From: a virus
Reading direction: 5' to 3' (one strand)
Length of the DNA: 64,000 nt
IMG/VR virus record: IMGVR_UViG_3300044680_000280
Span: 248,001 to 312,000 of that record
Below, piece by piece: positions 1 through 64,000 of the stretch (position 1 is its first letter; the number at the start of each line of letters is the position of its first letter). The position numbers were made by a program, and so were the translations under genes. The notes beneath the pieces were generated by a model, which made no database searches, was not told the origin of the DNA, and worked only from the letters and a program-made list of their open reading frames with translations.

Positions 1-42
1 GTAGGTCAGCAATTTCCTGACTTGAATCCATGAGTTTAGGAA

Positions 43-49
43 TACACCG
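43..49 (-). promoter_or_regulatory. GGTGTA-type promoter element (leftward)
   Basis: TACACCG on the + strand. It forms an inverted pair with the rightward copy 11 bp away, so transcription probably diverges from here. Any gene it drives lies to the left of the window. Confidence 0.45.
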
Positions 50-59
50 ATCGACCTCC

Positions 60-66
60 CGGTGTA
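60..66 (+). promoter_or_regulatory. GGTGTA-type promoter element
   Basis: CGGTGTA, 23 nt before the ATG at 90, with an AGAGGAG ribosome binding site between. One of the longer leaders in the series. Confidence 0.6.
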
Positions 67-89
67 TGACAAACAAGAGGAGTACAATC

Positions 90-467
90 ATGGAAGAAGA
101 GCAGACGAAGACAGAGGAAACGCCGAAACCCCCGAGCTTTTACCGCAAGCACACGTTCTCGGTAAAGGGTCCGGGACGCAAGGAAACGAGCGCCTATCTT
201 ATGTCAAGGCAAATTCTCCTACCTCATCCCGTGGGAAGGCAACCGCTGACGAAGGCGCAGATCGACAAGTACTTCACGGAAACTAGAAACCGCCGATTCC
301 CAGAGCAGCGCGTGGCCAACCTCGAGTTGGTGCAACGTCAGCTCGACAAGGACACACGACGTCGTGCCCGCCTGAAGTTGGAGGGTAATGTCGTTGGAAC
401 AGTATCCGCGACGAACCTAGACGAGAAGGTCTCGGGGGAAATTCAGACGATCGCGCAAGAGTCGTGA
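90..467 (+). CDS. Basic protein of unknown function, 125 aa
   Basis: I do not recognise a family. The protein is highly charged: an acidic N-terminus (residues 1-12) is followed by Lys/Arg-rich sequence, with clusters around residues 65-72 and 85-100, which would suit nucleic acid contact, though that is a guess. The ATG at 90 is chosen because it sits 9 nt after AGAGGAG and downstream of the CGGTGTA element at 60-66; an upstream in-frame ATG at 30 would lie before the promoter. Its stop TGA overlaps the GTG start of the next gene, so the two are probably translated together. Confidence 0.75.
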   Translation: MEEEQTKTEETPKPPSFYRKHTFSVKGPGRKETSAYLMSRQILLPHPVGRQPLTKAQIDKYFTETRNRRFPEQRVANLELVQRQLDKDTRRRARLKLEGNVVGTVSATNLDEKVSGEIQTIAQES

Positions 468-751
468 TTTCCGAACGCCCGTTACCTGAACCTTGGTGGG
501 TCTACATTATCCAGGGGTCAGGTAACGGGCGTCTCTATACCGGCATCGCGAAGAACGTTGACAAACGACTGAAAGCCCACAACACGGGACGTGGGGCTAA
601 GTTCACTCGAATCGGCGGCCCGTGGTTCTGTATCTACAGAAAGGAGTATCCCTCACACGGGGACGCCATCCGAGAAGAGATACGAATTAAAAAGCTGACC
701 CGGGCGCAGAAGTTTCAACTGGCTCAAAGACCTCAAAGTCCTCTTCGATAG
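464..751 (+). CDS. GIY-YIG nuclease domain protein (UPF0213/YhbQ-like)
   Basis: A 95-aa protein, about the full length of the UPF0213 (YhbQ) group of stand-alone GIY-YIG proteins. The V-Y-I-I motif at residues 13-16 and L-Y-T-G-I at 24-28 match the GIY and YIG strands, followed by an Arg (K-R-L-K-A-H) and a late conserved Glu (E-E-I-R-I-K-K-L). It is predicted to cut or process DNA ends; family members are poorly characterised. It starts at GTG 464, overlapping the upstream stop by GTGA. Its 3' end overlaps the convergent methyltransferase gene by about 65 bp. Confidence 0.8.
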   Translation: MISERPLPEPWWVYIIQGSGNGRLYTGIAKNVDKRLKAHNTGRGAKFTRIGGPWFCIYRKEYPSHGDAIREEIRIKKLTRAQKFQLAQRPQSPLR

Positions 752-2315
752 TCATTGCCATGTTGCGTTTGATCTCCGCAATCTTGTGTTTGGCAAAAAC
801 TCTCTTCGTTGCCAACTTGTGAAATTTGGGGTCTCGCTCGATTCCGATGAACTGACGGTTCTCTTCTGTAGCCGCCAGGCACGTCGTACCCGACCCGCAG
901 TAAGGATCGAGAACGACTCCTCCGACCGGCGTGACCAACTTGACGAGGTATTTCATCAGAGAAATAGGTTTTACGGTTGGGTGAAAGTTGGCTTCCTTAG
1001 GCACGTAATCGAGGTGCTCCAAGTACTTCTCTGGGATGTACTGAACGACCCACTCTTCGACCGCGCGCCCTGACTCCAAGGAGAAAGACGTGTCGAGACT
1101 GTCGTCACCCGGATTGAGGGCCAACATATTTCCTAGGGTCGCCTCCTCGATCTCAAAAAGGAGCTCTTCCGAGACGTCTTCTTTGACAATGTGCTCCTTG
1201 AGCTTGCTCTTCGGGAGACCCTCATTGCGTTCCTCCCTTGACGCTTTCGCCGCATAGAAGAACGGGGCCGCCGGCATAAACTGAACGAAGAAGCGAGCCA
1301 TACCGCCCGCATCTTTCGCAGAAGCACTTTGGGCATTCATTGTGGCGACCGGGCAACCCTCGACACATGCATAAAGGGCGACTTCTTCCTTGCCCTCGGC
1401 ATCGCCTGTCTTCATGCTCGTGTACGCATGACCCGCCCCGTGACCGAAGGGCTTCATGCCGTCATCGAATCGATTGATGATCGGGGCATCCACCTTCGCC
1501 GTCCCCGTCTGAGTGCATCCCTCCGCATGGGTGAGAACCGCGTTTGCTGGCCAACGGCCGCCCTCCTTGACGTCGTTGGCGCCCGAAAGATCGCTACTGT
1601 TCTTCCAGGAGTTGCCGAGAGACCCACCCTTTGCCTTGAGGGCGGAGACCATAGCCCTGTGCTGCTCGAGGTCTTTGGCGTTCGCGTGCTTCACCCGCGT
1701 CCCGTCGATGTTGATTCCACCCGTTCCCGTCTGGACAATCTGATCAGCAAGGGTGCCGCTGAACGGCTTCCGCATGCAAAGGATGGGCTCCCAAGCCGGT
1801 TTCAGCGCCGTACCGTACCCCTCAAACTGGTCCGCCCTGGCGAGCAGTTTGGCCTTCAGCTCCGGGTCTTCCGCAACCGCGGCCCGCTTGCGTAACTCCT
1901 TGGAAATGTTCATGGACTTGGGAAAGCCTTGCGCTTGAATCCATTGTAGGCAAGGGGATCCAAAGTACGACGAAATGGTGTCTCGGTTGTCGAACCCTGC
2001 GGCTCGGAGTCCGATGCTCATGACGTCCCAGGTTCGAGTCGAAGCGAAGCTCAAAACGTAGCCCCCTGGCTTGAGCACGCGGAGGCACTCACGCCAAACG
2101 GGCACGGAGGGGATGTCCCACTTGTAAGACATGAAGTCCCCGCCCATGTCGAGCGTCGACCCGCGAAGGTACGCTTCAATGTCCTCCTTCGTTGGCTCCC
2201 TCGTGCCCATCCCGTAGGGGGGATCCGTCACAATACTGTCGACGGAGTTGTCAGGAAGGGTCTTCAGAACTTCGAGGCAGTCACCATTAAGTATGACATT
2301 GGTGGACTCGGACAT
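687..2315 (-). CDS. DNA N6-adenine/N4-cytosine methyltransferase
   Basis: 542 aa. The catalytic motif D-P-P-Y appears at residues 32-35 and the S-adenosylmethionine motif D-P-Y-C-G-S-G-T near residue 468, so motif IV precedes motif I as in beta-class amino-methyltransferases. A roughly 300-residue middle region carries the likely target recognition domain. It should methylate adenine N6 or cytosine N4 in DNA. No restriction endonuclease lies beside it, so it is probably an orphan enzyme protecting phage DNA from host restriction or marking it for regulation. The target site cannot be read from sequence. Confidence 0.9.
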   Translation of the reverse strand: MSESTNVILNGDCLEVLKTLPDNSVDSIVTDPPYGMGTREPTKEDIEAYLRGSTLDMGGDFMSYKWDIPSVPVWRECLRVLKPGGYVLSFASTRTWDVMSIGLRAAGFDNRDTISSYFGSPCLQWIQAQGFPKSMNISKELRKRAAVAEDPELKAKLLARADQFEGYGTALKPAWEPILCMRKPFSGTLADQIVQTGTGGINIDGTRVKHANAKDLEQHRAMVSALKAKGGSLGNSWKNSSDLSGANDVKEGGRWPANAVLTHAEGCTQTGTAKVDAPIINRFDDGMKPFGHGAGHAYTSMKTGDAEGKEEVALYACVEGCPVATMNAQSASAKDAGGMARFFVQFMPAAPFFYAAKASREERNEGLPKSKLKEHIVKEDVSEELLFEIEEATLGNMLALNPGDDSLDTSFSLESGRAVEEWVVQYIPEKYLEHLDYVPKEANFHPTVKPISLMKYLVKLVTPVGGVVLDPYCGSGTTCLAATEENRQFIGIERDPKFHKLATKRVFAKHKIAEIKRNMAMTIEEDFEVFEPVETSAPGSAF

Positions 2316-2325
2316 ACCGAATCCA

Positions 2326-3159
2326 CTACACCGTCATCGTGCGCTCCTCGTGAACGAATTTCATGAGCACCGTCTTGATCTTGGGTTCGTAGATGGCTTT
2401 CCACGACTTGTAGGGCGCCTTGAGACCCTCCGCCTTGAGGTGGGGCAGCATGACGTCTTCCGTCTGCGCATGAGCCTTGAATCCGAGAATCTCAGCCGGA
2501 GTGTACCCCTCCATGAGGAGGTCGAGGTACAGGGGAGCGTCCGGATGCACGTGTTGCAGTGCCTGTCGGACCTTCGGAAGCACACTGGTCGGTAGATTGT
2601 GGTAGAAGTTTGCTTCGGACTCTGGGTCCCCCATCTGCATCGTGGGGTTTCCCTCCTCGTCGGTGTTGTCGATGGACGGACCGAAGTCATACTTCTTGCG
2701 CTTCGTCTTCTGAATGTCCGAGAGGACAACGTAGTTCAAGCTCTTCAAGAGGTACCTGAACACCTCTCCCAGCTTCGCCCCCTCCCTCAGCTCTTTCCAC
2801 CCACCTTCGACCACGAAGGCGAATAGCCAATTCGAGATAGCGACGTCGACTAACTGCTCGGAGTGGTATTTGGCGAGCAGACTCTTTCGGAGGTCCGCAG
2901 CAAAACCCCGAAGGTAATCCGCAGGAAGGAGTTTCGTCGGGTCCTTGTGCTGATCCACCGGAAATTCAAGTGCCGGCTTCCCGTGGATGTCGGGCAAGTC
3001 CTGAATCTTCTTGCGGATAAAAATGACCCCTAAAGATCGGCCGAGAGCCTGGAGTTCCACTCCTGAGAGGGACGCGATTACGTAAGCCAGTCGCATCCCG
3101 AGCGGGAGCGATGCAAAGATAGCTCGGGTTACACGTACCCCCCGACTTCGTACTTCCAT
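2326..3159 (-). CDS. Putative sigma-like protein, 277 aa
   Basis: No clear family match by eye. The overall plan (helical, basic, a W-containing helix around residues 110-120, and a helix-turn-helix-like end with G-Y-T-P-A-E-I-L-G-F near residues 218-227) resembles a diverged sigma factor with a region-4-like C-terminus. It lies 35 bp downstream of the better sigma candidate on the same strand. The ATG at 3159 has only a weak ribosome binding site; Met22 is an alternative start. It could instead be an unrelated DNA-binding protein. Confidence 0.5.
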   Translation of the reverse strand: MEVRSRGVRVTRAIFASLPLGMRLAYVIASLSGVELQALGRSLGVIFIRKKIQDLPDIHGKPALEFPVDQHKDPTKLLPADYLRGFAADLRKSLLAKYHSEQLVDVAISNWLFAFVVEGGWKELREGAKLGEVFRYLLKSLNYVVLSDIQKTKRKKYDFGPSIDNTDEEGNPTMQMGDPESEANFYHNLPTSVLPKVRQALQHVHPDAPLYLDLLMEGYTPAEILGFKAHAQTEDVMLPHLKAEGLKAPYKSWKAIYEPKIKTVLMKFVHEERTMTV

Positions 3160-3194
3160 CCTAAGAGTGTTGGGCGAATGAAAGGAAAACCGCT

Positions 3195-4322
3195 TCAGGC
3201 CATCGACGAGACGAAGATGTTTTCCTCTGCCAATTCCACATCTTCCTCAATGGTTACCGACTCTTCCATCAGGTCGTCGGTAATGACCTGATCCTCGGCA
3301 CCCGGAGTAGGACGCATTTGAATCTGTCGACGCTCGCGGGCGATGCGGACCCAAGGACGGAGCAGACGTTGAGTGAGGCGGAGGTCATCCGGAGATAGCT
3401 CGAGCTTGCGGACAGCTTCCTCGATGTCGTACCCTTCATTGATGAACTCGAAGATCTCTTCCGCACGGGCGGCGGCGGGACTCTTGGAGATCTCCCGGAG
3501 CAGAAGGCTGAGTTCGGCACGGGCTTCTTGATTGCAGGGGGTCTTATCCGGCAGTCGGCTTTCCCAGGAGAGGGAGTCCTCGACGAGCGGGCGGAGCTCC
3601 TGGAAGGTGTCCCAAACGCGCTCCTTGTTGTGTCGCTCCTCACCTCGGCAAAAGTTCTTGAAGCGATTGTGCACCGTCTTTGAAAGGTAGTTCTGAAAAT
3701 GCCGCCGGCTCTTGGGGACGATCGTGTTGTGGTCGAGCATGACCGCGTCCTCGAAGTACTCCATCTCACCGAGTCGAATGACCGCCGCGAGATTGTAGGT
3801 AGTGTGCTTGGAGTCCGCCTTGCCCTTCAAAGGAAGGACCATCCAAGGCTCCCGGGGAACCGTCGCAACGAACGTCTTGATCGCGTCACGAAACCGTTCC
3901 CACGTGATTCCAAGGGCCTTGTGGGCTTGTTCCCCGGTGATCGTCTCCGGAACGACGACGTTGCTCTGCTCGAGAAATCGTTCGATCGCGCGGGCTTGCT
4001 TCAGTTGGAGAAAGATCTCCTGAACGATGTCACGCGTTCGGCTGTTCGCCGTGACCTTGTTGTAACGACTGATCAGGTGAACGACGAGGGCGCCGTAGAG
4101 GCGAATGAACTGGTCGTACACTTCGCGCTTGTCGAGAGACCGTATGTCGAAAATGGCCTGAATGTAGTCAGCGTAAATCGGGTCGAACGTTTCGGATTCC
4201 ACCTCGGAGCTTCGATGTCGTCGAACCTTTCGAATTCCTGTGATCTCGTCTTGGAAATCCTCCGCATCAGGTGCGTCGGGGGTGAGATTGACGACGTTCG
4301 AGGCTTGGTTTCGAATTGACAT
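3195..4322 (-). CDS. Putative ECF-like RNA polymerase sigma factor, 375 aa
   Basis: Residues about 70-115 (Y-D-Q-F-I-R-L-Y-G-A-L-V followed by D-I-V-Q-E-I-F-L-Q-L) resemble sigma region 2, the -10 recognition helix plus the V-Q-E-x-F signature of ECF factors. A second match, residues about 210-240 (F-Q-N-Y-L-S-K-T-V-H-N-R), resembles the following helix, with an insertion of about 90 residues between them. A region-4-like helix-turn-helix with S-P-D-D-L-R-L lies near residues 305-335. The tail is acidic. It is a candidate for recognising the GGTGTA elements spread over the window. Confidence in the sigma call is moderate; the gene itself is firm. Confidence 0.65.
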   Translation of the reverse strand: MSIRNQASNVVNLTPDAPDAEDFQDEITGIRKVRRHRSSEVESETFDPIYADYIQAIFDIRSLDKREVYDQFIRLYGALVVHLISRYNKVTANSRTRDIVQEIFLQLKQARAIERFLEQSNVVVPETITGEQAHKALGITWERFRDAIKTFVATVPREPWMVLPLKGKADSKHTTYNLAAVIRLGEMEYFEDAVMLDHNTIVPKSRRHFQNYLSKTVHNRFKNFCRGEERHNKERVWDTFQELRPLVEDSLSWESRLPDKTPCNQEARAELSLLLREISKSPAAARAEEIFEFINEGYDIEEAVRKLELSPDDLRLTQRLLRPWVRIARERRQIQMRPTPGAEDQVITDDLMEESVTIEEDVELAEENIFVSSMA

Positions 4323-4373
4323 TTTAGTGGTTCTCCGATTTGTACCCGAAAGGTGGCCAACACACGGGCGTAT

Positions 4374-4379
4374 GGTGTA
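4374..4379 (+). promoter_or_regulatory. GGTGTA-type promoter element
   Basis: ATGGTGTAAG; 17 nt before the ATG at 4397 with AAGAAGAG between. Confidence 0.6.
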
Positions 4380-4396
4380 AGTTTAAGAAGAGCAAG

Positions 4397-5014
4397 ATGG
4401 ACCTAAGTACTCTGACGAACTACGATATTCCTTGGACTCCATTTGGAGATGAGGAGTTCAACGTGACCCAAGATCCCGAGGAGATGCTTCTCGAGTTGGA
4501 TGCGTTGAATGCGGCGGCAAATGTAGTCGAAGGACGAACCTCCGCCAACGGCGTCCGTGACTTCATTCGCTCCGTGCTGAACAAGCGCTCTACCTCTCCC
4601 GACATTGAAAACATTCTGGTGACCAGCGCCATGACCCGCGTAGCGGGTCTCGCGGTGAGTCCCGTCTCCTCTATGCTCCAACCAACGAACTGGGCGAAGA
4701 GGGTTGCTCAAACGGTTGCCATAGCGTGGATCGGATGGGCATCCGGTCAAGTAAATACAACCGAGACCCTTTTGAAAAAACTCCGAAATGAGCAACGGAC
4801 AGAAGAGTATGTACAAGAAAGCTCCGGAGCAGTCAACCTGATGTCGCTATATTTTTGGGCGGGCGCCGTAGAAGCGCTGGCCCAGGAAGATCTGTCGACT
4901 TCAAAGAGGCTCTGGAAGAGATCACTCGAGGTTGGAAGCACCTTCGGAACGAGTTCCAGCCTCCTCGTTCAGTGGTCGTACACTGCAAGTTTCTTCCCTA
5001 TGCTGGCCCCGTAG
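4397..5014 (+). CDS. Protein of unknown function, 205 aa
   Basis: Not recognised. Mostly helical, with an acidic N-terminal third (several E-E and D-P-E-E stretches) and a more hydrophobic middle around residues 85-130 that is not convincing as a membrane segment. The ATG at 4397 is preferred over the in-frame ATG at 4340 because the promoter element sits at 4374-4379. The stop codon TAG lies inside a GC-rich hairpin (GGCCCC, GTA, GGGGCC at 5004-5018). Confidence 0.7.
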   Translation: MDLSTLTNYDIPWTPFGDEEFNVTQDPEEMLLELDALNAAANVVEGRTSANGVRDFIRSVLNKRSTSPDIENILVTSAMTRVAGLAVSPVSSMLQPTNWAKRVAQTVAIAWIGWASGQVNTTETLLKKLRNEQRTEEYVQESSGAVNLMSLYFWAGAVEALAQEDLSTSKRLWKRSLEVGSTFGTSSSLLVQWSYTASFFPMLAP

Positions 5015-5080
5015 GGGCCCTGCCTTCGGGAACCGTTGCCGTTCCATCGTGTCGTGTCGGGCCCCCTTCGGGGCCGTTAT
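5004..5080 (+). terminator. Paired GC-rich hairpins after the 4397 gene
   Basis: Two hairpins with near identical stems, GGCCCC-GTA-GGGGCC and then GGCCCC-CTTC-GGGGCC, the second followed by a modest T-rich stretch (GTTATCTGTTTG). Likely the end of the upstream transcript. Confidence 0.55.
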
Positions 5081-5147
5081 CTGTTTGTCTTCGAGGTACT
5101 GTTCTCTACGGGACTGTTTCTACGGTCGTTGTTTGAATCGTGGTTGT

Positions 5148-5183
5148 TTGTGTTGTTGCGGTTGCGGTTGCGGTTGTTACGAT
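5148..5183 (+). repeat. GTTGCG hexanucleotide microsatellite
   Basis: Short run of GTTGTT/GTTGCG units in the gene-free stretch before the folded RNA. Nothing else recognisable is seen between 5080 and 5290. Confidence 0.6.
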
Positions 5184-5298
5184 CATCATCAGTGACATCA
5201 GAACCTCACCCATCCGTTCTCTCTTATATTTGATACCATCTAACCAACTGTGATCCCTGAGGATACATTGGATCGAAGATCTCCACAGGTGGAACAAT

Positions 5299-5469
5299 GA
5301 TGTCCCACCTCTATAAGGTCGCTACCTGGACGTTCCGCTCCTTCCCGTGAGGGAAAGAGAAGGCCAGCCTGACTTGGGGATGTGTTGCTACGAGTGAGCA
5401 TTCGCGTCTCACTGTAGGACCGTAACTCCGGTACGTCAAGCTCTTACCTTTTAGGTGAGGTGGGACATC
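5299..5469 (+). ncRNA. Candidate structured non-coding RNA A (about 171 nt)
   Basis: A perfect 13-bp stem (5299-5311 with 5457-5469, GATGTCCCACCTC and its complement) closes a 145-nt interior holding at least five hairpins: AGGT/ACCT at 5316-5327; TTCCC-GTGA-GGGAA at 5342-5355, whose GTGA loop is a GNRA tetraloop only if the + strand is transcribed; CTAC-AGTGAG/CTCACT-GTAG at 5388-5417; ACCG/CGGT at 5419-5432; CTTACCT/AGGTGAG at 5443-5459. No open reading frame uses it. A separate promoter element follows at 5499. It matches no RNA family I can name (not RNase P, tmRNA or 6S by motif). Confidence 0.7.
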
Positions 5470-5498
5470 GACAGAGAACTCTTGGAAGGGTAGCCTCT

Positions 5499-5504
5499 GG
5501 TGTA
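5499..5504 (+). promoter_or_regulatory. GGTGTA-type promoter element
   Basis: CTGGTGTAAGG, 12 nt before the ATG at 5517; leaderless or nearly so. Confidence 0.65.
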
Positions 5505-5516
5505 AGGAATCTCATC

Positions 5517-5834
5517 ATGATGACGTTACTGGAATTCTCGGATGTGAATGGGAAACCCCAGGTTAAGATCGATCTTCCGCCGCTTCTCATGGGATCGAAG
5601 GTGCGGTTGCACCTTAGTCTTCAGCGTACGAGTGGGGCTCGAAATGAGATCCTCGTCGTTGACGGACAGTTTCGAGTCGCTGCGGTCGGTGTAGATGCAG
5701 GATGTTCTCCACAGAGACAGGTGGTTTCCGTGGAATCTCTGAACGTCACCCCGACGTGGCGGTCGATCAAGAAAACAGTTGAATGGAGGCGTGCGCTTCC
5801 CCCTGTGAGGGCTCCGCGCACGATTGTTGAATGA
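5517..5834 (+). CDS. Protein of unknown function, 105 aa
   Basis: Not recognised. Beta-rich sequence with alternating hydrophobic residues; a small globular beta protein is likely. The start is set by the promoter element 12 nt upstream; a second ATG follows at once. The stop overlaps the next ATG (ATGA), so it is coupled to the 5831 gene. Confidence 0.65.
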   Translation: MMTLLEFSDVNGKPQVKIDLPPLLMGSKVRLHLSLQRTSGARNEILVVDGQFRVAAVGVDAGCSPQRQVVSVESLNVTPTWRSIKKTVEWRRALPPVRAPRTIVE

Positions 5835-6136
5835 GGATCACACCGATTGAACCGGAGGCTCTACGGGGTCTTCCACGCACGATCTCGATGGGAGGAACGA
5901 AGCACGTCTCGGTCTACCACGGGACGCCCCTCGAGATGGTCCGCAGCATGGCTTCTGAGATGGGGTTGGGTACGGACGTACACGAAGCCGTCTCCACACT
6001 ACTAGACGCTCTGGGGCGCAACCGCGGCGTTCTGATCGCCATCCCTGAGGATGCTCCCGAGGACGTCGTCGCAACCCTCTTCGTTTACGCGCTCCTCGAC
6101 TCGGGTGTCTCTCGGGCGGTTACGGCTGAGAGCTGA
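5831..6136 (+). CDS. Protein of unknown function, 101 aa
   Basis: Not recognised. The ATGA overlap with the upstream gene suggests a two-gene operon. Residues about 35-65 look helical and the end (V-V-A-T-L-F-V-Y-A-L-L) is hydrophobic but short for a membrane segment. Its 3' end overlaps the convergent dCTP deaminase gene by 17 bp. Confidence 0.65.
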   Translation: MRITPIEPEALRGLPRTISMGGTKHVSVYHGTPLEMVRSMASEMGLGTDVHEAVSTLLDALGRNRGVLIAIPEDAPEDVVATLFVYALLDSGVSRAVTAES

Positions 6137-6749
6137 ACATTTTGAACGCCTGGGACTCTACAGGTCCCTCTGCGAGGTTTTCCTTGTACTTCCCAGTCTG
6201 TGAGTACAATTTTTCAACCTCACCCGAAATAGTGTGGAAACGAACCTGACCGATTCTCATGCCAGGGTATAGACGTACGGGGTAAGTGCAGGTAACCTCT
6301 AAAGTTAGCTGACCCGAAAACCCGGGGTCACAGAAGCCAGCGGTTTCATGGATGCTCACAAAAAGTCGCCCGATACTGCTCTTTCCGTCGAGCACGGGGA
6401 CAAACTCGTCGGTGCTGATCCGCTCCTTAGTGTGCATCAAGTAGCCGATCCCGGGTTTCAGGACCCAACCCTCGACTGGGTCGATCCTGAACCGACGGAT
6501 CTTGTTCGGCTTCCGAACGTCGAGGATGGCGGACTTAAAGCCATAGATGGGAACGAGGTTTCGACCGTCGGGGACCTCGTCAGCACCAGACGGAAGCGAG
6601 TAAGTTACAGCCTCGTACACCGCGACGTGCTCACCGAGGGTGACGTCGTAGCTCGTGGGGTTGACCTGGTCGGGGTCGAACGGGTCGATTTTGATACGAA
6701 ACTCGCTAATCGCGTTAAGAATGCCCCGATCGGAGAGAATGCCGTCCAT
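6120..6749 (-). CDS. dcd: dCTP deaminase
   Basis: Converts dCTP to dUTP in the cytoplasm, feeding dTMP synthesis. The family core is clear: G-K-S-S-I-G-R, then H-E-T-A-G-F-C-D-P-G-F-S-G with the catalytic Glu in T-L-E-V, and a C-terminal Y-S-Q-T-G-K-Y-K motif that closes over the nucleotide. 209 aa, normal for the trimeric dUTPase/Dcd fold. I place the start at 6749 because it lies 11 nt after the promoter element, the spacing seen elsewhere; 6758 is possible but only 2 nt away. With the dCMP deaminase at 30463 it gives two routes to deoxyuridine nucleotides. Confidence 0.92.
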   Translation of the reverse strand: MDGILSDRGILNAISEFRIKIDPFDPDQVNPTSYDVTLGEHVAVYEAVTYSLPSGADEVPDGRNLVPIYGFKSAILDVRKPNKIRRFRIDPVEGWVLKPGIGYLMHTKERISTDEFVPVLDGKSSIGRLFVSIHETAGFCDPGFSGQLTLEVTCTYPVRLYPGMRIGQVRFHTISGEVEKLYSQTGKYKENLAEGPVESQAFKMFSSQP

Positions 6750-6760
6750 GGTGTCCATAC

Positions 6761-6767
6761 TACACCG
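6761..6767 (-). promoter_or_regulatory. GGTGTA-type promoter element for dcd
   Basis: CGGTGTA on the - strand, 11 nt before the preferred dcd start. Confidence 0.65.
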
Positions 6768-6782
6768 CTCATCCCTCCCGAC

Positions 6783-6980
6783 ATGATCATATCCCACAGT
6801 ATCATGTTCGATTCCAGTGTCACCGCCCGGGTCTTTGTGAAGCGTTACTACCTCGAGCTGAGGCACCCGTGTCTGGTGGAGGACGAGGTGGTGCACATTG
6901 TGCTCCCAAAAAGTGACTTTGAGGCCGCGAGTTTACTTGCCGCCGACCTCAACGGGAGCATACTCTATGCAGAATGGTAG
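6783..6980 (+). CDS. Small protein of unknown function, 58-65 aa
   Basis: An open frame between dcd and deformylase whose sequence (V-F-V-K-R-Y-Y-L-E-L-R, then V-V-H-I-V-L-P) looks like a small alpha/beta protein. The start may be 6783 or Met at 6804; neither has a clear ribosome binding site. Its stop TAG overlaps the deformylase ATG (ATGGTAG), which argues it is translated. Confidence 0.5.
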   Translation: MIISHSIMFDSSVTARVFVKRYYLELRHPCLVEDEVVHIVLPKSDFEAASLLAADLNGSILYAEW

Positions 6981-7492
6981 ATACGTTGTCATTACGTTAC
7001 TGGCCGGACCCGGTGCTGAACAAAAAGTGCGCTGAGGTTCCGGAGGTCACCGACGAGATCCGTGCCGTTGCCAAGGGCATGCTTGACATCATGTACAAGC
7101 AGGGCGGAATCGGTCTGGCGGCCCCGCAAGTCGGGCGACTCATCCGGATGATCGTCGTGGACGTTTGGTGGCCGAAAACGGGCGCGCGAAATCCCCGGGT
7201 CTTCATCAATCCACTACTGACACTGGGCGAGGAGAAGGAACGAGCTCGCGAGGGTTGTCTATCCCTCCCGGGTATCACGGACTTTGTCACGAGATCAAAG
7301 AGTGTTCAGGTTCACGCGCTGGATGAGCATGGCAAGCCCGTCATGCAACACGCGGACGGACTTCTTGCGGTTTGCCTCCAGCACGAGTGTGAGCACCTCG
7401 ACGGTATCACGCTTGTCGAGCACATGGGGCGGGCGAACCGTCGGATCCTAAAAAAGCAAATGCAGTCCAAGCGACCGCCCCGTCCGGTGTAA
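6974..7492 (+). CDS. def: Peptide deformylase
   Basis: Removes the formyl group from the N-terminal Met of new proteins. All three metal-site motifs are visible: G-I-G-L-A-A-P-Q-V-G (residues 46-55), E-G-C-L-S-L-P-G (93-100, with the Cys ligand) and Q-H-E-C-E-H-L-D-G (136-144, where most enzymes read H-E-x-D-H). 172 aa, near normal length, so not one of the short phage forms lacking the C-terminal helix. Phage deformylases often act on photosystem or virion proteins; the target here is unknown. Its stop TAA is part of the next promoter element. Confidence 0.93.
   Translation: MVDTLSLRYWPDPVLNKKCAEVPEVTDEIRAVAKGMLDIMYKQGGIGLAAPQVGRLIRMIVVDVWWPKTGARNPRVFINPLLTLGEEKERAREGCLSLPGITDFVTRSKSVQVHALDEHGKPVMQHADGLLAVCLQHECEHLDGITLVEHMGRANRRILKKQMQSKRPPRPV
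7485..7491 (+). promoter_or_regulatory. GGTGTA-type promoter element overlapping a stop codon
   Basis: CGGTGTAA supplies the TAA stop of deformylase; the ATG at 7506 follows 14 nt later. Confidence 0.65.
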
Positions 7493-7505
7493 TGCTAGGG
7501 ATACG

Positions 7506-7766
7506 ATGGAAAATTGGGTAAAGTTCCTCCTGTTCGTGGCCACGTACAGTACCGCGATGACGGAGTCGACTGAGGAGAGGCGATTAATAATCGCTGACGC
7601 GAGAAAGGTACCCTATAGCGTGAGCTCAGTCGGTCTCGCAGAGGACCGGGCCTACGACTTCGTACAGTGGGAGCTCGGATATAAGCCGTTACCCTCTTGG
7701 GCTCCAAAAAACATGGCTCCTGTGAGGATGCGAGTGTTTCCTGGAATGAGCGATAGGGGCTACTGA
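7506..7766 (+). CDS. Protein of unknown function, 86 aa
   Basis: Not recognised. The first 17 residues are hydrophobic (W-V-K-F-L-L-F-V-A-T-Y), perhaps a buried helix or weak membrane anchor. A W-rich, proline-containing C-terminal half follows. Position and start are fixed by the promoter element at 7485. Confidence 0.6.
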   Translation: MENWVKFLLFVATYSTAMTESTEERRLIIADARKVPYSVSSVGLAEDRAYDFVQWELGYKPLPSWAPKNMAPVRMRVFPGMSDRGY

Positions 7767-7770
7767 TTCC

Positions 7771-7965
7771 ATGGACCCGTTTACCATCATCGCAATCTTC
7801 GTGCTCATCGGGTACGCTCTTCGGCAACGGCAGAAGGCCAAGGCCGAACGCGAGGTTCGCCTCCGGGTCGAGCTCAAAAACGCGGCTCTCCTGGCCGAGA
7901 TTGAGCGCCAGGGATTCGAGTTCCGCAGCGCATTCAACAACGGACTGGATCTGCACGTCCACTAG
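7771..7965 (+). CDS. Small membrane-anchored coiled-coil protein, 64 aa
   Basis: Residues 3-17 (P-F-T-I-I-A-I-F-V-L-I-G-Y-A-L) form one short membrane segment, followed by a charged helix (residues 20-50) with heptad-like spacing. Such small proteins are often spanin- or holin-associated in phages, but nothing here proves a lysis role. It lies 5 bp after the 7506 gene, probably in the same operon, and its 3' end touches the convergent zincin gene. Confidence 0.6.
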   Translation: MDPFTIIAIFVLIGYALRQRQKAKAEREVRLRVELKNAALLAEIERQGFEFRSAFNNGLDLHVH

Positions 7966-9782
7966 GACAGTAGGTTCAAGAACGTCAAGAAAAGGTCTTC
8001 CCTCTGGGTCGAGGACAAGACAGACTTGAAGCTATCGAGCTGATCCCGAGTCATGTCGTACTCGAGCACGTAGTGGGCAAAAACCTCGGCGAACGCCTCG
8101 TCGATGTTGCTCTTACCGTAGTCGGACACGGGGGTGACGGGACGCTCGTCCGTCTCATACTCCTCGTGGTAAGCTTTCCAGGCATCTCCGACGCGGGCCC
8201 CCTGCGCCTTGTTGAACTCGTCGACTGCGATGTCAATGTACTTGTCAGCTTTGGTCACAGCCTCGACGATCTTTTCCTCGTAGCCGTCGAGCCATTCGGA
8301 CAAGTGTTTCTGAAAAACCTCCATCCAGTAGGCGTCGAAACTCTTCGGCTTTTGACTGGGTTCGGGCTCTGAGTGAATCTTCTTTGAAATGTCCTCGTCA
8401 AAATCAAAGGCGTACCTCTGAACGGCGCTGCTAGCCGTGAGCATTTCATCAAAGGCATGCTTCGTTGTAGGATTCAATGTTGACGAGGCGCCAGCGGAGT
8501 GCACCGCGTCAAGCATGTCGTTGTAAAATGTCCAGCCCGCCTTGGAGACCCGTTCGAAATTCTCCTTGAGGATGTCTCGAAAAAAGCTCTTCTTGGGAAA
8601 AGGGGACGTCAACGGGTCCAGGGACGATCGAACGGCCTTGGCGGCGGCTTGAACCTTTTCTTTGGCTGCTCTCACCGCATCGTTCAAAATGAGAATCGCC
8701 TTACCTGTCGGTTTTGGTTTCTTGTGCACCCTCACCAAGGATTCGAACTTCCCTCTTTGAGACTGGCTCATGAACTTGAACCAGTAGCGGTGCCCGAGCT
8801 CATGAGCCATCAGCTCGACAATGAACCAACTCGGTCGGTTGAACACATTGACGACGTCGGGTCCAATAGGGTAGTTTCCACCCACGCCGCCACCCGTGTT
8901 GTAATTGACCCCTCCACAATCGTTGCAGGAGATGTACACGGTTCCGTACCAAACCTTGTCCAGACGTTTTGCCTTGAGTTTGTGGTACGCCTCCGTCAGG
9001 TACTTGACGTAGTCCTTCACATTTTCTGGCGTTACGGTCAGATCTCGTATAACGACTTTGATGCCATGCAGCTCAAACTGGGTGTGAGTGTCTAGTTTGT
9101 CCTCGGAGTATACGGTCTGAAGCACATCCTTCAGGTGATCGATCCAACTGATGGGATCCACCTTCAAAGCCTTCTTGTCGATGGTGATCAGTCTCTTGAT
9201 GGCTGCATCCAGGTTCAATCGTTTGAAGAGGCCGTACTTCTCATTGAGTCGACTGTAGTCATTGTTCCGACTCCGCTCCAAAGCATCGATCTCGACGGGG
9301 GTCGCCTTTTTGAGCACCTTCTTTGCCAGGGCCACAACAGCTTCCCTGTCGACTTTCCAAACGCCTTTGAGAGCGATTTGAAGACTCGGCACCTTCTCCT
9401 CAAACATCGTCTGTACTTTGGATGTGATTGAGTTGAAAATCTCGTCTTCAACCGTTTGGACTGGATACACGCTATCAATCGCCCGATCAAGCAGAGCGTA
9501 GGAAGCCGATATCTCTTTGAGAGGCTCCTCGATCATCGAGAACCTCATATCGATTGATTGCTCGGCAAACTGGTGGATTCCAAAATTGACTAAGTCCGTT
9601 TTGAATTTTTTGTAGAAGGCTAGGAGGTCGCCAATCTTCCACGACACCTCTCGATTGCTGTCTAGCTTATCCGTAAGGATCTTCTTTAGCTCAGCCTTCT
9701 TCTCCCGCCAGAACTTGTCGGGGATGAACCCACCCGTTCGCAGAAGGAATCGTCGAGCGACACGTTTTGCGAGCTGATCCAC
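7962..9782 (-). CDS. Zincin-like metallopeptidase domain protein, 606 aa
   Basis: The motif A-H-E-L-G-H near residue 333 is a HExxH zinc site, and E-A-F-A-E-V-F-A-H-Y near residue 567 could supply a third ligand, so a metallopeptidase of the gluzincin type is likely. The N-terminal 250 residues are helical and charged. Residues 6-13 (R-V-A-R-R-F-L-L) match the start of the DnaJ-like protein at 29059, hinting at a shared N-terminal signal. GTG start, 12 nt after a -10-like CTATAG. Possible virion or host-takeover protease; substrate unknown. Confidence 0.75.
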   Translation of the reverse strand: MDQLAKRVARRFLLRTGGFIPDKFWREKKAELKKILTDKLDSNREVSWKIGDLLAFYKKFKTDLVNFGIHQFAEQSIDMRFSMIEEPLKEISASYALLDRAIDSVYPVQTVEDEIFNSITSKVQTMFEEKVPSLQIALKGVWKVDREAVVALAKKVLKKATPVEIDALERSRNNDYSRLNEKYGLFKRLNLDAAIKRLITIDKKALKVDPISWIDHLKDVLQTVYSEDKLDTHTQFELHGIKVVIRDLTVTPENVKDYVKYLTEAYHKLKAKRLDKVWYGTVYISCNDCGGVNYNTGGGVGGNYPIGPDVVNVFNRPSWFIVELMAHELGHRYWFKFMSQSQRGKFESLVRVHKKPKPTGKAILILNDAVRAAKEKVQAAAKAVRSSLDPLTSPFPKKSFFRDILKENFERVSKAGWTFYNDMLDAVHSAGASSTLNPTTKHAFDEMLTASSAVQRYAFDFDEDISKKIHSEPEPSQKPKSFDAYWMEVFQKHLSEWLDGYEEKIVEAVTKADKYIDIAVDEFNKAQGARVGDAWKAYHEEYETDERPVTPVSDYGKSNIDEAFAEVFAHYVLEYDMTRDQLDSFKSVLSSTQREDLFLTFLNLLS

Positions 9783-9794
9783 TCTTGAGATCCC

Positions 9795-9823
9795 CTATAG
9801 AACGATCTTAGCTCTACCGTCAA
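9795..9823 (-). promoter_or_regulatory. Sigma70-like promoter for the zincin gene
   Basis: TTGACG, 17 nt, CTATAG on the - strand; 12 nt to the GTG start at 9782. It lies inside the end of the preceding small gene. Confidence 0.5.
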
Positions 9824-9966
9824 GCGCTCAGAGGTTCCTTCTTCTCGAAGGCGACCCCCCGTTCGTGTCCCTCCGATAGTTTTTTACACTGGGAGCAGAG
9901 CTTTACGGGGCCCGACGTGACAGCGGGCCGTTCATTACAAGCCATGCACATGTTCCGTTCGCTCAT
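9820..9966 (-). CDS. Small zinc-ribbon protein, 48 aa
   Basis: Two C-x-x-C pairs (C-M-A-C at residues 7-10 and C-S-Q-C at 24-27) with a 13-residue spacer make a compact zinc ribbon. Start ATG follows directly on the stop of the upstream regulator gene (TGA then ATG), so it is probably co-translated. Phages encode many such mini zinc proteins; target unknown. Confidence 0.7.
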   Translation of the reverse strand: MSERNMCMACNERPAVTSGPVKLCSQCKKLSEGHERGVAFEKKEPLSA

Positions 9967-10143
9967 TCAGTCCTCCGGTGTGTCGACGCTCTGCATTTTG
10001 CGGATCTCCGCCTTGGCGATTTTCCACGCGCGCTGAACGACCCAGGAAAGGGATCTGTCCAAACGCCTCGCTTCCGCGCCGATCTCTTCGAGTTGTTTGT
10101 CCGGGAAGTACAAGGATTGCTTACGTTTATCGTCTTTGTTCAT
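9967..10143 (-). CDS. Small ribbon-helix-helix-like protein, TIGR04563 type
   Basis: 58 aa. The sequence K-R-K-Q-S-L-Y-F-P followed by D-R-S-L-S-W-V-V-Q-R-A-W-K-I-A closely fits what I recall of TIGR04563, a family of short putative regulators abundant in myxobacteria. It should bind DNA as a dimer. The ATG at 10143 is chosen for its GGGAGAGGG ribosome binding site; the longer frame to 10197 lacks one. This is the best single clue to a Myxococcota host, but rests on memory of the family. Confidence 0.75.
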   Translation of the reverse strand: MNKDDKRKQSLYFPDKQLEEIGAEARRLDRSLSWVVQRAWKIAKAEIRKMQSVDTPED

Positions 10144-10225
10144 GACCCTCTCCCGCGACTTGACTTTGTTCAGAGTCCCCGGTAATGTTGGGCACAACGA
10201 GTATGGCTTATAGGTAGAGTAGCAG

Positions 10226-10984
10226 ATGTACGCACAACGTCACATAATCATAGGAGATATTCACGGCTGTCTGGACCTTTTGAAGCGCCTGTTAGACCGT
10301 GTGCGCTTCGATCCTTCGGGCGACTCTCTTGTTTTCCTGGGGGACTTCGTTGACCGAGGTCCCGACCCCGTGGGGGTTGTTCGCCTTGTCCGTAAGCTCT
10401 GTCAGGAGTCAAAGGCACGGGCTGTAAATGGAAATCACGAGGAAAAGATGCTTCATTGGCTCACCAATGTTGAGCTAGAGAAGACGAAGGGTCGAAAGAA
10501 CAGCATGCAGCGGCCAAAACCCGAGCGCCTCGCTCAATGGGAGGGGATGAGCCCTGAGGACATCAAGTGGCTCGGCTCCCTTCCCTATCAGCTCAAGGTG
10601 TGTCCTGGCTGGCTAGCCGTGCATGCGGGGTTCGAGAATCGGCCCATGTCCGAGCAGTTATCCGAACGTATGTGCCGTGTGAAGTACGTTAATGCCTCCA
10701 CTGGGAGTTTGGTGAAGCCCGACCGTAAGAATAGAAATGTACCGCCTACGGGTGCGGTCGAGTGGATGTCCACCTGGAGAGGCCCTGAGAGCATCGTCTA
10801 TGGGCACATCGTTCATGGTTTGGGGGCGCCTCGAGTCGATCATCCAGCTCCGGGGGTTGAGACTTGGGGGATCGACACGGGGGCGTGTTACGGCGGGAAC
10901 TTGTCCGCCCTCGTTCTCGAAACCCGTGAAGTGTTCACTGTTTCGGACGGAAAGTCGTACGCTCGACTCTACAACGACGACTGA
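10226..10984 (+). CDS. Serine/threonine metallophosphatase (PPP family)
   Basis: 252 aa. The metallophosphatase signature is complete: G-D-I-H-G (residues 10-14), G-D-F-V-D-R-G-P (39-46), G-N-H-E (69-72), and later His residues in V-H-A-G and G-H-I. It is closest in plan to the lambda-type/PrpE-like bacterial PPP enzymes, which remove phosphate from proteins or small molecules using two metal ions. In phages such enzymes may counter host kinase signalling; the substrate is unknown. Its 3' end overlaps the convergent 10969 gene. Confidence 0.9.
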   Translation: MYAQRHIIIGDIHGCLDLLKRLLDRVRFDPSGDSLVFLGDFVDRGPDPVGVVRLVRKLCQESKARAVNGNHEEKMLHWLTNVELEKTKGRKNSMQRPKPERLAQWEGMSPEDIKWLGSLPYQLKVCPGWLAVHAGFENRPMSEQLSERMCRVKYVNASTGSLVKPDRKNRNVPPTGAVEWMSTWRGPESIVYGHIVHGLGAPRVDHPAPGVETWGIDTGACYGGNLSALVLETREVFTVSDGKSYARLYNDD

Positions 10985-11238
10985 GGAGATCGCCATGAGG
11001 CCAGGAGAACCATGGCCTCATGAGTGGTCTTCTCCCTTACTAGAGCCATATCATACATAGCCTCTAAGGCGACGATTGCGGTTCCGCTGGCCAGGGCACC
11101 GTAGATACATTTGTCCAAAACATCGAGAATAGTTATCGCTTTTGGTGGAGATTCCCATTTTTCGATCAGAGGCTTTACGCTGGCATCCAATTGGGAGTCC
11201 GGAGCTCGCAGTAGCAGGGTCTTTAGTTGGTCAGACAT
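10969..11238 (-). CDS. Protein of unknown function, 89 aa
   Basis: Not recognised; helical throughout with a hydrophobic stretch near residues 45-62 (A-L-A-S-G-T-A-I-V-A-L) that might be buried or weakly membrane-inserted. Start is fixed by a GGTGTA element 10 nt upstream, divergent from the VWA gene promoter. Confidence 0.65.
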   Translation of the reverse strand: MSDQLKTLLLRAPDSQLDASVKPLIEKWESPPKAITILDVLDKCIYGALASGTAIVALEAMYDMALVREKTTHEAMVLLASWRSPQSSL

Positions 11239-11248
11239 ATGCCATTTT

Positions 11249-11254
11249 TACACC
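11249..11254 (-). promoter_or_regulatory. GGTGTA-type promoter element (leftward)
   Basis: TTGGTGTA on the - strand, 10 nt before the ATG at 11238. Confidence 0.65.
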
Positions 11255-11270
11255 AACATGATTCACATGC

Positions 11271-11277
11271 CGGTGTA
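11271..11277 (+). promoter_or_regulatory. GGTGTA-type promoter element for the VWA gene
   Basis: CGGTGTA, exactly 10 nt before the ATG at 11288. Confidence 0.7.
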
Positions 11278-11287
11278 TGTGCCGCGC

Positions 11288-13621
11288 ATGAACAGCTACC
11301 AGGTGAACCCAAACCTTTACCTCGTCGTGAATGAGGTAAGTAAGGCCCCAGCAACCAAGATCGTTGATGTCCCCGTCGACCATATTCTCGTGTACGACTG
11401 CTCGGGGAGTATGAGCTATGACTTACCGAAAATACGGGAGCAGGTGAAGAAGAAGCTTCCGAAGATGCTCGGGCCGAATGATCGCCTCAGCATAGTGTGG
11501 TTCTCGGGCCGCGTAGAGCACGGAATTCTCCTTGAAGCTGAACCGGTAGCGACGCTATCGGATCTCAAGACCATCGAGCAAACAATCGATCGGTGGCTTC
11601 GTCCTGTCGGGATGACGGGCTTCAAGGGGCCTCTCGAAGACGTGGTCGCGCTCGCGCAACGTTTGGAGAAGACGGGTGGTAATAGAGCACGGTCGATGAT
11701 GTTCTTTACCGACGGCTGTGACAACCAGTCCAGCCAGAACGAAGTTCTCAAAGCAGTTGAGAACGCGGGCATGCATGTACAATCGGCAACCTTCGTCGAA
11801 TATGGTTACTACGCCAACCGACCCCTGCTAGCCCAAATGGCTGAGAAGAGCGGCGGATCCCTTATCTTTGCCGAGACCTTCGACAAATACGAACCTCAGT
11901 TCGAGGCGTCCATCAAACGCAAGAGCACGAATGCCAAACGAATCGAGGTCACCCTCAAAGGTGACCCGGTCGGTGGGTTTGCCTACGCTCTCCAAGGTGG
12001 AGATCTCGTAACATTCGGTGTCGAGGGCGGAAAGATTTCCGTTCCAGAGGACCTCGGCCAATTCTACTACCTGTCTCCGTCATGCGTCGGAACTCTTGCT
12101 TCGGGTACAAGCATGAAGGGGCTCGACGCCACCCTTTCCGCTGTATACGCAGCGATCAGCCTCTTTTCCGTTCGCATGAAGCCTGACGTTGTGCTCCCCC
12201 TTCTCAAGGTGACGGGCGACGCGAGGTTCATCAAGGATTTCTCGACTTGCTTCGGCAAGCAGAAGTACAGCGCCTTCATGGACGCCACCAAGGCGGCGGC
12301 TTTCGATCGGGATCTGCGGTTGAAGGACGGGTACAACCCGAACCTCGTTCCGCCCGATGACGCGGTCACCGTTCTCGATGTACTCGAGACCCTTTATGAG
12401 GATGAGAGCGCGCGTATCCTCCTCAACGATATGACGTACACGAGCATCGGCCGGGGACGGCTCGACGCCACGGATCAGCTCACGGCGGAAGAGCAAACCC
12501 AAGTCGACACTCTCACCGAGGAGATGGGTAAGACCAAGGACGCGAAGAAGATTCGACTTCTTGCCCAGCAAATCGCCGACATCACTGACAAGCCGGAGGC
12601 CCTCAAGTTCAAACGGGAGGTACCGTCGTCGGGTCTGCCCATCAAGAACCTGACCTTCAACGAGGACCGTCCCAACGTAAGCTTCCTCGTTCAAATCCCG
12701 GGTACCATCGACCTTTCGAGTCGCATCGACAAGGCGACGATCGACTTGACGGGCGTCCCGACCATTTTCAAGTGCTTCCAGTTCCGAAACTATGCCGTCA
12801 TTAAGGATGGGCTCGTCAACATCGAGAAGCTCCCCGTCATCGTGTCCCAGAAGACCTTCGACAAGTTTTTGGCCGAGGGCGTCGTGACGAAGGAGGATGT
12901 TCTACGGCTCGAAACCGACGGGCACTCCGTCGGCTTGTGCATTAATCTCAAGTCCCTTCCCGTCATCAACCGCAAGATGGTGAAGGAGCTCAGCGCCAAG
13001 ACCTTCTTCGAGACCGCGTATGAGGTCACCAAGGCCAAGGCGGCGCAGAAGGTACTCAAGGACTATGCCAAGTCTCTCCTGCCGGAGAAGCAAAGCGTCG
13101 GCTATGCGGACAAATACGGCCAGGAGATCGCCGTGTGGCTCAAGGAGCAAGGGATCACGGACTACAACGGATTCCAGCCTCCCCATACGACGTCGGCGCC
13201 GACGACCGATGTATACACGGGTAAGGAACTGAAGGTCTCCCTCAAGGGACTCTCATCTCTGCCCAAGGTTGCCGAAGTGAAGGCGAAGATCCAAAAGGTG
13301 GGCTCCAAACTCAACGCCCCGTCCGCCCTCATGGCGGAGACGATCAAGGAAGTGGAGGCGTTCCTCTCAAGTGCCGTCTACTTGAAGGCGGCTGACCAGC
13401 CAGGGGTCCTCCAGGCGTGGCTCGACGGACAGACGAAGGCGTCGATCAGGAAGACCCGCGCGCTCATGCTCGACATGGCCAAGTTCACGTTTACGACCGT
13501 CGTCGGTCAAACCTGGTTCAAGGAGTTCTCCTCCGTGGACCAGACAGACATGACGATCACCGTGGACGGTAACGACATTCCGTGCAAGGTGGAAATGAAA
13601 GAGATTGAGATCAGGGTGTAG
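11288..13621 (+). CDS. VWA-domain protein, 777 aa
   Basis: Residues about 35-215 are a von Willebrand factor A domain with a full metal site: D-C-S-G-S-M-S (DxSxS), a Thr in G-M-T-G-F-K-G, and F-F-T-D-G-C-D. VWA domains bind partners through the chelated metal, often in complexes with ATPases or secreted and chaperoned proteins. The remaining 550 residues are not recognised and have no membrane segment. The ATG at 11288 lies 10 nt after a promoter element; an upstream TTG frame is spurious. It heads the ABC transporter-like locus but is separated from the next gene by the opposite-strand 13622 gene. Confidence 0.85.
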   Translation: MNSYQVNPNLYLVVNEVSKAPATKIVDVPVDHILVYDCSGSMSYDLPKIREQVKKKLPKMLGPNDRLSIVWFSGRVEHGILLEAEPVATLSDLKTIEQTIDRWLRPVGMTGFKGPLEDVVALAQRLEKTGGNRARSMMFFTDGCDNQSSQNEVLKAVENAGMHVQSATFVEYGYYANRPLLAQMAEKSGGSLIFAETFDKYEPQFEASIKRKSTNAKRIEVTLKGDPVGGFAYALQGGDLVTFGVEGGKISVPEDLGQFYYLSPSCVGTLASGTSMKGLDATLSAVYAAISLFSVRMKPDVVLPLLKVTGDARFIKDFSTCFGKQKYSAFMDATKAAAFDRDLRLKDGYNPNLVPPDDAVTVLDVLETLYEDESARILLNDMTYTSIGRGRLDATDQLTAEEQTQVDTLTEEMGKTKDAKKIRLLAQQIADITDKPEALKFKREVPSSGLPIKNLTFNEDRPNVSFLVQIPGTIDLSSRIDKATIDLTGVPTIFKCFQFRNYAVIKDGLVNIEKLPVIVSQKTFDKFLAEGVVTKEDVLRLETDGHSVGLCINLKSLPVINRKMVKELSAKTFFETAYEVTKAKAAQKVLKDYAKSLLPEKQSVGYADKYGQEIAVWLKEQGITDYNGFQPPHTTSAPTTDVYTGKELKVSLKGLSSLPKVAEVKAKIQKVGSKLNAPSALMAETIKEVEAFLSSAVYLKAADQPGVLQAWLDGQTKASIRKTRALMLDMAKFTFTTVVGQTWFKEFSSVDQTDMTITVDGNDIPCKVEMKEIEIRV

Positions 13622-14047
13622 TCACGCCCTACTTCTGTGTTCTTTCCTCTCTACCTTCATTTTCAAACCTTTTTTCGCCCTCTTCTCTGCGTAGTGCCGT
13701 GCCATGCTTTCCGATAGTTTTCTGCGTCTCTCTTCGGTCCAAGGCTTCGGCACGTATTTTCGTGTGGTGGGCTCCTCCTGGGGCTTGGCCAACTCAGGAA
13801 CCTTGGCGAGCCCATTGAGGACACCGTTTTGGTGAGCCCCGTTGACTTGAACTACGGTGGGATCCTGTTGAATTTTAGCCAGTTCCTTGCCCTCTTCGAA
13901 TATGAGCTCGATCGCCGCTTCCCGGTTGATCCTTATGTGGATTTTCCCTAGCTCCAACCAAACGTCCCCATCTTCTCCCACGATAATGTTCACGGGAACC
14001 GACCCTAGTCCAATGCGCTTGGTGTGCCGTACGATTTGCTCTACCAT
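13622..14047 (-). CDS. Protein with NUMOD3-like C-terminal motif, 141 aa
   Basis: The N-terminal 50 residues form short strands (G-D-V-W-L-E-L-G-K-I-H-I-R-I). The C-terminus has W-T-E-E-R-R-R-K-L-S-E-S-M and a basic tail, resembling the NUMOD3 DNA-binding helix found in homing endonucleases. No nuclease core is visible. Start ATG follows AGGAGAGGT. It ends 1 bp from the VWA gene in convergent orientation. Likely a small DNA-binding protein; function unknown. Confidence 0.65.
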   Translation of the reverse strand: MVEQIVRHTKRIGLGSVPVNIIVGEDGDVWLELGKIHIRINREAAIELIFEEGKELAKIQQDPTVVQVNGAHQNGVLNGLAKVPELAKPQEEPTTRKYVPKPWTEERRRKLSESMARHYAEKRAKKGLKMKVERKEHRSRA

Positions 14048-14183
14048 GGGTTACCTCTCCTAAGGCGCTCATGCCACGAGCCCGGCTTCGCTGTCAAGAA
14101 CTCCGGCTCCTGGCTTCTGCACTTTCTATGCCCGCTCAACCATTCGGACCTGAACCGATTTCGTTCAAAAACTACCCCGGGTT

Positions 14184-14189
14184 GGTGTA
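14184..14189 (+). promoter_or_regulatory. GGTGTA-type promoter element for the ABC-like operon
   Basis: TTGGTGTAAG, 48 nt before the GTG at 14238; longer leader than usual, with GGGAGA as the ribosome binding site. Confidence 0.55.
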
Positions 14190-14237
14190 AGAAGAACGTG
14201 GGGAGCAAGCTTTCCTGTAACCCCGGGAGATTTCAAC

Positions 14238-14897
14238 GTGGCTGAAAACAAAAAGGGTCTGTGGTCCTCCTTGAAGAGCCTTGCCATCGAGGACGTGCCC
14301 GACCCGTCGGCAAAGTCCGCGGTTCCTCTGATTCCAACGACACGTCCAAACCCCGGCGCCGTACCTCCCCCGTGGGTCGCTCCCCCGAGGATTGAAGTTT
14401 CGGTCGATCCGGCAACCTTATCGAAGATCGAGGGCAAACTCCAGGCCTCGACCCCTCCTGTTTATGCGGCGTTTATGGATCAGTTTCAGGCGCTCGAAGC
14501 CGTGATCCCCGACGAGGCAACGCGGTTCAAAGCGGCTCTTGTCGCCAGTCGTTCGTCCATCGAACAGATCTCGGGATCCATCGACCAGCTCCTTGTTGTC
14601 CTGGCGTCTCTGCTTGACGAGTTCAATCGGAAGTTCGAGGACAACCAGAGCAAAGCGGAAACTACAGCCAAGCAGCAGATGGAGGCTGACACGAAGCTCA
14701 TCGCCACTTGCGAGGAGCAACTCAAAGCCATCCAAGCTCAGATTGCTACCCTTCGCACGAAGGTCGACAGCGAACAAGCACAGGTTCAGGCGGAATCCGC
14801 TCGTCGAGAGGGCGTCCGCCAGTCGTTCAAAGCAGCATACGACCAGGTTTTCAATCGCCTCACCGCCCAAAAACAACGCATCTCACAGAGGGTCTAA
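14238..14897 (+). CDS. Coiled-coil protein of the ABC-like locus, 219 aa
   Basis: The first 60 residues are proline-rich and probably disordered (P-T-T-R-P-N-P-G, P-P-P-W-V-A-P-P). Residues about 75-219 are a long helix with heptads, typical of a coiled coil. No signal peptide, so it should act in the cytoplasm. GTG start with GGGAGA upstream. The next gene follows after 3 nt, so the two are surely co-transcribed and perhaps interact through their coiled coils. Confidence 0.7.
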   Translation: MAENKKGLWSSLKSLAIEDVPDPSAKSAVPLIPTTRPNPGAVPPPWVAPPRIEVSVDPATLSKIEGKLQASTPPVYAAFMDQFQALEAVIPDEATRFKAALVASRSSIEQISGSIDQLLVVLASLLDEFNRKFEDNQSKAETTAKQQMEADTKLIATCEEQLKAIQAQIATLRTKVDSEQAQVQAESARREGVRQSFKAAYDQVFNRLTAQKQRISQRV

Positions 14898-14900
14898 ATC

Positions 14901-15941
14901 ATGTCCGGCGAACTAGCTCAAGCCACGAAATCTTGGACGTCTCGTCCCGAAGGCAAAGTCGGCACCGTTTTCGGGTTTCTCCTCCTCGGCGGGGCGGCGA
15001 TTGCCGTTCTGTACTTCTGGGGACTCATTCTGCCTTGGCTGATCATGATGGCGGCGAACACGCTGACCCTGATCGGTCTCTGCGCGGCCATTGCGGGGAT
15101 TCTCTTCATCGTCTTCGACCCACGTTGGCGGAACCTCGCATGGTACGGCTACAAGTCGTTCATGCGAGGGCTCACCGGCATGTTCATCGAGCTCGACCCC
15201 ATCGGCATTCTGAAGAGCTACGTCACCAGCCTCAAAGACAAACTCGAGGAGATGGACAAGTCTCTTGCAAACCTCGACGGTCAACGGGGCAAGCTTCGGA
15301 AGCAGATCGCCGACAACGAGAAAGCCCGCGTCCACGCGCTCAAGATGATGGAAGTTGCCCGCGACCAAAAGCAGAACGCGGCGATGACCCTTCAAGGTCG
15401 CCAAGCGGAAAGACTCGCCCAGTCGAACGTCTCTTTGCAGGACCTTCTGACCCGAATGGATCGCCTTGCGACCGTGCTCGGCAAGATGCGGGAAGCCTCC
15501 GCCATCATGATCGAAGACATCACGAACGAGGTTGAGCTCAAGAGCCGGGAACGTGCCGCCCTCCTCGCCGGGTACAACGCCTTTTCCAAGGCTCGCAGCG
15601 TCATGAAGGGCGGCGGCGATGAAGCCGAGATCTTCAACATGACCATGGAGAAACTGACCGACGATTACGGCATGAAGATGGGTGAGATCGACAACTTCAT
15701 GAAGGTTTCTCAAGGATTCCTCGAGACCGTCGATCTCGAAAATGGCGTTGCCCAGAAGTCCGCAATCGAACAGCTCGAAGCGTGGGAAAATAAGAGTGCC
15801 AACATTCTTGGGCCGACGAACGGCACCGACGTCCACCTTCGAGTCGGCGATGCGGCACCCGCACTTCCGGCCAGCAGCGACGATTTCGCCGACCTCTTCA
15901 CCTCCGATCCCGCGACCCTTTCGGCTTCGGTCAAACGCTAA
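14901..15941 (+). CDS. Membrane-anchored coiled-coil protein, 346 aa
   Basis: Two adjacent membrane segments (residues about 23-44 and 46-72, separated by M-M-A-A-N-T) are followed by a long coiled coil (residues 100-300) reminiscent of PspA/IM30-type proteins, with alanine-rich heptads. The short periplasmic loop and long cytoplasmic tail make it an inner-membrane scaffold. It lies between the soluble coiled-coil gene and the OmpA fusion gene, so may link the ABC complex to cytoplasmic partners. No enzymatic motif is seen. Confidence 0.75.
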   Translation: MSGELAQATKSWTSRPEGKVGTVFGFLLLGGAAIAVLYFWGLILPWLIMMAANTLTLIGLCAAIAGILFIVFDPRWRNLAWYGYKSFMRGLTGMFIELDPIGILKSYVTSLKDKLEEMDKSLANLDGQRGKLRKQIADNEKARVHALKMMEVARDQKQNAAMTLQGRQAERLAQSNVSLQDLLTRMDRLATVLGKMREASAIMIEDITNEVELKSRERAALLAGYNAFSKARSVMKGGGDEAEIFNMTMEKLTDDYGMKMGEIDNFMKVSQGFLETVDLENGVAQKSAIEQLEAWENKSANILGPTNGTDVHLRVGDAAPALPASSDDFADLFTSDPATLSASVKR

Positions 15942-15980
15942 CCGTGCAACTGAAACCAACCCACACAAGGATCTAAATCA

Positions 15981-17777
15981 ATGGCTACTCGTGTCAAACC
16001 GCTCCCGAAGATTCTCCTGGCACTCGCCCTCTTCGGCGGCCTCTTCTTCGTCTTTCACACCCTCGTCGCCAACGGCATCATCTCTCTGCCGGGAACCGCC
16101 GCCGAGGTTCCCAAGGTCGCCGCCGTTCCTACGGCGATTCCGACCGCAACGTCCGCTCCTCTTGTTCCCGCCGTGCCGATGCCGTCGGGCTCCGCCATCT
16201 CGAGCGGGACGAACATTCGAGCCTCCATGTGGGCATGGAACGCTCAAATGGGATTCATGTTCGCCAACGGCGGCCCCGATACGACGTCGGGCTCTCTCAT
16301 GGCCCAACACGGACTGAACGTCCACGTCAAGCGCGAGGACGACACGTCCAAGATGCAAGGAATGCTCATGGCTCTTGCCAAAGGCCTCAAGACCGACCCG
16401 AACACGTCCGCGGGTGTGCACTTCATCACGCTGATGGGCGATGGTACCGCGGCCTTCTTCGCCGCCGCCAACCCCGAGCTCAAGAAGATCTGCAAGGACT
16501 GCGAAGCCGAAGTCGTCGGTGTTCTCGGCTACTCGCGCGGTGAGGACAAGCTCATGGGTCCCGCCGAATGGAAGTCCAACCCGAAAGCCGCTCGCGGTCA
16601 CCTCATCGCGGGCGTCATCCGTGACGGAGACTGGAACGTTGCCATGAAGTGGGCGGGGGACAACGGACTGCTCAACAATCCCGACGAGACTACGTATGAC
16701 CCAGACGCACTGAACTGGCTCAACGCCGACACCTACATCGAGGCTGGGAACAAGTACATCTTGAACGTCTGTGAGCCTCGTCCCGTCGTCCACGGGGGCA
16801 AACGAACGGGCGAGACCAAGAGTGTCTGCGTCGACGGCGTCGTGACCTGGACTCCCGGAGACGTGAACGTGGCCCAAAAGAAGGGCGGTCTCGTTTCGAT
16901 CATCTCGACCAAGGAGTACAGTGGTCAAATGCCTTGCGCCCTTATTGGCATCAAGAAGTGGGACGTAGCCCACAAGACCGAGATCGAAGGCTTCCTGAAA
17001 GCCTCGTTCGATGGTGCGGATCAAGTTCGCCAATACCCGAGCGCCCTGCACAAGGCCGCGGAAATCAGCGCAGCGGTCTACGCAGACCCGGAAGCCAACG
17101 CCGATTACTGGGAGAAGTACTACAAGGGCACGTTAGAGACCGACCGTCAGGGCGTGAAAGTCTCTCTCGGTGGATCGTCCGTCTCCAATCTCGCTGACAA
17201 CCTCCAGATCTTCGGGCTCGCCCCGGGTTCCGCCAACCTTTACGAAGCCACCTACGTGACGTTCGGGGACATCGTGGTGCAGCAGTACCCGAAGCTCGTG
17301 CCGAACTACCCCAAGGTGACCGACGTCGTAAACGTGTCGTTCGTTCAGGATCTCGCAAATTCCGCTCCCCCTTCCCCCGCCGCAACCGCCGAACACAACA
17401 CCTTCGTTGCCGGCGCCCCGGTCGAAACGGTCTCCAAGAAATCGTGGTCGATCAACTTCGAAACGGGTAAAGCAACATTCACGCCAGACGCGATGAAAAC
17501 CCTCACGCAACTCGAGCGCGAACTCGTCATCACTGACCTCGCCATCGAAGTCGACGGTCATACGGACAACACGGGTGACCCATCATTCAATCAGACCCTC
17601 TCGAAGCAGCGCGCGGCGGCTGTTCAGACCTGGCTCTCACAGCAGTCCAGCGCGAACTTCCCACCCGAGCGATTCACCGTTCAAGGCTACGGAGATTCCA
17701 AGCCTATCGCAACGAACTCGACGCCCGTTGGTCAAGCAAAGAACCGTCGAGTCGACGTCGTCCTCGGTCAGCAGTAA
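15981..17777 (+). CDS. Solute-binding-protein/OmpA-like fusion, 598 aa
   Basis: An N-terminal membrane anchor or uncleaved signal (residues 9-29) is followed by a proline/alanine-rich linker and a domain (about 75-450) resembling nitrate/taurine-type ABC solute-binding proteins. The last 120 residues are an OmpA peptidoglycan-binding domain: F-E-T-G-K-A-T-F, then V-D-G-H-T-D-N-T-G and N-R-R-V-D-V-V-L. Together they suggest an inner-membrane anchored periplasmic protein that also grips the cell wall. The fusion is unusual for a transporter, where the binding protein is normally free. It precedes the permease and ATPase genes. Confidence 0.85.
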
Positions 17778-17798
17778 TCAGCAGTTCCAAAGCAGATT

Positions 17799-17837
17799 CT
17801 GGGGTCTCAGTTTCCATATTGAGGCCCCAGCTCTTTT
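17799..17837 (+). terminator. Intrinsic terminator or attenuator within the ABC-like operon
   Basis: CTGGGGTCTCA pairs with TGAGGCCCCAG with one mismatch and is followed by CTCTTTT. It lies between the OmpA-fusion gene and the permease gene, so it could reduce expression of the transport genes relative to the upstream ones. Confidence 0.7.
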
Positions 17838-17849
17838 AATGAGGGTACC

Positions 17850-18638
17850 ATGAACAGACACGACTTGTCCGAAGCTCTCAAACCGAACGGCCATGTGTCA
17901 TCCAGAGCCACCACGATCCTTTTCGTCGGCACCCTCGTGGCCCTCATCGGGGCCTGGTTCGCTCGACCCGACTTCATTCCCGGTCCCGTCGAGGTGGCTC
18001 AAGCGTATCCCCGACTGTTCGATCAGGGTCTCTTCTATCAGCTCTACATCAGCCTCTCGACAAACCTTCAAGCCATCGCCCTCTCCTGCTTCTTTACGAT
18101 TCCGTTGGCGTACTTGAGCGTTCTTCCCGTCATGCGGCCCCTCGTCCACATGCTTTGCAAAGGACGGTTCCTCGGTGTCACCGGGTTCGTCATCCTCTTC
18201 ACCATCTTCTTCGGCGGTGGACACGCGCTGAAGGTCGCTTTGCTCGTCTTTGGAATGAGCTTGTTTCTCGTGACATCTCTTTTTGACATCGTCGAGAGCA
18301 TCCCCCGAGAGGAGTTTGACCACACCCGAACGCTCCGCATGGGGGACTGGGGCTCGGTGATCGAGGTGGTTATCCTAGGAAGGTTCGACCAGGTTCTCGA
18401 CGCCATCCGTCAGAACGCTGCCATGGGTTGGGTCATGTTGACCATGGTGGAGGGACTCGTCCGGTTCGAAGGAGGACTGGGGGCTCTCATGCTGGCTGAG
18501 GACAAGCATATCAAACTGGACGCCGTCTTCGCCGTTCAAATCATCGTTCTGGTCATCGGTATCCTTCAGGACGTCGCCCTCCGTGCCATACGGCACCTTC
18601 TTTGCCCCTATGCCGAACTATCCCTCGAAAGGCATTAG
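17850..18638 (+). CDS. ABC transporter permease, nitrate/taurine type
   Basis: 262 aa with about six membrane segments (first at residues 22-38; others near 67-90, 100-120, 125-145, 185-205 and 225-245). The loop E-F-D-H-T-R-T-L-R-M-G-D-W is the EAA coupling motif that contacts the ATPase. This resembles the BPD-type permeases of nitrate/sulfonate/taurine importers. It has its ATPase two genes downstream and a binding-protein fusion upstream, so a full transporter-like complex is encoded. What it moves, if anything, cannot be read. Confidence 0.85.
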   Translation: MNRHDLSEALKPNGHVSSRATTILFVGTLVALIGAWFARPDFIPGPVEVAQAYPRLFDQGLFYQLYISLSTNLQAIALSCFFTIPLAYLSVLPVMRPLVHMLCKGRFLGVTGFVILFTIFFGGGHALKVALLVFGMSLFLVTSLFDIVESIPREEFDHTRTLRMGDWGSVIEVVILGRFDQVLDAIRQNAAMGWVMLTMVEGLVRFEGGLGALMLAEDKHIKLDAVFAVQIIVLVIGILQDVALRAIRHLLCPYAELSLERH

Positions 18639-18640
18639 AC

Positions 18641-18862
18641 ATGAATCCCCTCAAACAACGAGAACAAATCCTCGTCGACTTTCTCTGTTTCATGCTGTTT
18701 GGACTCGTACTGTTCTTATTCGGAGGAGTCCCCCTTGTTCGTATGATTGGTGCCACGATCATCGCAAGCACCATCATCATTCACGGGTATGTCCAAATGC
18801 GGCTCTGCCAACAGATTGAGAAAGACGGTTACGATTCAGTAACCGGGGAGAAGAAGTCGTGA
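18641..18862 (+). CDS. Small two-segment membrane protein, 73 aa
   Basis: Two hydrophobic segments (residues about 12-31 and 33-52) and a short charged tail. It lies 2 bp after the permease and overlaps the ATPase start by GTGA, so it is a regular member of the operon, perhaps a transporter accessory subunit. Not recognised. Start at 18641 is preferred over the upstream in-frame ATG inside the permease gene. Confidence 0.7.
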   Translation: MNPLKQREQILVDFLCFMLFGLVLFLFGGVPLVRMIGATIIASTIIIHGYVQMRLCQQIEKDGYDSVTGEKKS

Positions 18863-19680
18863 GTCAGGTCTGTGAACGCAAAGAAGTTCTCGTCAAGCTC
18901 GACAACATCTCCCTATCCTTTGACGGGCGGCCGGTTCTCTCCGACATCAACGCGGAAGTTCGGGACATCGTTCGTCCAGGTTGCGTGACGGGTCAGGTCG
19001 TAGGAATCCTCGGCCCGAGCGGTGTGGGAAAAACTCAGCTCTCGCGAATCATGACTGGACTCATGGAGCCAACGACGGGCGCCGTACGAGTCGGCGTCAG
19101 GCTCGAACCGATCCACGCTGGACTTGTTGGCTACGTTGCCCAGAACTACCCTCTTCTCCGTCACCGGACCGTGCTCGGGAATCTCATGGTTGCCGCTCGT
19201 CGTTCGGGCCTGAGCTCCGACGGGGCAAAGGATAAGGCGATGGGATACCTCGGCATGTTTGGACTCCAAGACAAGTGGGACGCTTATCCCGCTCAGTTAT
19301 CGGGTGGACAGCGCCAACGAATCGCCATTGCCCAGCAGCTTCTATGCTCGGAGCACTTCCTCATTCTGGATGAGCCAACAACGGGACTCGATCCCATCAT
19401 GAAGGACAAGGTCTGCGGTTTCATTCGTCAGGTTGCCAGCCTCTACGAGGAGAACACGATCTTCGTCATCACTCACGACATCTCGGCGATCCTCACGATT
19501 GCTGACACACTTTGGGTCCTCGGGCGCCGTAAGGACGCGGCGGGCAACGCCATCGGGGCGACCATCGTCAAGACTTACGACCTCATCGAACGTGGCATCG
19601 CCTGGGAAACGGACGTCGCCACCACCCCGCAGTACCGCGACGCTCAACGAGAGATTCGATCTCTATTTGAGACCCTCTAG
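18859..19680 (+). CDS. ABC transporter ATP-binding protein
   Basis: 273 aa. Walker A G-P-S-G-V-G-K-T (residues 54-61), Q-loop V-A-Q-N-Y, signature L-S-G-G-Q-R-Q-R, Walker B L-I-L-D-E-P-T-T-G-L-D and the switch His in V-I-T-H-D are all present, so it should hydrolyse ATP. It belongs with the permease to a nitrate/taurine-type import complex. GTG start overlapping the upstream stop. Its 3' end overlaps the convergent 19663 gene by 18 bp. Complete ABC importers are rare in phages. Confidence 0.92.
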   Translation: MSQVCERKEVLVKLDNISLSFDGRPVLSDINAEVRDIVRPGCVTGQVVGILGPSGVGKTQLSRIMTGLMEPTTGAVRVGVRLEPIHAGLVGYVAQNYPLLRHRTVLGNLMVAARRSGLSSDGAKDKAMGYLGMFGLQDKWDAYPAQLSGGQRQRIAIAQQLLCSEHFLILDEPTTGLDPIMKDKVCGFIRQVASLYEENTIFVITHDISAILTIADTLWVLGRRKDAAGNAIGATIVKTYDLIERGIAWETDVATTPQYRDAQREIRSLFETL

Positions 19681-19962
19681 ACCGGGCCACGTAGGAAGTC
19701 CGTTCACCATATCGAATGGTGGGCAGCCGCATCTGTACCAATGAAGGAGACCCTTCTTCCCCAGGAGTAGAACAGGAACTTGCCAGGCTTCAACGCTCCA
19801 GCAGTCCTCGTACTCGGCGTCAGGGAATTGAGCTCGGACGTCTTTCAGTACCTCTTCCTTGGTCGGCGCGACGAACAATTTCCCGTTTCCAACCACCACC
19901 CATCCAACGGTGCTGCTGTTGTACGGGTCCCCATTGCTGATCGAATGACACGTAAACTCCAT
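19663..19962 (-). CDS. Protein of unknown function, 99 aa
   Basis: Not recognised. Small alpha/beta protein with W-V-V-V-G-N-G-K-L and several Cys (C-W, C-G-C) near the end, which could bind a metal but lack a clean zinc motif. Start is exactly 10 nt after a GGTGTA element. Confidence 0.65.
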   Translation of the reverse strand: MEFTCHSISNGDPYNSSTVGWVVVGNGKLFVAPTKEEVLKDVRAQFPDAEYEDCWSVEAWQVPVLLLGKKGLLHWYRCGCPPFDMVNGLPTWPGLEGLK

Positions 19963-19972
19963 GACCCTCCCT

Positions 19973-19978
19973 TACACC
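19973..19978 (-). promoter_or_regulatory. GGTGTA-type promoter element (leftward)
   Basis: One arm of TACACCACTTGGTGTA; 10 nt to the ATG at 19962. The mirrored arm drives the 19999 gene, again with 10 nt spacing. Confidence 0.75.
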
Positions 19979-19982
19979 ACTT

Positions 19983-19988
19983 GGTGTA
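19983..19988 (+). promoter_or_regulatory. GGTGTA-type promoter element (rightward)
   Basis: Other arm of the inverted pair; 10 nt to the ATG at 19999. Confidence 0.75.
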
Positions 19989-19998
19989 ATAGCCCCAT

Positions 19999-20604
19999 AT
20001 GTACCCGGATCAACTCGCACTCATCGACCTCGATAGTACGGTCGCGGATTATGATGCCGCCATGAAAGAGGAGATGCTGAAGCTCCAAGCACCGGAAGAA
20101 CCTCCGTACACGGGGCGTTACGAGAGTGACGCCGCCGAGCCCTCGTACATGGAAGCTCGTCGCAAGCTCATTCAACGCAAGCCCGGGTTTTGGCGGAACC
20201 TGAAGCCCCTCGAGCTCGGAATGGACCTTATCGAAGAGATTCGAACCGTCGGTTTCGAACTGCATGTGCTGACGAAGGGACCCAATAGCACCCCCGGGGC
20301 CTGGGGAGAAAAACTCGATTGGGTAAAGGAGCATCTCCCTGGGGTACCCGTGACGGTCACGTCTGACAAGAGCCTCGTCTACGGCCGCATTCTGGTCGAC
20401 GACTATCCACCGTACTTTCAAAAGTGGCTTCAAGTTCGACCGCGGGGGCTCGTCATCTGTGTGGCCCAACCCTGGAACACTGTCTACGGGGGGGACCCCA
20501 ATGTTTTTCGATACACTGGGGAATCAAACAATCGCGGGCTTCTTCGAAGCCTTCTCGATAGGGTGTTCAAGCGAAAGTCAGGAGAAACCTTTTACTCCGC
20601 CTGA
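19999..20604 (+). CDS. 5'(3')-deoxyribonucleotidase-like HAD phosphatase (NT5C)
   Basis: 201 aa. The HAD motif L-I-D-L-D-S-T-V-A-D (residues 7-16) carries the two catalytic Asp; L-T-K-G-P is motif II, and S-D-K-S then I-L-V-D-D-Y are motifs III and IV. The pattern fits the NT5C family that dephosphorylates deoxynucleoside monophosphates such as dUMP or dTMP. Together with dCTP and dCMP deaminases it suggests tuning of the pyrimidine deoxynucleotide pool. It overlaps the convergent 20592 gene. Confidence 0.8.
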   Translation: MYPDQLALIDLDSTVADYDAAMKEEMLKLQAPEEPPYTGRYESDAAEPSYMEARRKLIQRKPGFWRNLKPLELGMDLIEEIRTVGFELHVLTKGPNSTPGAWGEKLDWVKEHLPGVPVTVTSDKSLVYGRILVDDYPPYFQKWLQVRPRGLVICVAQPWNTVYGGDPNVFRYTGESNNRGLLRSLLDRVFKRKSGETFYSA

Positions 20605-20792
20605 TTGTTGCTAGGAGGCGGGGGTATCGTCTGAACCAGCTTACCGTTGGCGTCGACACGGATTGCCTTCATCTTGTCTACTGAGCCGGGCCGCTTGATG
20701 ATTGCGTGGAGTTTTTTGCAGATCTCCTCGGTCTCTTTGGACTCATCGACAAGTTCAAGAGCACTCTTCTGCTCTGCTTCCGTGACTGACAT
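20592..20792 (-). CDS. Small protein of unknown function, 66 aa
   Basis: Charged N-terminal helix with a proline-rich end (P-P-P-P-S-N-N). It lies 7 bp downstream of the coiled-coil gene on the same strand and is probably expressed with it. No family recognised. Confidence 0.6.
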   Translation of the reverse strand: MSVTEAEQKSALELVDESKETEEICKKLHAIIKRPGSVDKMKAIRVDANGKLVQTIPPPPSNNQAE

Positions 20793-20799
20793 CGTCCCC

Positions 20800-21504
20800 T
20801 CACTTCTTTTTCGGTGGGATAGGTGGGAACTTCGGAATGTTCAAGGGCGGCATTCTCCTCGGAGGATCGGGACGCGGCGGTCGTGGGGGAGGGGGCGTGG
20901 AAGGAGTATCCGGCATAGGGGTTGCGTTCGTTTCTGGATCGACGTAACCCATGGCAGCCATAACGCCTCGCAGGAAGGAGTTGGCGGACTTGAGACTCTC
21001 TCGAATACGACGTAGCTCCTCGGCGCGATCCTTCGAATCCTTGTCATACTCGTCTCGCATGATGACCCCTGGGATGTCAGGACTCGAGCGGCCGATTTCG
21101 TCGTGAAGACGTCTCTCCCTCTCATCGAGGTCATCTTCCAGCCTTTGGAGAGAACTCTTAAACGAGTTCATCCGTTGCTCGATGCGCTGTTCGAATTCGG
21201 ACCAATGCTCACCCGTCATCGACCCACGGTTGGCCGTTCGGGATACGATACGGATGAGCCAGTCGGGGGGAGCGTCCCTCCAGCTATCGACCTCATTCCT
21301 TAGCGCCCGAACACTCTTGGAGAGTGTGTCCAGGGTGTAAAAAACGCCCGTCGGGGGTTCGGTCTCAGCATCCCCAAGTAGCTTCTCAAGCTTGGAAATT
21401 CGCGTACGGATAGCCTGAAAAACCCCAAGAAACGTCGTTCCTGCGGCCGATCCGCCGGTGATGACTCCCGGAACCAGGCTTTGGAGTGCCGTAATGATAT
21501 CCAC
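20800..21504 (-). CDS. Coiled-coil protein with proline-rich tail, 234 aa
   Basis: Residues 10-32 are hydrophobic (V-P-G-V-I-T-G-G-S-A-A-G-T) and may touch the membrane. A central helix (about 95-170) is a coiled coil, and the last 40 residues are strongly proline-rich and basic. This plan resembles phage or tape-associated structural or host-interaction proteins but no family is recognised. Confidence 0.65.
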   Translation of the reverse strand: MDIITALQSLVPGVITGGSAAGTTFLGVFQAIRTRISKLEKLLGDAETEPPTGVFYTLDTLSKSVRALRNEVDSWRDAPPDWLIRIVSRTANRGSMTGEHWSEFEQRIEQRMNSFKSSLQRLEDDLDERERRLHDEIGRSSPDIPGVIMRDEYDKDSKDRAEELRRIRESLKSANSFLRGVMAAMGYVDPETNATPMPDTPSTPPPPRPPRPDPPRRMPPLNIPKFPPIPPKKK

Positions 21505-21526
21505 ACCTACGTGGATAAAAGAAGAC

Positions 21527-21670
21527 TTAATCGATCAGGGGACTATCCCACTGGTAGTACTCCGCGTCGAAGTCAGGACTTGCGGGATTCCCAGGATGTC
21601 CAGACGGCCCGGACGACCCTTTTTCGTCTGATTTTTCGTCCTTGTCGTCATTCTTTTCGTTGGGTCCCAT
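21527..21670 (-). CDS. Small acidic protein, 47 aa
   Basis: Acid- and Lys-rich first half (N-D-D-K-D-E-K-S-D-E-K) then Gly/Ser/Pro, ending W-D-S-P-L-I-D. AGGAGA lies 7 nt before the ATG, and it sits between two same-strand genes with no spare space, so I believe it is real. Probably disordered; function unknown. Confidence 0.55.
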   Translation of the reverse strand: MGPNEKNDDKDEKSDEKGSSGPSGHPGNPASPDFDAEYYQWDSPLID

Positions 21671-21679
21671 ACTGTTCTC

Positions 21680-22261
21680 CTACCGTGACTTGATGTAGTT
21701 CTTCCGTGGAATGTCCGCGAGTCTATTGACAATGTCCAAGTTGTTTGAACGCACGGCCGCCGACAGATTGACCGAGACCCTGCGGTAGTAGGGAGATTCG
21801 AGCCATTCTGCGTAGGGGGTGTTGCCTCGAGCCTTGTTGCACTTCCGGCACGACGCCAGAAGGTTGTCCGGGGTACTCGGTCCTCCCTCTTCCCAGCAGA
21901 TAATGTGGTCGACAGTAAGAGGAACGTCATCTTTCCCGCAGTAGCAGCACTTGTAGGAGTCCCTCTTGAAAACCCTCCAAGAGATGTTCGCCTCGATAGT
22001 ACGGGCGCTCTTTCGGAGAATTGCCTTCTTGATGGTTCCGTCCCCCTCCCTTGCCGTGACCTCGGTTTCGAGCGTGTCCAGTTGGGTCATGAGCTTCTGC
22101 CAGTCCTCAACTCCCATACTGAGGTTTTCTAGCTCTGCTGTAAGATCCCGCTCTTCCGGAAAGAGGGCCAAAAAGGCTCGTCCTTCCCCCGCGTAGACAA
22201 CACCTACCATACCCACGGTGTGCCCAAATTTCAGCAGGTCCAGTTGGGAAAGTTTCACCAT
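21680..22261 (-). CDS. HNH endonuclease
   Basis: 193 aa. The C-terminal half has the complete HNH core: C-C-Y-C-G (first zinc pair), V-D-H-I with the catalytic His, D-N-L-L-A-S-C-R-K-C with Asn and the second zinc pair, then K-A-R-G. The N-terminal 90 residues are unrelated and may give specificity. Free-standing HNH proteins in phages act as homing nucleases or in packaging. Start is 11 nt after a GGTGTA element. Confidence 0.85.
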   Translation of the reverse strand: MVKLSQLDLLKFGHTVGMVGVVYAGEGRAFLALFPEERDLTAELENLSMGVEDWQKLMTQLDTLETEVTAREGDGTIKKAILRKSARTIEANISWRVFKRDSYKCCYCGKDDVPLTVDHIICWEEGGPSTPDNLLASCRKCNKARGNTPYAEWLESPYYRRVSVNLSAAVRSNNLDIVNRLADIPRKNYIKSR

Positions 22262-22272
22262 GTTCCCATTAA

Positions 22273-22278
22273 TACACC
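22273..22278 (-). promoter_or_regulatory. GGTGTA-type promoter element for the HNH gene
   Basis: TTGGTGTA on the - strand, 11 nt to the ATG at 22261. Confidence 0.65.
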
Positions 22279-22307
22279 AAGACTGGCGTCTCGGACCACC
22301 AAAATAG

Positions 22308-22418
22308 AGCGGCTGCCTCGAATCGAACGAGGGACCTCCGGACTAACTACTCCGGTGCTCTTCCATCGGCCCTACTTCCCTGGCGCCAGGCTTTCGAACC
22401 TCGCTGAGCTACAGCCGC
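22308..22418 (-). tRNA. tRNA-like gene with enlarged D-loop and 8-nt anticodon loop
   Basis: A tRNA cloverleaf is visible: 7-bp acceptor stem (GCGGCTG with CAGCCGC), TA, 4-bp D stem (GCTC with GAGC), 5-bp anticodon stem (CCGGA with TCCGG), 5-nt variable loop AGGTC, and T arm CCTCG-TTCGATT-CGAGG. Two features are abnormal: the D-loop is 45 nt instead of 8-11 and holds the palindrome CCTGGCGCCAGG, and the anticodon loop GTAGTTAG has 8 nt, so the anticodon cannot be assigned. No CCA is encoded. A CGGTGTA element lies 12 nt before the 5' end, so it is probably transcribed. Confidence 0.55.
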
Positions 22419-22430
22419 ACTCTTGACAAT

Positions 22431-22437
22431 TACACCG
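22431..22437 (-). promoter_or_regulatory. GGTGTA-type promoter element before the tRNA-like gene
   Basis: CCGGTGTAATTG on the - strand, 12 nt before the acceptor stem. Its use before an RNA gene argues that the motif is a promoter and not a translation signal. Confidence 0.6.
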
Positions 22438-22464
22438 GTTCTCTACTTGTGCCCTCACTCGAGT

Positions 22465-23250
22465 ATGACAACGACTCGCAAAGTTCAACGCTACGGATGG
22501 GTCCCCGACCTTCCGGACCATCGAGACCATCTCTACGCCGCTCCCAGCCCCGTGCTAGCGGCCCTTCCCCCGTCAGTCGACCTTCGCCCCAACTGCCCCG
22601 CCGTCTACGACCAAGGTCAATTGGGAAGCTGCACCGCTAATGCAATCGGTGCTGCGTTCGAGTTCGACCAGATCAAGGAAAAACTTCCTCATGTCTGGAG
22701 GCCATCGCGCCTGTTCATTTACTACAACGAGCGTTCCATCGAGGGCACCGTGTCGCAGGACGCAGGAGCTCAAATTCGAGACGGCATCAAAAGCGTTGCG
22801 TCCCAGGGCGCTTGCTCCGAAGACCTCTGGCCGTACGACATCACGAAGTTTGCGGATCAGCCACCGGCGGACACCTACACGAACGCCTCGAAGCATCTCG
22901 TGACGAGCTACCAGTCGGTTGCTCAGGACGCGCAACAGATCAAGGGCTGCCTCGCCTCGGGTTACCCCGTAGTTTTCGGCTTCACGGTCTACTCGGACTT
23001 CGAGTCTCAGCAGGTTGCATCGACCGGCGTCGTCAACATGCCGACCTCGAGTGAAACGGTCGTCGGTGGTCACGCGGTTCTCTGCGTTGGCTACGACGAC
23101 TCGACGAGCCAGTTCATCGTTCGCAATTCTTGGGGCAACGGGTGGGGTCTCAACGGGTACTTCCTCTTCCCGTACCAGTATCTCCTCAGTTCGAGCCTCG
23201 CGTCCGACCTGTGGACCGTTAGATTCGTACAGGGTACACCGAACTCGTAA
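22465..23250 (+). CDS. Papain-family (C1A) cysteine protease
   Basis: 261 aa. The active site is complete: Gln in Y-D-Q-G-Q-L-G-S-C, nucleophile Cys in the same block followed by T-A-N-A, His in G-G-H-A-V, and Asn in R-N-S-W-G. No signal peptide or long propeptide, so it is likely mature as made. Bacterial and phage papain homologues of this type occur in virions or act on host proteins. Start ATG at 22465 is the only one with suitable spacing to the TTGACA at 22423. Confidence 0.88.
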   Translation: MTTTRKVQRYGWVPDLPDHRDHLYAAPSPVLAALPPSVDLRPNCPAVYDQGQLGSCTANAIGAAFEFDQIKEKLPHVWRPSRLFIYYNERSIEGTVSQDAGAQIRDGIKSVASQGACSEDLWPYDITKFADQPPADTYTNASKHLVTSYQSVAQDAQQIKGCLASGYPVVFGFTVYSDFESQQVASTGVVNMPTSSETVVGGHAVLCVGYDDSTSQFIVRNSWGNGWGLNGYFLFPYQYLLSSSLASDLWTVRFVQGTPNS

Positions 23251-23269
23251 TTCTCCTAAACGAGGACTG

Positions 23270-23303
23270 AGAAGGGGGGCGGGCGAAATACCGCCCCCCT
23301 TCT
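23270..23303. terminator. Bidirectional terminator hairpin
   Basis: A perfect 13-bp stem, AGAAGGGGGGCGG with its complement around an 8-nt loop, sits between convergent genes (protease and 23311 gene), 19 bp after one stop and 7 bp from the other. Confidence 0.8.
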
Positions 23304-23310
23304 GTGTACC

Positions 23311-23886
23311 TTATGGTTGGGAATTCGATTCACCCATCGCGGGAACGATAACGGGGTGGGCCTGAATTGTAACGGCTGGGACTGCGACGCCCACTGCGGT
23401 CGGATACCTTCGGATTCGATAGATTTCGAGTTTGAAGTTTTCCGCTTGCTCATGAACCGTTCCCGGGCCTAAAGAGAAGCCCCATCGGCCGTCATCTTGA
23501 ATGCGGCCCCGAAGGTTCCGTCCGATGACCAACTTTGCCCTCTTGACGTCCTCAAAGCGGCAAATGACCTTGTCTCCGAAGACCGAGATGAACAGAACCC
23601 CTCCGAGGGTCTCCAGAATCCACGCTCCGAGCGGGTGAACGGGAGGCGTAGCCCCCAACTTTTGAAGGTGACTCTCGAGGATCATGCCGAGGTGGGCCGC
23701 ACGATTGATCTCTGCCTCGCTTTTCACGGGCGCCGGCGGGGCGTCCTGCTTTTTGATCGTGACGGACGATTTTCGTCTCGTTACGGGCACGGGGGTTGGG
23801 ACCAGCTTGATTCTGGCAACGCTGGCAACCTTTTTCTTGCCCGGTACGAACGAGTAGCCCATCTTTGTGCGCTCTTTGTCAGCCAT
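23311..23886 (-). CDS. Protein of unknown function, 191 aa
   Basis: Basic N-terminus (residues 1-60) rich in Lys, Arg, Pro and Val, then a folded domain with G-A-W-I-L-E-T-L-G-G-V-L-F-I-S-V-F-G. No family recognised. Start follows GAGGCGG and a TTGAAC-GTACTA promoter. Confidence 0.65.
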   Translation of the reverse strand: MADKERTKMGYSFVPGKKKVASVARIKLVPTPVPVTRRKSSVTIKKQDAPPAPVKSEAEINRAAHLGMILESHLQKLGATPPVHPLGAWILETLGGVLFISVFGDKVICRFEDVKRAKLVIGRNLRGRIQDDGRWGFSLGPGTVHEQAENFKLEIYRIRRYPTAVGVAVPAVTIQAHPVIVPAMGESNSQP

Positions 23887-23906
23887 GGGAACCGCCTCTC
23901 GTCCTT

Positions 23907-23935
23907 TAGTACGGCAAAATCGCCTCGAAGTTCAA
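23907..23935 (-). promoter_or_regulatory. TTGAAC-class promoter
   Basis: TTGAAC, 17 nt, GTACTA; 20 nt to the ATG at 23886. Confidence 0.55.
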
Positions 23936-23981
23936 TCTCATCCTTCAATTCTATGAGCGCCGCACCTACACGAAAAATAGG

Positions 23982-24010
23982 TTGAACCGTTCGAGGGCTT
24001 GCGCTGTACT
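23982..24010 (+). promoter_or_regulatory. TTGAAC-class promoter
   Basis: TTGAAC, 17 nt, TGTACT; 18 nt to the ATG at 24029 with AGGAG between. Confidence 0.65.
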
Positions 24011-24028
24011 CGGTCTAGGAGCAAGACG

Positions 24029-24436
24029 ATGCGAAATCACTTCCGGATTGGAAAAATGGCTGACCTCGAGACTCTTCTACCCGGGTTCAAAAAGGTTTGG
24101 CCGGAAATCAAGGCGCTCTGCGGAACGTCGCAACGTCACCCCAAGTTGGTCTGCTTCACCGACAAGCCCGAGCAGGTGTACCCCAACGACTACGACCAGG
24201 CCAGGCGCATCTCGTTGAACCTCGAGACCATGCAGGTCGAGGGCACCGTTCATATTTCCGCCGGCGAGTGGGCATGCCACGGGGGCAGCAACAACGACCG
24301 CGAAGTCACTGCGATTCCGACAACGCACGCTCTGCTCACCTGCACCTACAGCGACTACCACCGCACCTTTACGATGGTCGTTCAGGTCGCAAAACTTCCC
24401 GAGGCTCTTTCGCCTCCCGCTCAACAACAGGGTTGA
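24029..24436 (+). CDS. Protein of unknown function, 135 aa
   Basis: Not recognised. Mixed alpha/beta sequence with T-V-H-I-S-A-G-E-W-A-C-H-G-G, perhaps a small globular domain. It starts a run of co-oriented small genes (24.0-26.2 kb), each with its own TTGAAC-type promoter. Confidence 0.65.
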   Translation: MRNHFRIGKMADLETLLPGFKKVWPEIKALCGTSQRHPKLVCFTDKPEQVYPNDYDQARRISLNLETMQVEGTVHISAGEWACHGGSNNDREVTAIPTTHALLTCTYSDYHRTFTMVVQVAKLPEALSPPAQQQG

Positions 24437-24461
24437 ACCTTCTGCGGCGTCCCGTTGTACT
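24433..24461 (+). promoter_or_regulatory. TTGAAC-class promoter
   Basis: TTGAAC overlapping the upstream stop codon, 17 nt, TGTACT, 6 nt, ATG at 24468; leaderless. Confidence 0.7.
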
Positions 24462-24467
24462 AATCCC

Positions 24468-25286
24468 ATGAGCACGACTCGATACATCGGCAACTGCCAG
24501 ATCTGCGAAGGGGACCAGAAACTTCACAAGGGGAGTATGGTTCACCATGGGTACAGACGCCCTGGTAATGGGTCGATTCGAGGAGACTGTCCCGGTGTAG
24601 GATACGAGCCGTACGAAGTATCCTGCGAGCTCATAAAAATCTACAAGTCGAATCTAGAGGACTCGGTGCAGGAACACGAAGCCCACCTCGATGAGTTGCA
24701 GGAAGGTCGAGTTCAGGAGATCCGTAGGATGGAGCTCAAAAACCGCGTAGAGACCACCGTGATCTATGTTCGGGGACAAGTTCCTGACCGTGACTTCGAA
24801 CGAGTCCTTCGGGAGAGGATCAGAGAGGTTACGCACAGAATTCACTACCTCAAGCTCGAGATCGGACGGTACACCATTCGCATCGCCAACTGGAAACTCC
24901 TTCCTCTTCGCACCGTCGAAGAAGAGGAGGTCAAGGAAACCGTTTCTCGCGCCGTCCGAGCCGAGGAGGTGGCCAAGCGTCGCGAAGCCAAGCTCGCCAA
25001 GGAAGCCGCCACGCGGGCCAAGAAGGAAGCTCTCAAGGTCAAGCGGGCCGCCATCGAAGCCGAGTTCGCCAACGGCTTCCGTGCTATTGCGGCCAGCTCA
25101 GAGAGCCTTGAGGTTCGTAAGGCCGAGGCGATGAAGCTGGCGTACAAAATGGCTCTGAAGAAGTATGACTACATGGGCGCCCGTCAGCTTGAATGTGACG
25201 ACGTTCTCCTTCTTCTCGGCCTTGCCGTGTGCAAGGGAGACTGGATTGAATACAAATACCCCCTGAAGGGTGGACATCGAATCTGA
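24468..25286 (+). CDS. Zinc-ribbon and coiled-coil protein, 272 aa
   Basis: The first 45 residues have C-Q-I-C, then M-V-H-H-G-Y-R-R-P-G and G-D-C-P-G-V, a zinc-ribbon type seen in hypothetical proteins of phages and bacteria. Residues 55-240 form a long charged helix, very Ala/Lys/Glu-rich at 160-205. No enzymatic motif. It starts 6 nt after a -10-like TGTACT. Confidence 0.7.
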   Translation: MSTTRYIGNCQICEGDQKLHKGSMVHHGYRRPGNGSIRGDCPGVGYEPYEVSCELIKIYKSNLEDSVQEHEAHLDELQEGRVQEIRRMELKNRVETTVIYVRGQVPDRDFERVLRERIREVTHRIHYLKLEIGRYTIRIANWKLLPLRTVEEEEVKETVSRAVRAEEVAKRREAKLAKEAATRAKKEALKVKRAAIEAEFANGFRAIAASSESLEVRKAEAMKLAYKMALKKYDYMGARQLECDDVLLLLGLAVCKGDWIEYKYPLKGGHRI

Positions 25287-25310
25287 AACCCCGCATCAAG
25301 GACAATGACA

Positions 25311-25361
25311 ATGGCCGGTTCAAAGGCGAAAGCAACGAAGGACATCGGACAACAGCAATAA
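25311..25361 (+). CDS. Possible 16-aa peptide
   Basis: A very short Lys-rich frame with AAGGAC upstream, between two genes of the same strand. It may be a leader peptide or chance. Confidence 0.25.
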   Translation: MAGSKAKATKDIGQQQ

Positions 25362-25368
25362 ACCGTGG

Positions 25369-25602
25369 GTGAGCAACTACCCGGCTCTCGAGGACTGGCT
25401 CGACACGATGGACGCCGTGTGCATGTACCAGGAGGTCTTCGGTAAGAACATGATCGAGATGTGGATGATCAAAGGGCGGCCGTTTATCGTGCTCGTACAT
25501 CCGAACGGTCTCGGGTGGAACATCTTCACCGACGGCTCGACGGGGGACGTCAAGGCCACTCTCGATGATGCTGAGAAACGCATCACGGCCACATACAAAT
25601 AG
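25369..25602 (+). CDS. Protein of unknown function, 77 aa
   Basis: GTG start. Aromatic-rich (W-L-D-T-M, W-M-I-K-G-R-P-F, W-N-I-F) small alpha/beta protein; no family recognised. The end overlaps the TTGAAC of the next promoter. Confidence 0.65.
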   Translation: MSNYPALEDWLDTMDAVCMYQEVFGKNMIEMWMIKGRPFIVLVHPNGLGWNIFTDGSTGDVKATLDDAEKRITATYK

Positions 25603-25603
25603 G

Positions 25604-25631
25604 TTGAACTCCACGGCTCCCGCTCTGTATT
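25604..25631 (+). promoter_or_regulatory. TTGAAC-class promoter
   Basis: TTGAAC, 16 nt, TGTATT; 17 nt to the ATG at 25649, with AGGAGA between. Confidence 0.6.
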
Positions 25632-25648
25632 GACTTCAGGAGAAGCGA

Positions 25649-25936
25649 ATGCGGTACGAAGGCTACCACGACATCGGTGAGCTCCCCATCAAGGCGGGGG
25701 ACCGAGTTACCCTTCCGAAGGGAACGCTCGTGATGACCACCAACCCAAAGCACGATGGTATCCGGGTCCTGAAGCGAAAGTGCACCGTGACAGTGCATCA
25801 CGTGGGACACGGCTCGAACGCCTACGTAAACCGTGGCGAAAAAATCCCCGTCAGCAATCCAGAGGTGTTCTGGGCAGACACCAGCGGGTACTGGTGCCGT
25901 GTGGACATTAACACGGTGCTCGCTAAAAGTGCCTAA
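25649..25936 (+). CDS. Small beta-rich protein, 95 aa
   Basis: The pattern I-K-A-G-D-R-V-T-L-P-K-G-T and later short strands fits an SH3-like or OB-like barrel. Function unknown. Confidence 0.6.
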   Translation: MRYEGYHDIGELPIKAGDRVTLPKGTLVMTTNPKHDGIRVLKRKCTVTVHHVGHGSNAYVNRGEKIPVSNPEVFWADTSGYWCRVDINTVLAKSA

Positions 25937-25968
25937 AGGTTCACCCCAAACCGACGTTCCATAAGGTC

Positions 25969-26244
25969 ATGGCAAAGAAAAGCGCTCGCGGTAGGACGGA
26001 ACTGGTCCACGTTGTTCACGCGTACGACGTTAACCTCAGCGAGACCACGCGGTCTCCCAGCACCGTCGTCTGGCGCCGCATCTCTCGGGCGCTCATGAGC
26101 GACGGTGTGATTCTCGAGAAGGTCGACATCCGGTTCGAGGATGGGCAGAAACACTCCTACGGCTGGAAGGTTAAGGACAAGTCGGAGCTCTCTCCGGCAG
26201 AGTTCACCGCGGACTACGTCGAACGAGGTTGGGAGGTCAAATAG
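25969..26244 (+). CDS. Small protein of unknown function, 91 aa
   Basis: Basic N-terminus, then an alpha/beta core with W-R-R-I-S-R-A-L. No family recognised. The upstream GGTTCACC ... CATAAG block may be a weak promoter of the TTGAAC class. Confidence 0.6.
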   Translation: MAKKSARGRTELVHVVHAYDVNLSETTRSPSTVVWRRISRALMSDGVILEKVDIRFEDGQKHSYGWKVKDKSELSPAEFTADYVERGWEVK

Positions 26245-26266
26245 TTCGGGGTGGGCTTCACCGCCC

Positions 26267-26273
26267 CGGTGTA
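26267..26273 (+). promoter_or_regulatory. GGTGTA-type promoter element
   Basis: CGGTGTA, 10 nt before the ATG at 26284. Confidence 0.7.
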
Positions 26274-26283
26274 TTGAAGGGGT

Positions 26284-26883
26284 ATGACCCCTTCCAGATT
26301 CATCCGAAAATTTCTATTCGCAGGAATCGCAGCTCTGACCATGGCGAGCACCGCCATGGCTCAGGACGCGTACGTCTCCCCAACGGAGTACCACCCTGAC
26401 ATTTCGCAGCCCCCGTACGAGGCGCATCGATGGTTGGGCTTTCAGTTCGATCTCGGCCTCCCGAGCGGAACCGCTCTCGGTCTCGTCGTTCGCCCGAAGG
26501 TTGAATGGCTCCGGCTGAACCTCGCCGGAACGTACAACACCGCCTCTCCGGGAGCGCGAGTGGGACTGACCCTCGATCCCGTTCCGTTCGGCATCGCTCC
26601 TACACTCACGCTCGAGGGGGGCTTCGCGGGAACGGGCAGTCCGGTGTTCGTCGGGTCCAAAGTTCCAGCAGTCGGCTACGAGTACGTCAACTTTCATGCT
26701 GGACTCGAGTTCGGGAAACGAAACAAATGGCGTCTGTTCATTCACGCGGGACCGACCTACACCCACGTGACGACGTCCGATTTCAACAAGGCTGTCAACG
26801 TACAGAACCTTGTTCTCGCGAATCCGACCGCAAACCTCTGGGTCGTATCGACGGGTGACCTCGGTGTCACCGTGTACTTCTGA
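26284..26883 (+). CDS. Secreted outer-membrane-like protein, 199 aa
   Basis: A classical signal peptide (basic start, hydrophobic residues 12-24, cleavage after A-M-A) precedes about 170 residues of alternating hydrophobic strands ending V-T-V-Y-F, the terminal-Phe pattern of outer membrane beta barrels. The phage would thus place a barrel in the host outer membrane, perhaps to block entry of rival phages. Strand count cannot be fixed by eye; a soluble periplasmic beta protein remains possible. Followed by a lipoprotein gene in the same operon. Confidence 0.7.
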   Translation: MTPSRFIRKFLFAGIAALTMASTAMAQDAYVSPTEYHPDISQPPYEAHRWLGFQFDLGLPSGTALGLVVRPKVEWLRLNLAGTYNTASPGARVGLTLDPVPFGIAPTLTLEGGFAGTGSPVFVGSKVPAVGYEYVNFHAGLEFGKRNKWRLFIHAGPTYTHVTTSDFNKAVNVQNLVLANPTANLWVVSTGDLGVTVYF

Positions 26884-26924
26884 GTCGGCCTCCAAACCAC
26901 CACCCCGAACTTCTGAGAACCACA

Positions 26925-27464
26925 ATGAAAATTCAATTCGCACTCCTCCTGTCCCTTCTCCCCGCATGCGGTGTGTACGGCTCGGTCGACGAGCCCCCCT
27001 CCTGTTTCAGCAGCACCATCGAGCCCGTAGGTGTCGAGGGCGGCCTTCCCATCTTCGATGGCGGCGCTCCGAGCGAAACGTTAACGCTTTCCGCCAACTT
27101 CGACTTCTCGGGCATTGCAAGTGCTTTGAAGGACGTCTCGAAGTCCCAGACGATTCGAGTCACCAGCATCACCCTTGAGACGCAAACGCTGTCCGAACCC
27201 ATGCGATGGCTTGAAGACGCCACGGCCACCGTCTCGAGCCAAGACGGCAACCAAGACGACCTTCTGGGCACGTATACGGCTCCGGTCGGTGGCGCCGGGT
27301 ACACGGCCGACTTCGCCGTCGACGCCAACACCCCCATCCAAACGCTCATCACGCATCCGGTGACCCTGGACCTTGCCATTACGGGCACGGCAGCCCCGCC
27401 AAACGAGGCTCTCAACGTGACCATGTGCGTCAGCTTCGACGGAACGATTTCGAAGAAGTTATGA
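26925..27464 (+). CDS. Lipoprotein, 179 aa
   Basis: A short signal with lipobox L-L-P-A-C-G (residues 11-16) should be lipidated at Cys15. The mature part is Ser/Thr-rich and beta-like, with two or three more Cys (C-F near residue 27, C-V-S near 169). Composition resembles myxobacterial surface lipoproteins. Its stop overlaps the next ATG (TTATGA). Confidence 0.75.
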   Translation: MKIQFALLLSLLPACGVYGSVDEPPSCFSSTIEPVGVEGGLPIFDGGAPSETLTLSANFDFSGIASALKDVSKSQTIRVTSITLETQTLSEPMRWLEDATATVSSQDGNQDDLLGTYTAPVGGAGYTADFAVDANTPIQTLITHPVTLDLAITGTAAPPNEALNVTMCVSFDGTISKKL

Positions 27465-27901
27465 AACCTGTCGACGGGCTCCCGAACTTCACCAAAGGAC
27501 TCTACCTGCTCGTTGGAAACAACGAGCAGGAGCTCTCCGAAGTACTTCTTGATCTGGTCAAGCGGGTCAATAAGGAGTACCTCTTGAATGGGCAGGGAGT
27601 TTATTTCAAACATTTCGTCGGCGATCGTATGAACCGTCAAGAGATCCTCGAATGGTCGACTCAGGTTCAAAACGAGGGTATGGGGCCCGACAACGATAAT
27701 TGGCCCGTCCTCGCATCTACAATGCATCCGTGGGTTGTTGACAGCCTGCGAATCGCCGAGGACGTCCAGGAGAGGCTCCTTTTTGTCCGTGACGGCAAAC
27801 TCATGCGACTCGACGAAGTGGAACTTCACGATTTCCTGAGGGATTATCGTGCGGGCATCTGTCACACGTCCGAAATCATGGTCTCCAACGGTTTATGGTG
27901 A
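27461..27901 (+). CDS. Protein of unknown function, 146 aa
   Basis: Cytoplasmic, mixed alpha/beta, no family recognised. Translation is coupled to the lipoprotein gene by the ATGA overlap, so the three-gene unit (26284, 26925, 27461) may act together. Confidence 0.65.
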   Translation: MKPVDGLPNFTKGLYLLVGNNEQELSEVLLDLVKRVNKEYLLNGQGVYFKHFVGDRMNRQEILEWSTQVQNEGMGPDNDNWPVLASTMHPWVVDSLRIAEDVQERLLFVRDGKLMRLDEVELHDFLRDYRAGICHTSEIMVSNGLW

Positions 27902-27906
27902 GCTAA

Positions 27907-28386
27907 ATGACCACGGAAAGATACAAACGGTGCGAGCACTGCGGTGCTCATTACGTACATCAAAGCAGCGGCGGATGCACCCCGAAGTACAATCACGGCA
28001 AATGGTGCCACGACTGTTACAAAGTGGTGCAAGACGCTCTGACTGCCCAACCAAGGCAATACGAGTGCCGATATCAAAGTACTTCGGGACACCCTCGTCT
28101 ATCGTTGGTCACGGTAGACAAGCTCCTCGGATGGGAAATCCTAAACAGAGCAGAACAGAGCCTCCCCATCACCCGTATCTTTTCAGGCCTTTATGACCTG
28201 AAGTCCCAGGACTCTCAGAGCGTTCGAGAAATCCGAGGTCGGGACCAGTACAGTGGGATTTCCTTCAAACTCGCTGTCTGGAAAAACAACTCCGAGAAAC
28301 CGGAGATCGAAGCGGCCATGGAGTACGATATTCAACAGGGGTGTTTCACGGGGCGAGCTTGGAGCACCACCCCATGCATCCCCTAG
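27907..28386 (+). CDS. Zinc-finger protein, 159 aa
   Basis: C-E-H-C-G near residues 9-13 and C-H-D-C near 36-39, with an extra Cys and His between, define an N-terminal zinc ribbon. The rest is alpha/beta without known motif. It follows the 27461 gene after 5 bp. Confidence 0.65.
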   Translation: MTTERYKRCEHCGAHYVHQSSGGCTPKYNHGKWCHDCYKVVQDALTAQPRQYECRYQSTSGHPRLSLVTVDKLLGWEILNRAEQSLPITRIFSGLYDLKSQDSQSVREIRGRDQYSGISFKLAVWKNNSEKPEIEAAMEYDIQQGCFTGRAWSTTPCIP

Positions 28387-28580
28387 GACATTACGTCCCA
28401 CTTGTGCCAGGTGTACAGAGTTCGGATGAGGACACCAAAAAATACCATGACCGTAAGGTGGAAGGAATCACTGTCCTCAAATTCACCGAACCATACTACC
28501 GCGAACATGATAGTCGTGAGAGCCGCCTCCAAATGGAAGCGAGCCTGGTAATCATCAGCGGTACGCCTTTTCGTTCTCAT
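28383..28580 (-). CDS. Small two-segment membrane protein, 65 aa
   Basis: Two hydrophobic stretches (residues about 18-32 and 41-57) separated by an acidic turn, ending W-H-K-W-D. GAGG lies 9 nt before the ATG. I prefer it to the overlapping + frame, which lacks a ribosome binding site and a protein-like composition. Confidence 0.55.
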   Translation of the reverse strand: MRTKRRTADDYQARFHLEAALTTIMFAVVWFGEFEDSDSFHLTVMVFFGVLIRTLYTWHKWDVMS

Positions 28581-28600
28581 CTGTTCCTCTTTAAAGGGAA

Positions 28601-28632
28601 AACCCGGGCCGCTTTTGAGCCGTTCCCGGGTT
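28601..28632. terminator. Hairpin between genes
   Basis: AACCCGGG with CCCGGGTT around a 16-nt loop; between the 28658 and 28383 genes on the - strand. Likely termination or processing site; no T tract. Confidence 0.45.
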
Positions 28633-28657
28633 ACAGTCCTTGAGATAGGTAGGTTGG

Positions 28658-28987
28658 TCAGTTGACCGATTCTCTGATCTTGACGGAGTCCCCGACGTCG
28701 ACAGTGTGGGCCACACCGATTCGCGGTTCCGTCGGAAGGTCGTTGGAGACCTCTTGTGGCTCGACGTTGAAACGGAGGTTCGACCAGAGGTCATCGACGC
28801 TCTCCGGATACCGAACCGCTACGGTCACCTCGAGAAGATTCGGCGACGTCTTTCGCGTGGTGCCGATCATGTTGTCGAGCGTCTTCGTGAAGGCTTCGAT
28901 GATGGCAGCCCGTTTGCTCTGAAGTGTCGGTGCCTCGACCGGTTCCTCTTTGACCGCACCCGGCGTACCCGTTCTCGTCATACCCAT
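28658..28987 (-). CDS. Protein of unknown function, 109 aa
   Basis: Disordered, Pro/Glu-rich N-terminus then a helix (residues 22-45) and a beta-rich end. No family recognised. Ribosome binding site GGGAGAT precedes the ATG. Confidence 0.6.
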   Translation of the reverse strand: MGMTRTGTPGAVKEEPVEAPTLQSKRAAIIEAFTKTLDNMIGTTRKTSPNLLEVTVAVRYPESVDDLWSNLRFNVEPQEVSNDLPTEPRIGVAHTVDVGDSVKIRESVN

Positions 28988-29027
28988 GGCTTTGATCTCC
29001 CTGTTTTCGTGTCGTATTCCCTATCAG

Positions 29028-29034
29028 TACACCG
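29028..29034 (-). promoter_or_regulatory. GGTGTA-type promoter element
   Basis: CCGGTGTA on the - strand, 40 nt before the ATG at 28987. Confidence 0.55.
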
Positions 29035-29058
29035 GGGCGACCGCGAAAAAATCAGAAA

Positions 29059-30258
29059 TCAGAACTTTGATGGGTCGCCCCACTGGCTCAGGGCTTCCTT
29101 GAGCTCCTCATGGAGCGAGGCGGGCTCCGTGGTCAGGGCGTCGAGCAAAAGTTTGATGGCGACCCCACCGTGCGCCCCCAAATGCCCGCCCCGCATCTTT
29201 GTGAGGTTCTTGGGTACCTTGTCGTTTGGATCATAGCTGAACACGGCAAGAACGAATCCATTCTTCTTCAGGTTCTCCACGGTTGCCGCAGCAAGTTTCA
29301 CGCCAGCTTTCCCGTCGACACTGACGTAGTAGTCGAAGTACTCGTAGCCGAACATTTGTTTACCTTGGGCGGCCCGCTCCTTCTTGAGCTCTCTCGCCAT
29401 CGCCAGGTTGTACACGGGGGTAACTTCGACGTTGGTCTTTCTACCCGACATAGACGGGTGGTCCTTGGACACGAGCCCGCTCGAGATCAGAATGTCCTTC
29501 AGGCTTGCACCGCCCGAACCCATTTTCACACTCAAGACAGTACTCTCGTTGAGCTCACCCCCTGGCCACGCAATGTACTTTTGAGGCGCCTTGCGGACCG
29601 TGCCCCCGTCCCCGAATTCCATTACCTCTCGGACGAGCTTTGGACACAATTTCGTTAGGTCCGACTTCAGAGGACCCTCGGTAAAATGACCCAGCCAGTC
29701 CGACTCGATGATCACGTTTCCAGACTTGTCGGCGTCAAAAACGGTGTTCGCCCCGCGATGGCGAACACCCTCGGCGATCAACTTGTTTTCAATTCGACCA
29801 AAGACAACCCACATATCCGCGGACCAACCCCGTTCCTTGTAGCTCATCCATTCGGGCTTCGAAATGAAGAGCCACTCAACCCCGCTAGGATGGTGGACCC
29901 CTTCCGCAAAGTTTTTGCCCTTGATCGTGTCGACAACAGGCGGGGGCTCCCTCTTCGGACGATCGGGCGTTGGGGAACGTTCGGGACGCCACTCGCTCCG
30001 AGGAGCTGATGCCCCCGCTTTGAGGAGGTAGTCCTTTGCCATGTTGATCGCCACAAGAGCCTCGTGGCTACCGCCCTTGTCGGGATGGTTTTCCAGGGCT
30101 TTTTGGCGCCAGTTCTTGGTGATTTCCTCGGCAGAGGGCGTGTCCTTCGGATCGAAACCGAGAAGTTTGAGCGCGCGTTCTCGGGTCATGTCCCCAACAT
30201 ACTGCCACGCCAGCTTCTCCAGGTATCGTTGGGCAACTCGGGACGCAATACGGCTCAT
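29059..30258 (-). CDS. J-domain (DnaJ-like) protein, 399 aa
   Basis: Residues about 22-80 are a J domain: helix II and the loop N-H-P-D-K-G-G with the HPD tripeptide that stimulates DnaK ATPase. The rest (80-399) is not a DnaJ body (no G/F or zinc domain), so it is a J-fusion that may direct host Hsp70 to a phage client. Its start R-I-A-S-R-V-A-Q-R-Y-L matches the zincin protein at 7962, suggesting a shared N-terminal signal. Confidence 0.85.
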   Translation of the reverse strand: MSRIASRVAQRYLEKLAWQYVGDMTRERALKLLGFDPKDTPSAEEITKNWRQKALENHPDKGGSHEALVAINMAKDYLLKAGASAPRSEWRPERSPTPDRPKREPPPVVDTIKGKNFAEGVHHPSGVEWLFISKPEWMSYKERGWSADMWVVFGRIENKLIAEGVRHRGANTVFDADKSGNVIIESDWLGHFTEGPLKSDLTKLCPKLVREVMEFGDGGTVRKAPQKYIAWPGGELNESTVLSVKMGSGGASLKDILISSGLVSKDHPSMSGRKTNVEVTPVYNLAMARELKKERAAQGKQMFGYEYFDYYVSVDGKAGVKLAAATVENLKKNGFVLAVFSYDPNDKVPKNLTKMRGGHLGAHGGVAIKLLLDALTTEPASLHEELKEALSQWGDPSKF

Positions 30259-30315
30259 GGGGGTATCCTAGTAGAGCTTACAAGAAACTTAAAGCTAGGC
30301 AAACCCCCATCCTTG

Positions 30316-30321
30316 GGTGTA
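30316..30321 (+). promoter_or_regulatory. GGTGTA-type promoter element before RNA B
   Basis: GGGTGTATACTG; no gene follows before the next promoter, only the folded RNA B. Confidence 0.55.
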
Positions 30322-30354
30322 TACTGTAAACGGGTCTCGTAATTGACCCACCTG

Positions 30355-30435
30355 AGCCACAGACCCACAACTGTTCTGAAGACTAACCTTGCAACCAAGC
30401 AAGGCTCCACTCTTTAGACTTGTGGGTCTCTGTCT
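30355..30435 (+). ncRNA. Candidate structured RNA B
   Basis: A perfect 10-bp stem AGACCCACAA with TTGTGGGTCT (30361-30370, 30420-30429) encloses a second hairpin, CCTTGC-AACCAA-GCAAGG (30387-30404). The segment lies between a promoter element at 30316 and a second one at 30445 that drives the dCMP deaminase gene, so it looks like its own short transcript. Its closing stem could instead be a terminator. Confidence 0.55.
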
Positions 30436-30444
30436 TTAACGGCT

Positions 30445-30451
30445 CGGTGTA
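30445..30451 (+). promoter_or_regulatory. GGTGTA-type promoter element
   Basis: CGGTGTA, 11 nt before the ATG at 30463. Confidence 0.7.
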
Positions 30452-30462
30452 GTGGGTTCGGT

Positions 30463-30966
30463 ATGTCGTACGAAACTGATCCGAAAGTTCACAGGTGGGA
30501 TCTCCGTTACCTGGAGGCGGCCAAGCACTTTGCTCAGTGGAGCAAAGATCCGAGCACAAAGGTCGGAGCCGTCATTGTTACGAGACAACAGACCTACTCC
30601 GGCGACCTCTTGGATCTGAGAAAGATCGATATGGGCCGGATCGTTTCGGTCGGATACAACGGATTCGCACGGGGCATCAAGGACTCAGATGATCGCCTCA
30701 ACAATCGGGAGCTCAAGTACAAGATGGTTGTTCATGGGGAGCGAAACGCCATGCTCTACGCCCAGCGGGATCTCACCGGTTGCACGCTTTACACATGGCC
30801 TTTCATGCCGTGCGCCCCCTGCGCCGCCATGACGATTCAAACGGGAATCAAGCGGGTCGTGGCACCAAAAAACGACAATCCTCGTTGGGTGGAGGACTTC
30901 CAAATCACACGAACGATGTTCAGGGAAGCTATGGTAGAGCTGGTCGAAAAGGAGATTGAACTATGA
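30463..30966 (+). CDS. dCMP deaminase
   Basis: 167 aa. The zinc site is clear: H-G-E-R-N-A (His and catalytic Glu, about residues 88-93) and P-C-A-P-C-A (the two Cys ligands, 112-117). It should convert dCMP to dUMP, the dTMP precursor. Typical length for the phage/eukaryote-type enzyme; the middle part (residues 40-80) carries the G-Y-N-G-F substrate motif. It works with dcd (6120) and the nucleotidase (19999) on the pyrimidine pool; no thymidylate synthase is seen in this window. Confidence 0.9.
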   Translation: MSYETDPKVHRWDLRYLEAAKHFAQWSKDPSTKVGAVIVTRQQTYSGDLLDLRKIDMGRIVSVGYNGFARGIKDSDDRLNNRELKYKMVVHGERNAMLYAQRDLTGCTLYTWPFMPCAPCAAMTIQTGIKRVVAPKNDNPRWVEDFQITRTMFREAMVELVEKEIEL

Positions 30967-31265
30967 TGATTTCCCGCGTTACTCTCACCCTCGAAGTCCA
31001 GTGTACGGACGGAACGACTTTCAAGTCCCCCATCTCCGTCTCTCCGTACTTATACGATGTTGTAGACTCGGAGATTCTCGCAGAATTAGGCGCGGAGCCC
31101 GAGAAATCCACTCCCGATGAGAAACTGTTCGCCATCTTAGTCAACAAGATCCGACGAAACGAAGGGTTTGTCGTGTATGAGGCTCCAACCGAGAATCGAG
31201 ATATCATCGATTGGCTGTCCACTCACATTCTCTCGATGCTTCGACTGAAGTCAAAGGACAAGTAG
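30963..31265 (+). CDS. Protein of unknown function, 100 aa
   Basis: Overlaps the deaminase stop by ATGA. Beta strands at the start then a helical C-terminus ending with Lys-rich K-S-K-D-K. No family recognised. Confidence 0.65.
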   Translation: MMISRVTLTLEVQCTDGTTFKSPISVSPYLYDVVDSEILAELGAEPEKSTPDEKLFAILVNKIRRNEGFVVYEAPTENRDIIDWLSTHILSMLRLKSKDK

Positions 31266-31268
31266 CCG

Positions 31269-32129
31269 TCAGTTGCAAGTGCAGGCTTGTTGGCTCCAGA
31301 CCTTCTGAACGCTGTACCCGTCGATGGTCTCCCACCAGAATGGTTCGTTCGCGACTTGACAGAGATCGGCAACTTCTTCGCCTGTATTGTCGTCGAACCA
31401 GCCGTTGGCGACGTCTGGGTTCGTCGACGCTTCGTAAAGCTCGTGACTGATAATACCCATCATCTCGTCGAACCAGCCCGAGTAAAGAAAGATTGCGAAC
31501 GTGTACTTCTGACTGCCGTAAGACCCGTATCCGTGGAAGCCGCCGAGCGTGAGATTGTAGTCGTTCGTCGGAATATAACCCGGAGGAAGAAACACCCCGT
31601 AGAAGGTATTCGAGTCCGGAACCGGCAAGAGCCCGACCTGAATCTCATTGTTCAGCTCGTTCGGAACGAACTGGGTCGGAAGAACCGTGAGGATTTGAGC
31701 TTGAGCGTCCGTCGACGCATCGTAGTATGTGTCCTGCCCGAGGCCGCCGTCCCCTGTTGGAAGAAGAAGATTCGCGTTCGAGTTGTAAACGTTCGTGTCG
31801 AAAGAACCCGAACCGATCCCGTATTGGGACAGACGATCGAGAACATTTCCTCCGTTCAAGAGCACGTCCCACGGTTTGTAGTATTGGCTCTGATCAACAT
31901 CTCCTTGAAGAGAACCTGTCCAGTAGCTCCCCCAGAAGACGAAGTGAACCTGCGGATGAGTGAGGAGCCAACCGTTCGCCTGATGACGGTAGACATCATA
32001 CGGACAAGTTCCAGCGTCCGGAGTGGCACCCGGAGGCGTGAAGTTCGTGGTGTCGTTCGAATCCCCGTAGGCGCAGGCACTCGCGAGAAGAAGCAGGGTG
32101 ATCCAGCTACTGTTCAGTTTGCGGCTCAT
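31269..32129 (-). CDS. Secreted lipoprotein with metallopeptidase-like motif, 286 aa
   Basis: A signal with lipobox L-A-S-A-C-A (residues 16-21) predicts a lipoprotein. Near the end, I-S-H-E-L-Y-E-A-S-T-N-P-D, then G-W-F-D-D and G-E-E-V-A-D-L-C resemble a group of bacterial secreted proteins with H-E-L-x-E-A-x-T-D-P motifs that I recall as putative zinc peptidases. It should sit on the host cell surface or periplasm; function in infection unknown. Confidence 0.75.
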   Translation of the reverse strand: MSRKLNSSWITLLLLASACAYGDSNDTTNFTPPGATPDAGTCPYDVYRHQANGWLLTHPQVHFVFWGSYWTGSLQGDVDQSQYYKPWDVLLNGGNVLDRLSQYGIGSGSFDTNVYNSNANLLLPTGDGGLGQDTYYDASTDAQAQILTVLPTQFVPNELNNEIQVGLLPVPDSNTFYGVFLPPGYIPTNDYNLTLGGFHGYGSYGSQKYTFAIFLYSGWFDEMMGIISHELYEASTNPDVANGWFDDNTGEEVADLCQVANEPFWWETIDGYSVQKVWSQQACTCN

Positions 32130-32139
32130 ACTAAACTAG

Positions 32140-32146
32140 TACACCG
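32140..32146 (-). promoter_or_regulatory. GGTGTA-type promoter element
   Basis: CGGTGTA on the - strand, 10 nt to the ATG at 32129. Confidence 0.7.
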
Positions 32147-32173
32147 AATCAGTGTACCGGGAGACAAGAATCC

Positions 32174-32482
32174 TCAGCCATCGGAATCAATTGGCTCTAT
32201 CGACTCCTCGCTGGTTGACAGCATGTGATCCCACACGGACTGACGCTTCTCGAGGGATTCCAACCCGCACTTTGAATCCAAAGCGAATTTCTGGCTGGAG
32301 GTGAGCATGAGCTTGGCTGATGTCTTCTTTTCGCTCTCCCAGAGCCAGAGAGACATCTTGATCTCGAGCTTGGCTTTCGGGGCGTACAGAAAACCCTTCT
32401 CGGACGCCTCTTGAGCCAGTTTTCTCCACACTTGTTCGAAAACGCGTTTGACCTTAAGTCGGTTATCGTTGAAAAGACCCAC
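32174..32482 (-). CDS. Tagged protein of unknown function, 102 aa
   Basis: The body has no known motif (helix, then short strands with L-W-L-W-E-S-E). Near the C-terminus, residues about 80-90, K-R-Q-S-V-W-D-H-M-L is a version of the shared terminal peptide described in the findings. Follows the 32486 gene after 3 bp on the same strand. Confidence 0.65.
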   Translation of the reverse strand: MGLFNDNRLKVKRVFEQVWRKLAQEASEKGFLYAPKAKLEIKMSLWLWESEKKTSAKLMLTSSQKFALDSKCGLESLEKRQSVWDHMLSTSEESIEPIDSDG

Positions 32483-32485
32483 GGG

Positions 32486-33160
32486 TCACCGAGACTTCGC
32501 CCAATCGACGAGCTCCTGCGTCACGATTCGCATGTTCTCCTCGGTCATGGGTTTCAGGGGGAGCTTGAACAGGACAACGCCCGATTCCTCTTCGCATGCG
32601 TCCGCAACGATGAGGGGCGACGAATGATTCTTGTTCGTCGAGACGGTTAGGACAACGCTCTCCCGCTCACCCGGCTTCTTTTCCAGGATGTAGCAAACGT
32701 CGGTCATGTGATCGTTTTCATGCGGGAAGAGTGTTCCCTTGAGACCCGAGGCCATGAAGACATCCGAGACGATATTGACCATGCCAGCCCTTCCGTCTGT
32801 AACTACACCGAATTTCGTCTTTGCCCAATCGATAAGTCGTTGAGCCGACATCAACGCATTCGCTAGATTGAGCTCCTCGTGTGGGAAGTCTCGCAGTGTC
32901 GCCCCCGATCCTTCCAGGGTGATCTCGGAACCCAACACGCGTTCCGCACTGTCGGCGTCAGGACGGTAGAGCTTTGCTCCGACCTTGTAGATCGAGAGGA
33001 CGACCCGTGCCGTTCGCCCGTGCGAATCAGCCAACATTTGGGGGAGGACATACCAGAGCGTCCAGTAATCAGAGTCGTGACCCTGATGCAGCTCGATTCG
33101 TCCTCCCAGCCCTGAATCCTCGAACACCTGCCACGCGGAGTCGGCAATGTCGTTCTGCAC
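32486..33160 (-). CDS. Two-repeat protein of unknown function, 224 aa
   Basis: Two copies of an about 105-residue domain, each ending with a helix like L-I-D-W-A-K-T-K or L-V-D-W-A-K-S-R. The neighbour gene at 33208 carries one more copy (E-L-V-D-W-W-K). The fold is alpha/beta but unrecognised. GTG start, 10 nt after a promoter element. Confidence 0.7.
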   Translation of the reverse strand: MQNDIADSAWQVFEDSGLGGRIELHQGHDSDYWTLWYVLPQMLADSHGRTARVVLSIYKVGAKLYRPDADSAERVLGSEITLEGSGATLRDFPHEELNLANALMSAQRLIDWAKTKFGVVTDGRAGMVNIVSDVFMASGLKGTLFPHENDHMTDVCYILEKKPGERESVVLTVSTNKNHSSPLIVADACEEESGVVLFKLPLKPMTEENMRIVTQELVDWAKSR

Positions 33161-33170
33161 TATTTTAGTT

Positions 33171-33177
33171 TACACCG
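33171..33177 (-). promoter_or_regulatory. GGTGTA-type promoter element
   Basis: CCGGTGTA on the - strand, 10 nt to the GTG at 33160. Confidence 0.7.
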
Positions 33178-33207
33178 GATAGTGCCCGCATGCATCTACA
33201 GAAAAAA

Positions 33208-33546
33208 TCAAGCAAATGCGGGCTTTTGGTGGCACAACTTCCACCAGTCGACGAGCTCTTGCACGACCTCTTTGACCGCGTCGACGCTTATCGTGCGGGC
33301 CCGAATCGACTTCAGAACCTTCCCCGTCTGGTCGTCGTAGACCACCGCCGAGACGATCTTTAGAGGGCTCATCGAGATCCCACACAGAGTGTATTCGGAC
33401 GGAGCCTCACCCCCGAGCCGTAGATACGGCATTTTGAAGGTGAGGCACACGTACGAACTCGTGCTAGAGGACCACTGGTTCAAACTTCGACCGAAGCCCG
33501 CTTCCCGGAGCATTTCTTCGGCGATTTTGCTTTCTTTCTTCCACAT
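33208..33546 (-). CDS. Single-repeat paralogue of the 32486 protein, 112 aa
   Basis: Same domain as in the adjacent 32486 gene, ending V-V-Q-E-L-V-D-W-W-K. N-terminus is a charged helix (W-K-K-E-S-K-I-A-E-E). Tandem duplication followed by fusion would explain the pair. Confidence 0.65.
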   Translation of the reverse strand: MWKKESKIAEEMLREAGFGRSLNQWSSSTSSYVCLTFKMPYLRLGGEAPSEYTLCGISMSPLKIVSAVVYDDQTGKVLKSIRARTISVDAVKEVVQELVDWWKLCHQKPAFA

Positions 33547-33579
33547 GACGACATCCCACCCCCACGACGGGGTGAATGG

Positions 33580-33586
33580 TACACCG
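33580..33586 (-). promoter_or_regulatory. GGTGTA-type promoter element
   Basis: CGGTGTA on the - strand, 33 nt before the ATG; a CACCCC/GGGGTG hairpin lies in the short leader. Confidence 0.55.
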
Positions 33587-33611
33587 GAGGACTGACGTGC
33601 GCCCGTCCTTT

Positions 33612-33812
33612 TTAAAGCTCGCGCGATAGCGAGAGCTCTATCTCGATTCGGGACAACACGACGGTGACAGCCTCGTCCATGTCGATCTCGTCCTGTAGGT
33701 GCTGAGTCATTTCGGGTTGTGGTTCGACCGCTCTAAATTCTTGCTTTTCCATTGACTTTGTATCCTGGTGTTCTTTCGTCATTCCCGGAGGGAATAAGTT
33801 ATTACCAGACAC
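33612..33812 (-). CDS. Small acidic protein, 66 aa
   Basis: Acidic helix near the end (D-E-I-D-M-D-E-A-V-T-V-V-L). Overlaps the upstream 33802 gene by 11 bp. No family recognised. Confidence 0.55.
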   Translation of the reverse strand: MSGNNLFPPGMTKEHQDTKSMEKQEFRAVEPQPEMTQHLQDEIDMDEAVTVVLSRIEIELSLSREL

Positions 33813-34044
33813 CCCAGCACATCGCGGCCGTCTCGACGAAGACGTTCGACTTCATCTGGACCTTCGACTGAGCCCCGATTCTGAAAAGCAGGGGCTCCTC
33901 CGGGTCGTCCGTCGCGACGATTAGCATGGAAAGGACTTGGGGCTTGTTGTTCGGCAGAAGGCCGATAAAGCGGTACGTCTTGGGTCCGTGGTAGAAGACG
34001 TCGCCCTGGTTGAGTTTCGAAGCCTGTTTTTCTTTGATGAGCAC
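33802..34044 (-). CDS. Protein of unknown function, 80 aa
   Basis: GTG start at 34044 with AAGGAG upstream; longer frames to 34182 are not supported because they overlap the previous gene. The sequence L-N-Q-G-D-V-F-Y-H and following strands suggest a small barrel. Overlaps the 34049 gene stop region closely, so translation is coupled. Confidence 0.6.
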   Translation of the reverse strand: MLIKEKQASKLNQGDVFYHGPKTYRFIGLLPNNKPQVLSMLIVATDDPEEPLLFRIGAQSKVQMKSNVFVETAAMCWGVW

Positions 34045-34048
34045 CGGG

Positions 34049-34306
34049 TCACTCCTTGGGCGTTTCGCCCGCTGCACTGAGCCACGTGTCGAGCCTCGTC
34101 GAGTTCGTGAAGTTGCGCATGACGTCGCTACGGACGCGACGGACTTTGCTTGCCTGGCTCGTCGTCTTTTTACCCGTCGCAAGCAGACGCCGAGCCGCTT
34201 TTCGTCGGTTACGGTCGTTTCGCCACTCGGCGGTAAGTTCGTGATTTTCGTCGAACTTCACGGGGCGACTCATGTGTAAAACCTGAAGGGCGGTCTTGAT
34301 GTCCAT
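34049..34306 (-). CDS. Basic helical protein, 85 aa
   Basis: Arg/Lys-rich throughout (R-N-D-R-N-R-R-K-A-A-R-R). Probably binds nucleic acid. Start is 10 nt after a promoter element. Confidence 0.65.
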   Translation of the reverse strand: MDIKTALQVLHMSRPVKFDENHELTAEWRNDRNRRKAARRLLATGKKTTSQASKVRRVRSDVMRNFTNSTRLDTWLSAAGETPKE

Positions 34307-34316
34307 TCCCCATTAT

Positions 34317-34323
34317 TACACCG
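34317..34323 (-). promoter_or_regulatory. GGTGTA-type promoter element
   Basis: CCGGTGTAATAATGG on the - strand, 10 nt to the ATG at 34306. Confidence 0.7.
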
Positions 34324-34350
34324 GAGACACCCCGGACTCAGCCAGAAAAA

Positions 34351-34521
34351 TCAGTCGATGACGAGCAAGGTCTCCAGTTCGTGGGTCACCCCGTCGCGGG
34401 GCTGTGCCCACTTGTGGTTGCACTCTGGGCACTGCTTGATGAGGCGGTCCCGCTTGACGAGTCGGAGCTCGATCTTTTCCGCGGGGCAGTGGCATTCGGG
34501 GCAGTGTGCGTCTGTGGCCAT
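34351..34521 (-). CDS. Zinc-ribbon protein, 56 aa
   Basis: C-P-E-C-H-C near residue 6 and C-P-E-C-N-H near 31 form a zinc ribbon of the transcription-factor type. ATG at 34521 follows AGGGAAACG; function unknown. Confidence 0.65.
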   Translation of the reverse strand: MATDAHCPECHCPAEKIELRLVKRDRLIKQCPECNHKWAQPRDGVTHELETLLVID

Positions 34522-34615
34522 GTTCGTTTCCCTCACCCTAGTAGAACGGAAGGAGCCCAGGAACCTTTACCTTGAGCTCCTATTTGGTCAGAATGCTCGG
34601 TACGCCGAGACAGCC

Positions 34616-34861
34616 TCAGGCCACCTTCACGGCTGGCATCGAGGGCACCGTGGGGCGATCGTTCGGGCCACGACGGCTCTCTTCGAGCAACTTGAGGAGC
34701 TCCGCCTTGTTGATCTCTCGCGTCGGGCGAAACGGGGGAGCCTGAATCTCTACGACATTCGCGAAAGCAACGAGGGCGTCTTCAATTGAGTCGAATGGCT
34801 CATCCAGTCCGACCACGGGCTCGAGTTTGTCGATCTGGTCCAGGGTGTCTTCGGCTTCCAT
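34616..34861 (-). CDS. Acidic protein of unknown function, 81 aa
   Basis: Acidic N-terminal half, then P-P-F-R-P-T-R-E-I-N-K-A-E and a helix. Preceded by a TTGAAC-class promoter and GAGGT. No family recognised. Confidence 0.6.
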   Translation of the reverse strand: MEAEDTLDQIDKLEPVVGLDEPFDSIEDALVAFANVVEIQAPPFRPTREINKAELLKLLEESRRGPNDRPTVPSMPAVKVA

Positions 34862-34882
34862 TGTGATCTACCTCTTGCAAGA

Positions 34883-34911
34883 TAGTACGGCCGGTCAGAA
34901 GCGAAGTTCAA
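34883..34911 (-). promoter_or_regulatory. TTGAAC-class promoter
   Basis: TTGAAC, 17 nt, GTACTA; 21 nt to the ATG at 34861. Confidence 0.6.
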
Positions 34912-34930
34912 TAGCCGGCGGACAAAAACG

Positions 34931-35164
34931 TCACACTAACGTTTCTTTCAAGCTTTCGATCCTGGCTACCGCACGACCCCCCTGAAGGAGGAGCACCCGC
35001 TTCTCGCCTCGTTTCATGGCCTCGAAAAATGCCGACCACGCGTCCCGCTCCGATAGGTTCTCGTGTAGGAGAACGTCGTTTACAATGACGGTGAAAATCG
35101 ACCTATCGATAGGCGGGGGTACGCTGACTCTGAAAACTCGTCTCCCGCTTCCCCTACGCCGCAT
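34931..35164 (-). CDS. Protein of unknown function, 77 aa (paralogue of 35880)
   Basis: The core F-T-V-I-V-N-D-V followed by D-A-W-S-A-F-F-E-A-M-K and L-L-L-Q-G-G-R is shared with the 35880 protein. Basic N-terminus. Unknown function. Confidence 0.65.
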   Translation of the reverse strand: MRRRGSGRRVFRVSVPPPIDRSIFTVIVNDVLLHENLSERDAWSAFFEAMKRGEKRVLLLQGGRAVARIESLKETLV

Positions 35165-35169
35165 GCCTC

Positions 35170-35457
35170 CTAGCTTAGCAGTTCAGGAGGGGTCCAGCGA
35201 GGTTGTTCCTTGTTTTGGGGCTCGGGGAGCGGAGCGTCACTCTCGGGAACGAAGACCTTGAAGGCACCGAATTTGGTTTCCATCGTGGTCCAAAGAACCC
35301 GGATGACGTAGTCGTCGCCGAGAGCGGGGACATTGACCTCGAAGTGCGACTTCAGCACCTTGGTGACCGTGCCATTAAGGGCACCGCTGACGAACTTTTG
35401 GCAAACCCGGACGGTCTGCCCTTTGTTGACCACTTGGACGGTTTTGGGGTCACTCAT
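35170..35457 (-). CDS. SH3-like small protein, 95 aa
   Basis: V-N-K-G-Q-T-V-R-V followed by G-A-L-N-G-T-V-T-K-V-L-K resembles KOW/SH3-type barrels; proline-rich tail. Overlaps the 35450 gene. Confidence 0.6.
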   Translation of the reverse strand: MSDPKTVQVVNKGQTVRVCQKFVSGALNGTVTKVLKSHFEVNVPALGDDYVIRVLWTTMETKFGAFKVFVPESDAPLPEPQNKEQPRWTPPELLS

Positions 35458-35638
35458 TTTTCTTCTCCTTCAAAATGGGCGGATACTTCGAAGACTTCCT
35501 CGGAACCTCCTCCTCCTCGATCGGGGGAACCACCTTTCCGAGGATGTGGGCCACCAGAGCTCGCGCGGCCTTGAACTTTTGGCTCGATTCTCGACGTTCG
35601 GCTTCTCTAGCCGGAGCTTTCGGCCACTCGTCACTCAT
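35450..35638 (-). CDS. Charged small protein, 62 aa
   Basis: Helical (residues 8-32) then acidic and Lys-rich tail (E-E-E-E-V-P-R-K). The ATG at 35638 overlaps the upstream gene's end only slightly; the longer frame is not needed. Confidence 0.55.
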   Translation of the reverse strand: MSDEWPKAPAREAERRESSQKFKAARALVAHILGKVVPPIEEEEVPRKSSKYPPILKEKKNE

Positions 35639-35649
35639 CGGTTTCACTC

Positions 35650-35883
35650 TCACCCCCGCGAGGGTGCCCCCTTGCGCTTTCGGTTCGGTCTTGCTGTCCG
35701 CACAAACGACTTCATGAACACTTTTGCCCACCTTTCGGGAATGACCCGAGCGTTTGGACCTTTACCCTGGACCGCATTGAGCGCCAGGTCAAGCACGGAA
35801 CCGTGGATACGATTCACGTGCGTCCAGTGGCCCTGAATTGAACCCTCCCTCTTTGCCTGTCGGCGACTCGTGATCTCGTTCAC
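35650..35883 (-). CDS. Basic protein of unknown function, 77 aa
   Basis: GTG start overlapping the stop of the 35880 gene (GTGA). Basic throughout, ending R-P-N-R-K-R-K-G. No family recognised. Confidence 0.55.
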   Translation of the reverse strand: MNEITSRRQAKREGSIQGHWTHVNRIHGSVLDLALNAVQGKGPNARVIPERWAKVFMKSFVRTARPNRKRKGAPSRG

Positions 35884-36104
35884 GGACGGTCCCCCATTTG
35901 AGCGAGGGGACGCCCGTTTCGCAAAAGTCGAACCCGTCGATCCTGCCGGATCGACGCAAAGAACGACGCCCAGGCTTCCTTCTCGCCGAGCTCTTCGCCC
36001 TTCACGACATCGTCCACGATGACCGTGTAATCGCGAAACACTTCCTTCTCCGGCATTTGATGCTCCAGACGGGAAAGCTCCCGCCACTTGTTCTTGGTAC
36101 CCAC
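35880..36104 (-). CDS. Protein of unknown function, 74 aa (paralogue of 34931)
   Basis: Shares Y-T-V-I-V-D-D-V, E-A-W-A-S-F-F-A-S-I and L-L-R-N-G-R with the 34931 protein. GTG start 8 nt after a promoter element. Confidence 0.65.
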   Translation of the reverse strand: MGTKNKWRELSRLEHQMPEKEVFRDYTVIVDDVVKGEELGEKEAWASFFASIRQDRRVRLLRNGRPLAQMGDRP

Positions 36105-36112
36105 GGTTATAG

Positions 36113-36119
36113 TACACCG
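36113..36119 (-). promoter_or_regulatory. GGTGTA-type promoter element
   Basis: CCGGTGTACTATAA on the - strand, 8 nt to the GTG at 36104. Confidence 0.65.
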
Positions 36120-36141
36120 GTCAGGGGTAGAAGTTCAAGGT

Positions 36142-36501
36142 TCAGGCGTCGTTCGTGACGAGATCCGTTCGAATCGTCAGGTCGAACGGGGACTCCGCAG
36201 CGAGGACTTCCCGGGGTAGGCTGTACGTGTCGGCCAAAGTCATGTTGACCATCGAAAGGAGAGCTCGCTGGGGGAAGACGATGCTGTACGTCAGCAGGGC
36301 CTGGCGTGGACGGCCGAACTGGTCGGCGTCCACGTTCGCAGACTTCATCCACGCCTCGAGCCAGGCGACGTACGCCGGATGGCCCATATCGGTGTAGCCC
36401 TCAAGCACGATGTTTCGGCAGAGGTCCTTCAGCTCCTGCATCTCTTCGTGGTTCATGTAGGGTTTGAACAGGAGGGTCGTCGAGTCCACTTCGTAGCTCA
36501 T
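36142..36501 (-). CDS. Protein of unknown function, 119 aa
   Basis: ATG at 36501 follows GGAGAACGA. Sequence F-K-P-Y-M-N-H-E-E-M-Q-E then Y-V-A-W-L-E-A-W-M suggests a helical bundle, with a beta end. Overlaps the 36498 gene stop (ATGA), so it is coupled. No family recognised. Confidence 0.6.
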   Translation of the reverse strand: MSYEVDSTTLLFKPYMNHEEMQELKDLCRNIVLEGYTDMGHPAYVAWLEAWMKSANVDADQFGRPRQALLTYSIVFPQRALLSMVNMTLADTYSLPREVLAAESPFDLTIRTDLVTNDA

Positions 36502-36926
36502 TGTTCGTTCTCCGTTGGGGTTGGATTCGTGGAAGGGGCTCCGCATGTGCATGAATCGCAAATCTCGCACACATAGAGCCCGTGATCGTTACAGGAAATG
36601 GGAATGGCACACGTTAGGGCGAGGCGCCGCTGGCAGCCGATCGCGTGCTGTCGAGCCTTTTCGCAGACGCACTGAATGAGCTGGCAGTCACAGTCCGCAA
36701 CTCGACCGACGGCCATGTACTCGTCCAATGACATTTTGCCAAGAACCTTGTAGACACCGTTTTCATCGGGGATATCTGAAAAAAGTATAACCTCGGTACC
36801 GTCATGCGACGCCCCGTTTATGGCCCGAATCAACTCCTGGTACGGTCCCTCTTCGGGTATGGATCCCTCTTCGGGTATGGATCCCTCTTCGGGTATGGAT
36901 CCCTCTTCGGGTATGGGGTCAGACAT
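36498..36926 (-). CDS. Cys-rich protein with N-terminal tandem repeats, 142 aa
   Basis: Residues 4-28 are four IPEEG-S/P repeats encoded by near-perfect 18-bp direct repeats. The C-terminal half has C-D-C-Q, C-V-C, C-Q-R and a cluster C-E-I-C-D-S-C-T-C, so one or two zinc sites are likely. The repeat array could slip and vary in length between isolates. Confidence 0.65.
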   Translation of the reverse strand: MSDPIPEEGSIPEEGSIPEEGSIPEEGPYQELIRAINGASHDGTEVILFSDIPDENGVYKVLGKMSLDEYMAVGRVADCDCQLIQCVCEKARQHAIGCQRRLALTCAIPISCNDHGLYVCEICDSCTCGAPSTNPTPTENEQ

Positions 36927-37401
36927 CGAGACAGTCGATTCGCCACCGGGTCAAACGGCAAATATCCCCCTCTGAGTCGCTCATGAGACTGAGGAGCAGG
37001 CCTTCTCCGAGGCTTGTTCGCATCTTGATGTTCTCAATGCACTGGCTCGGAGTGAGAAAAATCTTGCCGTACGGCACGGTGGGTGAATCGACTGACTCAA
37101 GCCCGGCAAGCCAATCGAGCCAACGTTTCCGCTCGGCATCGAGATCGACACTTTTGGTCGGGGGCGTAGGACGGTACTCGCTCCCGTACGCCGTCAGGAT
37201 GACTCGAGACGGGCCCGTCATGTCGACGGGGGTACAGGTCGTTTGGCTCCTGTCGAGCCAAGCCTGGGGCGTCTCGTCGCCCGCTTGACCCATGGCGAGG
37301 TATCGGGCCATTTCCTCCGTCTCCGCCAGGATGACGAGACCGAGCGTTTTGTTGGGCGCGTCCTCGACGGGACCGATGAGTTCGAGATGCCAGAGCTCCA
37401 T
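36919..37401 (-). CDS. Protein of unknown function, 160 aa
   Basis: Start placed at 37401, 12 nt after the promoter element; the in-frame ATG at 37410 is only 3 nt from it. The protein begins L-W-H-L-E-L-I-G-P-V and is alpha/beta with D-W-L-A-G-L. Overlaps the 36498 gene by 8 bp. No family recognised. Confidence 0.65.
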   Translation of the reverse strand: MELWHLELIGPVEDAPNKTLGLVILAETEEMARYLAMGQAGDETPQAWLDRSQTTCTPVDMTGPSRVILTAYGSEYRPTPPTKSVDLDAERKRWLDWLAGLESVDSPTVPYGKIFLTPSQCIENIKMRTSLGEGLLLSLMSDSEGDICRLTRWRIDCLDV

Positions 37402-37412
37402 GAATTCCATCC

Positions 37413-37565
37413 TTACACCGGAGAGGGGGGCTCAACCGCCCCTTTTTTGCCCTCGAGTATCCGTTTCACACGAAGCTCCCGCTGGGCCAGCTTGAGCAAG
37501 ATCTCCATCACCGCGAGTTCGAGCCGATCGTACTCCCTGTTGGCTGAGGTCGAGATGCTCTCCAT
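37413..37565 (-). CDS. Small helical protein, 50 aa
   Basis: Helical, charged (E-Y-D-R-L-E-L-A-V-M-E-I-L-L). Its TAA stop is part of the next promoter element, GGTGTAA. No family recognised. Confidence 0.55.
   Translation of the reverse strand: MESISTSANREYDRLELAVMEILLKLAQRELRVKRILEGKKGAVEPPSPV
37414..37420 (-). promoter_or_regulatory. GGTGTA-type promoter element overlapping a stop codon
   Basis: CCGGTGTAAGG on the - strand provides the stop of the 37413 gene and drives the 36919 gene. Confidence 0.65.
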
Positions 37566-37568
37566 GTG

Positions 37569-38045
37569 TTAGTTCGCGTGACGTATTCTGACCGCACCGT
37601 TCATTCCACCACATTCGGAGAACATGTCCGGTGGCCAGCGCCGCACCGCCTCTTCGACGGCATCCCTCCACGTGCCCGTGTTGATCCCCGCGTACTCTTC
37701 AGCGGTCGTGGATTCTCCGTTGAATCCACTGACAAAGAAAAGCCACGGACCGGCGGCTTCGTCGGAATGCTTTGCCAAAAGGGCGTCCTTAACTTGCTGT
37801 TTGGTTTCCGCCAAACGACGAGGAGCCTCCTCCTCTTCCCTCTTTTTGCGAGCCCTCTCAGTTTGAGCTTGTTTTTCCCGGTGGAGCCGATCTTCGCGCA
37901 ACGTGTTGCGGAACTCCGCCATTCTCCGGGTCAGAACCTCGAGACGACGTCTCACGGGCCCATCTACAGCAGGCACCGTCTCATCCAAGAACTGCACCAG
38001 GACGTCGTAATCCTCCTCATTCAACTGCTGAAGCTTCTTCGCCAT
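37569..38045 (-). CDS. Protein with central charged helix, 158 aa
   Basis: Residues 40-85 form a strongly charged helix (R-A-R-K-K-R-E-E-E-E). The C-terminal third (G-P-W-L-F-F-V-S-G-F-N-G) looks like a separate small domain. No family recognised. Confidence 0.6.
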   Translation of the reverse strand: MAKKLQQLNEEDYDVLVQFLDETVPAVDGPVRRRLEVLTRRMAEFRNTLREDRLHREKQAQTERARKKREEEEAPRRLAETKQQVKDALLAKHSDEAAGPWLFFVSGFNGESTTAEEYAGINTGTWRDAVEEAVRRWPPDMFSECGGMNGAVRIRHAN

Positions 38046-38051
38046 GATCTC

Positions 38052-38522
38052 TCACTCCTCGGGTCTTTTGGCTCGCTTCCCTTCCAACCATTTCAGTAGG
38101 TCAACCCGTCCTGAGTAGAGCACGGGAATTGTCTGCGCTTCCGCGAGATCCGCCGCGCACAGCCGGTGGTGCCCGTCAACGAGAACGAGAATGGGGTAAA
38201 CATGACCGTTCGCGCATTTGTTGTCGAGCACAATCGGATCGAGAGCCTCCCCCGATCGCAACATCTCGTAGAAGTACCGAATCCGACCCCAATGCCACGC
38301 GTACTGGTGACGCTCTCGCATAAGACGAGATTGCCATGGGTGGGGGTACGAGCGGTCGGCCTCCTCAACGTACTCCTCCTCGGGGGGATACCGCAGGACA
38401 AACTCAAGACGTCGCTCGCGATCGGCGTTCCCGCTGTCGTCACGGGAACCACCGAAGAGAGATACAAAAGGATCGTATACTTCGCGTACTCGACTGACGA
38501 GTACAATGTTTTCCGTCAGCAT
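38052..38522 (-). CDS. ParB/sulfiredoxin-like nuclease-fold protein, 156 aa
   Basis: The C-terminal part has L-D-P-I-V-L-D, then I-L-V-L-V-D-G-H-H-R-L-C-A-A, matching the D-G-x-H-R signature of ParB-like (ParBc) domains. These bind CTP in ParB and ATP in sulfiredoxin; phages use them in DNA modification and regulation. No helix-turn-helix is evident. Confidence 0.7.
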   Translation of the reverse strand: MLTENIVLVSRVREVYDPFVSLFGGSRDDSGNADRERRLEFVLRYPPEEEYVEEADRSYPHPWQSRLMRERHQYAWHWGRIRYFYEMLRSGEALDPIVLDNKCANGHVYPILVLVDGHHRLCAADLAEAQTIPVLYSGRVDLLKWLEGKRAKRPEE

Positions 38523-38821
38523 CAATGATCCCCCGCGGGACCGGCACGGTACCCGGCCGATCTGATCCAAAAATGTCTGACCCCCTGATCGATGGTCGCA
38601 CTCGTCGCAGTGAAGTACTCGACCGCATACTTCAACACATCCGGCTCGAAGTCGCAGGAGTCGGGGTTGATGCAAGCGTTGATCGGCCCCTTTGGGTCCT
38701 CTCGGTTTTCAACGAGACTGAACGCCGACCGAAGGATCGTGTTCTCGACGAGCATCCTCGTTGCAAACGTAGGGGCGGCGTCCGTAACCATCTTCAAAAC
38801 CGCGAGACTGATTCGTTCCAT
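38522..38821 (-). CDS. Protein of unknown function, 99 aa
   Basis: Helical N-terminus, then C-I-N-P-D-S-C-D-F. Its ATG lies 6 nt after TGTACT of a TTGAAC-class promoter. No family recognised. Confidence 0.6.
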   Translation of the reverse strand: MERISLAVLKMVTDAAPTFATRMLVENTILRSAFSLVENREDPKGPINACINPDSCDFEPDVLKYAVEYFTATSATIDQGVRHFWIRSAGYRAGPAGDH

Positions 38822-38827
38822 GTCAGC

Positions 38828-38855
38828 AGTACAACGCGATCCGCGCCGAGTTCAA
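38828..38855 (-). promoter_or_regulatory. TTGAAC-class promoter
   Basis: TTGAAC, 16 nt, TGTACT, 6 nt, ATG at 38821; leaderless. Confidence 0.7.
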
Positions 38856-38899
38856 CCGAAATCGACAGCTCTACCGAACGGTGTCACCGCCCAATTCTC

Positions 38900-39265
38900 T
38901 CACATTTGAATGTCAAGCACTTGGGCAACGAGCCTGAGCTGAGCATCCTCATCCAAGGCACGAAAGTCTCGGAGAGTCTCCTCGAGCTCGGGCGGAACGC
39001 GGGGCACGTCGTCCATTGCCAGACACTTTTGTACATGAAAGACAAGGTCCTCCCCAAACCAATCGATTGCGGCCCCATCCCGCCATTTGATCAAGGCCTC
39101 GAGCTTCTGGGACGCCCGTTCTTCTGGGACGCCGCCCTCGATGAAGTCTACGACAGCCGCAGAGCAAGTTACGCACATGTTGAAGCACTCCCCTTTTTGA
39201 AGGAGGCTTCCTCCAATCTCTTCCTTCGAGATCCTCTTTCGGCACCTGGCACAAAACTCTTCCAT
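38900..39265 (-). CDS. Zinc-ribbon protein, 121 aa
   Basis: C-A-R-C near residue 5 and C-V-T-C near 30 make an N-terminal zinc ribbon. The rest is helical, ending with a hydrophobic amphipathic helix. ATG at 39265 follows GAGGTACC. Confidence 0.65.
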   Translation of the reverse strand: MEEFCARCRKRISKEEIGGSLLQKGECFNMCVTCSAAVVDFIEGGVPEERASQKLEALIKWRDGAAIDWFGEDLVFHVQKCLAMDDVPRVPPELEETLRDFRALDEDAQLRLVAQVLDIQM

Positions 39266-39297
39266 GGTACCTCTACTCGTACGCCCGTTTGGGTTGA

Positions 39298-39326
39298 AAT
39301 GCACGAACTAAATGGGCCGCGGTCAA
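39298..39326 (-). promoter_or_regulatory. Sigma70-like promoter
   Basis: TTGACC, 17 nt, TGCATT on the - strand; 32 nt before the ATG at 39265. The rest of 39266-39425 holds only a CCCGTCC/GGACGGG hairpin (39341-39360). Confidence 0.4.
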
Positions 39327-39425
39327 CCCGTGGTGCCGTACCCGTCCCCGGCCGGACGGGCTGCAAAGCCAGAGGTCAAAAAAGACACGGTTCGTTACAA
39401 AATAGTTTCTGAAACCAAAAACCTC

Positions 39426-39432
39426 CGGTGTA
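39426..39432 (+). promoter_or_regulatory. GGTGTA-type promoter element
   Basis: CCGGTGTATTGACTAG, 10 nt to the ATG at 39443. Confidence 0.7.
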
Positions 39433-39442
39433 TTGACTAGCT

Positions 39443-39760
39443 ATGGACACCCTTTCAACCCAAATCAAAAACCTCGCCGCTCAATTCGCCGACGACGTCG
39501 TCACGGCCTTCCTGTCCTCGTCTCCGAACGAGATTCAGAGCCTGACGAGCCGCCCCCGAACCACCACCACCGCCGCTCGCGCCCCGCGGACCACGAATCC
39601 GGCAACGCGCTCTGGACGCCTCCCCAAAATCCAGAGTCGATTGTATCAGGTCGGAGACCGCTTCTACCTCGACACGAGCGACGGCCGGACCTACACCAGC
39701 ACCCGAAAGCGAGACCTCATCCGACGCGCCGCCGCGCGCGGTATCGAAGTCAACGTCTGA
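39443..39760 (+). CDS. Protein of unknown function, 105 aa
   Basis: N-terminal helix, then a Thr/Ala/Arg-rich low-complexity linker (residues 38-58) and a small domain with Y-L-D-T-S-D-G-R-T-Y. Modular plan and basic linker suggest a DNA-associated protein; no family recognised. Confidence 0.6.
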   Translation: MDTLSTQIKNLAAQFADDVVTAFLSSSPNEIQSLTSRPRTTTTAARAPRTTNPATRSGRLPKIQSRLYQVGDRFYLDTSDGRTYTSTRKRDLIRRAAARGIEVNV

Positions 39761-39764
39761 AAGA

Positions 39765-39925
39765 TTTTTGACCTAATTCTCCGGTTCGACCCGCGCGGGT
39801 CACCCGGGAGGGTCAAAGACGGGGAAAGCAGCCCGCACAACGCAGTGAATTAAAAAGTAGCTGCTAGCTTGACGCCTCGGAGAGACGAGGAGGCCTAACC
39901 TCTAATCACCCCACAATGGGGGACA
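39765..39925 (+). ncRNA. Structured leader or RNA C before the 39926 gene
   Basis: Contains the 14-bp palindrome GACCCGCGCGGGTC (39788-39801), AGCAGC/GCTGCT (39827-39832, 39860-39865), a GCCTCG/CGAGG hairpin (39874-39890) and CCCC-ACAAT-GGGG (39909-39921). The last hairpin pairs off the GGGGGA that is the only ribosome binding site for the ATG at 39926, so it may hold translation of that gene off. No GGTGTA element is present. Confidence 0.5.
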
Positions 39926-40633
39926 ATGCCCGTCGAAACCTACACTGTCTTGTCGACCTTCACGATCTCCCCTCTCCCTGGAGAAACTAGGGAGAGGGTC
40001 TTCACGGAAGGCGGTACCCTATCTTACGATAGGACCATAATCTCGCGGTACACCGAACAACTTGATCAGGCCCTCTATAACGGGTGGATCGTCCGACTCG
40101 TCCCTCTTGAACAGGACGACGGAAATGACGGAGACGATGGGGACGACGGAGACATTCGTCGGTGGAGCTCCGATCCTCAAACCCAAGAAAGAATCGCTAT
40201 ACGAGATTGGAATCGTCGCCGCGACCGTACGACAATTCTAGGTCCGGATGAGCCTCGATCTCCCTACATCAGTGCGATTGATTATTCGTACTCTTCGACG
40301 AGTAACGAGATTCTAGTACCGCTCCCAGAAACCCACAGCCTCGTGATGGATGGCGATCACCTCGTCGGACGGGCTCAGCAAGAATCCGATGAAAGCGAAA
40401 GCGACGATAGTTCGATTCCCATCGAATCCCCTCCTATCGAAGTTGCCGTGGTTCACATTTCCAAGAAGTACTTGGAACGTTGGGAAGGACTGCACGGGAA
40501 CACCCTTCGGGCCGAGCTCACCGCCGCGGTCACCAAATTCATGACTTTGGAAACGGACGACGAAGCGGAAACCCTTCCGAAAGAGCCAAAAAAGTCTCAC
40601 TGGGAACATGTGCTGGAAGAGGTAGCGGAATGA
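39926..40633 (+). CDS. Tagged protein with RHH-like domain, 235 aa
   Basis: Acidic N-terminal half with a D/G-D low-complexity segment (residues about 65-80). Residues 178-215 resemble a ribbon-helix-helix fold (V-A-V-V-H-I-S-K-K-Y-L then two helices). The C-terminus E-P-K-K-S-H-W-E-H-V-L-E-E is the shared terminal peptide. Its ribosome binding site is sequestered in a hairpin. Overlaps the next gene by ATGA. Confidence 0.7.
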   Translation: MPVETYTVLSTFTISPLPGETRERVFTEGGTLSYDRTIISRYTEQLDQALYNGWIVRLVPLEQDDGNDGDDGDDGDIRRWSSDPQTQERIAIRDWNRRRDRTTILGPDEPRSPYISAIDYSYSSTSNEILVPLPETHSLVMDGDHLVGRAQQESDESESDDSSIPIESPPIEVAVVHISKKYLERWEGLHGNTLRAELTAAVTKFMTLETDDEAETLPKEPKKSHWEHVLEEVAE

Positions 40634-40827
40634 CACCGATCGATACGGACGGGGAACTCGGGCAAGCCATGATGGCCGCCATTCGGGAAGCCCGAACCCT
40701 GTGCGAAAGAACTGGGAATACCCCGGAGAACGAAGCCCTGCGGAAGGCTATTGATGATATGGATCAGATCGTCATCCGAGGCATTCGCAAAGATCTCGAG
40801 GCACTGGCAAGAAGCCCCGTCAACTAG
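40630..40827 (+). CDS. Small helical protein, 65 aa
   Basis: Two predicted helices separated by T-G-N-T-P-E. Coupled to the 39926 gene by ATGA. No family recognised. Confidence 0.6.
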   Translation: MTPIDTDGELGQAMMAAIREARTLCERTGNTPENEALRKAIDDMDQIVIRGIRKDLEALARSPVN

Positions 40828-41483
40828 ACGCCACTCACGAGCGTCTTCTTGTCCCTTCGGTACGACTTCCGCGTAAGGTCTAGCCACGGGTCCATATGCT
40901 CGAACTTCTTGAAATCGCAGATCGTGATGAGCAGATAATCTCGCCACGAGCGTGTCCCGTTGTCGATGGCGTCCCAGACCTTGCCCCGAGCTTCCCACCG
41001 CCGATAGTCCGCCTTCGTTCGAATGTAGCTCGGCGGATCCACATTGTTCCAGTAGCAGAAATCCTCAAGCCTCGGATCCCTCTTCATGAACTTGACCGTG
41101 TTCCTTACGAATCCGTTCGCGTAGGGGATGACGTAAAGGTTGCCCCTGTACTCTCGAATCGTCACATCCACCGTGAGATCCATCGGATTATCAAACGATG
41201 ATACCGACGCCTCTTTGAAAGCCTTCCGTATCCTCACTTGAGCCATAGAAAGCCGAATGCGGTAATCGTTCCTCTTCTCGACGGGGTAGTAGCCCGCATT
41301 CTCCTTGTACTCGTCGGACTCGGGGTCGATGCTCTTCACGATGTTCGAGTAGCAGTCACGAAGAACCTTGATGACCTCTTTTTCGCCCCGCTCGTTCGTG
41401 TCCCGAACCCACTGCCAGAACTTGGCGGGACTCTTCGCAACCGACGGTTTCAGACGGTAAGCGGTCCAGACCTTCGTGCTCAT
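40824..41483 (-). CDS. Protein of unknown function, 219 aa
   Basis: Alpha/beta with many Arg, Tyr and Trp residues (W-Q-W-V-R-D-T, D-Y-R-R-W-E-A-R). No catalytic motif I can name. ATG lies 10 nt after a promoter element. Confidence 0.65.
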   Translation of the reverse strand: MSTKVWTAYRLKPSVAKSPAKFWQWVRDTNERGEKEVIKVLRDCYSNIVKSIDPESDEYKENAGYYPVEKRNDYRIRLSMAQVRIRKAFKEASVSSFDNPMDLTVDVTIREYRGNLYVIPYANGFVRNTVKFMKRDPRLEDFCYWNNVDPPSYIRTKADYRRWEARGKVWDAIDNGTRSWRDYLLITICDFKKFEHMDPWLDLTRKSYRRDKKTLVSGV

Positions 41484-41493
41484 GCCCTAGAGA

Positions 41494-41500
41494 TACACCG
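41494..41500 (-). promoter_or_regulatory. GGTGTA-type promoter element
   Basis: CGGTGTATCTCTAGGGC on the - strand, 10 nt to the ATG at 41483. Confidence 0.7.
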
Positions 41501-41511
41501 AAACGAGACTA

Positions 41512-41736
41512 CTACTCGTCGGTTTCCGTCTTGATGATGTTCTTGTCGTGCCGTCGACGAGCCGCGCTGGTCGCCTTCTTGGCCCCGCGTCTGGCCCTCG
41601 CCGCCCCGTGGATACCCCGGCAATGATCGTGCCCTTTAACGGACTCGGAGGACAGGAGACCGTTCGCCATGGTTGCGTCGTTGTGCTCGACCCGCTTCAT
41701 AGGTTGAGCCGCTCCGCTTATCGTTTTGGAACCCAT
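41512..41736 (-). CDS. Basic protein of unknown function, 74 aa
   Basis: His and Arg/Lys-rich (H-D-H-C-R-G-I-H-G, R-R-G-A-K-K). Probably nucleic-acid binding; no family recognised. Confidence 0.5.
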   Translation of the reverse strand: MGSKTISGAAQPMKRVEHNDATMANGLLSSESVKGHDHCRGIHGAARARRGAKKATSAARRRHDKNIIKTETDE

Positions 41737-41756
41737 GGCGAACAGCTTACCTCCGG

Positions 41757-43070
41757 CTATGAGATCCGTCGAATCTGATCTCGAAATGGGCTCCCGTCTG
41801 GAAAAATATTGATGACCGTGGACAGCTTCGACAGAAGAATCAAAGCTCTCTTCCTGTTGTAAATGACTTGCTGGCCGATAGGTCCTCGCAGGGGGAGTCG
41901 AACCACGAACTTATCGGTGAGAGTTGGAAACACATGAAGGAACACCGTTCCTCTGTGCTCGATTCCAGAATAAATGTACTCCAGCTCTTCTGCATGACTC
42001 TGATTCACTGCTAGTCGAACATCGTTGTCCTTGCCAAACAACTTGGGCAGCTCTGAAAGATTATAGGTGCGTGGTGGGGGTCGGTCAAACGTCCCACTCT
42101 CTTCCTTGGGTTGGACAGAGAGCATAGCCGCCACAACGCTCAAAACCTCCTCGTTGGATGCGTACTCAATGAAAGGCACAATCGCTCTTGAAGGGCGTAC
42201 GACGGATAGTATGTGGAGGTCATTGACCTTAAATGATCCTAACTCGGTGGTGGTGACAAATAACGCCTCATCCCCAGGAGACTTGTCAAAGGCAACGCCT
42301 TGTTCACCGCTCGAGTTGATGGGAAACGTCGGTTGGATATGCAGCTCTCCCTTGGGAACTTCCTCACCGAGAACCGTTTTCTTCATGATGACGGACAGGG
42401 GATCCAGCATTCGAATGACGGCGCCTTTACCATCCGTTTTCTTGTCTTCGAGTTCAAAATTGTCGCCGTAACTCGGAGCCACGTTTCCGAAAGTGAGGTA
42501 CCCGCAATTCCGTACGTGGGACAAAAGCTCCTCGGAAAGTAACTCGAGCTCTTCAGTCCGTTTATCGGGATAAATCCTCTTCAAGAGAGGAACGATGGTA
42601 GAGAATCGTTTGGTCTCATTGGACAACCAATTCGACTCAAAACGAAGCTTCTCGTGTCGAATCAATACGGGCTGTGGTGAGGAGCTGTCACACGGAAACG
42701 CAAAGATAAGAGAGATGGGACACTCTGCGTCCTCGGTGACCCCAACCTCACGCTTCTTATTGGTAGAATAAGCCAAGGTCAACGGAAGCACACGACGGGG
42801 CGGCTCAAGCATATTCCAGCAGTCAGGACCCCTTGACCGTAAATAAATAGATTCAGCTACGCAAAGAGCTCTACGATCCTCGGGGGATAGGATCACGTGC
42901 AGAGGACTCGGACCCTCTTCCGGAAACAGGACGGACATGATTTCTTGCCGTTCGAACTTCGGCGGAGCCACGACCTCCTGGGTCTCCCCTCGAACATGCC
43001 TCGATGCCGTTTGCCAGCTCTCCCCGGTCTTTTCTTGACGTGCCTCTATCTTCTTTTTGAGATTGCTCAT
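41757..43070 (-). CDS. Large protein of unknown function, 437 aa
   Basis: The N-terminal 27 residues (L-K-K-K-I-E-A-R-Q-E-K-T-G-E-S-W-Q-T-A) resemble a short helical motif, often written T-G-E-S-Y-x-T-A-R-R-H, found at the start of assorted phage and plasmid proteins. The remainder is alpha/beta and unrecognised. The ATG at 43070 follows GGGAGACG; a longer frame to 43136 is possible. Confidence 0.65.
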   Translation of the reverse strand: MSNLKKKIEARQEKTGESWQTASRHVRGETQEVVAPPKFERQEIMSVLFPEEGPSPLHVILSPEDRRALCVAESIYLRSRGPDCWNMLEPPRRVLPLTLAYSTNKKREVGVTEDAECPISLIFAFPCDSSSPQPVLIRHEKLRFESNWLSNETKRFSTIVPLLKRIYPDKRTEELELLSEELLSHVRNCGYLTFGNVAPSYGDNFELEDKKTDGKGAVIRMLDPLSVIMKKTVLGEEVPKGELHIQPTFPINSSGEQGVAFDKSPGDEALFVTTTELGSFKVNDLHILSVVRPSRAIVPFIEYASNEEVLSVVAAMLSVQPKEESGTFDRPPPRTYNLSELPKLFGKDNDVRLAVNQSHAEELEYIYSGIEHRGTVFLHVFPTLTDKFVVRLPLRGPIGQQVIYNRKRALILLSKLSTVINIFPDGSPFRDQIRRIS

Positions 43071-43236
43071 TGTTCGTCTCCCTTGGAAACGTCGCCCTCG
43101 CCACCCCGAAACGACGTCGCCAAAAAGGGAAACCAACCGAATCGCTCCGAGGCATCCCCCTTCGCCCCGCAGTAACGCTCGCGGGTGGGCGAACGAACGC
43201 AGGGTAAGGTCCGAGCATGGACCTACCTTACTCTAT

Positions 43237-43243
43237 TACACCG
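43237..43243 (-). promoter_or_regulatory. GGTGTA-type promoter element
   Basis: CCGGTGTAATAG on the - strand. The nearest ATG is 18 nt away (43218), but the likely gene start is at 43070, so this transcript has an unusually long leader (43071-43236) with no certain gene in it. Confidence 0.55.
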
Positions 43244-43259
43244 GGGACAAGAAGAACGC

Positions 43260-43414
43260 AAGGATCCTTTTGTGCCACGGATTACTTGCTGAGGGACCCC
43301 TGATGGTTCATACCGTGTCGAGCTGGGAATAGCTCGGCTTGCCGTCCCCGTAAGGGGACTAGATCCTTCGAGCCTCAATTTCTTCCGTAAGCGTAAGGGG
43401 TCAGCGCTACGGAA
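43260..43414. ncRNA. Candidate structured RNA D
   Basis: AAGGATC/GATCCTT (43260-43266, 43362-43368) encloses GAGCT-GGGAAT-AGCTC (43320-43335) and GTCCCC-GTAA-GGGGAC (43344-43359), then a separate 10-bp hairpin TTCCGTA(A)GCG/CGCTACGGAA (43383-43414). The GTAA loop is a GNRA tetraloop on the + strand. No + promoter was found; on the - strand the element would be the 3' end of the 43417 gene. Strand is undecided. Confidence 0.45.
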
Positions 43415-43416
43415 AA

Positions 43417-44151
43417 CTACTTGATGAGCTTCAAAAGTCGTTCCTTCTCCGCGTTCAACTCCTCAGACTTCTCTGGGGTTAGGTAATCGACCTGGCGGAG
43501 TTGGTACTCAACGTCTCGGAGTCTCTCCTTCGCTCGGTACACTTTTTCTGCTCGCGCTGATCGAGGCTTTAGGAGATACTGCACGTGCTTGTCGGGCATG
43601 TGGATAACCCGTTTGCCTACGATCGTTCCTTGATCAGTTTCCGTACCGATGCTCTCTGAGTGGAGCGTAAAGGTCGGTGCACGATCCGAATCAAAGTCGT
43701 GTCCGTAAATTTTCGCCCTCTCGCTCAGGATGATGCATCCAGGCTTCCAAGGGACCTCCGCCTGGTCCCTTGGAATTCTTTCTGGCTTACCGAGTTGCGT
43801 GCCCTTAAAGTACTGTACGATCCACGTGATCGCATCGAGCTTTTCCCTTTCGAGAGCTTGAAGCTTACTTTTGTGGGAATGCTCCCATTCCTGGTACACA
43901 AGCTTCGCGGAGGGTACTTTGCGATTATTGGGTCCCGAGAATCCGTTGCTCTCCACGTAAAGGCTCGAGGCGAGCCCCGTACCGATGCGTTTTTCGTAGG
44001 GAGCCGTTCCAAGCTCCGAGACTTCTTTACGGAACGCCTCCCAATACGGGCCGAGTTCGCCTTGGAGCCTATCGATCTTGGCCAGAAACTGGTCGTAAAT
44101 TGCCTGCGGGGTCAGAACCTCTGTCGCACGGCGATCGTAGCTGTAGCTCAT
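43417..44151 (-). CDS. Protein of unknown function, 244 aa
   Basis: Helical at both ends; the C-terminal 45 residues are a charged coiled coil (E-R-L-R-D-V-E-Y-Q-L, E-E-L-N-A-E-K-E-R). The middle has W-K-P-G-C-I-I-L. ATG at 44151 chosen; GTG at 44166 is possible. An ACCTGA/TCAGGT hairpin lies just upstream. Confidence 0.6.
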   Translation of the reverse strand: MSYSYDRRATEVLTPQAIYDQFLAKIDRLQGELGPYWEAFRKEVSELGTAPYEKRIGTGLASSLYVESNGFSGPNNRKVPSAKLVYQEWEHSHKSKLQALEREKLDAITWIVQYFKGTQLGKPERIPRDQAEVPWKPGCIILSERAKIYGHDFDSDRAPTFTLHSESIGTETDQGTIVGKRVIHMPDKHVQYLLKPRSARAEKVYRAKERLRDVEYQLRQVDYLTPEKSEELNAEKERLLKLIK

Positions 44152-44210
44152 GTCCAAGTTTACCACCTGAAACCTCAGGTGCCATCAATTTCGAACGCCG
44201 CTACGGAAAG

Positions 44211-44510
44211 TCAATCCTCTTCCAGTAGGTGTTCCCAGACGGACTTCTTCGGCGGTCGTACATCCGAAGAATCGGATGTTTTTAACGCGGGTTGGAGCCA
44301 CCCCGTTTTGTGGGTTCTCTGTAATACGGGAGCGATTCGATACATGAGAGGCGTGGTGAAGGAGATCGGTCGACGAGTGCCCTCTTCTAGAAATCGAGGC
44401 TCGGAGAAGAGTGGAATGAACACCGGCTCTCCCGATTGAATGGGCGAATTCACGGGGGGATGAATGAAGCTCAACATCCCGTCAGACCTGAAATCTGAAT
44501 CCGTCGGCAT
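44211..44510 (-). CDS. Tagged protein of unknown function, 99 aa
   Basis: Proline-rich and probably unstructured N-terminal part, no domain recognised, ending P-P-K-K-S-V-W-E-H-L-L-E-E-D, the best copy of the shared terminal peptide. First of five tagged genes in a row (44.2-47.6 kb). Confidence 0.65.
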   Translation of the reverse strand: MPTDSDFRSDGMLSFIHPPVNSPIQSGEPVFIPLFSEPRFLEEGTRRPISFTTPLMYRIAPVLQRTHKTGWLQPALKTSDSSDVRPPKKSVWEHLLEED

Positions 44511-44514
44511 TGAC

Positions 44515-44955
44515 CTAACCCTCGTCCTCGAGCATGTGTTCCCACACGGACTTTTTGGGTGACCGCGACTCCACGGGTGGCTGTTCTTTTAGAGAACTAA
44601 GCCACCGTCGGCCACGCTCATACGCTATTTGAGCCGTCGTCGCGGGTCCCTCTGGACCCATCCCATTCAACTGCTCGTCCGATACACGGCGAAGCCAATC
44701 CATAACATCATCGTTCACCCAATTCGGTTGTACCTCACGGGGCTCGAGAGGAAGAGGGGTCGTTAACGCTCTCGTTTGGCTGACCTCCGACGGTCTTTCG
44801 AACATCGAGCTTGAGACGGCCTCATCCGAACGCCTTGTGGCGATCTCCGTCCGTGCGCCCAACTCATCGAGTGATCGAAGAATACGGTCGAGACGCTCGA
44901 TGATCGCTTGATCAAATCGTTCGAAATCAAGCCTATCCGTATCCTCAGACGGCAT
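44515..44955 (-). CDS. Tagged RHH-like protein, 146 aa
   Basis: Begins M-P-S-E-D-T like the 44945 gene. A helical region (15-45) is followed by W-V-N-D-D-V-M-D-W-L and two helices that may form a ribbon-helix-helix-like unit. Ends S-P-K-K-S-V-W-E-H-M-L-E-D-E-G. Overlaps the upstream gene's stop by 11 bp. Confidence 0.65.
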   Translation of the reverse strand: MPSEDTDRLDFERFDQAIIERLDRILRSLDELGARTEIATRRSDEAVSSSMFERPSEVSQTRALTTPLPLEPREVQPNWVNDDVMDWLRRVSDEQLNGMGPEGPATTAQIAYERGRRWLSSLKEQPPVESRSPKKSVWEHMLEDEG

Positions 44956-46150
44956 CGGTGTCGTCCTCGGATAAATGCTCCCACAATGACTTCTTCGGCT
45001 CATTCCTTGGGGAAAGGTTGATCTGATTGAAAGACACAAGCCCCGCCTGAATGTAGGTTAATGCCAATCCCCACATGGTGTGCTCCGTCCCTTTCACTTC
45101 GCTCAAAACCCGAGCCTGCTCCTCCAAAGTCGAGATCATGTCCAGGGGAAGGAAACACGTGAACTCATGCAAGTCCTCGCCCGGCGGCCTCGGTTGAACG
45201 TACCATGCGGAAACGCTGTCAACCTCGTCATCTTGCTCAACCTCGTTTTGGTAATCCTCTTGCTGAGGGGGCGGACCCAAAAGTCTGTACTCGTTAATAT
45301 CAATCTCTCGGGTCGTAATCTCCGCCTCCGAAAACAGGGTCTCCCCATGCTCTTCATCCTCCGGATGACCGATAACCCACTCTTGAATTCGCTGGAGCAC
45401 CCATGGAGTACGATATTCGTCCAAGTCCGAAGACGATAGCACTTGAGACGTTCCCGAAGTGAGCTGCTGATTTATGATGCGGTCTAGATCGACCCGCCAA
45501 CGAGAACGTATGAAATCCGTGAATTCGTGAAAGGTTCCGTTTAGTACTCTACGAAGTCCCTGGGCCTCGGTTTCACCGCCCGAAACCGCCGTCGTCTCTG
45601 TCCTCGTCGTGGCCCTTGTCCTCGCCCGTCTTCCCCGCTCTCGTTCGACTTGATCCATCGTTACCGTACGACCCACGAGCTCGTTTAACTCCTCATTGGG
45701 TACGTGGCGAAGCCACGCGGGCGGCTCTGCGTCCAGGAGCACGAGAAGACTACGGGACTCGTTCAAAAGGGAGATCGTCACGAGTTCCCCGGTCGCCCGA
45801 AGAATCGTCTCCGTCTCGTCCGCCTCCAACAACGGCATCTGATAATGATCGTACATCCAATGTCCGACTTGATTGTCAAGCCAAGCGGTTCGAAACTGAA
45901 TCAATCCGAGACGACTGAACTCGAAAATACCGATCCCGTCGAACCCCCCGATCGTCCTAGTTTCCTCAATTCGCATCAGCACCCGCTGCCACTGGGGTGC
46001 AATAAACCGTTCGAATAAAGACGCCTCCTCCGACGACGTACGATTCGAACGACTCTGCTCCGCGAGTCTCAACTCCTCAATCCGCGCTTCCGCTTCGACA
46101 AGACGAGCAAGACGAGCCGCGAGAGACTCTACCGTGTCCTCTGAAGGCAT
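44945..46150 (-). CDS. Tagged protein with two RHH-like units, 401 aa
   Basis: N-terminal coiled coil (residues 7-35), then two separate strand-helix-helix units (near 145-190 and 325-375) that look like ribbon-helix-helix folds. Ends E-P-K-K-S-L-W-E-H-L-S-E-D. Possibly arose by duplication within the tagged gene cluster. Confidence 0.65.
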   Translation of the reverse strand: MPSEDTVESLAARLARLVEAEARIEELRLAEQSRSNRTSSEEASLFERFIAPQWQRVLMRIEETRTIGGFDGIGIFEFSRLGLIQFRTAWLDNQVGHWMYDHYQMPLLEADETETILRATGELVTISLLNESRSLLVLLDAEPPAWLRHVPNEELNELVGRTVTMDQVERERGRRARTRATTRTETTAVSGGETEAQGLRRVLNGTFHEFTDFIRSRWRVDLDRIINQQLTSGTSQVLSSSDLDEYRTPWVLQRIQEWVIGHPEDEEHGETLFSEAEITTREIDINEYRLLGPPPQQEDYQNEVEQDDEVDSVSAWYVQPRPPGEDLHEFTCFLPLDMISTLEEQARVLSEVKGTEHTMWGLALTYIQAGLVSFNQINLSPRNEPKKSLWEHLSEDDTDAV

Positions 46151-46151
46151 G

Positions 46152-46868
46152 TTACTCGGACTCCCCTAGCAAATGATCGAACACCGTCTTCCGCGGTTCA
46201 AGCCCGACATTATTCAGCTTTCCAAGACGACGACAGTCGTTCGACAGACCCTCCTCAATGTACCGCACCATCAGATCCTGCCACATAGTCCCGTCTCGTT
46301 CGTATGCCTCGAAACTCAAATTCTTGATCGCTTCGATCGTCTCACGGGGAATGCGTAACGTCACCGCTAAATCAACTTCGAGACCCCCGATAAGAACGGG
46401 CGAGCGGGTCGTCGGCAAAATGGGGTTCATCACGGACCACGTGGCTCGGGTCGCCACAATAATGATCGCATTCCAAAACCGATCCCGCTCCGAGTCAGGT
46501 AACGACCGACACAATCGCTCGACCTGAAGACGTATCCAGTCATCCCTGTGCGCTTCTAATCCATCCTGATTGAACGGCAAGTTGCCCGGTATGGTTTGAC
46601 TGCGGCTAATGAAATCCAACTCCCGTTGCCACCGCTCCCGCACCTCATCCTCAAAGTTACGGCCCCCATTGTGAAGAATGCGGTTCAACCGAGTTGGCTC
46701 GTTCACACTCAAATCTACGCCGTCAGGACTCAGGTTCCGCGGGCCCGGGTCCCAACCCTGAACGGACCCCGCCCCTCGAACGGCCGCCTCAATGTCTTTG
46801 ATAATGTCCGCCCGCTCCTCCGCCGATAGGTGCGTCGTCAGAGCCGGAAAATCGGACGGCAAAGGCAT
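46152..46868 (-). CDS. Tagged RHH-like protein, 238 aa
   Basis: Residues about 170-215 (V-D-L-A-V-T-L-R-I-P-R-E-T then two helices) fit a ribbon-helix-helix. Ends E-P-R-K-T-V-F-D-H-L-L-G. Start lies 12 nt after a promoter element, so this is the first gene of the tagged cluster operon. Confidence 0.65.
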   Translation of the reverse strand: MPLPSDFPALTTHLSAEERADIIKDIEAAVRGAGSVQGWDPGPRNLSPDGVDLSVNEPTRLNRILHNGGRNFEDEVRERWQRELDFISRSQTIPGNLPFNQDGLEAHRDDWIRLQVERLCRSLPDSERDRFWNAIIIVATRATWSVMNPILPTTRSPVLIGGLEVDLAVTLRIPRETIEAIKNLSFEAYERDGTMWQDLMVRYIEEGLSNDCRRLGKLNNVGLEPRKTVFDHLLGESE

Positions 46869-46880
46869 GATCCCTAAGGA

Positions 46881-46887
46881 TACACCG
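46881..46887 (-). promoter_or_regulatory. GGTGTA-type promoter element
   Basis: CGGTGTATCCTTAGGGATC on the - strand, 12 nt to the ATG at 46868. Confidence 0.7.
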
Positions 46888-46911
46888 AAACCCCGGCGTT
46901 ACACTGACCCG

Positions 46912-47127
46912 ATGCCCGCCAAAATCATCGTCGGTCCCTGGAAGGGACCCTCGACCGCTCCCAACGATGAAAAAAGTCCGGCCCCCTTCGTTGCCTTGTA
47001 CGTCGCCCTCGCCGCCCCGCTGGGCGTCTTTGCGGTGCTTCTTCTCCTCTACCAGGTCTTTCTCAAAGACGTGCCCTGGAACGACTTTGTCGAAGCGTTG
47101 CCGAAAAACTCATCCGTCTTCCAGTAA
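46912..47127 (+). CDS. Small single-pass membrane protein, 71 aa
   Basis: One strong membrane segment (residues 26-47, F-V-A-L-Y-V-A-L-A-A-P-L). Proline-rich N-terminus. Overlaps the convergent 47110 gene. No family recognised. Confidence 0.6.
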   Translation: MPAKIIVGPWKGPSTAPNDEKSPAPFVALYVALAAPLGVFAVLLLLYQVFLKDVPWNDFVEALPKNSSVFQ

Positions 47128-47592
47128 ATGCTCCCAAACAGACTTGGACGGTTCCTCCGTAGGCATCGCGGACACCACGGATCCCTCCTCGAGAGTCTCC
47201 TGCTTGATGAGCCAGTCCCAGAGTAGCTCCCTCGACTTGGCCGCAATCGAGGTCGACTGACCACGAACCGCCCGGTCAAGCCGAGCCCATTCGTCGGAGT
47301 TGAAGAACAACGTCGTAAACTTCTCAGAGGGGGACGCCGGGTCCATACGATCTTCGAATAAACCCCTCAGACGCATTAACCCTATGTACGCATCCTCAAT
47401 ACTCCGCGCCTCGTGGGGCCAATTCAACAACTCCCTGAGCTCGTTATGGTCAGCGTAGGCGTTCGGACTCTTCTGCCAGGGCTCCACCTTCAAGTGATAT
47501 AGGCGAACCTCTTCTAAGTCCTGGTCCAAGGAGTCATACTCCCTTCCCGACAACCGAATCCACCGATCTACAACCCAACGTACAGTCGGCAT
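47110..47592 (-). CDS. Tagged RHH-like protein, 160 aa
   Basis: Residues about 102-140 (F-T-T-L-F-F-N-S-D-E-W-A-R-L then helix A-A-K-S-R-E-L-L-W-D-W-L) fit a ribbon-helix-helix closely. Ends E-P-S-K-S-V-W-E-H-L-L-E-D-G. Confidence 0.65.
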   Translation of the reverse strand: MPTVRWVVDRWIRLSGREYDSLDQDLEEVRLYHLKVEPWQKSPNAYADHNELRELLNWPHEARSIEDAYIGLMRLRGLFEDRMDPASPSEKFTTLFFNSDEWARLDRAVRGQSTSIAAKSRELLWDWLIKQETLEEGSVVSAMPTEEPSKSVWEHLLEDG

Positions 47593-47658
47593 GAGATCCC
47601 TACCCCTCCGTCGTGGGCATGCCCCCATTGTTACACTTTGATGTCCGCCAAAACCAGG

Positions 47659-48123
47659 TCATTCGTCCTCTTCGGGACAGGACGAATCCCCGATGGCCGC
47701 CGCCGTGATCTCCCTCACTCGTTTCTGCTCCCGTTTCAAAAACTCCTCAACCGTAATGCCCAGCTCCCCCGCCCGCTTCTCCGCCGTCTCCCGTACCGAT
47801 GGCCATTTCACACGGTCCCGAAGAGGACCCTCCTTTTCCTTGGGAACCACGACGATTCCCCGTCGGAGCGTCTCCTCCGCGGTCACCATCCATCGCAATT
47901 CGCGAACGATGGATCGCTGAACTCGCTCCGACGGTTCCACCTTCCCCTCTATCCACCGAGTAACCGCAAACGGAGCCACTTCCAAGAGCTCCGCCATTTG
48001 TTCCACGCTTACCCCGCTGAGCGATATCCCGTCCCGAACAAGGTCGGCAAAGCTCCCCTCGTCCTCGAATAGGAACAGCCTCGCCCTCGTCAGGTACGAA
48101 CCCAAATCGCCCAGTACGTCCAT
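47659..48123 (-). CDS. HTH (Cro/CI-type) DNA-binding protein, 154 aa
   Basis: Residues about 25-80: S-V-E-Q-M-A-E-L-L-E-V-A-P-F-A-V-T-R-W-I-E-G is a helix-turn-helix of the XRE type. C-terminal helix with E-E-F-L-K-R-E. Likely repressor or activator. The ATG at 48123 sits 7 nt after TATCTT of a promoter. Confidence 0.75.
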   Translation of the reverse strand: MDVLGDLGSYLTRARLFLFEDEGSFADLVRDGISLSGVSVEQMAELLEVAPFAVTRWIEGKVEPSERVQRSIVRELRWMVTAEETLRRGIVVVPKEKEGPLRDRVKWPSVRETAEKRAGELGITVEEFLKREQKRVREITAAAIGDSSCPEEDE

Positions 48124-48130
48124 GATCCCG

Positions 48131-48159
48131 AAGATACGCGGAAACAATCTCCGGGTCAA
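48131..48159 (-). promoter_or_regulatory. Sigma70-like promoter
   Basis: TTGACC, 17 nt, TATCTT, 7 nt, ATG at 48123 (leaderless). Confidence 0.6.
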
Positions 48160-48170
48160 GAAGTTCGCCT

Positions 48171-48177
48171 CGGTGTA
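48171..48177 (+). promoter_or_regulatory. GGTGTA-type promoter element
   Basis: CGGTGTATCAGTAGGGC, 10 nt to the ATG at 48188. Divergent from the HTH gene promoter, so the HTH protein may act here. Confidence 0.7.
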
Positions 48178-48187
48178 TCAGTAGGGC

Positions 48188-48601
48188 ATGATGACCGACG
48201 CCAAAAGTCACATGGAATACTTCACCTTCGCATGTGAGCACGTATGCCCCGAACGGAAATTCTCTGCCGCCGACATCCAAGGCGTAACCCTTGGGGGTAC
48301 TTCCATCGGCTTACGATGCGCCTGCGGCGACGAAGTACGCCTGGGCTTGAGCATCGCAAAAGCCCTGCCCAAACCGATCCAACCCTACCTGCTGACAACA
48401 GAAGCCCGTCTCGAAACTTTGAAACGTATCAATGAGGACCCGAAAACCCTCCTCTCCGAACTGATGAACTCGGGCGGCTGGTTCCAGCCAGACCCAGGAG
48501 TCGCCAAGATGACCGCCATGGCTGCCTTTATGGGTCCCGAAGGCAACCCCATGCAGAAAAAACTCGAAGCCATGTTCGATGCCCAACCAAAGACGTCATG
48601 A
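48188..48601 (+). CDS. Protein of unknown function, 137 aa
   Basis: Four Cys (C-E-H-V-C, C-A-C) in the first half could bind zinc; helical C-terminal half. Coupled to the 48598 gene by ATGA. Confidence 0.6.
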   Translation: MMTDAKSHMEYFTFACEHVCPERKFSAADIQGVTLGGTSIGLRCACGDEVRLGLSIAKALPKPIQPYLLTTEARLETLKRINEDPKTLLSELMNSGGWFQPDPGVAKMTAMAAFMGPEGNPMQKKLEAMFDAQPKTS

Positions 48602-48831
48602 ACACCGACCAACTGAAGGACGCCATCTGCCTCGCGAAGGGAATCCTGGCCGAAGCCCAGGTAAGTATTGACCACGCATTTCCGCTACCGCCCGACTCAA
48701 GGTACGAGCCGCTCGAGTGCAGAGAATGCACCCTCGCCCGAGCTGTCCTGGAACTCTCCGACAGGCTAGGAGAGAAAGAGGCGGAGAGATTCGACCGCAA
48801 CTTCGTCGAAACTCAGAGAGATCAGCCCTAA
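48598..48831 (+). CDS. Small helical protein, 77 aa
   Basis: C-R-E-C near residue 41 and helical flanks. Probably the operon partner of 48188. Overlaps the convergent 48828 gene. Confidence 0.6.
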   Translation: MNTDQLKDAICLAKGILAEAQVSIDHAFPLPPDSRYEPLECRECTLARAVLELSDRLGEKEAERFDRNFVETQRDQP

Positions 48832-49067
48832 CCCCTCTCCCACTTCCCCTCATCATTCCACCTTCCAGACCCAAGAAGGAACGACGGCGACCCAGGCTCC
48901 CCCTCAAATGGGGCCCTCGAGTTCCCCTCGGGTCGGGACAACCCGTGCTTTCTCAGCCGTCGACCCCGACGGGCATTCTCAATGTCCCACATCACAAGAG
49001 CCACAAAGACCGCCGCGCCCCACAGCACCATCGAAACCGCGCCCCGTACCCGTTTCCAAATGCCCAT
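48828..49067 (-). CDS. Small membrane protein, 79 aa
   Basis: A hydrophobic segment (residues 10-26, A-V-S-M-V-L-W-G-A-A-V-F-V-A-L-V-M) after a basic start, then an Arg/Gly-rich soluble tail. Start set by the promoter element 9 nt away. Confidence 0.55.
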   Translation of the reverse strand: MGIWKRVRGAVSMVLWGAAVFVALVMWDIENARRGRRLRKHGLSRPEGNSRAPFEGEPGSPSFLLGSGRWNDEGKWERG

Positions 49068-49076
49068 GGGAAAGGT

Positions 49077-49083
49077 TACACCG
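49077..49083 (-). promoter_or_regulatory. GGTGTA-type promoter element
   Basis: CGGTGTAACCTTTCCC on the - strand, 9 nt to the ATG at 49067. Confidence 0.65.
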
Positions 49084-49113
49084 AAGACGAACAGCGGGCG
49101 GGGGCTCGATGAT

Positions 49114-49150
49114 GTCGACGAACATCGAACCCAGCTCGATGTTCGTCGAC
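49114..49150. repeat. 15-bp perfect inverted repeat plus third copy
   Basis: GTCGACGAACATCGA and its complement around a 7-nt loop, with a further direct copy of TCGACGAACATCGAACCCA at 49168-49186. Possible operator or structured element. Confidence 0.6.
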
Positions 49151-49188
49151 GCAGTTCGATGAGTGGCTCGACGAACATCGAACCCATG

Positions 49189-49202
49189 CCCGCGAAGCAG
49201 GG
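49189..49202 (+). repeat. Interspersed hairpin repeat, copy 1
   Basis: CCCGCGAAGCAGGG, a small imperfect hairpin found in about seven copies at 49.2-53.7 kb. Confidence 0.6.
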
Positions 49203-49204
49203 CG

Positions 49205-49440
49205 GTGGGGGTTTCCCCTTTTGGTCAAAAAGTATACCGACCTAAAAAATTCTGTTATTTTTCAAGGGCTTACCCAAAAAGGAATGACGTATGGGGTTAT
49301 CCGTATTACCATCTAACCGACCCGGGACCATACGTATACTCAATATGCCCCTTTCCCGAGATCTGTGAGGGCGAGTAAGATAATGGAGCGGTTCTACGCT
49401 CACTGTAACTAGACCGCCTCGATCGGTATACCCGACCCCG
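49205..49440. other. AT-rich gene-free stretch
   Basis: Locally AT-rich (around 49228-49330), with several GTATAC-type palindromes and no protein-like frame. Could be an operator or replication region; I see no coding evidence. Confidence 0.4.
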
Positions 49441-49454
49441 CCCTGCTTCGCGGG
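49441..49454 (-). repeat. Interspersed hairpin repeat, copy 2
   Basis: Reverse orientation (CCCTGCTTCGCGGG). Confidence 0.6.
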
Positions 49455-49463
49455 CCCGGGTCG

Positions 49464-49865
49464 ATGATCCCCACTGAACAGACTTACCATACAGCACTGA
49501 ACTACCTACATCGCGCCATCTGTTCAGCACTGGTCACGTCAAGGGCTGAACAGAAGCCCTCACTGAACGCTGAGCTCAATCAGGTGTGGGCGAAAATCAC
49601 ATGTACCCACCTCTGGGCGATTCGAAGAGCGAGCTCCAAGATGGGACCCAAAAGGGGCGGCGGGGGTCGCACTACGGTTCAGTTCGCTACACACGAACGA
49701 ACCTACACACCTACCTACGAACACGGGCGGGTCGTGTGTGTGGTGGGCGGCGCCCAGGTATATATACCAGTGTTCGTAGAGGGGGGAGCGGTGAAGGTAT
49801 ATGGGGAACAAACACAAGCCCGCGGAGCAGGGCCCGGTGTATGTGATTCTATGGGCAATAATTGA
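49464..49865 (+). CDS. Doubtful coding frame, 133 aa
   Basis: The first 60 residues look helical and plausible, but the second half runs through repeats and the frame overlaps the 49801 gene. The segment 49470-49575 also holds five CACTGAAC/CTGTTCAG elements, so it may be regulatory DNA. Confidence 0.3.
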   Translation: MIPTEQTYHTALNYLHRAICSALVTSRAEQKPSLNAELNQVWAKITCTHLWAIRRASSKMGPKRGGGGRTTVQFATHERTYTPTYEHGRVVCVVGGAQVYIPVFVEGGAVKVYGEQTQARGAGPGVCDSMGNN

Positions 49866-50115
49866 AGCTGGCCCTCTTGGGCTACCCCGCAAGTGGCGTA
49901 TGAGGTTGGGGTCGGACCACATCGTTCACCTCGAGTGGAGCCACGACCACATCACCTGGACGACCGTCCCTCGAGTGGCCCTCCCGACGACGTATGGAAC
50001 GGGCACCTACGTCACATGGGACCTCGTGGGGGACCTGATGCAAGAAGGGGTTCCCGGAGCGCCCGCTTCCATTGGGGAACAAGCACAAGCCCGCGAAGCT
50101 GGGCCCGGTGTCTGA
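49801..50115 (+). CDS. Protein of unknown function framed by repeats, about 104 aa
   Basis: The centre (H-I-V-H-L-E-W-S-H-D-H-I-T-W-T-T-V) is protein-like, as in small beta domains of phage proteins. Both ends of the frame are copies of the interspersed repeat (reading A-E-Q-G-P-V and A-R-E-A-G-P-G-V). The true start is unsure: 49801, 49843 (GTG) or 49900. Confidence 0.45.
   Translation: MGNKHKPAEQGPVYVILWAIIEAGPLGLPRKWRMRLGSDHIVHLEWSHDHITWTTVPRVALPTTYGTGTYVTWDLVGDLMQEGVPGAPASIGEQAQAREAGPGV
49819..49832 (+). repeat. Interspersed hairpin repeat, copy 3
   Basis: CCCGCGGAGCAGGG within a longer direct repeat of about 37 nt shared with copy 4; followed by CGGTGTA. Confidence 0.6.
50090..50103 (+). 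repeat. Interspersed hairpin repeat, copy 4
   Basis: CCCGCGAAGCTGGG; flanks AACAAGCACAAG and CCGGTGT match copy 3. Confidence 0.6.
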
Positions 50116-50144
50116 ACTGTTAACCGAGCCTGGGGTCAGAACCC

Positions 50145-50246
50145 CTAACGCCGCGCCGAGGATGCCCTCAGAGGGGCTTTGGGAGGACGCCTAGGCTTGG
50201 AGCCGTCCATATCGGGCGATGGGCTGTTGAGCCGGCTGATGTCCAT
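50145..50246 (-). CDS. Small basic proline-rich protein, 33 aa
   Basis: Directly after structured RNA E on the same strand, with AAGGAGAG 8 nt before the ATG. Basic and proline-rich (K-P-R-R-P-P-K-A-P). RNA E could be its regulatory leader. Confidence 0.45.
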   Translation of the reverse strand: MDISRLNSPSPDMDGSKPRRPPKAPLRASSARR

Positions 50247-50268
50247 CTCGGCTCTCCTTGCAGAAACG

Positions 50269-50392
50269 GTCAGTGAGCCCCGATTTAGGGTTGCGAGCCC
50301 TAGACCCACCCGAGGATACCTCCTGCGCTTCCCACGCGTAGGCACTTCAATGGTACCGGCCCTACCTCGGAAGCCCATCGGGGCTCACTGAC
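50269..50392 (-). ncRNA. Candidate structured RNA E (124 nt)
   Basis: A 16-bp perfect stem (50269-50284 with 50377-50392) encloses TAGGG/CCCTA (near 50286-50302), CCGAGG/CCTCGG and CCTGCGC/GCGTAGG. A TTGAAC-TTACTA promoter on the - strand predicts a start about 50392, exactly the 5' base of the stem. It precedes a ribosome binding site and a 33-aa frame, so it may be a cis-acting leader or an independent RNA. Confidence 0.7.
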
Positions 50393-50397
50393 ACAAG

Positions 50398-50426
50398 TAG
50401 TAAAGCGCCGGGAAGGCGGAGTTCAA
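50398..50426 (-). promoter_or_regulatory. TTGAAC-class promoter of RNA E
   Basis: TTGAAC, 17 nt, TTACTA; transcription expected from about 50392. Confidence 0.65.
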
Positions 50427-50453
50427 GTGGATGAGCTCAAGGTTTCGCTCTTT

Positions 50454-50642
50454 TTACTCGCCAGTGTCCTGTAGCTCCCACAACGGCTGTGTGTTCAGCA
50501 CGAGAGCCCGCACCGCCGCCGCGAGTGCGGTGACCGCGTCATTGAGGCGCCCGTTCTCGCATTCGCCCAGGTCCTTCTCCACCTGCTCCACCTGCTCGAG
50601 TATCCGTAGCCCGGCGACCGACAGCGTGTTTACCTTCGCCAT
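50454..50642 (-). CDS. Small helical protein, 62 aa
   Basis: Leucine/valine-rich helix throughout (L-R-I-L-E-Q-V-E-Q-V-E-K), possibly a coiled coil. GAAAGG precedes the ATG. Confidence 0.6.
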   Translation of the reverse strand: MAKVNTLSVAGLRILEQVEQVEKDLGECENGRLNDAVTALAAAVRALVLNTQPLWELQDTGE

Positions 50643-50670
50643 GTCTCGATTCCTTTCGTAGAAAAATCTC

Positions 50671-50832
50671 TCAGCTCATCCACCACTGAAGCAGGCGAGT
50701 CCACCAGCTCGGGAGATGGGCTTGCACGTGACTGCGCCAGGCATACTCCGCCAACTCGCACCGTACGATGAACTGTTTGTCGCAAATGGGGCAGCGCACG
50801 GCACCTCTGGGGAGGTCTACATCGAGCCCCAT
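50671..50832 (-). CDS. Small zinc-finger protein, 53 aa
   Basis: C-P-I-C-D-K-Q-F and later H-V-Q-A-H form a C2H2-like finger; W-rich end. Its ATG overlaps the upstream stop (TGATG), so it is coupled to the 50832 gene. Confidence 0.6.
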   Translation of the reverse strand: MGLDVDLPRGAVRCPICDKQFIVRCELAEYAWRSHVQAHLPSWWTRLLQWWMS

Positions 50833-51005
50833 CAGTGGCCACAGACCGTGCATTTGACGCGGTCGCTCGGGGAGCCGTTCCGATTGATCCGCTCCTCCGT
50901 GTGACCGCAGGCAAGGACGAACGTCCAATGGTTCGCGGGAACGGCACGACGGCTCCGACGACGAACGATCGTGGTCTCGACCTTGAAAGAGCTGATGACG
51001 TCCAT
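50832..51005 (-). CDS. Small zinc-binding protein, 57 aa
   Basis: A-C-G-H and C-T-V-C-G-H suggest a zinc site. Basic N-terminal half. Start lies 6 nt after TGTACT of a TTGAAC promoter. Confidence 0.6.
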   Translation of the reverse strand: MDVISSFKVETTIVRRRSRRAVPANHWTFVLACGHTEERINRNGSPSDRVKCTVCGH

Positions 51006-51011
51006 GGTGAA

Positions 51012-51040
51012 AGTACAGCTCGGAGCGGGGCGAAGTTCAA
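51012..51040 (-). promoter_or_regulatory. TTGAAC-class promoter
   Basis: TTGAAC, 17 nt, TGTACT, 6 nt, ATG at 51005. Confidence 0.7.
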
Positions 51041-51213
51041 ACTTTGGGCTCATTCACCTGAGCTCGCAAAGCGATCGCTTCTTTTCGTGCGGACCAAGCA
51101 TCGGCGAACAGGGCATTAGCCGACCATGCGTCATGGTTGTCAGCCGCGGCCTCTGCCCGCTCTTCCAAGGCCGCCGCCTCTCGGTCCAACTCGTCGGCTC
51201 TCAACTCGTTCAT
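51037..51213 (-). CDS. Small Ala/Glu-rich helical protein, 58 aa
   Basis: One long helix (A-A-A-L-E-E-R-A-E-A-A-A) and a shorter one with R-K-E-A-I-A-L-R. Ribosome binding site AGGAGGG. Stop overlaps the next TTGAAC promoter. Confidence 0.55.
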   Translation of the reverse strand: MNELRADELDREAAALEERAEAAADNHDAWSANALFADAWSARKEAIALRAQVNEPKV

Positions 51214-51332
51214 GGTCCGTCCCTCCTGAAGGTAGTAAAGCGCCCGGACGATGAAAGTTCAATCCCCCGCCCCTTGGGGGAGTCTAGACCGAGCCCATTT
51301 TCCTCGAGCTCCGGCCGCCGAAAACGTTTCAT
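51210..51332 (-). CDS. Possible 40-aa basic peptide
   Basis: Arg/Lys-rich; its TGA overlaps the ATG of the 51037 gene (ATGA). A TTGAAC promoter lies inside it, which argues against independent importance. Confidence 0.3.
   Translation of the reverse strand: MKRFRRPELEENGLGLDSPKGRGIELSSSGRFTTFRRDGP
51234..51262 (-). promoter_or_regulatory. TTGAAC-class promoter
   Basis: TTGAAC, 17 nt, TTTACT; 20 nt to the ATG at 51213. Confidence 0.6.
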
Positions 51333-51364
51333 TGCGGGGAACCTCACTTTTACCTACATGCAAC

Positions 51365-51436
51365 GCCTCGAGCCCGAAGGAGCTCCGTTTCCCCGGTGTA
51401 GGCTAAGTCCCCTCGAGCCCGAAGGAGCTCGGTTCT
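51365..51436 (+). repeat. Direct repeat of CTCGAGCCCGAAGGAGCTC with a GGTGTA element between
   Basis: Two copies of an 18-20 nt sequence that can form a hairpin, flanking CGGTGTA at 51394-51400. No gene follows, so the element's role is unclear. Confidence 0.5.
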
Positions 51437-51481
51437 CCATTTGGGCTTGCACAGCCGAAAAAATCCGGCAGATTGTGTCGG

Positions 51482-51592
51482 GTAAAGGTAACGTCACACC
51501 TTGAGATGACGAGACCTGATCAGTCGTATGGCGTAAAGGTAACGTCACACCTTGAGATGACGAGTCGTATGGCGTAAAGGTAACGTCACACC
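51482..51592 (+). repeat. Iteron-like direct repeats
   Basis: Three copies of GTAAAGGTAACGTCACACC (51482, 51533, 51574), the first two extended by TTGAGATGACGAG. No gene uses the region 51440-51695, which reads as protein-binding DNA. Confidence 0.65.
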
Positions 51593-51683
51593 CCTCTCGG
51601 CAGCCGTCGAAAGCTTCAGCCGAGAGGTCTCGATATGGCAGCTCAGAGCCTTCGTATCTGAGACTTGTAACGACTGATCAGGT
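51514..51683. repeat. 14-bp inverted repeat ACCTGATCAGTCGT
   Basis: Arms at 51514-51527 and 51670-51683 flank most of the iteron region. The 20-mer containing the second arm (51665-51684) also occurs exactly at 4060-4079 inside the sigma-like gene. Confidence 0.55.
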
Positions 51684-51714
51684 GGAGGTGGCCCGATGAG
51701 CCCCTCGAGCGGGT

Positions 51715-51743
51715 TTGAACCTTGGACGGTTCCGCGCTGTACT
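51715..51743 (+). promoter_or_regulatory. TTGAAC-class promoter
   Basis: TTGAAC, 17 nt, TGTACT, 6 nt, ATG at 51750. Confidence 0.75.
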
Positions 51744-51749
51744 TCTCCC

Positions 51750-52157
51750 ATGAGCACTGAGACAACGACGATGGAAACGGCAACGACAACGACCCTCGAG
51801 AGCCTCTTGGCGGGTCACGAAGTTTCTGAGCCGCGTGTAGTCAGCCTGCAACTCGCGATTGAGCTCGGAGCTGACAAGGCGACCCTAGAGCGCATCCGCG
51901 ACGCAGCGAAGGTGAACCGACGTGATTTCATGGTCTTACCGGCTCACCGATTCGAAAACCTGAGCCGAGGGCGCGGCTGGGCCCGCAAGGGTCGAGGGGA
52001 CAACGTGGCATGGGGAGAGCGGTGCGACGGCGGCTACCGCGTCGGCCCTGGCCGCTGGTCAGTCGGCGCTACGGACGGATACAGCCGCAAGGCCTCCGTC
52101 GAGTGGCAGGTCGAACAGATTGTCGTCGGCGCCGAGACGTGGACGATCGCGAACTGA
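51750..52157 (+). CDS. Protein of unknown function, 135 aa
   Basis: Thr-rich start (M-E-T-A-T-T-T-T), then a helix and a Gly/Arg-rich domain (R-G-R-G-W-A-R-K-G-R-G) ending W-T-I-A-N. Leaderless. No family recognised. Confidence 0.6.
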   Translation: MSTETTTMETATTTTLESLLAGHEVSEPRVVSLQLAIELGADKATLERIRDAAKVNRRDFMVLPAHRFENLSRGRGWARKGRGDNVAWGERCDGGYRVGPGRWSVGATDGYSRKASVEWQVEQIVVGAETWTIAN

Positions 52158-52176
52158 ACCCCGTTTCAAACGACAC

Positions 52177-52205
52177 TTGAACCCCGTTCGGTTCCGCGCT
52201 GTATT
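52177..52205 (+). promoter_or_regulatory. TTGAAC-class promoter
   Basis: TTGAAC, 17 nt, TGTATT, 7 nt, ATG at 52213. Confidence 0.75.
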
Positions 52206-52212
52206 TCCTCCC

Positions 52213-52500
52213 ATGAGTACCGAGGCAGGAATCGAAGCGTTCAACGACGAGGTGGGAGCCATCGGTGACGCTCGCCGATGCCCCCGTCACCCGGGAGTGA
52301 AGACCTCGTCTGATGACGGTCTGTTCGATGGCGTCTGCGGCCTTTGCGAGGCTGACATGGCGGATGATACCGATCGTTGGGACGTCGACTCGGAGAACCC
52401 GCATCGTAGCCAGTGTGGGTACGGGGTCGGACGATTCCCGCCCGGCCCGCGCCTCAGTATTGCGTGTGTCCCGTTCGAAGACGACGGGATCCCGTTCTGA
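52213..52500 (+). CDS. Small Cys-containing protein, 95 aa
   Basis: Starts like the 51750 protein (M-S-T-E). C-P-R-H and C-G-L-C-E may bind zinc; acidic second half. No family recognised. Confidence 0.6.
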   Translation: MSTEAGIEAFNDEVGAIGDARRCPRHPGVKTSSDDGLFDGVCGLCEADMADDTDRWDVDSENPHRSQCGYGVGRFPPGPRLSIACVPFEDDGIPF

Positions 52501-52608
52501 GGACTTGAACCCCGTTCGAGCACGATTCACGGTGGGTGTGAAAAGTTCGAAAAAACCTCAACCTCGAGCGGCAACCGCCGTTCTATCTAAGTGAAGGGAC
52601 AAACGACA

Positions 52609-52848
52609 ATGTCAGCTCTCGAAACCATCAAGCAGAACGGCAGCATCCTCGAAGACCTCATCAAGCCCGTCAAGGTATTCAAGGGCCCGTGGACGAGCTC
52701 GGACGAGTCCATCACCACCCCGACCGAAGTTCACCTCTACGCGGACGGCTCCGCCATCGCGTGCCACCCCGACCAGGGTGACTTCCCCTACGAAACCCTC
52801 TTCTTGCTCCAGAGGGCCTACCTCATCACCATTCCCGAAGCGTTGTAA
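52609..52848 (+). CDS. Small protein of unknown function, 79 aa
   Basis: Acidic alpha/beta protein ending L-I-T-I-P-E-A-L. AAGGGAC precedes the ATG. TTGAACC at 52504 may be part of its promoter. No family recognised. Confidence 0.6.
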   Translation: MSALETIKQNGSILEDLIKPVKVFKGPWTSSDESITTPTEVHLYADGSAIACHPDQGDFPYETLFLLQRAYLITIPEAL

Positions 52849-52854
52849 TCCCCC

Positions 52855-52970
52855 TTGCCCCCCTTCGGGGGCTCGGGTTACGCTCCCGATGCTCTCACCG
52901 GATGGTCCGTGAGAGTCGACCCCGTCGTAAGGACCCTGCGCAGGCCTCACGACGGGGTTTCCTAATTTGC
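52855..52970 (+). ncRNA. Series of hairpins, structured RNA G
   Basis: Consecutive stems: CCCCC-TTC-GGGGG, TCGGG/CCCGA, CTCTCAC/GTGAGAG (with an inner CGGA/TCCG) and ACCCCGTCGT/ACGACGGGGT. Follows the 52609 gene directly; could be its terminator set or a separate RNA. Confidence 0.4.
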
Positions 52971-53020
52971 ACGATCCCCTAACGTGATACGCTGAGCTCC
53001 TCGTAGAGCCCCGCATTCGA

Positions 53021-53069
53021 AGAAGCCCCGTGACGTCGCTCAGCGACTTCGCGGGGCTTCTGCTTTTTG
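53021..53069 (+). terminator. Intrinsic terminator
   Basis: AGAAGCCCCG/CGGGGCTTCT with inner GTCGCT/AGCGAC and a T-rich tail (GCTTTTTG). Confidence 0.75.
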
Positions 53070-53190
53070 TCCCCAGCCTGGGGACAACCTGGGTGTTGCC
53101 TCAAACCCGCCCGTTGCACGACATGTACAACACCACGAATTCATGTCATACATTTTGACACACCTGAACAACGGTTCCCCTCGAGCGATA

Positions 53191-53262
53191 GGCACTGAAC
53201 AGAGACCCTCGTTCAGTAGCTGAACATAAATACAGCACTGTTCGCACGGTTGGTTCAGTGCC
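53191..53262. repeat. TGAAC palindrome array
   Basis: GGCACTGAAC/GTTCAGTGCC as outer arms with GTTCAG-TAG-CTGAAC inside; the same motif recurs at 49470-49575. Likely binding sites. Confidence 0.55.
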
Positions 53263-53268
53263 ACCTGT

Positions 53269-53280
53269 CCGCGAAGCGGG
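53269..53280 (+). repeat. Interspersed hairpin repeat, copy 5
   Basis: CCGCGAAGCGGG, a more symmetrical copy. Confidence 0.5.
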
Positions 53281-53323
53281 ACAGGTGCGAGCTGGAGGCG
53301 AGCTCCCACATATCTCGAGGGTA

Positions 53324-53530
53324 ATGCCGTATTCGCTTGACTTTGTCATGACCGAGTTTCTTAAGCGTGTTGAGGCACATCCCCAAAAGAAATCAAGCTC
53401 TTCCGCCGAAGGACGGACCGATTTATTCCTCCGGGATTCGAAATCCCAACTCATCCGTGGGCTTGACCTCTACCATGAGTGGAGGGAACCTACCTTCGCC
53501 CTGCTTCGCGGGCCCGTGGTAGACGGTTAG
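53324..53530 (+). CDS. Small protein of unknown function, 68 aa
   Basis: Helical N-terminus then a Ser/Lys-rich stretch; the last residues come from the interspersed repeat (F-A-L-L-R-G-P). GAGGG lies just before the ATG. Moderately plausible. Confidence 0.45.
   Translation: MPYSLDFVMTEFLKRVEAHPQKKSSSSAEGRTDLFLRDSKSQLIRGLDLYHEWREPTFALLRGPVVDG
53499..53512 (-). repeat. Interspersed hairpin repeat, copy 6
   Basis: CCCTGCTTCGCGGG inside the end of the 53324 frame. The next 220 bp (to 53748) holds an 18-bp direct repeat GATGGAYCGACGGGGTGA (twice, near 53540-53575) and no convincing gene. Confidence 0.6.
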
Positions 53531-53717
53531 ATGGTTCGATGGACCGACGGGGTGATGGGTAGATGGATCGACGGGGTGACCGGAGAGCGTACCGCGAGAT
53601 TCCCCTAGCCGCACCGGTTCGAATGGTTAAGCTTGCCAGTAAGGGTATCAAGCTTCCTTTGGGGAGCCCCTAGAGGGGTCGGCCTTGCTCTTGAGGTTGG
53701 CCCTTCGCCATTTCCAG

Positions 53718-53731
53718 CCCTGCTTCGCGGG
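53718..53731 (-). repeat. Interspersed hairpin repeat, copy 7
   Basis: CCCTGCTTCGCGGG, just upstream of the next promoter. Confidence 0.6.
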
Positions 53732-53748
53732 CATGTAGAATGGTGGGT

Positions 53749-53758
53749 GGTGTATACT
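53749..53758 (+). promoter_or_regulatory. GGTGTA-type promoter element
   Basis: GGTGTATACT, with 10 nt between GGTGTA and the ATG at 53765; TATACT is 6 nt from it. Confidence 0.65.
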
Positions 53759-53764
53759 GGAGTC

Positions 53765-54001
53765 ATGTTCAATCCGTCCTCACCTGAGGTCAAGGTGTGC
53801 GGGGAGGCGGGTCAGCGACTGTATGACAAACTTGAGGCGGAGGGGGTCTCTCTGATGGCGGTCGGGGTGGGCGTCAGTTGGAACGGACAGCAGCCTGCGA
53901 TCCACCTGATGCTTGTCCGGAGCACGGACAGACCGATTCCTGAGACCTTTGAGGGGTACGAAGTCCACTGTCGCGTCACGGGGCGGATTGTGCCGCTGTG
54001 A
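53765..54001 (+). CDS. Protein of unknown function, 78 aa
   Basis: Alpha/beta with S-L-M-A-V-G-V-G-V-S-W and H-L-M-L-V-R. No family recognised. Leaderless. Confidence 0.6.
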   Translation: MFNPSSPEVKVCGEAGQRLYDKLEAEGVSLMAVGVGVSWNGQQPAIHLMLVRSTDRPIPETFEGYEVHCRVTGRIVPL

Positions 54002-54058
54002 CGGTACGGGCTGAAACATTTACGTTTGTAAAAAAGCCCGAACTCTTAAAACCCCCAT

Positions 54059-54064
54059 GGTGTA
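54059..54064 (+). promoter_or_regulatory. GGTGTA-type promoter element
   Basis: ATGGTGTACTAAAAGAG, 9 nt to the GTG at 54074. Confidence 0.65.
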
Positions 54065-54073
54065 CTAAAAGAG

Positions 54074-54598
54074 GTGGAGCCTTTACACGGTGGACTCCTA
54101 GATGAGAGGAATTTTAGAGACCGCGGCTCGGTCCCCTTCGAACTCGACGAGCCGGTACAGGTTGAGGCTGTGGGAGGGGAGAGTTGGGAACTACCTACGG
54201 GAAAGTACTACATTAAAATGGTTAGATATTACCTCAGGATTGAAACCGTCGTCCTAGAGGCAGCACCTCTCTCTGTAGCGGAGCTGGAAATCGTTATCGC
54301 TAAAAACTTCGAGGAACGATGCTCGCTCACACGTAGAGTAGACGGTCGTATTTTAAGCCGTACATGTGAGTTCAAACACCCTACACAATTGGGAGAATTC
54401 CTTTACGGCCCTAAATGCATCCAACCTGGGTGTAATGGGGTCATCTCCTCATTTACCTTCGAAGCGGAAGAACAGATCTCCCTGTGTCCCAAACATACAA
54501 CTCCTAAAGGTTCATTCCACTTAGGAGCTGACGATGACGATGACGATGACGATCAAAAACCTCCACGTTACGACCGCATGAGAAGGCAATTCCAATGA
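54074..54598 (+). CDS. Zinc-containing partner of the HEPN protein, 174 aa
   Basis: GTG start. Beta-rich N-terminal domain (residues 20-80); then C-E-F-K-H, K-C-I-Q-P-G-C and C-P-K-H, giving a zinc site. A run of eight Asp precedes the basic C-terminus. Coupled by ATGA to the HEPN gene. Base composition is more AT-rich than the surroundings, suggesting recent arrival of the pair. Confidence 0.65.
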   Translation: MEPLHGGLLDERNFRDRGSVPFELDEPVQVEAVGGESWELPTGKYYIKMVRYYLRIETVVLEAAPLSVAELEIVIAKNFEERCSLTRRVDGRILSRTCEFKHPTQLGEFLYGPKCIQPGCNGVISSFTFEAEEQISLCPKHTTPKGSFHLGADDDDDDDDQKPPRYDRMRRQFQ

Positions 54599-56001
54599 GT
54601 GGCCAAGTCACCGAAGCCGTTTACCAAACGCCAGAGCCGAACACACCTATCGTGCTCTACGAAGGTGACATGGAGCTCAAACAGGGAGACGGTGAAAGCG
54701 AGACACACATCTGGGGTAAAGGTAGGATCACTTACCACTGGCAACCCACACCGAGTATTGAGTGGGAGCTGCCTATGGAAAAGTATATAGGCCGTCCAAA
54801 GTTCGAGAACTGCACAATAACCATCCCCTCACGTTTCTGTGTATTTCCGGCTTACGTATCCCGAATTAGACCTGGTAAGGTTTCTGGCGATGCAATTGAA
54901 GCGGTACTATCCAACCATAATTGGTACTCACCCAAAGTTCAACAATTGCGGTTACATATACCCAATTTTCTCACCGATCGGTGGGGTTCTTGGATTGCTG
55001 CACCGAATGAACATTGCGAGTACGCTGGGCGAACTAAAGTTGAACTATCCGACTGGACACTGACTTTGGACTTGTTGGGGCATATTCCTCGGAATCGTAG
55101 AGATGGGGGACATATGGTCACCCATGTTATGGTCGTTGAGCGACCCGATAATTCGGAATTCGACCCGAACATGGCGAGGGAGCTTGTGGAGTCCCTGTAC
55201 AGTGTCTTCTCTTTCTGTACGGGGCAAGCTACGGGTGCAGTGCTTGTGACGGGGCACAACCTGATGGGTCAAGTTTGCTGGAAATGGTGGCGTACCCTTC
55301 ATATCGACGCCTACCAATCTCGTACCACATGGCTTCCGTCTGATTACAAGGGGGCGGGCACTCAACATCATCCTTCTTTCTCAAGACAAGATGCTTTTAA
55401 AGCGCTTTTACGCGGCTTCACGGAGGTAACCTCGATTTCTCCTATCGCCCGTCGTACCCTTTCTACCTGTGTGTATTGGTATTTGAAGGCACGAGATCAA
55501 TCTGTTGAGAGTGCCGTGATCTTCTCAGTTCTTATCCTGGAGACTCTGACATGGTTCGACAGCGTCATCACTCACGGTGAGGACCCCAACGCCTTTGAAG
55601 CTTCTCCAGCCAAGGTGTCTGCGTATTTGGAGACTCTTGAGATACCTCATGATGAGCTGTACGAAGGTCAGGGCGCTATCGAGCGTCTTATTGAGATGCG
55701 AGACACAATGACGCATCCGCCAAAAGGAGGGGATTTCAAAGAGTACCCTGACATAATGCGAGATCACGTCCTCGCCTTGTATCTGATGGAGAGGGCCTTT
55801 CTAAGAGTCTTGGGCTACAACGGGTACATGTTCGATCGCAGGACCGGCCGAGACGTTGTGGTGGGTGTCCTGCCAGAACCACCCACCGTTAGTGGAGAGG
55901 AACTAGAAGAGATAAGACAGAACAGGATGAGAGGACCTCAGCAGGTCGGGGAACACGAGTGGCATATAGGGGGCCCCATCGACCAGTCTCGTAAGCCCTG
56001 A
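54595..56001 (+). CDS. HEPN-domain protein (ApeA-like), 468 aa
   Basis: N-terminal beta domain (about 1-220) and a helical C-terminal half. Near residue 368, I-E-M-R-D-T-M-T-H-P is the R-x4-H motif of HEPN RNases, preceded by F-S-V-L-I-L-E-T-L-T. The overall plan fits the ApeA family of anti-phage HEPN proteins, which cut RNA when triggered. In a phage it would serve against competitors. Lower GC than neighbours; the upstream 54074 gene is the probable partner. Confidence 0.7.
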   Translation: MSGQVTEAVYQTPEPNTPIVLYEGDMELKQGDGESETHIWGKGRITYHWQPTPSIEWELPMEKYIGRPKFENCTITIPSRFCVFPAYVSRIRPGKVSGDAIEAVLSNHNWYSPKVQQLRLHIPNFLTDRWGSWIAAPNEHCEYAGRTKVELSDWTLTLDLLGHIPRNRRDGGHMVTHVMVVERPDNSEFDPNMARELVESLYSVFSFCTGQATGAVLVTGHNLMGQVCWKWWRTLHIDAYQSRTTWLPSDYKGAGTQHHPSFSRQDAFKALLRGFTEVTSISPIARRTLSTCVYWYLKARDQSVESAVIFSVLILETLTWFDSVITHGEDPNAFEASPAKVSAYLETLEIPHDELYEGQGAIERLIEMRDTMTHPPKGGDFKEYPDIMRDHVLALYLMERAFLRVLGYNGYMFDRRTGRDVVVGVLPEPPTVSGEELEEIRQNRMRGPQQVGEHEWHIGGPIDQSRKP

Positions 56002-56014
56002 CCATTTAAACCCT

Positions 56015-56021
56015 CGGTGTA
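56015..56021 (+). promoter_or_regulatory. GGTGTA-type promoter element
   Basis: CGGTGTAATGCCTCTCC, 10 nt to the ATG at 56032. Confidence 0.7.
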
Positions 56022-56031
56022 ATGCCTCTCC

Positions 56032-56493
56032 ATGGATCTCGACACTCTTCTAGCTCACCTTGAGAGCACGGCGGGCGTTAGCGGGACCAGCCTACACCCG
56101 GACGACTGGCAATGGTCCGAGTTGTTCAGGGATTACCTGGGGAAGCACTCACGGGTCTTTCGGGGATGTCCGTGCATCGGTACGGAGGCGACGACAGGAC
56201 AGTGTCACCGTAAGAGCGCCGAGTGGGCTCGAGAGCACGGCGGAACTTTTTGGTCCGGCTACGCCCTTTCCGAGGGGGAGTGGGTAACGCACTCGTGGGC
56301 GGTGCACCGAGGTTCTCTTGTGGTGGAATGCACTCCGATTGCACGGACGGTGTACGTTGGTGTGAGACGACTATTGACAAGGCGGGAGCTCATCGGGAGT
56401 CGTCTCAATGTCGGTCCCTCCGTGTTGGAGACGGTGGAAGAGCGACGCCTGCGGAAGCGGTTAGCTGAACCGTCCTTTACCTCATGTCCTTAG
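56032..56493 (+). CDS. Conserved phage protein with C-H pair, 153 aa
   Basis: G-Q-C-H-R-K-S-A-E-W followed by G-Y-A-L-S-E-G-E-W-V-T-H-S-W and V-V-E-C-T-P fits a small family of phage and bacterial proteins that I recall as possible papain-like folds (Cys, His and later Glu). Enzyme activity is unproven. Confidence 0.65.
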   Translation: MDLDTLLAHLESTAGVSGTSLHPDDWQWSELFRDYLGKHSRVFRGCPCIGTEATTGQCHRKSAEWAREHGGTFWSGYALSEGEWVTHSWAVHRGSLVVECTPIARTVYVGVRRLLTRRELIGSRLNVGPSVLETVEERRLRKRLAEPSFTSCP

Positions 56494-56540
56494 GGCGTCT
56501 GACCCCTCGGGAAGCAACCGCGGTTTGGGGACAAACATAG

Positions 56541-56569
56541 TTGACCTTTGGCTTCCGACGGTTAGGATT
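56541..56569 (+). promoter_or_regulatory. Sigma70-like promoter
   Basis: TTGACC, 17 nt, AGGATT, 6 nt, ATG at 56576. Confidence 0.55.
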
Positions 56570-56575
56570 TGCTAT

Positions 56576-56740
56576 ATGGGTCCGCGCGATCAGAACCGGC
56601 CGGATGGTTACCCCATCGACCAGAAGTTCGACGAGGCCGCGAGCCGCGTGCTCAAAGATCGGCGCCTCGATGAGGAGAAGGCCGACGACTTTCTCCGCGA
56701 GATGGAGAAGCGCCTGCGAGCCGCCCAGAAGAAGGGTTGA
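56576..56740 (+). CDS. Small helical protein, 54 aa
   Basis: Charged helix (D-E-E-K-A-D-D-F-L-R-E-M) after a polar start. Leaderless, with a terminator directly after. Confidence 0.6.
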   Translation: MGPRDQNRPDGYPIDQKFDEAASRVLKDRRLDEEKADDFLREMEKRLRAAQKKG

Positions 56741-56760
56741 GCTGCCCGGCTCAACCCTTA
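56731..56760 (+). terminator. Terminator hairpin
   Basis: AAGGGTTGAGC/GCTCAACCCTT, 11-bp stem with a 6-nt loop overlapping the stop codon. Confidence 0.6.
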
Positions 56761-56805
56761 GGGGTCCGGGCGACGTAGACGCCCGTGCATTCGGGGATCG
56801 ACCCT

Positions 56806-57078
56806 TCATGAGTCATGAGTGACCTCCTCAGTCAAAAGGTGTTCCCAATGGTTCATGCGGGGTTCTGTAGGTTGTGAGCTGGAGGGGGCATCAGGTACGT
56901 AAACATCGATCTGGCAGCGGCTAGAATCAGCCTCATCTTGAAGCAAGAGGACGACTCGTCCTTGTACTTCCCACTCCCACCCCGACCCGAATTCGGCGGA
57001 TGCCACCCCGCGGATCGTAACCCAGGAGCCGATGTTCGGGCGGACACCGTCAGGGATGGGCATCGTGAATCTAGGCAT
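56806..57078 (-). CDS. Tagged beta protein, 90 aa
   Basis: A beta-barrel-like body (W-V-T-I-R-G-V-A, G-R-V-V-L-L-L-Q-D-E), then T-E-P-R-M-N-H-W-E-H-L-L-T-E-E, the shared terminal peptide. Start 12 nt after a promoter element. Confidence 0.65.
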   Translation of the reverse strand: MPRFTMPIPDGVRPNIGSWVTIRGVASAEFGSGWEWEVQGRVVLLLQDEADSSRCQIDVYVPDAPSSSQPTEPRMNHWEHLLTEEVTHDS

Positions 57079-57090
57079 CGTTCTTACCCC

Positions 57091-57097
57091 TACACCG
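57091..57097 (-). promoter_or_regulatory. GGTGTA-type promoter element
   Basis: CCGGTGTAGGGGTAAGAACG on the - strand, 12 nt to the ATG at 57078. Confidence 0.65.
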
Positions 57098-57142
57098 GGT
57101 CCTTGGAGGGCGGTTATGACGGAACTGACTTGACCCATCGGC

Positions 57143-57313
57143 TCAGTTGGGTCGGAAGGCCCTCTTGACCATGGGGATCTCTAGCAGTCCTTCGGCCTCG
57201 TAGTTGGGTCCTTGGAGGGCGGGCCCTTTACATGCGGGCTGGCAGATCGGGTTCTTCTGTCGGGCCGGGAGTGTTCGTCTACAGAAGAGGCATCGAGGGG
57301 TGCGAGAACGCAT
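57143..57313 (-). CDS. Small zinc-ribbon protein, 56 aa
   Basis: C-L-F-C-R-R and C-Q-P-A-C-K form a zinc site. Too short to be found by length filters; the promoter element 16 nt upstream supports it. Confidence 0.55.
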   Translation of the reverse strand: MRSRTPRCLFCRRTLPARQKNPICQPACKGPALQGPNYEAEGLLEIPMVKRAFRPN

Positions 57314-57329
57314 GCGGGGTAGGCATTAC

Positions 57330-57336
57330 TACACCG
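57330..57336 (-). promoter_or_regulatory. GGTGTA-type promoter element
   Basis: CGGTGTAGTAATGCC on the - strand, 16 nt to the ATG at 57313. Confidence 0.5.
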
Positions 57337-57339
57337 TAG

Positions 57340-57576
57340 TTACAGCGCACGGATGTTGCCCACGGCGTTAATCATGACTCGAACTCCATTCACGGCGGGA
57401 GGGACCGCTGCTCGTACTTCATCGCTCATGACGTCGACGTTGACTTTGACGCAGTAATTCCCCGACTCGCCCGCGATTCCGATGCCACGCAGCCAGTGAG
57501 GATGCCCAAGCTTCTCTTTCAGAGTCGCCTTGGCATGCTGTGCTTGCACCAGGGCGGTCTCGTCTCGACTGTTCAT
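57340..57576 (-). CDS. Protein of unknown function, 78 aa
   Basis: Helix then strands (Y-C-V-K-V-N-V-D-V, V-R-V-M-I-N-A). Resembles small ferredoxin-like folds; no family named. Confidence 0.6.
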   Translation of the reverse strand: MNSRDETALVQAQHAKATLKEKLGHPHWLRGIGIAGESGNYCVKVNVDVMSDEVRAAVPPAVNGVRVMINAVGNIRAL

Positions 57577-57606
57577 CCCGGACGCAGCACATAAGTAAAT
57601 CCAGGT

Positions 57607-57635
57607 TTGAACTTCGCCCCTCCTTGGGCGGTACT
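57607..57635 (+). promoter_or_regulatory. TTGAAC-class promoter
   Basis: TTGAAC, 17 nt, GGTACT; 18 nt to the ATG at 57654. Confidence 0.6.
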
Positions 57636-57653
57636 TTCCGTTGAAAGGCGGGT

Positions 57654-58055
57654 ATGAGGATGCACCGTGTTGTTTTCATCGAGAAGAGCGGCAAGTCGGG
57701 CTCGGCGTCGTTTCCCACCCTCCACATTGCGACGATGTACGCGAGGACTGTCAAGAGCGGCAAAGTCGTGGAGGGCGGGACGGACGAGCTCACGTCGGTC
57801 GCAGTGGTCAAGTGCGAGGCTCCCGAGATCGTGAATGCGAAGAGGCAGATCCTGAACGAGTCCATTCTCAGGGAGCATGCGGCGGAAGCCTACATGGAGG
57901 CGGGAACGGAAACGCGCCTCCTGGGCGGGTCGACGTCGGAAGCCTTGGACAATGCCAGCTCGGCTCGAGCCCAGGTCATGCGTAACCTGTGCGCATGCGG
58001 CAAGTCCTGCCCGATCGGCATGAGCGTTTGCTACTCGTGCCGTCGGTATCGGTAG
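57654..58055 (+). CDS. Protein with C-terminal zinc ribbon, 133 aa
   Basis: The C-terminal 26 residues hold C-A-C-G, C-P-I-G and C-Y-S-C, a zinc ribbon. The body is alpha/beta. No family recognised. Confidence 0.6.
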   Translation: MRMHRVVFIEKSGKSGSASFPTLHIATMYARTVKSGKVVEGGTDELTSVAVVKCEAPEIVNAKRQILNESILREHAAEAYMEAGTETRLLGGSTSEALDNASSARAQVMRNLCACGKSCPIGMSVCYSCRRYR

Positions 58056-58099
58056 CCGTTTGCAAAGTGACGGAACACGGGCTCGATCCAAGGTCGTGC

Positions 58100-58106
58100 C
58101 GGTGTA
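58100..58106 (+). promoter_or_regulatory. GGTGTA-type promoter element
   Basis: CCGGTGTAAGAGATTGAGG, 11 nt to the ATG at 58118. Confidence 0.65.
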
Positions 58107-58117
58107 AGAGATTGAGG

Positions 58118-58555
58118 ATGAGAAAGTCGTATGAGCAACGGCGGGCGGCGAGAGCGGACAGATTCGTCGCGTCTCTTACGGACGAGAGCGAGTTTTTCGG
58201 CCTAATCGGCGCGGGTTGTCCCGACTCCTTCTACCGGATCTACGTTCGACTCACGAAGGAGTCTCGAACGTGGTGGCGCTTCGAGGTTGGAGCGGGTCCG
58301 TCGAGCATCAATCCGATCAAGCGTCAGGGCAACATGAACGTAGCGGATCGGGCGGTAGCGATGTGGGGACCTATTCCGTTCCTCGCCGATTACACCTACG
58401 ATCCCGAAAAGCTTTCAATTGCCAAGTTCAACTCGAGGAGCCTAGTCATACAGCCGAGTTTGAACCCGATGTTGCGCCGACAGAAGAAAAACGTTCAATC
58501 TACGAACATATACTCGATCCAGGCCAGGGCCTCCTCAACGGTGGAACTGGCGTGA
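58118..58555 (+). CDS. Protein with out-of-frame terminal tag, 145 aa
   Basis: Alpha/beta body with R-I-Y-V-R-L-T-K-E and W-W-R-F-E-V. The shared tag is encoded just before the end but in the -1 frame: after Q-K-K, a shift back by one base at the AAAAAC run (about 58489) reads K-R-S-I-Y-E-H-I-L-D. A frameshift mutation or a programmed shift could explain this. The in-frame end is given here. Confidence 0.6.
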   Translation: MRKSYEQRRAARADRFVASLTDESEFFGLIGAGCPDSFYRIYVRLTKESRTWWRFEVGAGPSSINPIKRQGNMNVADRAVAMWGPIPFLADYTYDPEKLSIAKFNSRSLVIQPSLNPMLRRQKKNVQSTNIYSIQARASSTVELA

Positions 58556-58938
58556 TTTGCCAGCTCCGCGGCACGGATGGTTCGTTGGACGAGCTCTTCC
58601 AGGAGAAACTCAGAGTCATCGACATCCGACGTGCCGATGACGACGTCAACGACATAAACCCCTTCCGAGACGGTTAGACGGTCCCATCGTCCGAAGTGGT
58701 TGCCGGGTATTGAGGGGATGACGACGCACGATGAGCCATCCTCGGATACCCGTAGACCGACATCTCGGCTATAGTTGAAGTCTCCATTGTGATCCACTTG
58801 GAGGTTTCGTAGCCGTAGAGGCGGAAGCACAACGTTACCCTCCATCTCCATCCCACGGGGAAGCGGTCCAGCATTACGAAGAGCCGCTTCGCGCTCTTCT
58901 ACAGCTCTGGCGTAAGAAACTTGGAGGGAGTCGGGCAT
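58495..58938 (-). CDS. Protein of unknown function, 147 aa
   Basis: Helical start (A-V-E-E-R-E-A-A-L), then a beta domain. ATG is preceded by AAAGGTAAC and a promoter element. Overlaps the convergent 58118 gene's end. Confidence 0.6.
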   Translation of the reverse strand: MPDSLQVSYARAVEEREAALRNAGPLPRGMEMEGNVVLPPLRLRNLQVDHNGDFNYSRDVGLRVSEDGSSCVVIPSIPGNHFGRWDRLTVSEGVYVVDVVIGTSDVDDSEFLLEELVQRTIRAAELANHASSTVEEALAWIEYMFVD

Positions 58939-58955
58939 GGGGTTGTTACCTTTCT

Positions 58956-58962
58956 TACACCG
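58956..58962 (-). promoter_or_regulatory. GGTGTA-type promoter element
   Basis: CCGGTGTAAGAAAGG on the - strand, 17 nt to the ATG at 58938. Confidence 0.6.
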
Positions 58963-58965
58963 GCC

Positions 58966-59601
58966 TCACGTGAGCTCCTCGTCGGGCGCCATCATGTGGT
59001 CATAGACCGTAGTTCTGTTTTTCCTCTCTCGCTTCTTCCGTTGGTGGGGGAACGCAAGGGGCCAAGCCCCGTTGAGGTCGTACCGTACGAAGGGTTCGTT
59101 GTACGAGGGCATGAGCGGGTGTCTCGGTTGGCCGTCTAGGAGAAGGTCTCCGATATGTCCCACTTCGACTTCGATGGAGAGCTCGTGTGCTCGAAGCATG
59201 AGCTGGAACTCTTGTACTCGTCGATCGACGTGGGCGCGGCATTTGGCGGAGCCCCAGCCGAGGACGACGCGGCACACGTTTTTGTTGTAGAGAGCCGCCG
59301 CGAGATAAGAGTTCGTTTTAGGTCCTACTGCGAACCCGTAGTCCAGTTCGGCAAGGGTGCTGGGGTTGCGGTTGCGATAGGCGAAGAGGTTTTGGATTTC
59401 GAACGAGCCGAAGCCCCATCGGGAGGCGAAGCCGAAGCATTTGCGGACCGTGGCATCGTCTTGGAGGACGTCCGCCGTGCTCGGGTTCAGGAGTACGAAG
59501 AGACACTTCAGAGTTGGACCCCATGTTCGGGTCAACGAGTAGCGGTATATACCGTCTTCCGATAGAACCGCGTCCCTTTGGCATCGAGCTAATGTGGGCA
59601 T
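58966..59601 (-). CDS. DUF1643 family protein with terminal tag, 211 aa
   Basis: The DUF1643 pattern is clear: L-F-V-L-L-N-P-S-T-A-D, then D-D-A-T-V-R-K-C, W-G-F-G-S-F-E-I-Q-N-L-F-A-Y-R and V-V-L-G-W-G. The family is widespread, of unknown role. The end (N-R-T-T-V-Y-D-H-M-M) is a diverged copy of the shared tag added after the family's normal C-terminus. Its ATG overlaps the stop of the upstream gene (TGATG). Confidence 0.8.
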   Translation of the reverse strand: MPTLARCQRDAVLSEDGIYRYSLTRTWGPTLKCLFVLLNPSTADVLQDDATVRKCFGFASRWGFGSFEIQNLFAYRNRNPSTLAELDYGFAVGPKTNSYLAAALYNKNVCRVVLGWGSAKCRAHVDRRVQEFQLMLRAHELSIEVEVGHIGDLLLDGQPRHPLMPSYNEPFVRYDLNGAWPLAFPHQRKKRERKNRTTVYDHMMAPDEELT

Positions 59602-61376
59602 CAGTATCCGTGTATGGGGCAATACCTACCCGCGGTATCATCGTTGGCGATGATCATGCACCGACACTGTAGTTCGTACGCCTCTTTGGTCAGGTTGAAC
59701 TCTTCTAGTTGGCGCTTGGCCTCTTCGAGCTCGGCATTGCGGGGCGTGGGGCCCTTCATGTCCTTGATGAGGTCGTGAACCCCGGGTACATGATGCTCGA
59801 TGCAGTCACACAGGAAATCCTCGATATGTGCGCGATCTTCGTACGTTTCGACGGTGCCGTCGGTCTTGAACTCTTTGACGACCCCTCCGCCTACTTGAAG
59901 CGCGTGCCACGTTAGTTTCCCTTTGAGGGTCACGAGGACGCCGCCGTAACCCAAGGACGGTTCAATCACACATGATATGGGGCGCCTATCGAGTCTGACG
60001 GTGGCGTACCGTCTTCGTAGTTCGGACACTTCTGTCTCGCTGAGGGTAGCTTTCGGGTTCGGTGGGCCCGAGAATAGGAGCGGTTCTACCACGATGTTCA
60101 TGCCCGGGTTTCTCACCCAGGCGTCCATGACGGAGATGCAGTCGCGAATTTCACTGTCGCTCGATTCGGCGGGATTCGGCCGGTACGGTTGAAGCTTCTG
60201 GAAGCCGAGCACGGACAAATGGTCGTAGGGGAAACCAGGCGCAGCTTTTGACGTCTCCTCACGGGCTTTCGTCTGCTGGGCGTTCTTCTGTACCCATTCG
60301 TTCACGATCGTTTGGGCCAGTTCGGACGGGGGGGCATCTTTCTCCTCGGCCAGGTCGTGATCGGGGAAGGACGGAAGCTGGAACAAGCGTAGCTCGGCGA
60401 GGAGCTCATTGACGACCTTTACGCGGTTGTCCCTCTCGACCCCTAATTGCCGCTGGAATTCGTCCTTTTCCTTCAGCAGCGTATCTTTCTCCATTTTCAC
60501 CGTATCGAGGTCCTGGATGAGCGCTTCGTAGTCTTTGATCTCCAGTCGGCGGCTCGACGCAATCGGAGGAAGCTCGGCCTTTTGTCGGAACGTGTTGACG
60601 GCGTGTCGAAGCTCTTCCGTATCGGGCGTCTTGGCGGTGAGGAGACATTCGGCAATGGTCACGAAGCGGGCATACTCTATGGCCATGTTGAGGTGGTCGT
60701 TTTCGACTTGCCGTTTGCTTGCCACGAGCTCCGCGTTGTCTCGGTTGTCGTTGGACAGGCGCTGACGCGCCGTATCAAGCTCGCCTTTGAGTTCGTTTCG
60801 CTCGCGCTGCACCTCCGTCAGAGCTTCGCTCAACGACATGCTCGACGCACGAAGCTCTTCAACATGAAGCCGCAGTTTGTCTCGCTCGTCAGCCAACTGC
60901 ATGTTGTCTGCCAATGCACGCTGTAGCTCTGAGCGCGTCTCATATTGGGGGCTCGACGCAATCGGAGGAAGCCCGGCCTTCTGTCGGAACGTGTTGACGG
61001 CGAACCGAAAATCGATGTTCAGTCTCTCTTGATCTGTTCCCGTACTTGTCAGGAGACGTTCGGCAAGGTGTACGAAGTTTTCATACTCCTTGCCCTGTTC
61101 TGAGTAGAGACTCGAGAGTCTCTCGTTGCTGGCCGTGAGCTGGTCGACGCGGTGGGCCAGCTCGAGTCGTTCTCGTCTAAAGTAAGGTGACTCGTAGGTC
61201 TCCTTCATGGGCGATGTCGGTCCTTGCCCTAGGGCTCTATCGAAGTCTGCATTCCAGGCGTCACGGAAGCGCTGAAGCATTCCCAGGTCGAAACTATCCC
61301 ACGGCTCGTTGGTGATGTACCGGATGAGTTCTTTCCACGCCGGCGTCGTTGACGGTTGGGGTTTATCTGAGTTCAT
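59601..61376 (-). CDS. Long coiled-coil protein with internal duplication, 591 aa
   Basis: Residues about 75-330 are coiled coil. Two copies of a segment ending A-V-N-T-F-R-Q-K-A-x-L-P-P-I-A-S-S (about residues 120-150 and 260-290) show an internal repeat. C-terminal half is globular, ending with three Cys and a His. Looks like a structural or scaffolding-type protein; no family recognised. Confidence 0.65.
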   Translation of the reverse strand: MNSDKPQPSTTPAWKELIRYITNEPWDSFDLGMLQRFRDAWNADFDRALGQGPTSPMKETYESPYFRRERLELAHRVDQLTASNERLSSLYSEQGKEYENFVHLAERLLTSTGTDQERLNIDFRFAVNTFRQKAGLPPIASSPQYETRSELQRALADNMQLADERDKLRLHVEELRASSMSLSEALTEVQRERNELKGELDTARQRLSNDNRDNAELVASKRQVENDHLNMAIEYARFVTIAECLLTAKTPDTEELRHAVNTFRQKAELPPIASSRRLEIKDYEALIQDLDTVKMEKDTLLKEKDEFQRQLGVERDNRVKVVNELLAELRLFQLPSFPDHDLAEEKDAPPSELAQTIVNEWVQKNAQQTKAREETSKAAPGFPYDHLSVLGFQKLQPYRPNPAESSDSEIRDCISVMDAWVRNPGMNIVVEPLLFSGPPNPKATLSETEVSELRRRYATVRLDRRPISCVIEPSLGYGGVLVTLKGKLTWHALQVGGGVVKEFKTDGTVETYEDRAHIEDFLCDCIEHHVPGVHDLIKDMKGPTPRNAELEEAKRQLEEFNLTKEAYELQCRCMIIANDDTAGRYCPIHGY

Positions 61377-61419
61377 GTGCGCATTCCTTTTCACGGGACG
61401 TCGTTATCGGTCATGAAAC

Positions 61420-61740
61420 CTACAACACACGGTCGAACCAATGGGTTTCCGTTGGCGGGGGACACCATCTACACCGGCAGGCAGACCCTTCTTGTCCCGC
61501 CATGTGTGCGTTGTGGAGTTCGGTTTCAATTCGCTCCCGGGCTTGGTGGGAGAGCCCAAACATCTCCTGCAACTCTCGGGCGACCTCGTGATAGTCGGTC
61601 CTATTGCTCATCAGGTGCCTTTGGGTTGATGACGTGACCCCGACGACGGTCGGCTTCCACGGTCCGAAGTGGAACCACAACCATGCCCTGGCACGAAGTT
61701 TGAGCTGACCCCTTTCGAGCTGTTCTTCTTCGGTCGGCAT
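61420..61740 (-). CDS. Protein of unknown function, 106 aa
   Basis: W-rich N-terminal half; near the end H-M-A-G and C-R-C-R-W-C, a possible metal site. Ends just before the 59601 gene. Confidence 0.6.
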   Translation of the reverse strand: MPTEEEQLERGQLKLRARAWLWFHFGPWKPTVVGVTSSTQRHLMSNRTDYHEVARELQEMFGLSHQARERIETELHNAHMAGQEGSACRCRWCPPPTETHWFDRVL

Positions 61741-61749
61741 GAGCTTATC

Positions 61750-61929
61750 CTACTCCTCGCTGGTGCCGTAGATCGATGGTCTGACGAACCATGTCCACGC
61801 TTTCGCGTGGAATTCTTCTGGGCTGAGGTTAGTCATCCCCTGTGTGATTCCGAGTCGCCAAGCGGCTTCTGATGGGCGCCTGGCGACTCGGGGGCTGTGC
61901 GGATCAAGGCCGTAGGACCTGGGGTCCAT
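61750..61929 (-). CDS. Small protein of unknown function, 59 aa
   Basis: ATG at 61929 overlaps the stop of the upstream gene (TGATG). Contains W-R-L-G-I-T-Q-G and A-W-T-W-F-V-R-P, resembling A-W-L-W-F in the next gene, so the two may be distant paralogues. Confidence 0.55.
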   Translation of the reverse strand: MDPRSYGLDPHSPRVARRPSEAAWRLGITQGMTNLSPEEFHAKAWTWFVRPSIYGTSEE

Positions 61930-62189
61930 CACCGCTTTCTCCAATTCGGAGGGGGGTGATTCTGGGGAGCCGAAAAAACGCACTCCTGGAGCACCTTCTC
62001 TTCTTTGTCGTCACGCTTCCGCCTCTCGGCGAGCATCGTGTCGGCCATCTCGGCCGCATCGGCGGCAAGATCCTCCCTTTCATCTTCGCCTACCGGGGTC
62101 ATGGAGCTGCTCGAGAAGGCGCCCCTGATGACGGCGGCAGCGAAGCGATCCCAGGCCTTGCGCTCCTCTTTCGTTCGAATTCGATCCAT
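61929..62189 (-). CDS. Charged helical protein, 86 aa
   Basis: Acidic and basic helix (E-D-E-R-E-D-L-A-A-D-A-A-E-M-A-D). Start 11 nt after a promoter element; first gene of a leftward operon running to about 58966. Confidence 0.6.
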   Translation of the reverse strand: MDRIRTKEERKAWDRFAAAVIRGAFSSSSMTPVGEDEREDLAADAAEMADTMLAERRKRDDKEEKVLQECVFSAPQNHPPPNWRKR

Positions 62190-62200
62190 GTTCCTCTACA

Positions 62201-62207
62201 TACACCG
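62201..62207 (-). promoter_or_regulatory. GGTGTA-type promoter element
   Basis: CGGTGTATGTAGAGGAAC on the - strand, 11 nt to the ATG at 62189. Confidence 0.7.
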
Positions 62208-62270
62208 ACGCGGAGCGGGAGCCGAGCCCGAAAGGGGCTGGATAGTTGACCGATTTGCATGGCTTCGAGC

Positions 62271-62277
62271 CGGTGTA
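62271..62277 (+). promoter_or_regulatory. GGTGTA-type promoter element
   Basis: CCGGTGTACTTATATTC, 12 nt to the ATG at 62290. Confidence 0.7.
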
Positions 62278-62289
62278 CTTATATTCTAC

Positions 62290-62511
62290 ATGAGCACAGA
62301 GGACATCGTAAGGCTTACGCTCTGCATCATCCTATTCACGTTAATATGTCTCGCCTTGTCGGGCGTCTTGGACGAAGGGTCCGACAAGTCGAAGTCCGTG
62401 GCGGAGAAGGGCGACGCTCTGTTCACTGAAGCCTGCGTTAACCAAGAGAACAGCGGGTCACCCCCTGAAAGCGGTGTATGGATAAAAAAGAACACCCATG
62501 CCCACCGTTGA
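62290..62511 (+). CDS. Small single-pass membrane protein, 73 aa
   Basis: Membrane segment at residues 8-26 (L-T-L-C-I-I-L-F-T-L-I-C-L-A) with a polar tail. Its end overlaps the HAD gene start. Confidence 0.6.
   Translation: MSTEDIVRLTLCIILFTLICLALSGVLDEGSDKSKSVAEKGDALFTEACVNQENSGSPPESGVWIKKNTHAHR
62472..62478 (+). promoter_or_regulatory. GGTGTA-type promoter element
   Basis: CGGTGTATGG inside the previous gene, 19 nt to the ATG at 62498. Confidence 0.55.
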
Positions 62512-63289
62512 CGACGCTGCTTCGCCCCGACCTCAATTTGGCGTCATCTTTGACGTTGACGGGGTCCTTCTGGACTCCCTTCCCGCGCACCTGGACGTTT
62601 GTCGAAAAAGGGGTCTCGAGTATGGGCTCAACCTCTCGATCCCGGACCCCGCGGCTTTCCGTTCGATGGTCCGTCAGGGCGTGAAGATCAGCCCCATGGT
62701 CGACTTCTTCCGAGCGGTCGGCTTTCCGAGTGACCTAGCCGAACGTGCGGATTACGACTACCAACACAACTTCAGCCGTGAGTACACGTCTCCCCTCTTC
62801 CCCGGTGTTTCCGAGATGCTGGCACGGTTCAAGACGGCCAACTGGGAGATGGGAATCGTGACGTCGAATACACGGGGAAATATTCGAGAATCTCTTGGAA
62901 GTCTCAAGACGTACTTTCGGCACGAAAGCATATTCACCCGAGAGGACGGGATCTCCAAAGCGGTCGCCATCGAGTGCCTTACCGACCTGTTCTATCTCAA
63001 ACCCCACCAGGTCGTCTATATAGGAGACCAACCCGCCGATGCCAAGGCCGCTCTCGACGCGGGCGTCCGTTTCCTGGGCGTCACCTACGGTTGGGGTATC
63101 GAACGGGGAGACAACGGCATGGAGACGGTCGGTCACCCCAAGGAAATAGCCGATTATCTTCTCGCCGGTTTTACGGGCGGTACAACCCCGACGGAATCTT
63201 CGCCTTTGAGCGAGGATGCCCACATTTCATCAACACGTACATCGGCAAAACCTGCTCCTGCGACGACGCGCCAGTCCAGGAGGTCTTGA
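62498..63289 (+). CDS. HAD-family phosphatase, 263 aa
   Basis: Phosphoglycolate-phosphatase-like: F-D-V-D-G-V-L-L-D-S (nucleophile and acid Asp, residues 18-27), T-S-N-T (motif II), K-P-H-Q (motif III Lys) and G-D-Q-P-A-D (motif IV). A helical cap lies between motifs I and II. The last 40 residues are Ser/Thr/Pro-rich and not part of the fold. Substrate unknown; could be a nucleotide or sugar phosphate. Confidence 0.85.
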   Translation: MPTVDDAASPRPQFGVIFDVDGVLLDSLPAHLDVCRKRGLEYGLNLSIPDPAAFRSMVRQGVKISPMVDFFRAVGFPSDLAERADYDYQHNFSREYTSPLFPGVSEMLARFKTANWEMGIVTSNTRGNIRESLGSLKTYFRHESIFTREDGISKAVAIECLTDLFYLKPHQVVYIGDQPADAKAALDAGVRFLGVTYGWGIERGDNGMETVGHPKEIADYLLAGFTGGTTPTESSPLSEDAHISSTRTSAKPAPATTRQSRRS

Positions 63290-63327
63290 AGCATGGGGCA
63301 GACAAAGCACGGCTCTCTAGGTTCAGT

Positions 63328-63515
63328 AAGCAACCTACACCTAACCACTTTCTTTTGTACGGCGTTGGGAAAGTGGCTTGCTCGCTGACCGTGCTCGGTT
63401 AGACTCTCCGTTGTCGAGGCGGTGAGTCGGTCCTGAGCACGGGCCGGTCTTTACAGCGTCGCAAGCCGGGCGAAACGACCGGCTAGAGCCCTGATTCGGT
63501 GTTCCACCACCGGGT
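63328..63515 (+). ncRNA. Candidate structured RNA F
   Basis: A chain of hairpins in a gene-free stretch: CCACTTTC/GAAAGTGG (63345-63376); CCGTGCTC/GAGCACGG (63389-63442) enclosing a 9-bp stem with one mismatch; GGGC-CGGTC/GACCGGC-GCCC (63441-63491); and CGGTG/CACCG near 63497-63512. Between the HAD gene and the promoter at 63577. Confidence 0.55.
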
Positions 63516-63576
63516 CGGGGCTCGTGACTTTTGTGGGTTTGGATTGCGGCTAGGACTGTGCCTTTCGTCGGACCCG

Positions 63577-63583
63577 CGGTGTA
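63577..63583 (+). promoter_or_regulatory. GGTGTA-type promoter element
   Basis: CGGTGTATTAAAAAGGA, 10 nt to the ATG at 63594. Confidence 0.7.
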
Positions 63584-63593
63584 TTAAAAAGGA

Positions 63594-64000
63594 ATGTCAA
63601 CAATTAATCCGGGAGACATCGTGCAACTCAAGTCGGGCGGTCCCAACATGACCGTCTCTCACCTCAACTCGGAGGGTGGGCATAGGGCTCACTGCTTCTG
63701 GTTTGATGGAAATACCCGACGAGATGCGGAATTTAATTCATGCACCTTGAATAAGGTTACGCCTAAGGTTACGCCAAAGAAGGAACCTCTCCCTCATGGT
63801 GGGTATCTCGAGTACAGTGGTGTCATCATTAATGTGACGCCTACACACCGCAACTTTGCTGTTTCAGTGCAGGTCGATGGGTTCGGGGATTTCGTGGCGT
63901 ATACCGCAGTCGGTCAACATGCACCACCAGTAGGTGCCGTGGCTAAGATACGAATTTACGAAAATCCCAGTCTCAATCGCATCCTAGAGTGGTCGACTTG
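63594..64000 (+). CDS. YodC-like (DUF2158) protein, 3' end beyond window
   Basis: Residues 5-55 match the YodC/DUF2158 pattern: G-D-I-V-Q-L-K-S-G-G-P-N-M-T-V, then C-F-W-F-D-G. A second beta domain follows (residues 70-135, G-V-I-I-N-V, F-A-V-S-V-Q-V-D-G-F-G-D-F-V-A-Y), suggestive of an OB or SH3 fold. No stop codon before the window end, so the gene is partial. Function unknown. Confidence 0.7.
   Translation, partial: MSTINPGDIVQLKSGGPNMTVSHLNSEGGHRAHCFWFDGNTRRDAEFNSCTLNKVTPKVTPKKEPLPHGGYLEYSGVIINVTPTHRNFAVSVQVDGFGDFVAYTAVGQHAPPVGAVAKIRIYENPSLNRILEWST

Follow-up and report, generated by a model that had tools for sequence, protein, structure and literature searches.

We describe RNA E, a predicted minus-strand transcript of a jumbo phage, whose predicted first base, G50392, is also the first base of a perfect 16-bp stem that closes a 92-nt interior. 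With about even confidence, we regard it as a real, dedicated early unit, which would produce either a stable noncoding RNA or a passive leader, protected in both cases by its blunt, paired 5′ end. The window, i.e., the whole stretch of 64,000 nucleotides analysed here, spans 248001-312000 in a virus record of 406,734 bases (IMGVR_UViG_3300044680_000280; record G000), and positions are those of the window unless the record is named. As an early noncoding RNA, if it is one, RNA E would stand alone as an RNA-first product within a large and sharply defined early regulon of a jumbo phage, and would make a compact candidate for host takeover through RNA or for RNA stabilization. Its features, in the order of the predicted transcription, are:

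50421-50426, minus strand: -35 box TTGAAC, one of 32 sites of its promoter class
50399-50404, minus strand: -10 box TTTACT of the class promoter, with a 16-nt spacer from the -35 box
50392, minus strand: predicted +1 of transcription (G), where the stem begins, at the seventh base past the -10 box
50377-50392, minus strand: 5′ arm of the closing stem, GTCAGTGAGCCCCGAT, which pairs with the 3′ arm
50285-50376, minus strand: 92-nt interior, whose predicted hairpins do not exceed the chance level
50269-50284, minus strand: 3′ arm of the closing stem, ATCGGGGCTCACTGAC, with no T-run after the arm
50254-50259, minus strand: Shine-Dalgarno-like AAGGAG, 7 nt before an ATG, mostly accessible in the fold except for its last bases
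50145-50246, minus strand: 33-aa frame MDISRLNSPSPDMDGSKPRRPPKAPLRASSARR from ATG 50246, codon log-odds of -5.1 bits
50086-50107, minus strand: GC-rich hairpin followed by a T-rich stretch, a possible terminator of a transcript of ~310 nt and a copy of a repeated hairpin

Promoter class and transcription start

An earlier note on this DNA had proposed a TTGAAC-TTACTA promoter giving a 5′ end at about 50392, and this proposal is upheld, TTACTA being the TTTACT box shifted by one base. The promoter belongs to a class, TTGAAC-N16/17-[TC][GT]TA[CT]T, of which the phage record contains 32 sites, against 0.7 expected from shuffles, all of them confined to 272-406 kb of the record. An ATG or GTG is found at the seventh base after the -10 box in 14 of these 32 promoters, giving leaderless messages, and most of the non-leaderless ones have a ribosome-binding site from about the seventh base and a start codon 12-22 nt past the -10 box. 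Since about half of the class promoters are leaderless, +1 could be fixed at the seventh base after the -10 box, and this rule, calibrated on the 14 promoters with ATG or GTG there, puts the start of RNA E exactly on G50392, base 1 of the stem. The stem played no part in defining the class, and its coincidence with the calibrated +1 therefore constitutes independent support. A calibrated class with many leaderless genes allows base-precise 5′-end predictions in this phage. That transcription would be early is suggested by the resemblance of these promoters to σ-70-type promoters and by the accessory character of the genome arm in which they lie.

Other class promoters in the window are found, for example, at 23982, 24433, 25604, 51715, and 52177 on the plus strand and at 36138, 38855, 51040, and 51262 on the minus strand. 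The last of these, a sister promoter that lies 836 bp upstream and drives a 58-aa gene, also contains the sequence GGCGCTTTACTAC present at the RNA E promoter. A separate CGGTGTA-like motif (GGTGTA, usually preceded by C) occurs 9-12 nt upstream of start codons 159 times in the whole record, whereas its reversed form does so 23 times. The relatives G001, G002, and G004 show an enrichment as well (76 vs. 19, 16 vs. 1, and 14 vs. 3, respectively), and the motif resembles a second promoter or start signal, conserved and lacking a -35 box.

A perfect stem from the predicted first base

The arms GTCAGTGAGCCCCGAT and ATCGGGGCTCACTGAC form 16 of 16 possible Watson-Crick pairs around the 92-nt loop (50392-50377 with 50284-50269), and 15 of these pairs have a probability of at least 0.95 in the fold of a 313-nt transcript, in agreement with the perfect 16-bp stem that had been proposed to begin at the first transcribed base. 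It is the longest perfect inverted repeat of the window for loops of up to 200 nt. Two perfect stems of at least 16 bp with loops of 60-200 nt were observed in the genome, against 0.05 per shuffled genome, an expectation derived from order-2 shuffles in 10-kb blocks, which miss some features of real genomes. Only perfect stems were used, because a looser score allowing G-U pairs and mismatches fails to separate real from shuffled sequence. A chance inverted repeat beside a promoter would be in line with the single genome and the lack of conservation evidence, but is the least probable of the explanations considered here, given this expectation and the fact that the stem begins, to the base, at the independently calibrated +1.

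By the pairing of its 5′ end, RNA E is also a clear outlier among the 32 class transcripts. When the first 200 nt of each were folded, the mean unpaired probability of positions +1 to +8 was 0.01 for RNA E, 0.16 for the next transcript, and at least 0.40 for the others, and the longest perfect stem starting from +1 is 16 bp in RNA E versus at most 6 bp in the rest of the class.

Perfect inverted arms around an unremarkable interior could alternatively act in the DNA, either as two inverted protein-binding sites (an operator at +1 and +109) or as the borders of an invertible or mobile segment, and an arm lying exactly on +1 would be a natural repressor site. We consider this highly improbable, since only the two arms themselves match within three mismatches in the window, and exact matches of the hairpin core to other parts of the record reach no more than 12 nt, the level of random segments. 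A mobile element in particular was rejected: the flanks present no visible target-site duplications, and the arms are neither common to other elements nor like those of the remaining long inverted repeats in this genome.

The structural signal of RNA E lies in the closing stem. The 124-nt hairpin core exceeds its shuffles in stability (z -4.7), whereas the 92-nt interior alone shows no extra stability (z +0.12; 255/500 shuffles as stable), a result repeated in a second folding test (z +0.16, no excess structure), and the whole 282-nt stretch is likewise no more stable than shuffled sequence (z -0.68). Within 1 kcal/mol, several different inner folds are predicted. The three inner stems that had been drawn inside the closing one consequently lack statistical support, and we rejected inner hairpins as evidence because the interior folds no better than shuffled sequence. 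The interior contains AGGAGGT at 50324-50318, partly paired, which precedes GTG 50309. Such an unremarkable interior would be unusual for a highly structured noncoding RNA, and counts against the interpretation that we favor.

Coding capacity, leader function, and the 3′ end

Of the 32 class promoters, all but that of RNA E have a convincing gene start shortly past +1. At the others, an open reading frame starts within ~23 nt of the -10 box with a codon score of -0.0 to +0.44 bits per codon, while the only promoter-proximal frame at RNA E has -0.21 bits per codon, the sole clearly negative score. An ordinary protein gene, with the stem as a secondary feature, is accordingly an improbable product, whether read from ATG 50378 (+15; 77 aa), GTG 50309, or ATG 50246. 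ATG 50378 does lie at offset 20 past the -10 box, the usual start position of leadered class genes, and the frame holds, curiously, two internal ribosome-binding sites with their starts, as GTG 50309 sits after a perfect AGGAGG and ATG 50246 after the AAGGAG. However, the 77 codons score -16.4 bits, the worst value per codon of the 32 promoter-proximal frames, and ATG 50378 has no Shine-Dalgarno sequence, its leader and the first two bases of the start codon being inside the 16-bp stem. Searches with the 77-aa and 33-aa frames returned no protein relatives, and the neighboring proteins used as bait together with the 77-aa frame led to no relatives either.

The 33-aa frame, which is the tail of the 77-aa one, deserves separate consideration because a ribosome-binding site and a small basic frame had been noticed after the stem. 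The AAGGAG, the ATG (22 nt past the stem), and the frame are all present, and the spacing of the ribosome-binding site is that of a small-protein gene, but coding is doubtful: the codon usage is unlike that of other phage genes, with -5.1 bits against +6.0 (SD 4.6, lowest -4.7) for the first 33 codons of the 32 promoter-proximal open reading frames, and wrong frames average -4.8 bits over 33 codons, about where this frame lies. The 33-aa frame is probably not coding, or is at most a young gene.

A ribosome-binding site and ATG at this distance from the stem are what would be expected of a leader, which also weighs against our interpretation, and the region could be a structured 146-nt 5′ UTR that regulates in cis the translation of the 33-aa basic peptide in response to a ligand (as riboswitches do), a protein, or temperature. 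The AAGGAG with its 7-nt spacing and the ATG directly past the stem agree with such a function, as do the terminator-like hairpin past the stop codon of the frame and a GAGCCG after the Shine-Dalgarno sequence that is able to pair with CGGCTC inside the frame. On the other hand, the frame has the codon usage of noncoding sequence and no protein relative, the interior is not above chance, the stem does not overlap the Shine-Dalgarno sequence, and Rfam yields no riboswitch match even at an E-value of 10. With no overlap of the ribosome-binding site, an ordinary interior, and no aptamer match, a switch-type leader becomes less likely, and we hold cis-regulation of the peptide to be doubtful, if worth keeping in mind. 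The riboswitch-like leader suggested in the earlier note is not supported, no clear alternative pairing of the ribosome-binding site and no homologue having been found in addition to the above, and a processed or stand-alone RNA is likelier.

No strong terminator lies directly after the stem, which is a further point against the interpretation that we prefer. The first terminator-like hairpin of the scan is located past the 33-aa frame, so the primary transcript may be of ~310 nt. That hairpin is one of seven copies of a short hairpin, GCCC(T/A)GCTTCGCGGGC, found in both orientations and in different frames at window positions 49188, 49440, 49818, 50089, 53498, and 53717 and at position 390751 of the record; two of the copies have T-rich tails and could be terminators.

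Homology searches and comparison with known RNAs

No Rfam family matched the window at the gathering thresholds, and with Rfam 15 and E-values up to 10 there was no relevant family and no riboswitch in 49000-51000, the matches elsewhere in the record being only tRNAs and a tmRNA; ARAGORN found no tRNA or tmRNA genes in the window. The covariance models of 6S RNA, phage pRNA, YrlA, GOLLD, and ROOL did not match RNA E at E-values up to 10, and the Y RNA and retron msr-msd families likewise gave no Rfam match at these E-values. A blastn search of the region against phages and plasmids gave nothing meaningful, the stem pattern was absent from the IMG/VR and GTDB genomes, and a 16-mer of the interior had three matches in IMG/VR, all without the stem and attributable to chance. 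With no homologue in Rfam, phages, plasmids, or the IMG/VR and GTDB genomes, RNA E appears to be an orphan, one of a kind so far among the collections searched, and there is no sign of a conserved function, another point against our interpretation. The record itself contains no match to RVT_1 (reverse transcriptase), which a retron would be expected to have nearby, and no Ro60/TROVE or phage RNase III gene was found in it.

A helix formed between 5′ and 3′ parts closes 6S RNA, phi29 pRNA, Y RNA/YrlA, retron msr-msd, and GOLLD/ROOL, and a closing helix is likewise predicted in RNA E. The leaders of ompA, papA, and aprE have a stem at +1, upstream of the ribosome-binding site and with no unpaired 5′ nucleotides, and RNA E is like them in this respect, having by its calibrated +1 and predicted pairing a stem from the first base and fewer than 2-3 unpaired 5′ nucleotides; it is unlike them in having a 92-nt domain enclosed by a perfect duplex of 16 bp, and no convincing protein after it. 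One review presents these leaders as 5′-terminal stabilizing stem-loops and cites papers according to which 5′-terminal stems stabilize E. coli mRNAs (PMC3997798). The RppH of B. subtilis requires at least two unpaired 5′ nucleotides (PMC3997798). Long 5′ UTRs, of 26-491 nt, have been described in the jumbo phage AR9, with a suggested role in translation, but there the leaders occur on many genes and have shared motifs (PMC5312081), whereas in the phage studied here such a leader is found at one early promoter of 32, the others being leaderless or short-leadered.

We propose that RNA polymerase, most likely that of the host since no phage sigma factor with a Sigma70_r2 domain (σ-70 region 2) was found in the record, would start at G50392 from the TTGAAC/TTTACT early-class promoter, and that the first 16 nt would pair fully with nt 109-124, leaving a transcript without a single-stranded 5′ end. 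The blunt 5′-terminal stem may block 5′-end-dependent decay enzymes (of the RppH, RNase E, or RNase J type) and may turn the 92-nt interior into a closed domain. An RNA of presumably ~124-310 nt would then accumulate early as a stable noncoding RNA or as a passive stabilizing leader, the interior acting on its putative target by pairing or protein binding, with translation of the 33-aa frame optional and not required.

Similar stems and genomic context

RNA E is not the only long perfect stem of this genome, in which five of at least 14 bp with loops of 60-200 nt were found, against 0.27 expected from order-2 shuffles. The stem elements noted are:

5299-5469 of the window: perfect closing stem, part of the excess over shuffles
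47665-47828 of the window: one more such stem, which overlaps a probable gene
51514-51683 of the window: 14-bp closing stem, with GGAGG and ATG directly after it
377342-377504 of the record: perfect closing stem, part of the excess over shuffles
387205-387363 of the record: perfect closing stem, part of the excess over shuffles
298756-298946 of the relative G004: element of 191 nt, closed by a 15-bp stem and located just upstream of a start codon

The first, fourth, fifth, and sixth of these have perfect stems of 13-16 bp and loops of ~130-160 nt, and the third, fourth, and fifth are among the five of at least 14 bp. The five stems of the genome and the 191-nt element of the relative are grounds for suggesting, tentatively and as an unlikely reading, a phage-specific RNA class that would include RNA E and be defined by long, perfect closing stems whose sequence is not conserved; in early takeover, host RNA or protein would be the targets of the interiors. 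None of the other elements has sequence in common with RNA E, and in most of them the interior does not exceed chance, which leaves a common class as a possibility only; if true, it would be a class of closing-stem RNAs recognizable by architecture and not by sequence. In the element at 51514-51683, which is RNA-like too, three GTAAAGGTAACGTCACACC repeat units lie in and around the element, one inner hairpin recurs, with paired changes, at 313293-313331 of the record, and the 3′ arm has 19 nt in common with a stretch at 252060 of the record.

Relatives of an 836-aa protein of the phage (window 11111-13621; PHROG 2426) occur in 497 phage records, the majority from enterobacterial phages, with ~35% identity among the best, and the protein is found at 51-55% identity in four IMG/VR contigs. 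In a gene-by-gene comparison, the first 271 kb of the record are broadly common to these four contigs, and the 272-406 kb arm, home of RNA E, has almost no match to them; the RNA E region itself is absent from these four distant relatives. Approximately 38 tRNA genes and a tmRNA gene (tag ANDNGIPDLAIAA) lie at 219-246 kb of the record, and a perfect 18-bp tandem repeat, TCCCTCTTCGGGTATGGA, is found within an open frame at window 36846-36916. Finally, a common C-terminal tag like PKKSVWEHLLEDE ends twelve open frames of the phage (window 44166-47152, minus strand; record 18568, 307013, 324525, 324863, 327071, 329593, and 334634); the motif is C-terminal in 12 of its 14 occurrences, one similar protein occurs in the relative G004, and the tag is possibly a targeting or packaging signal.
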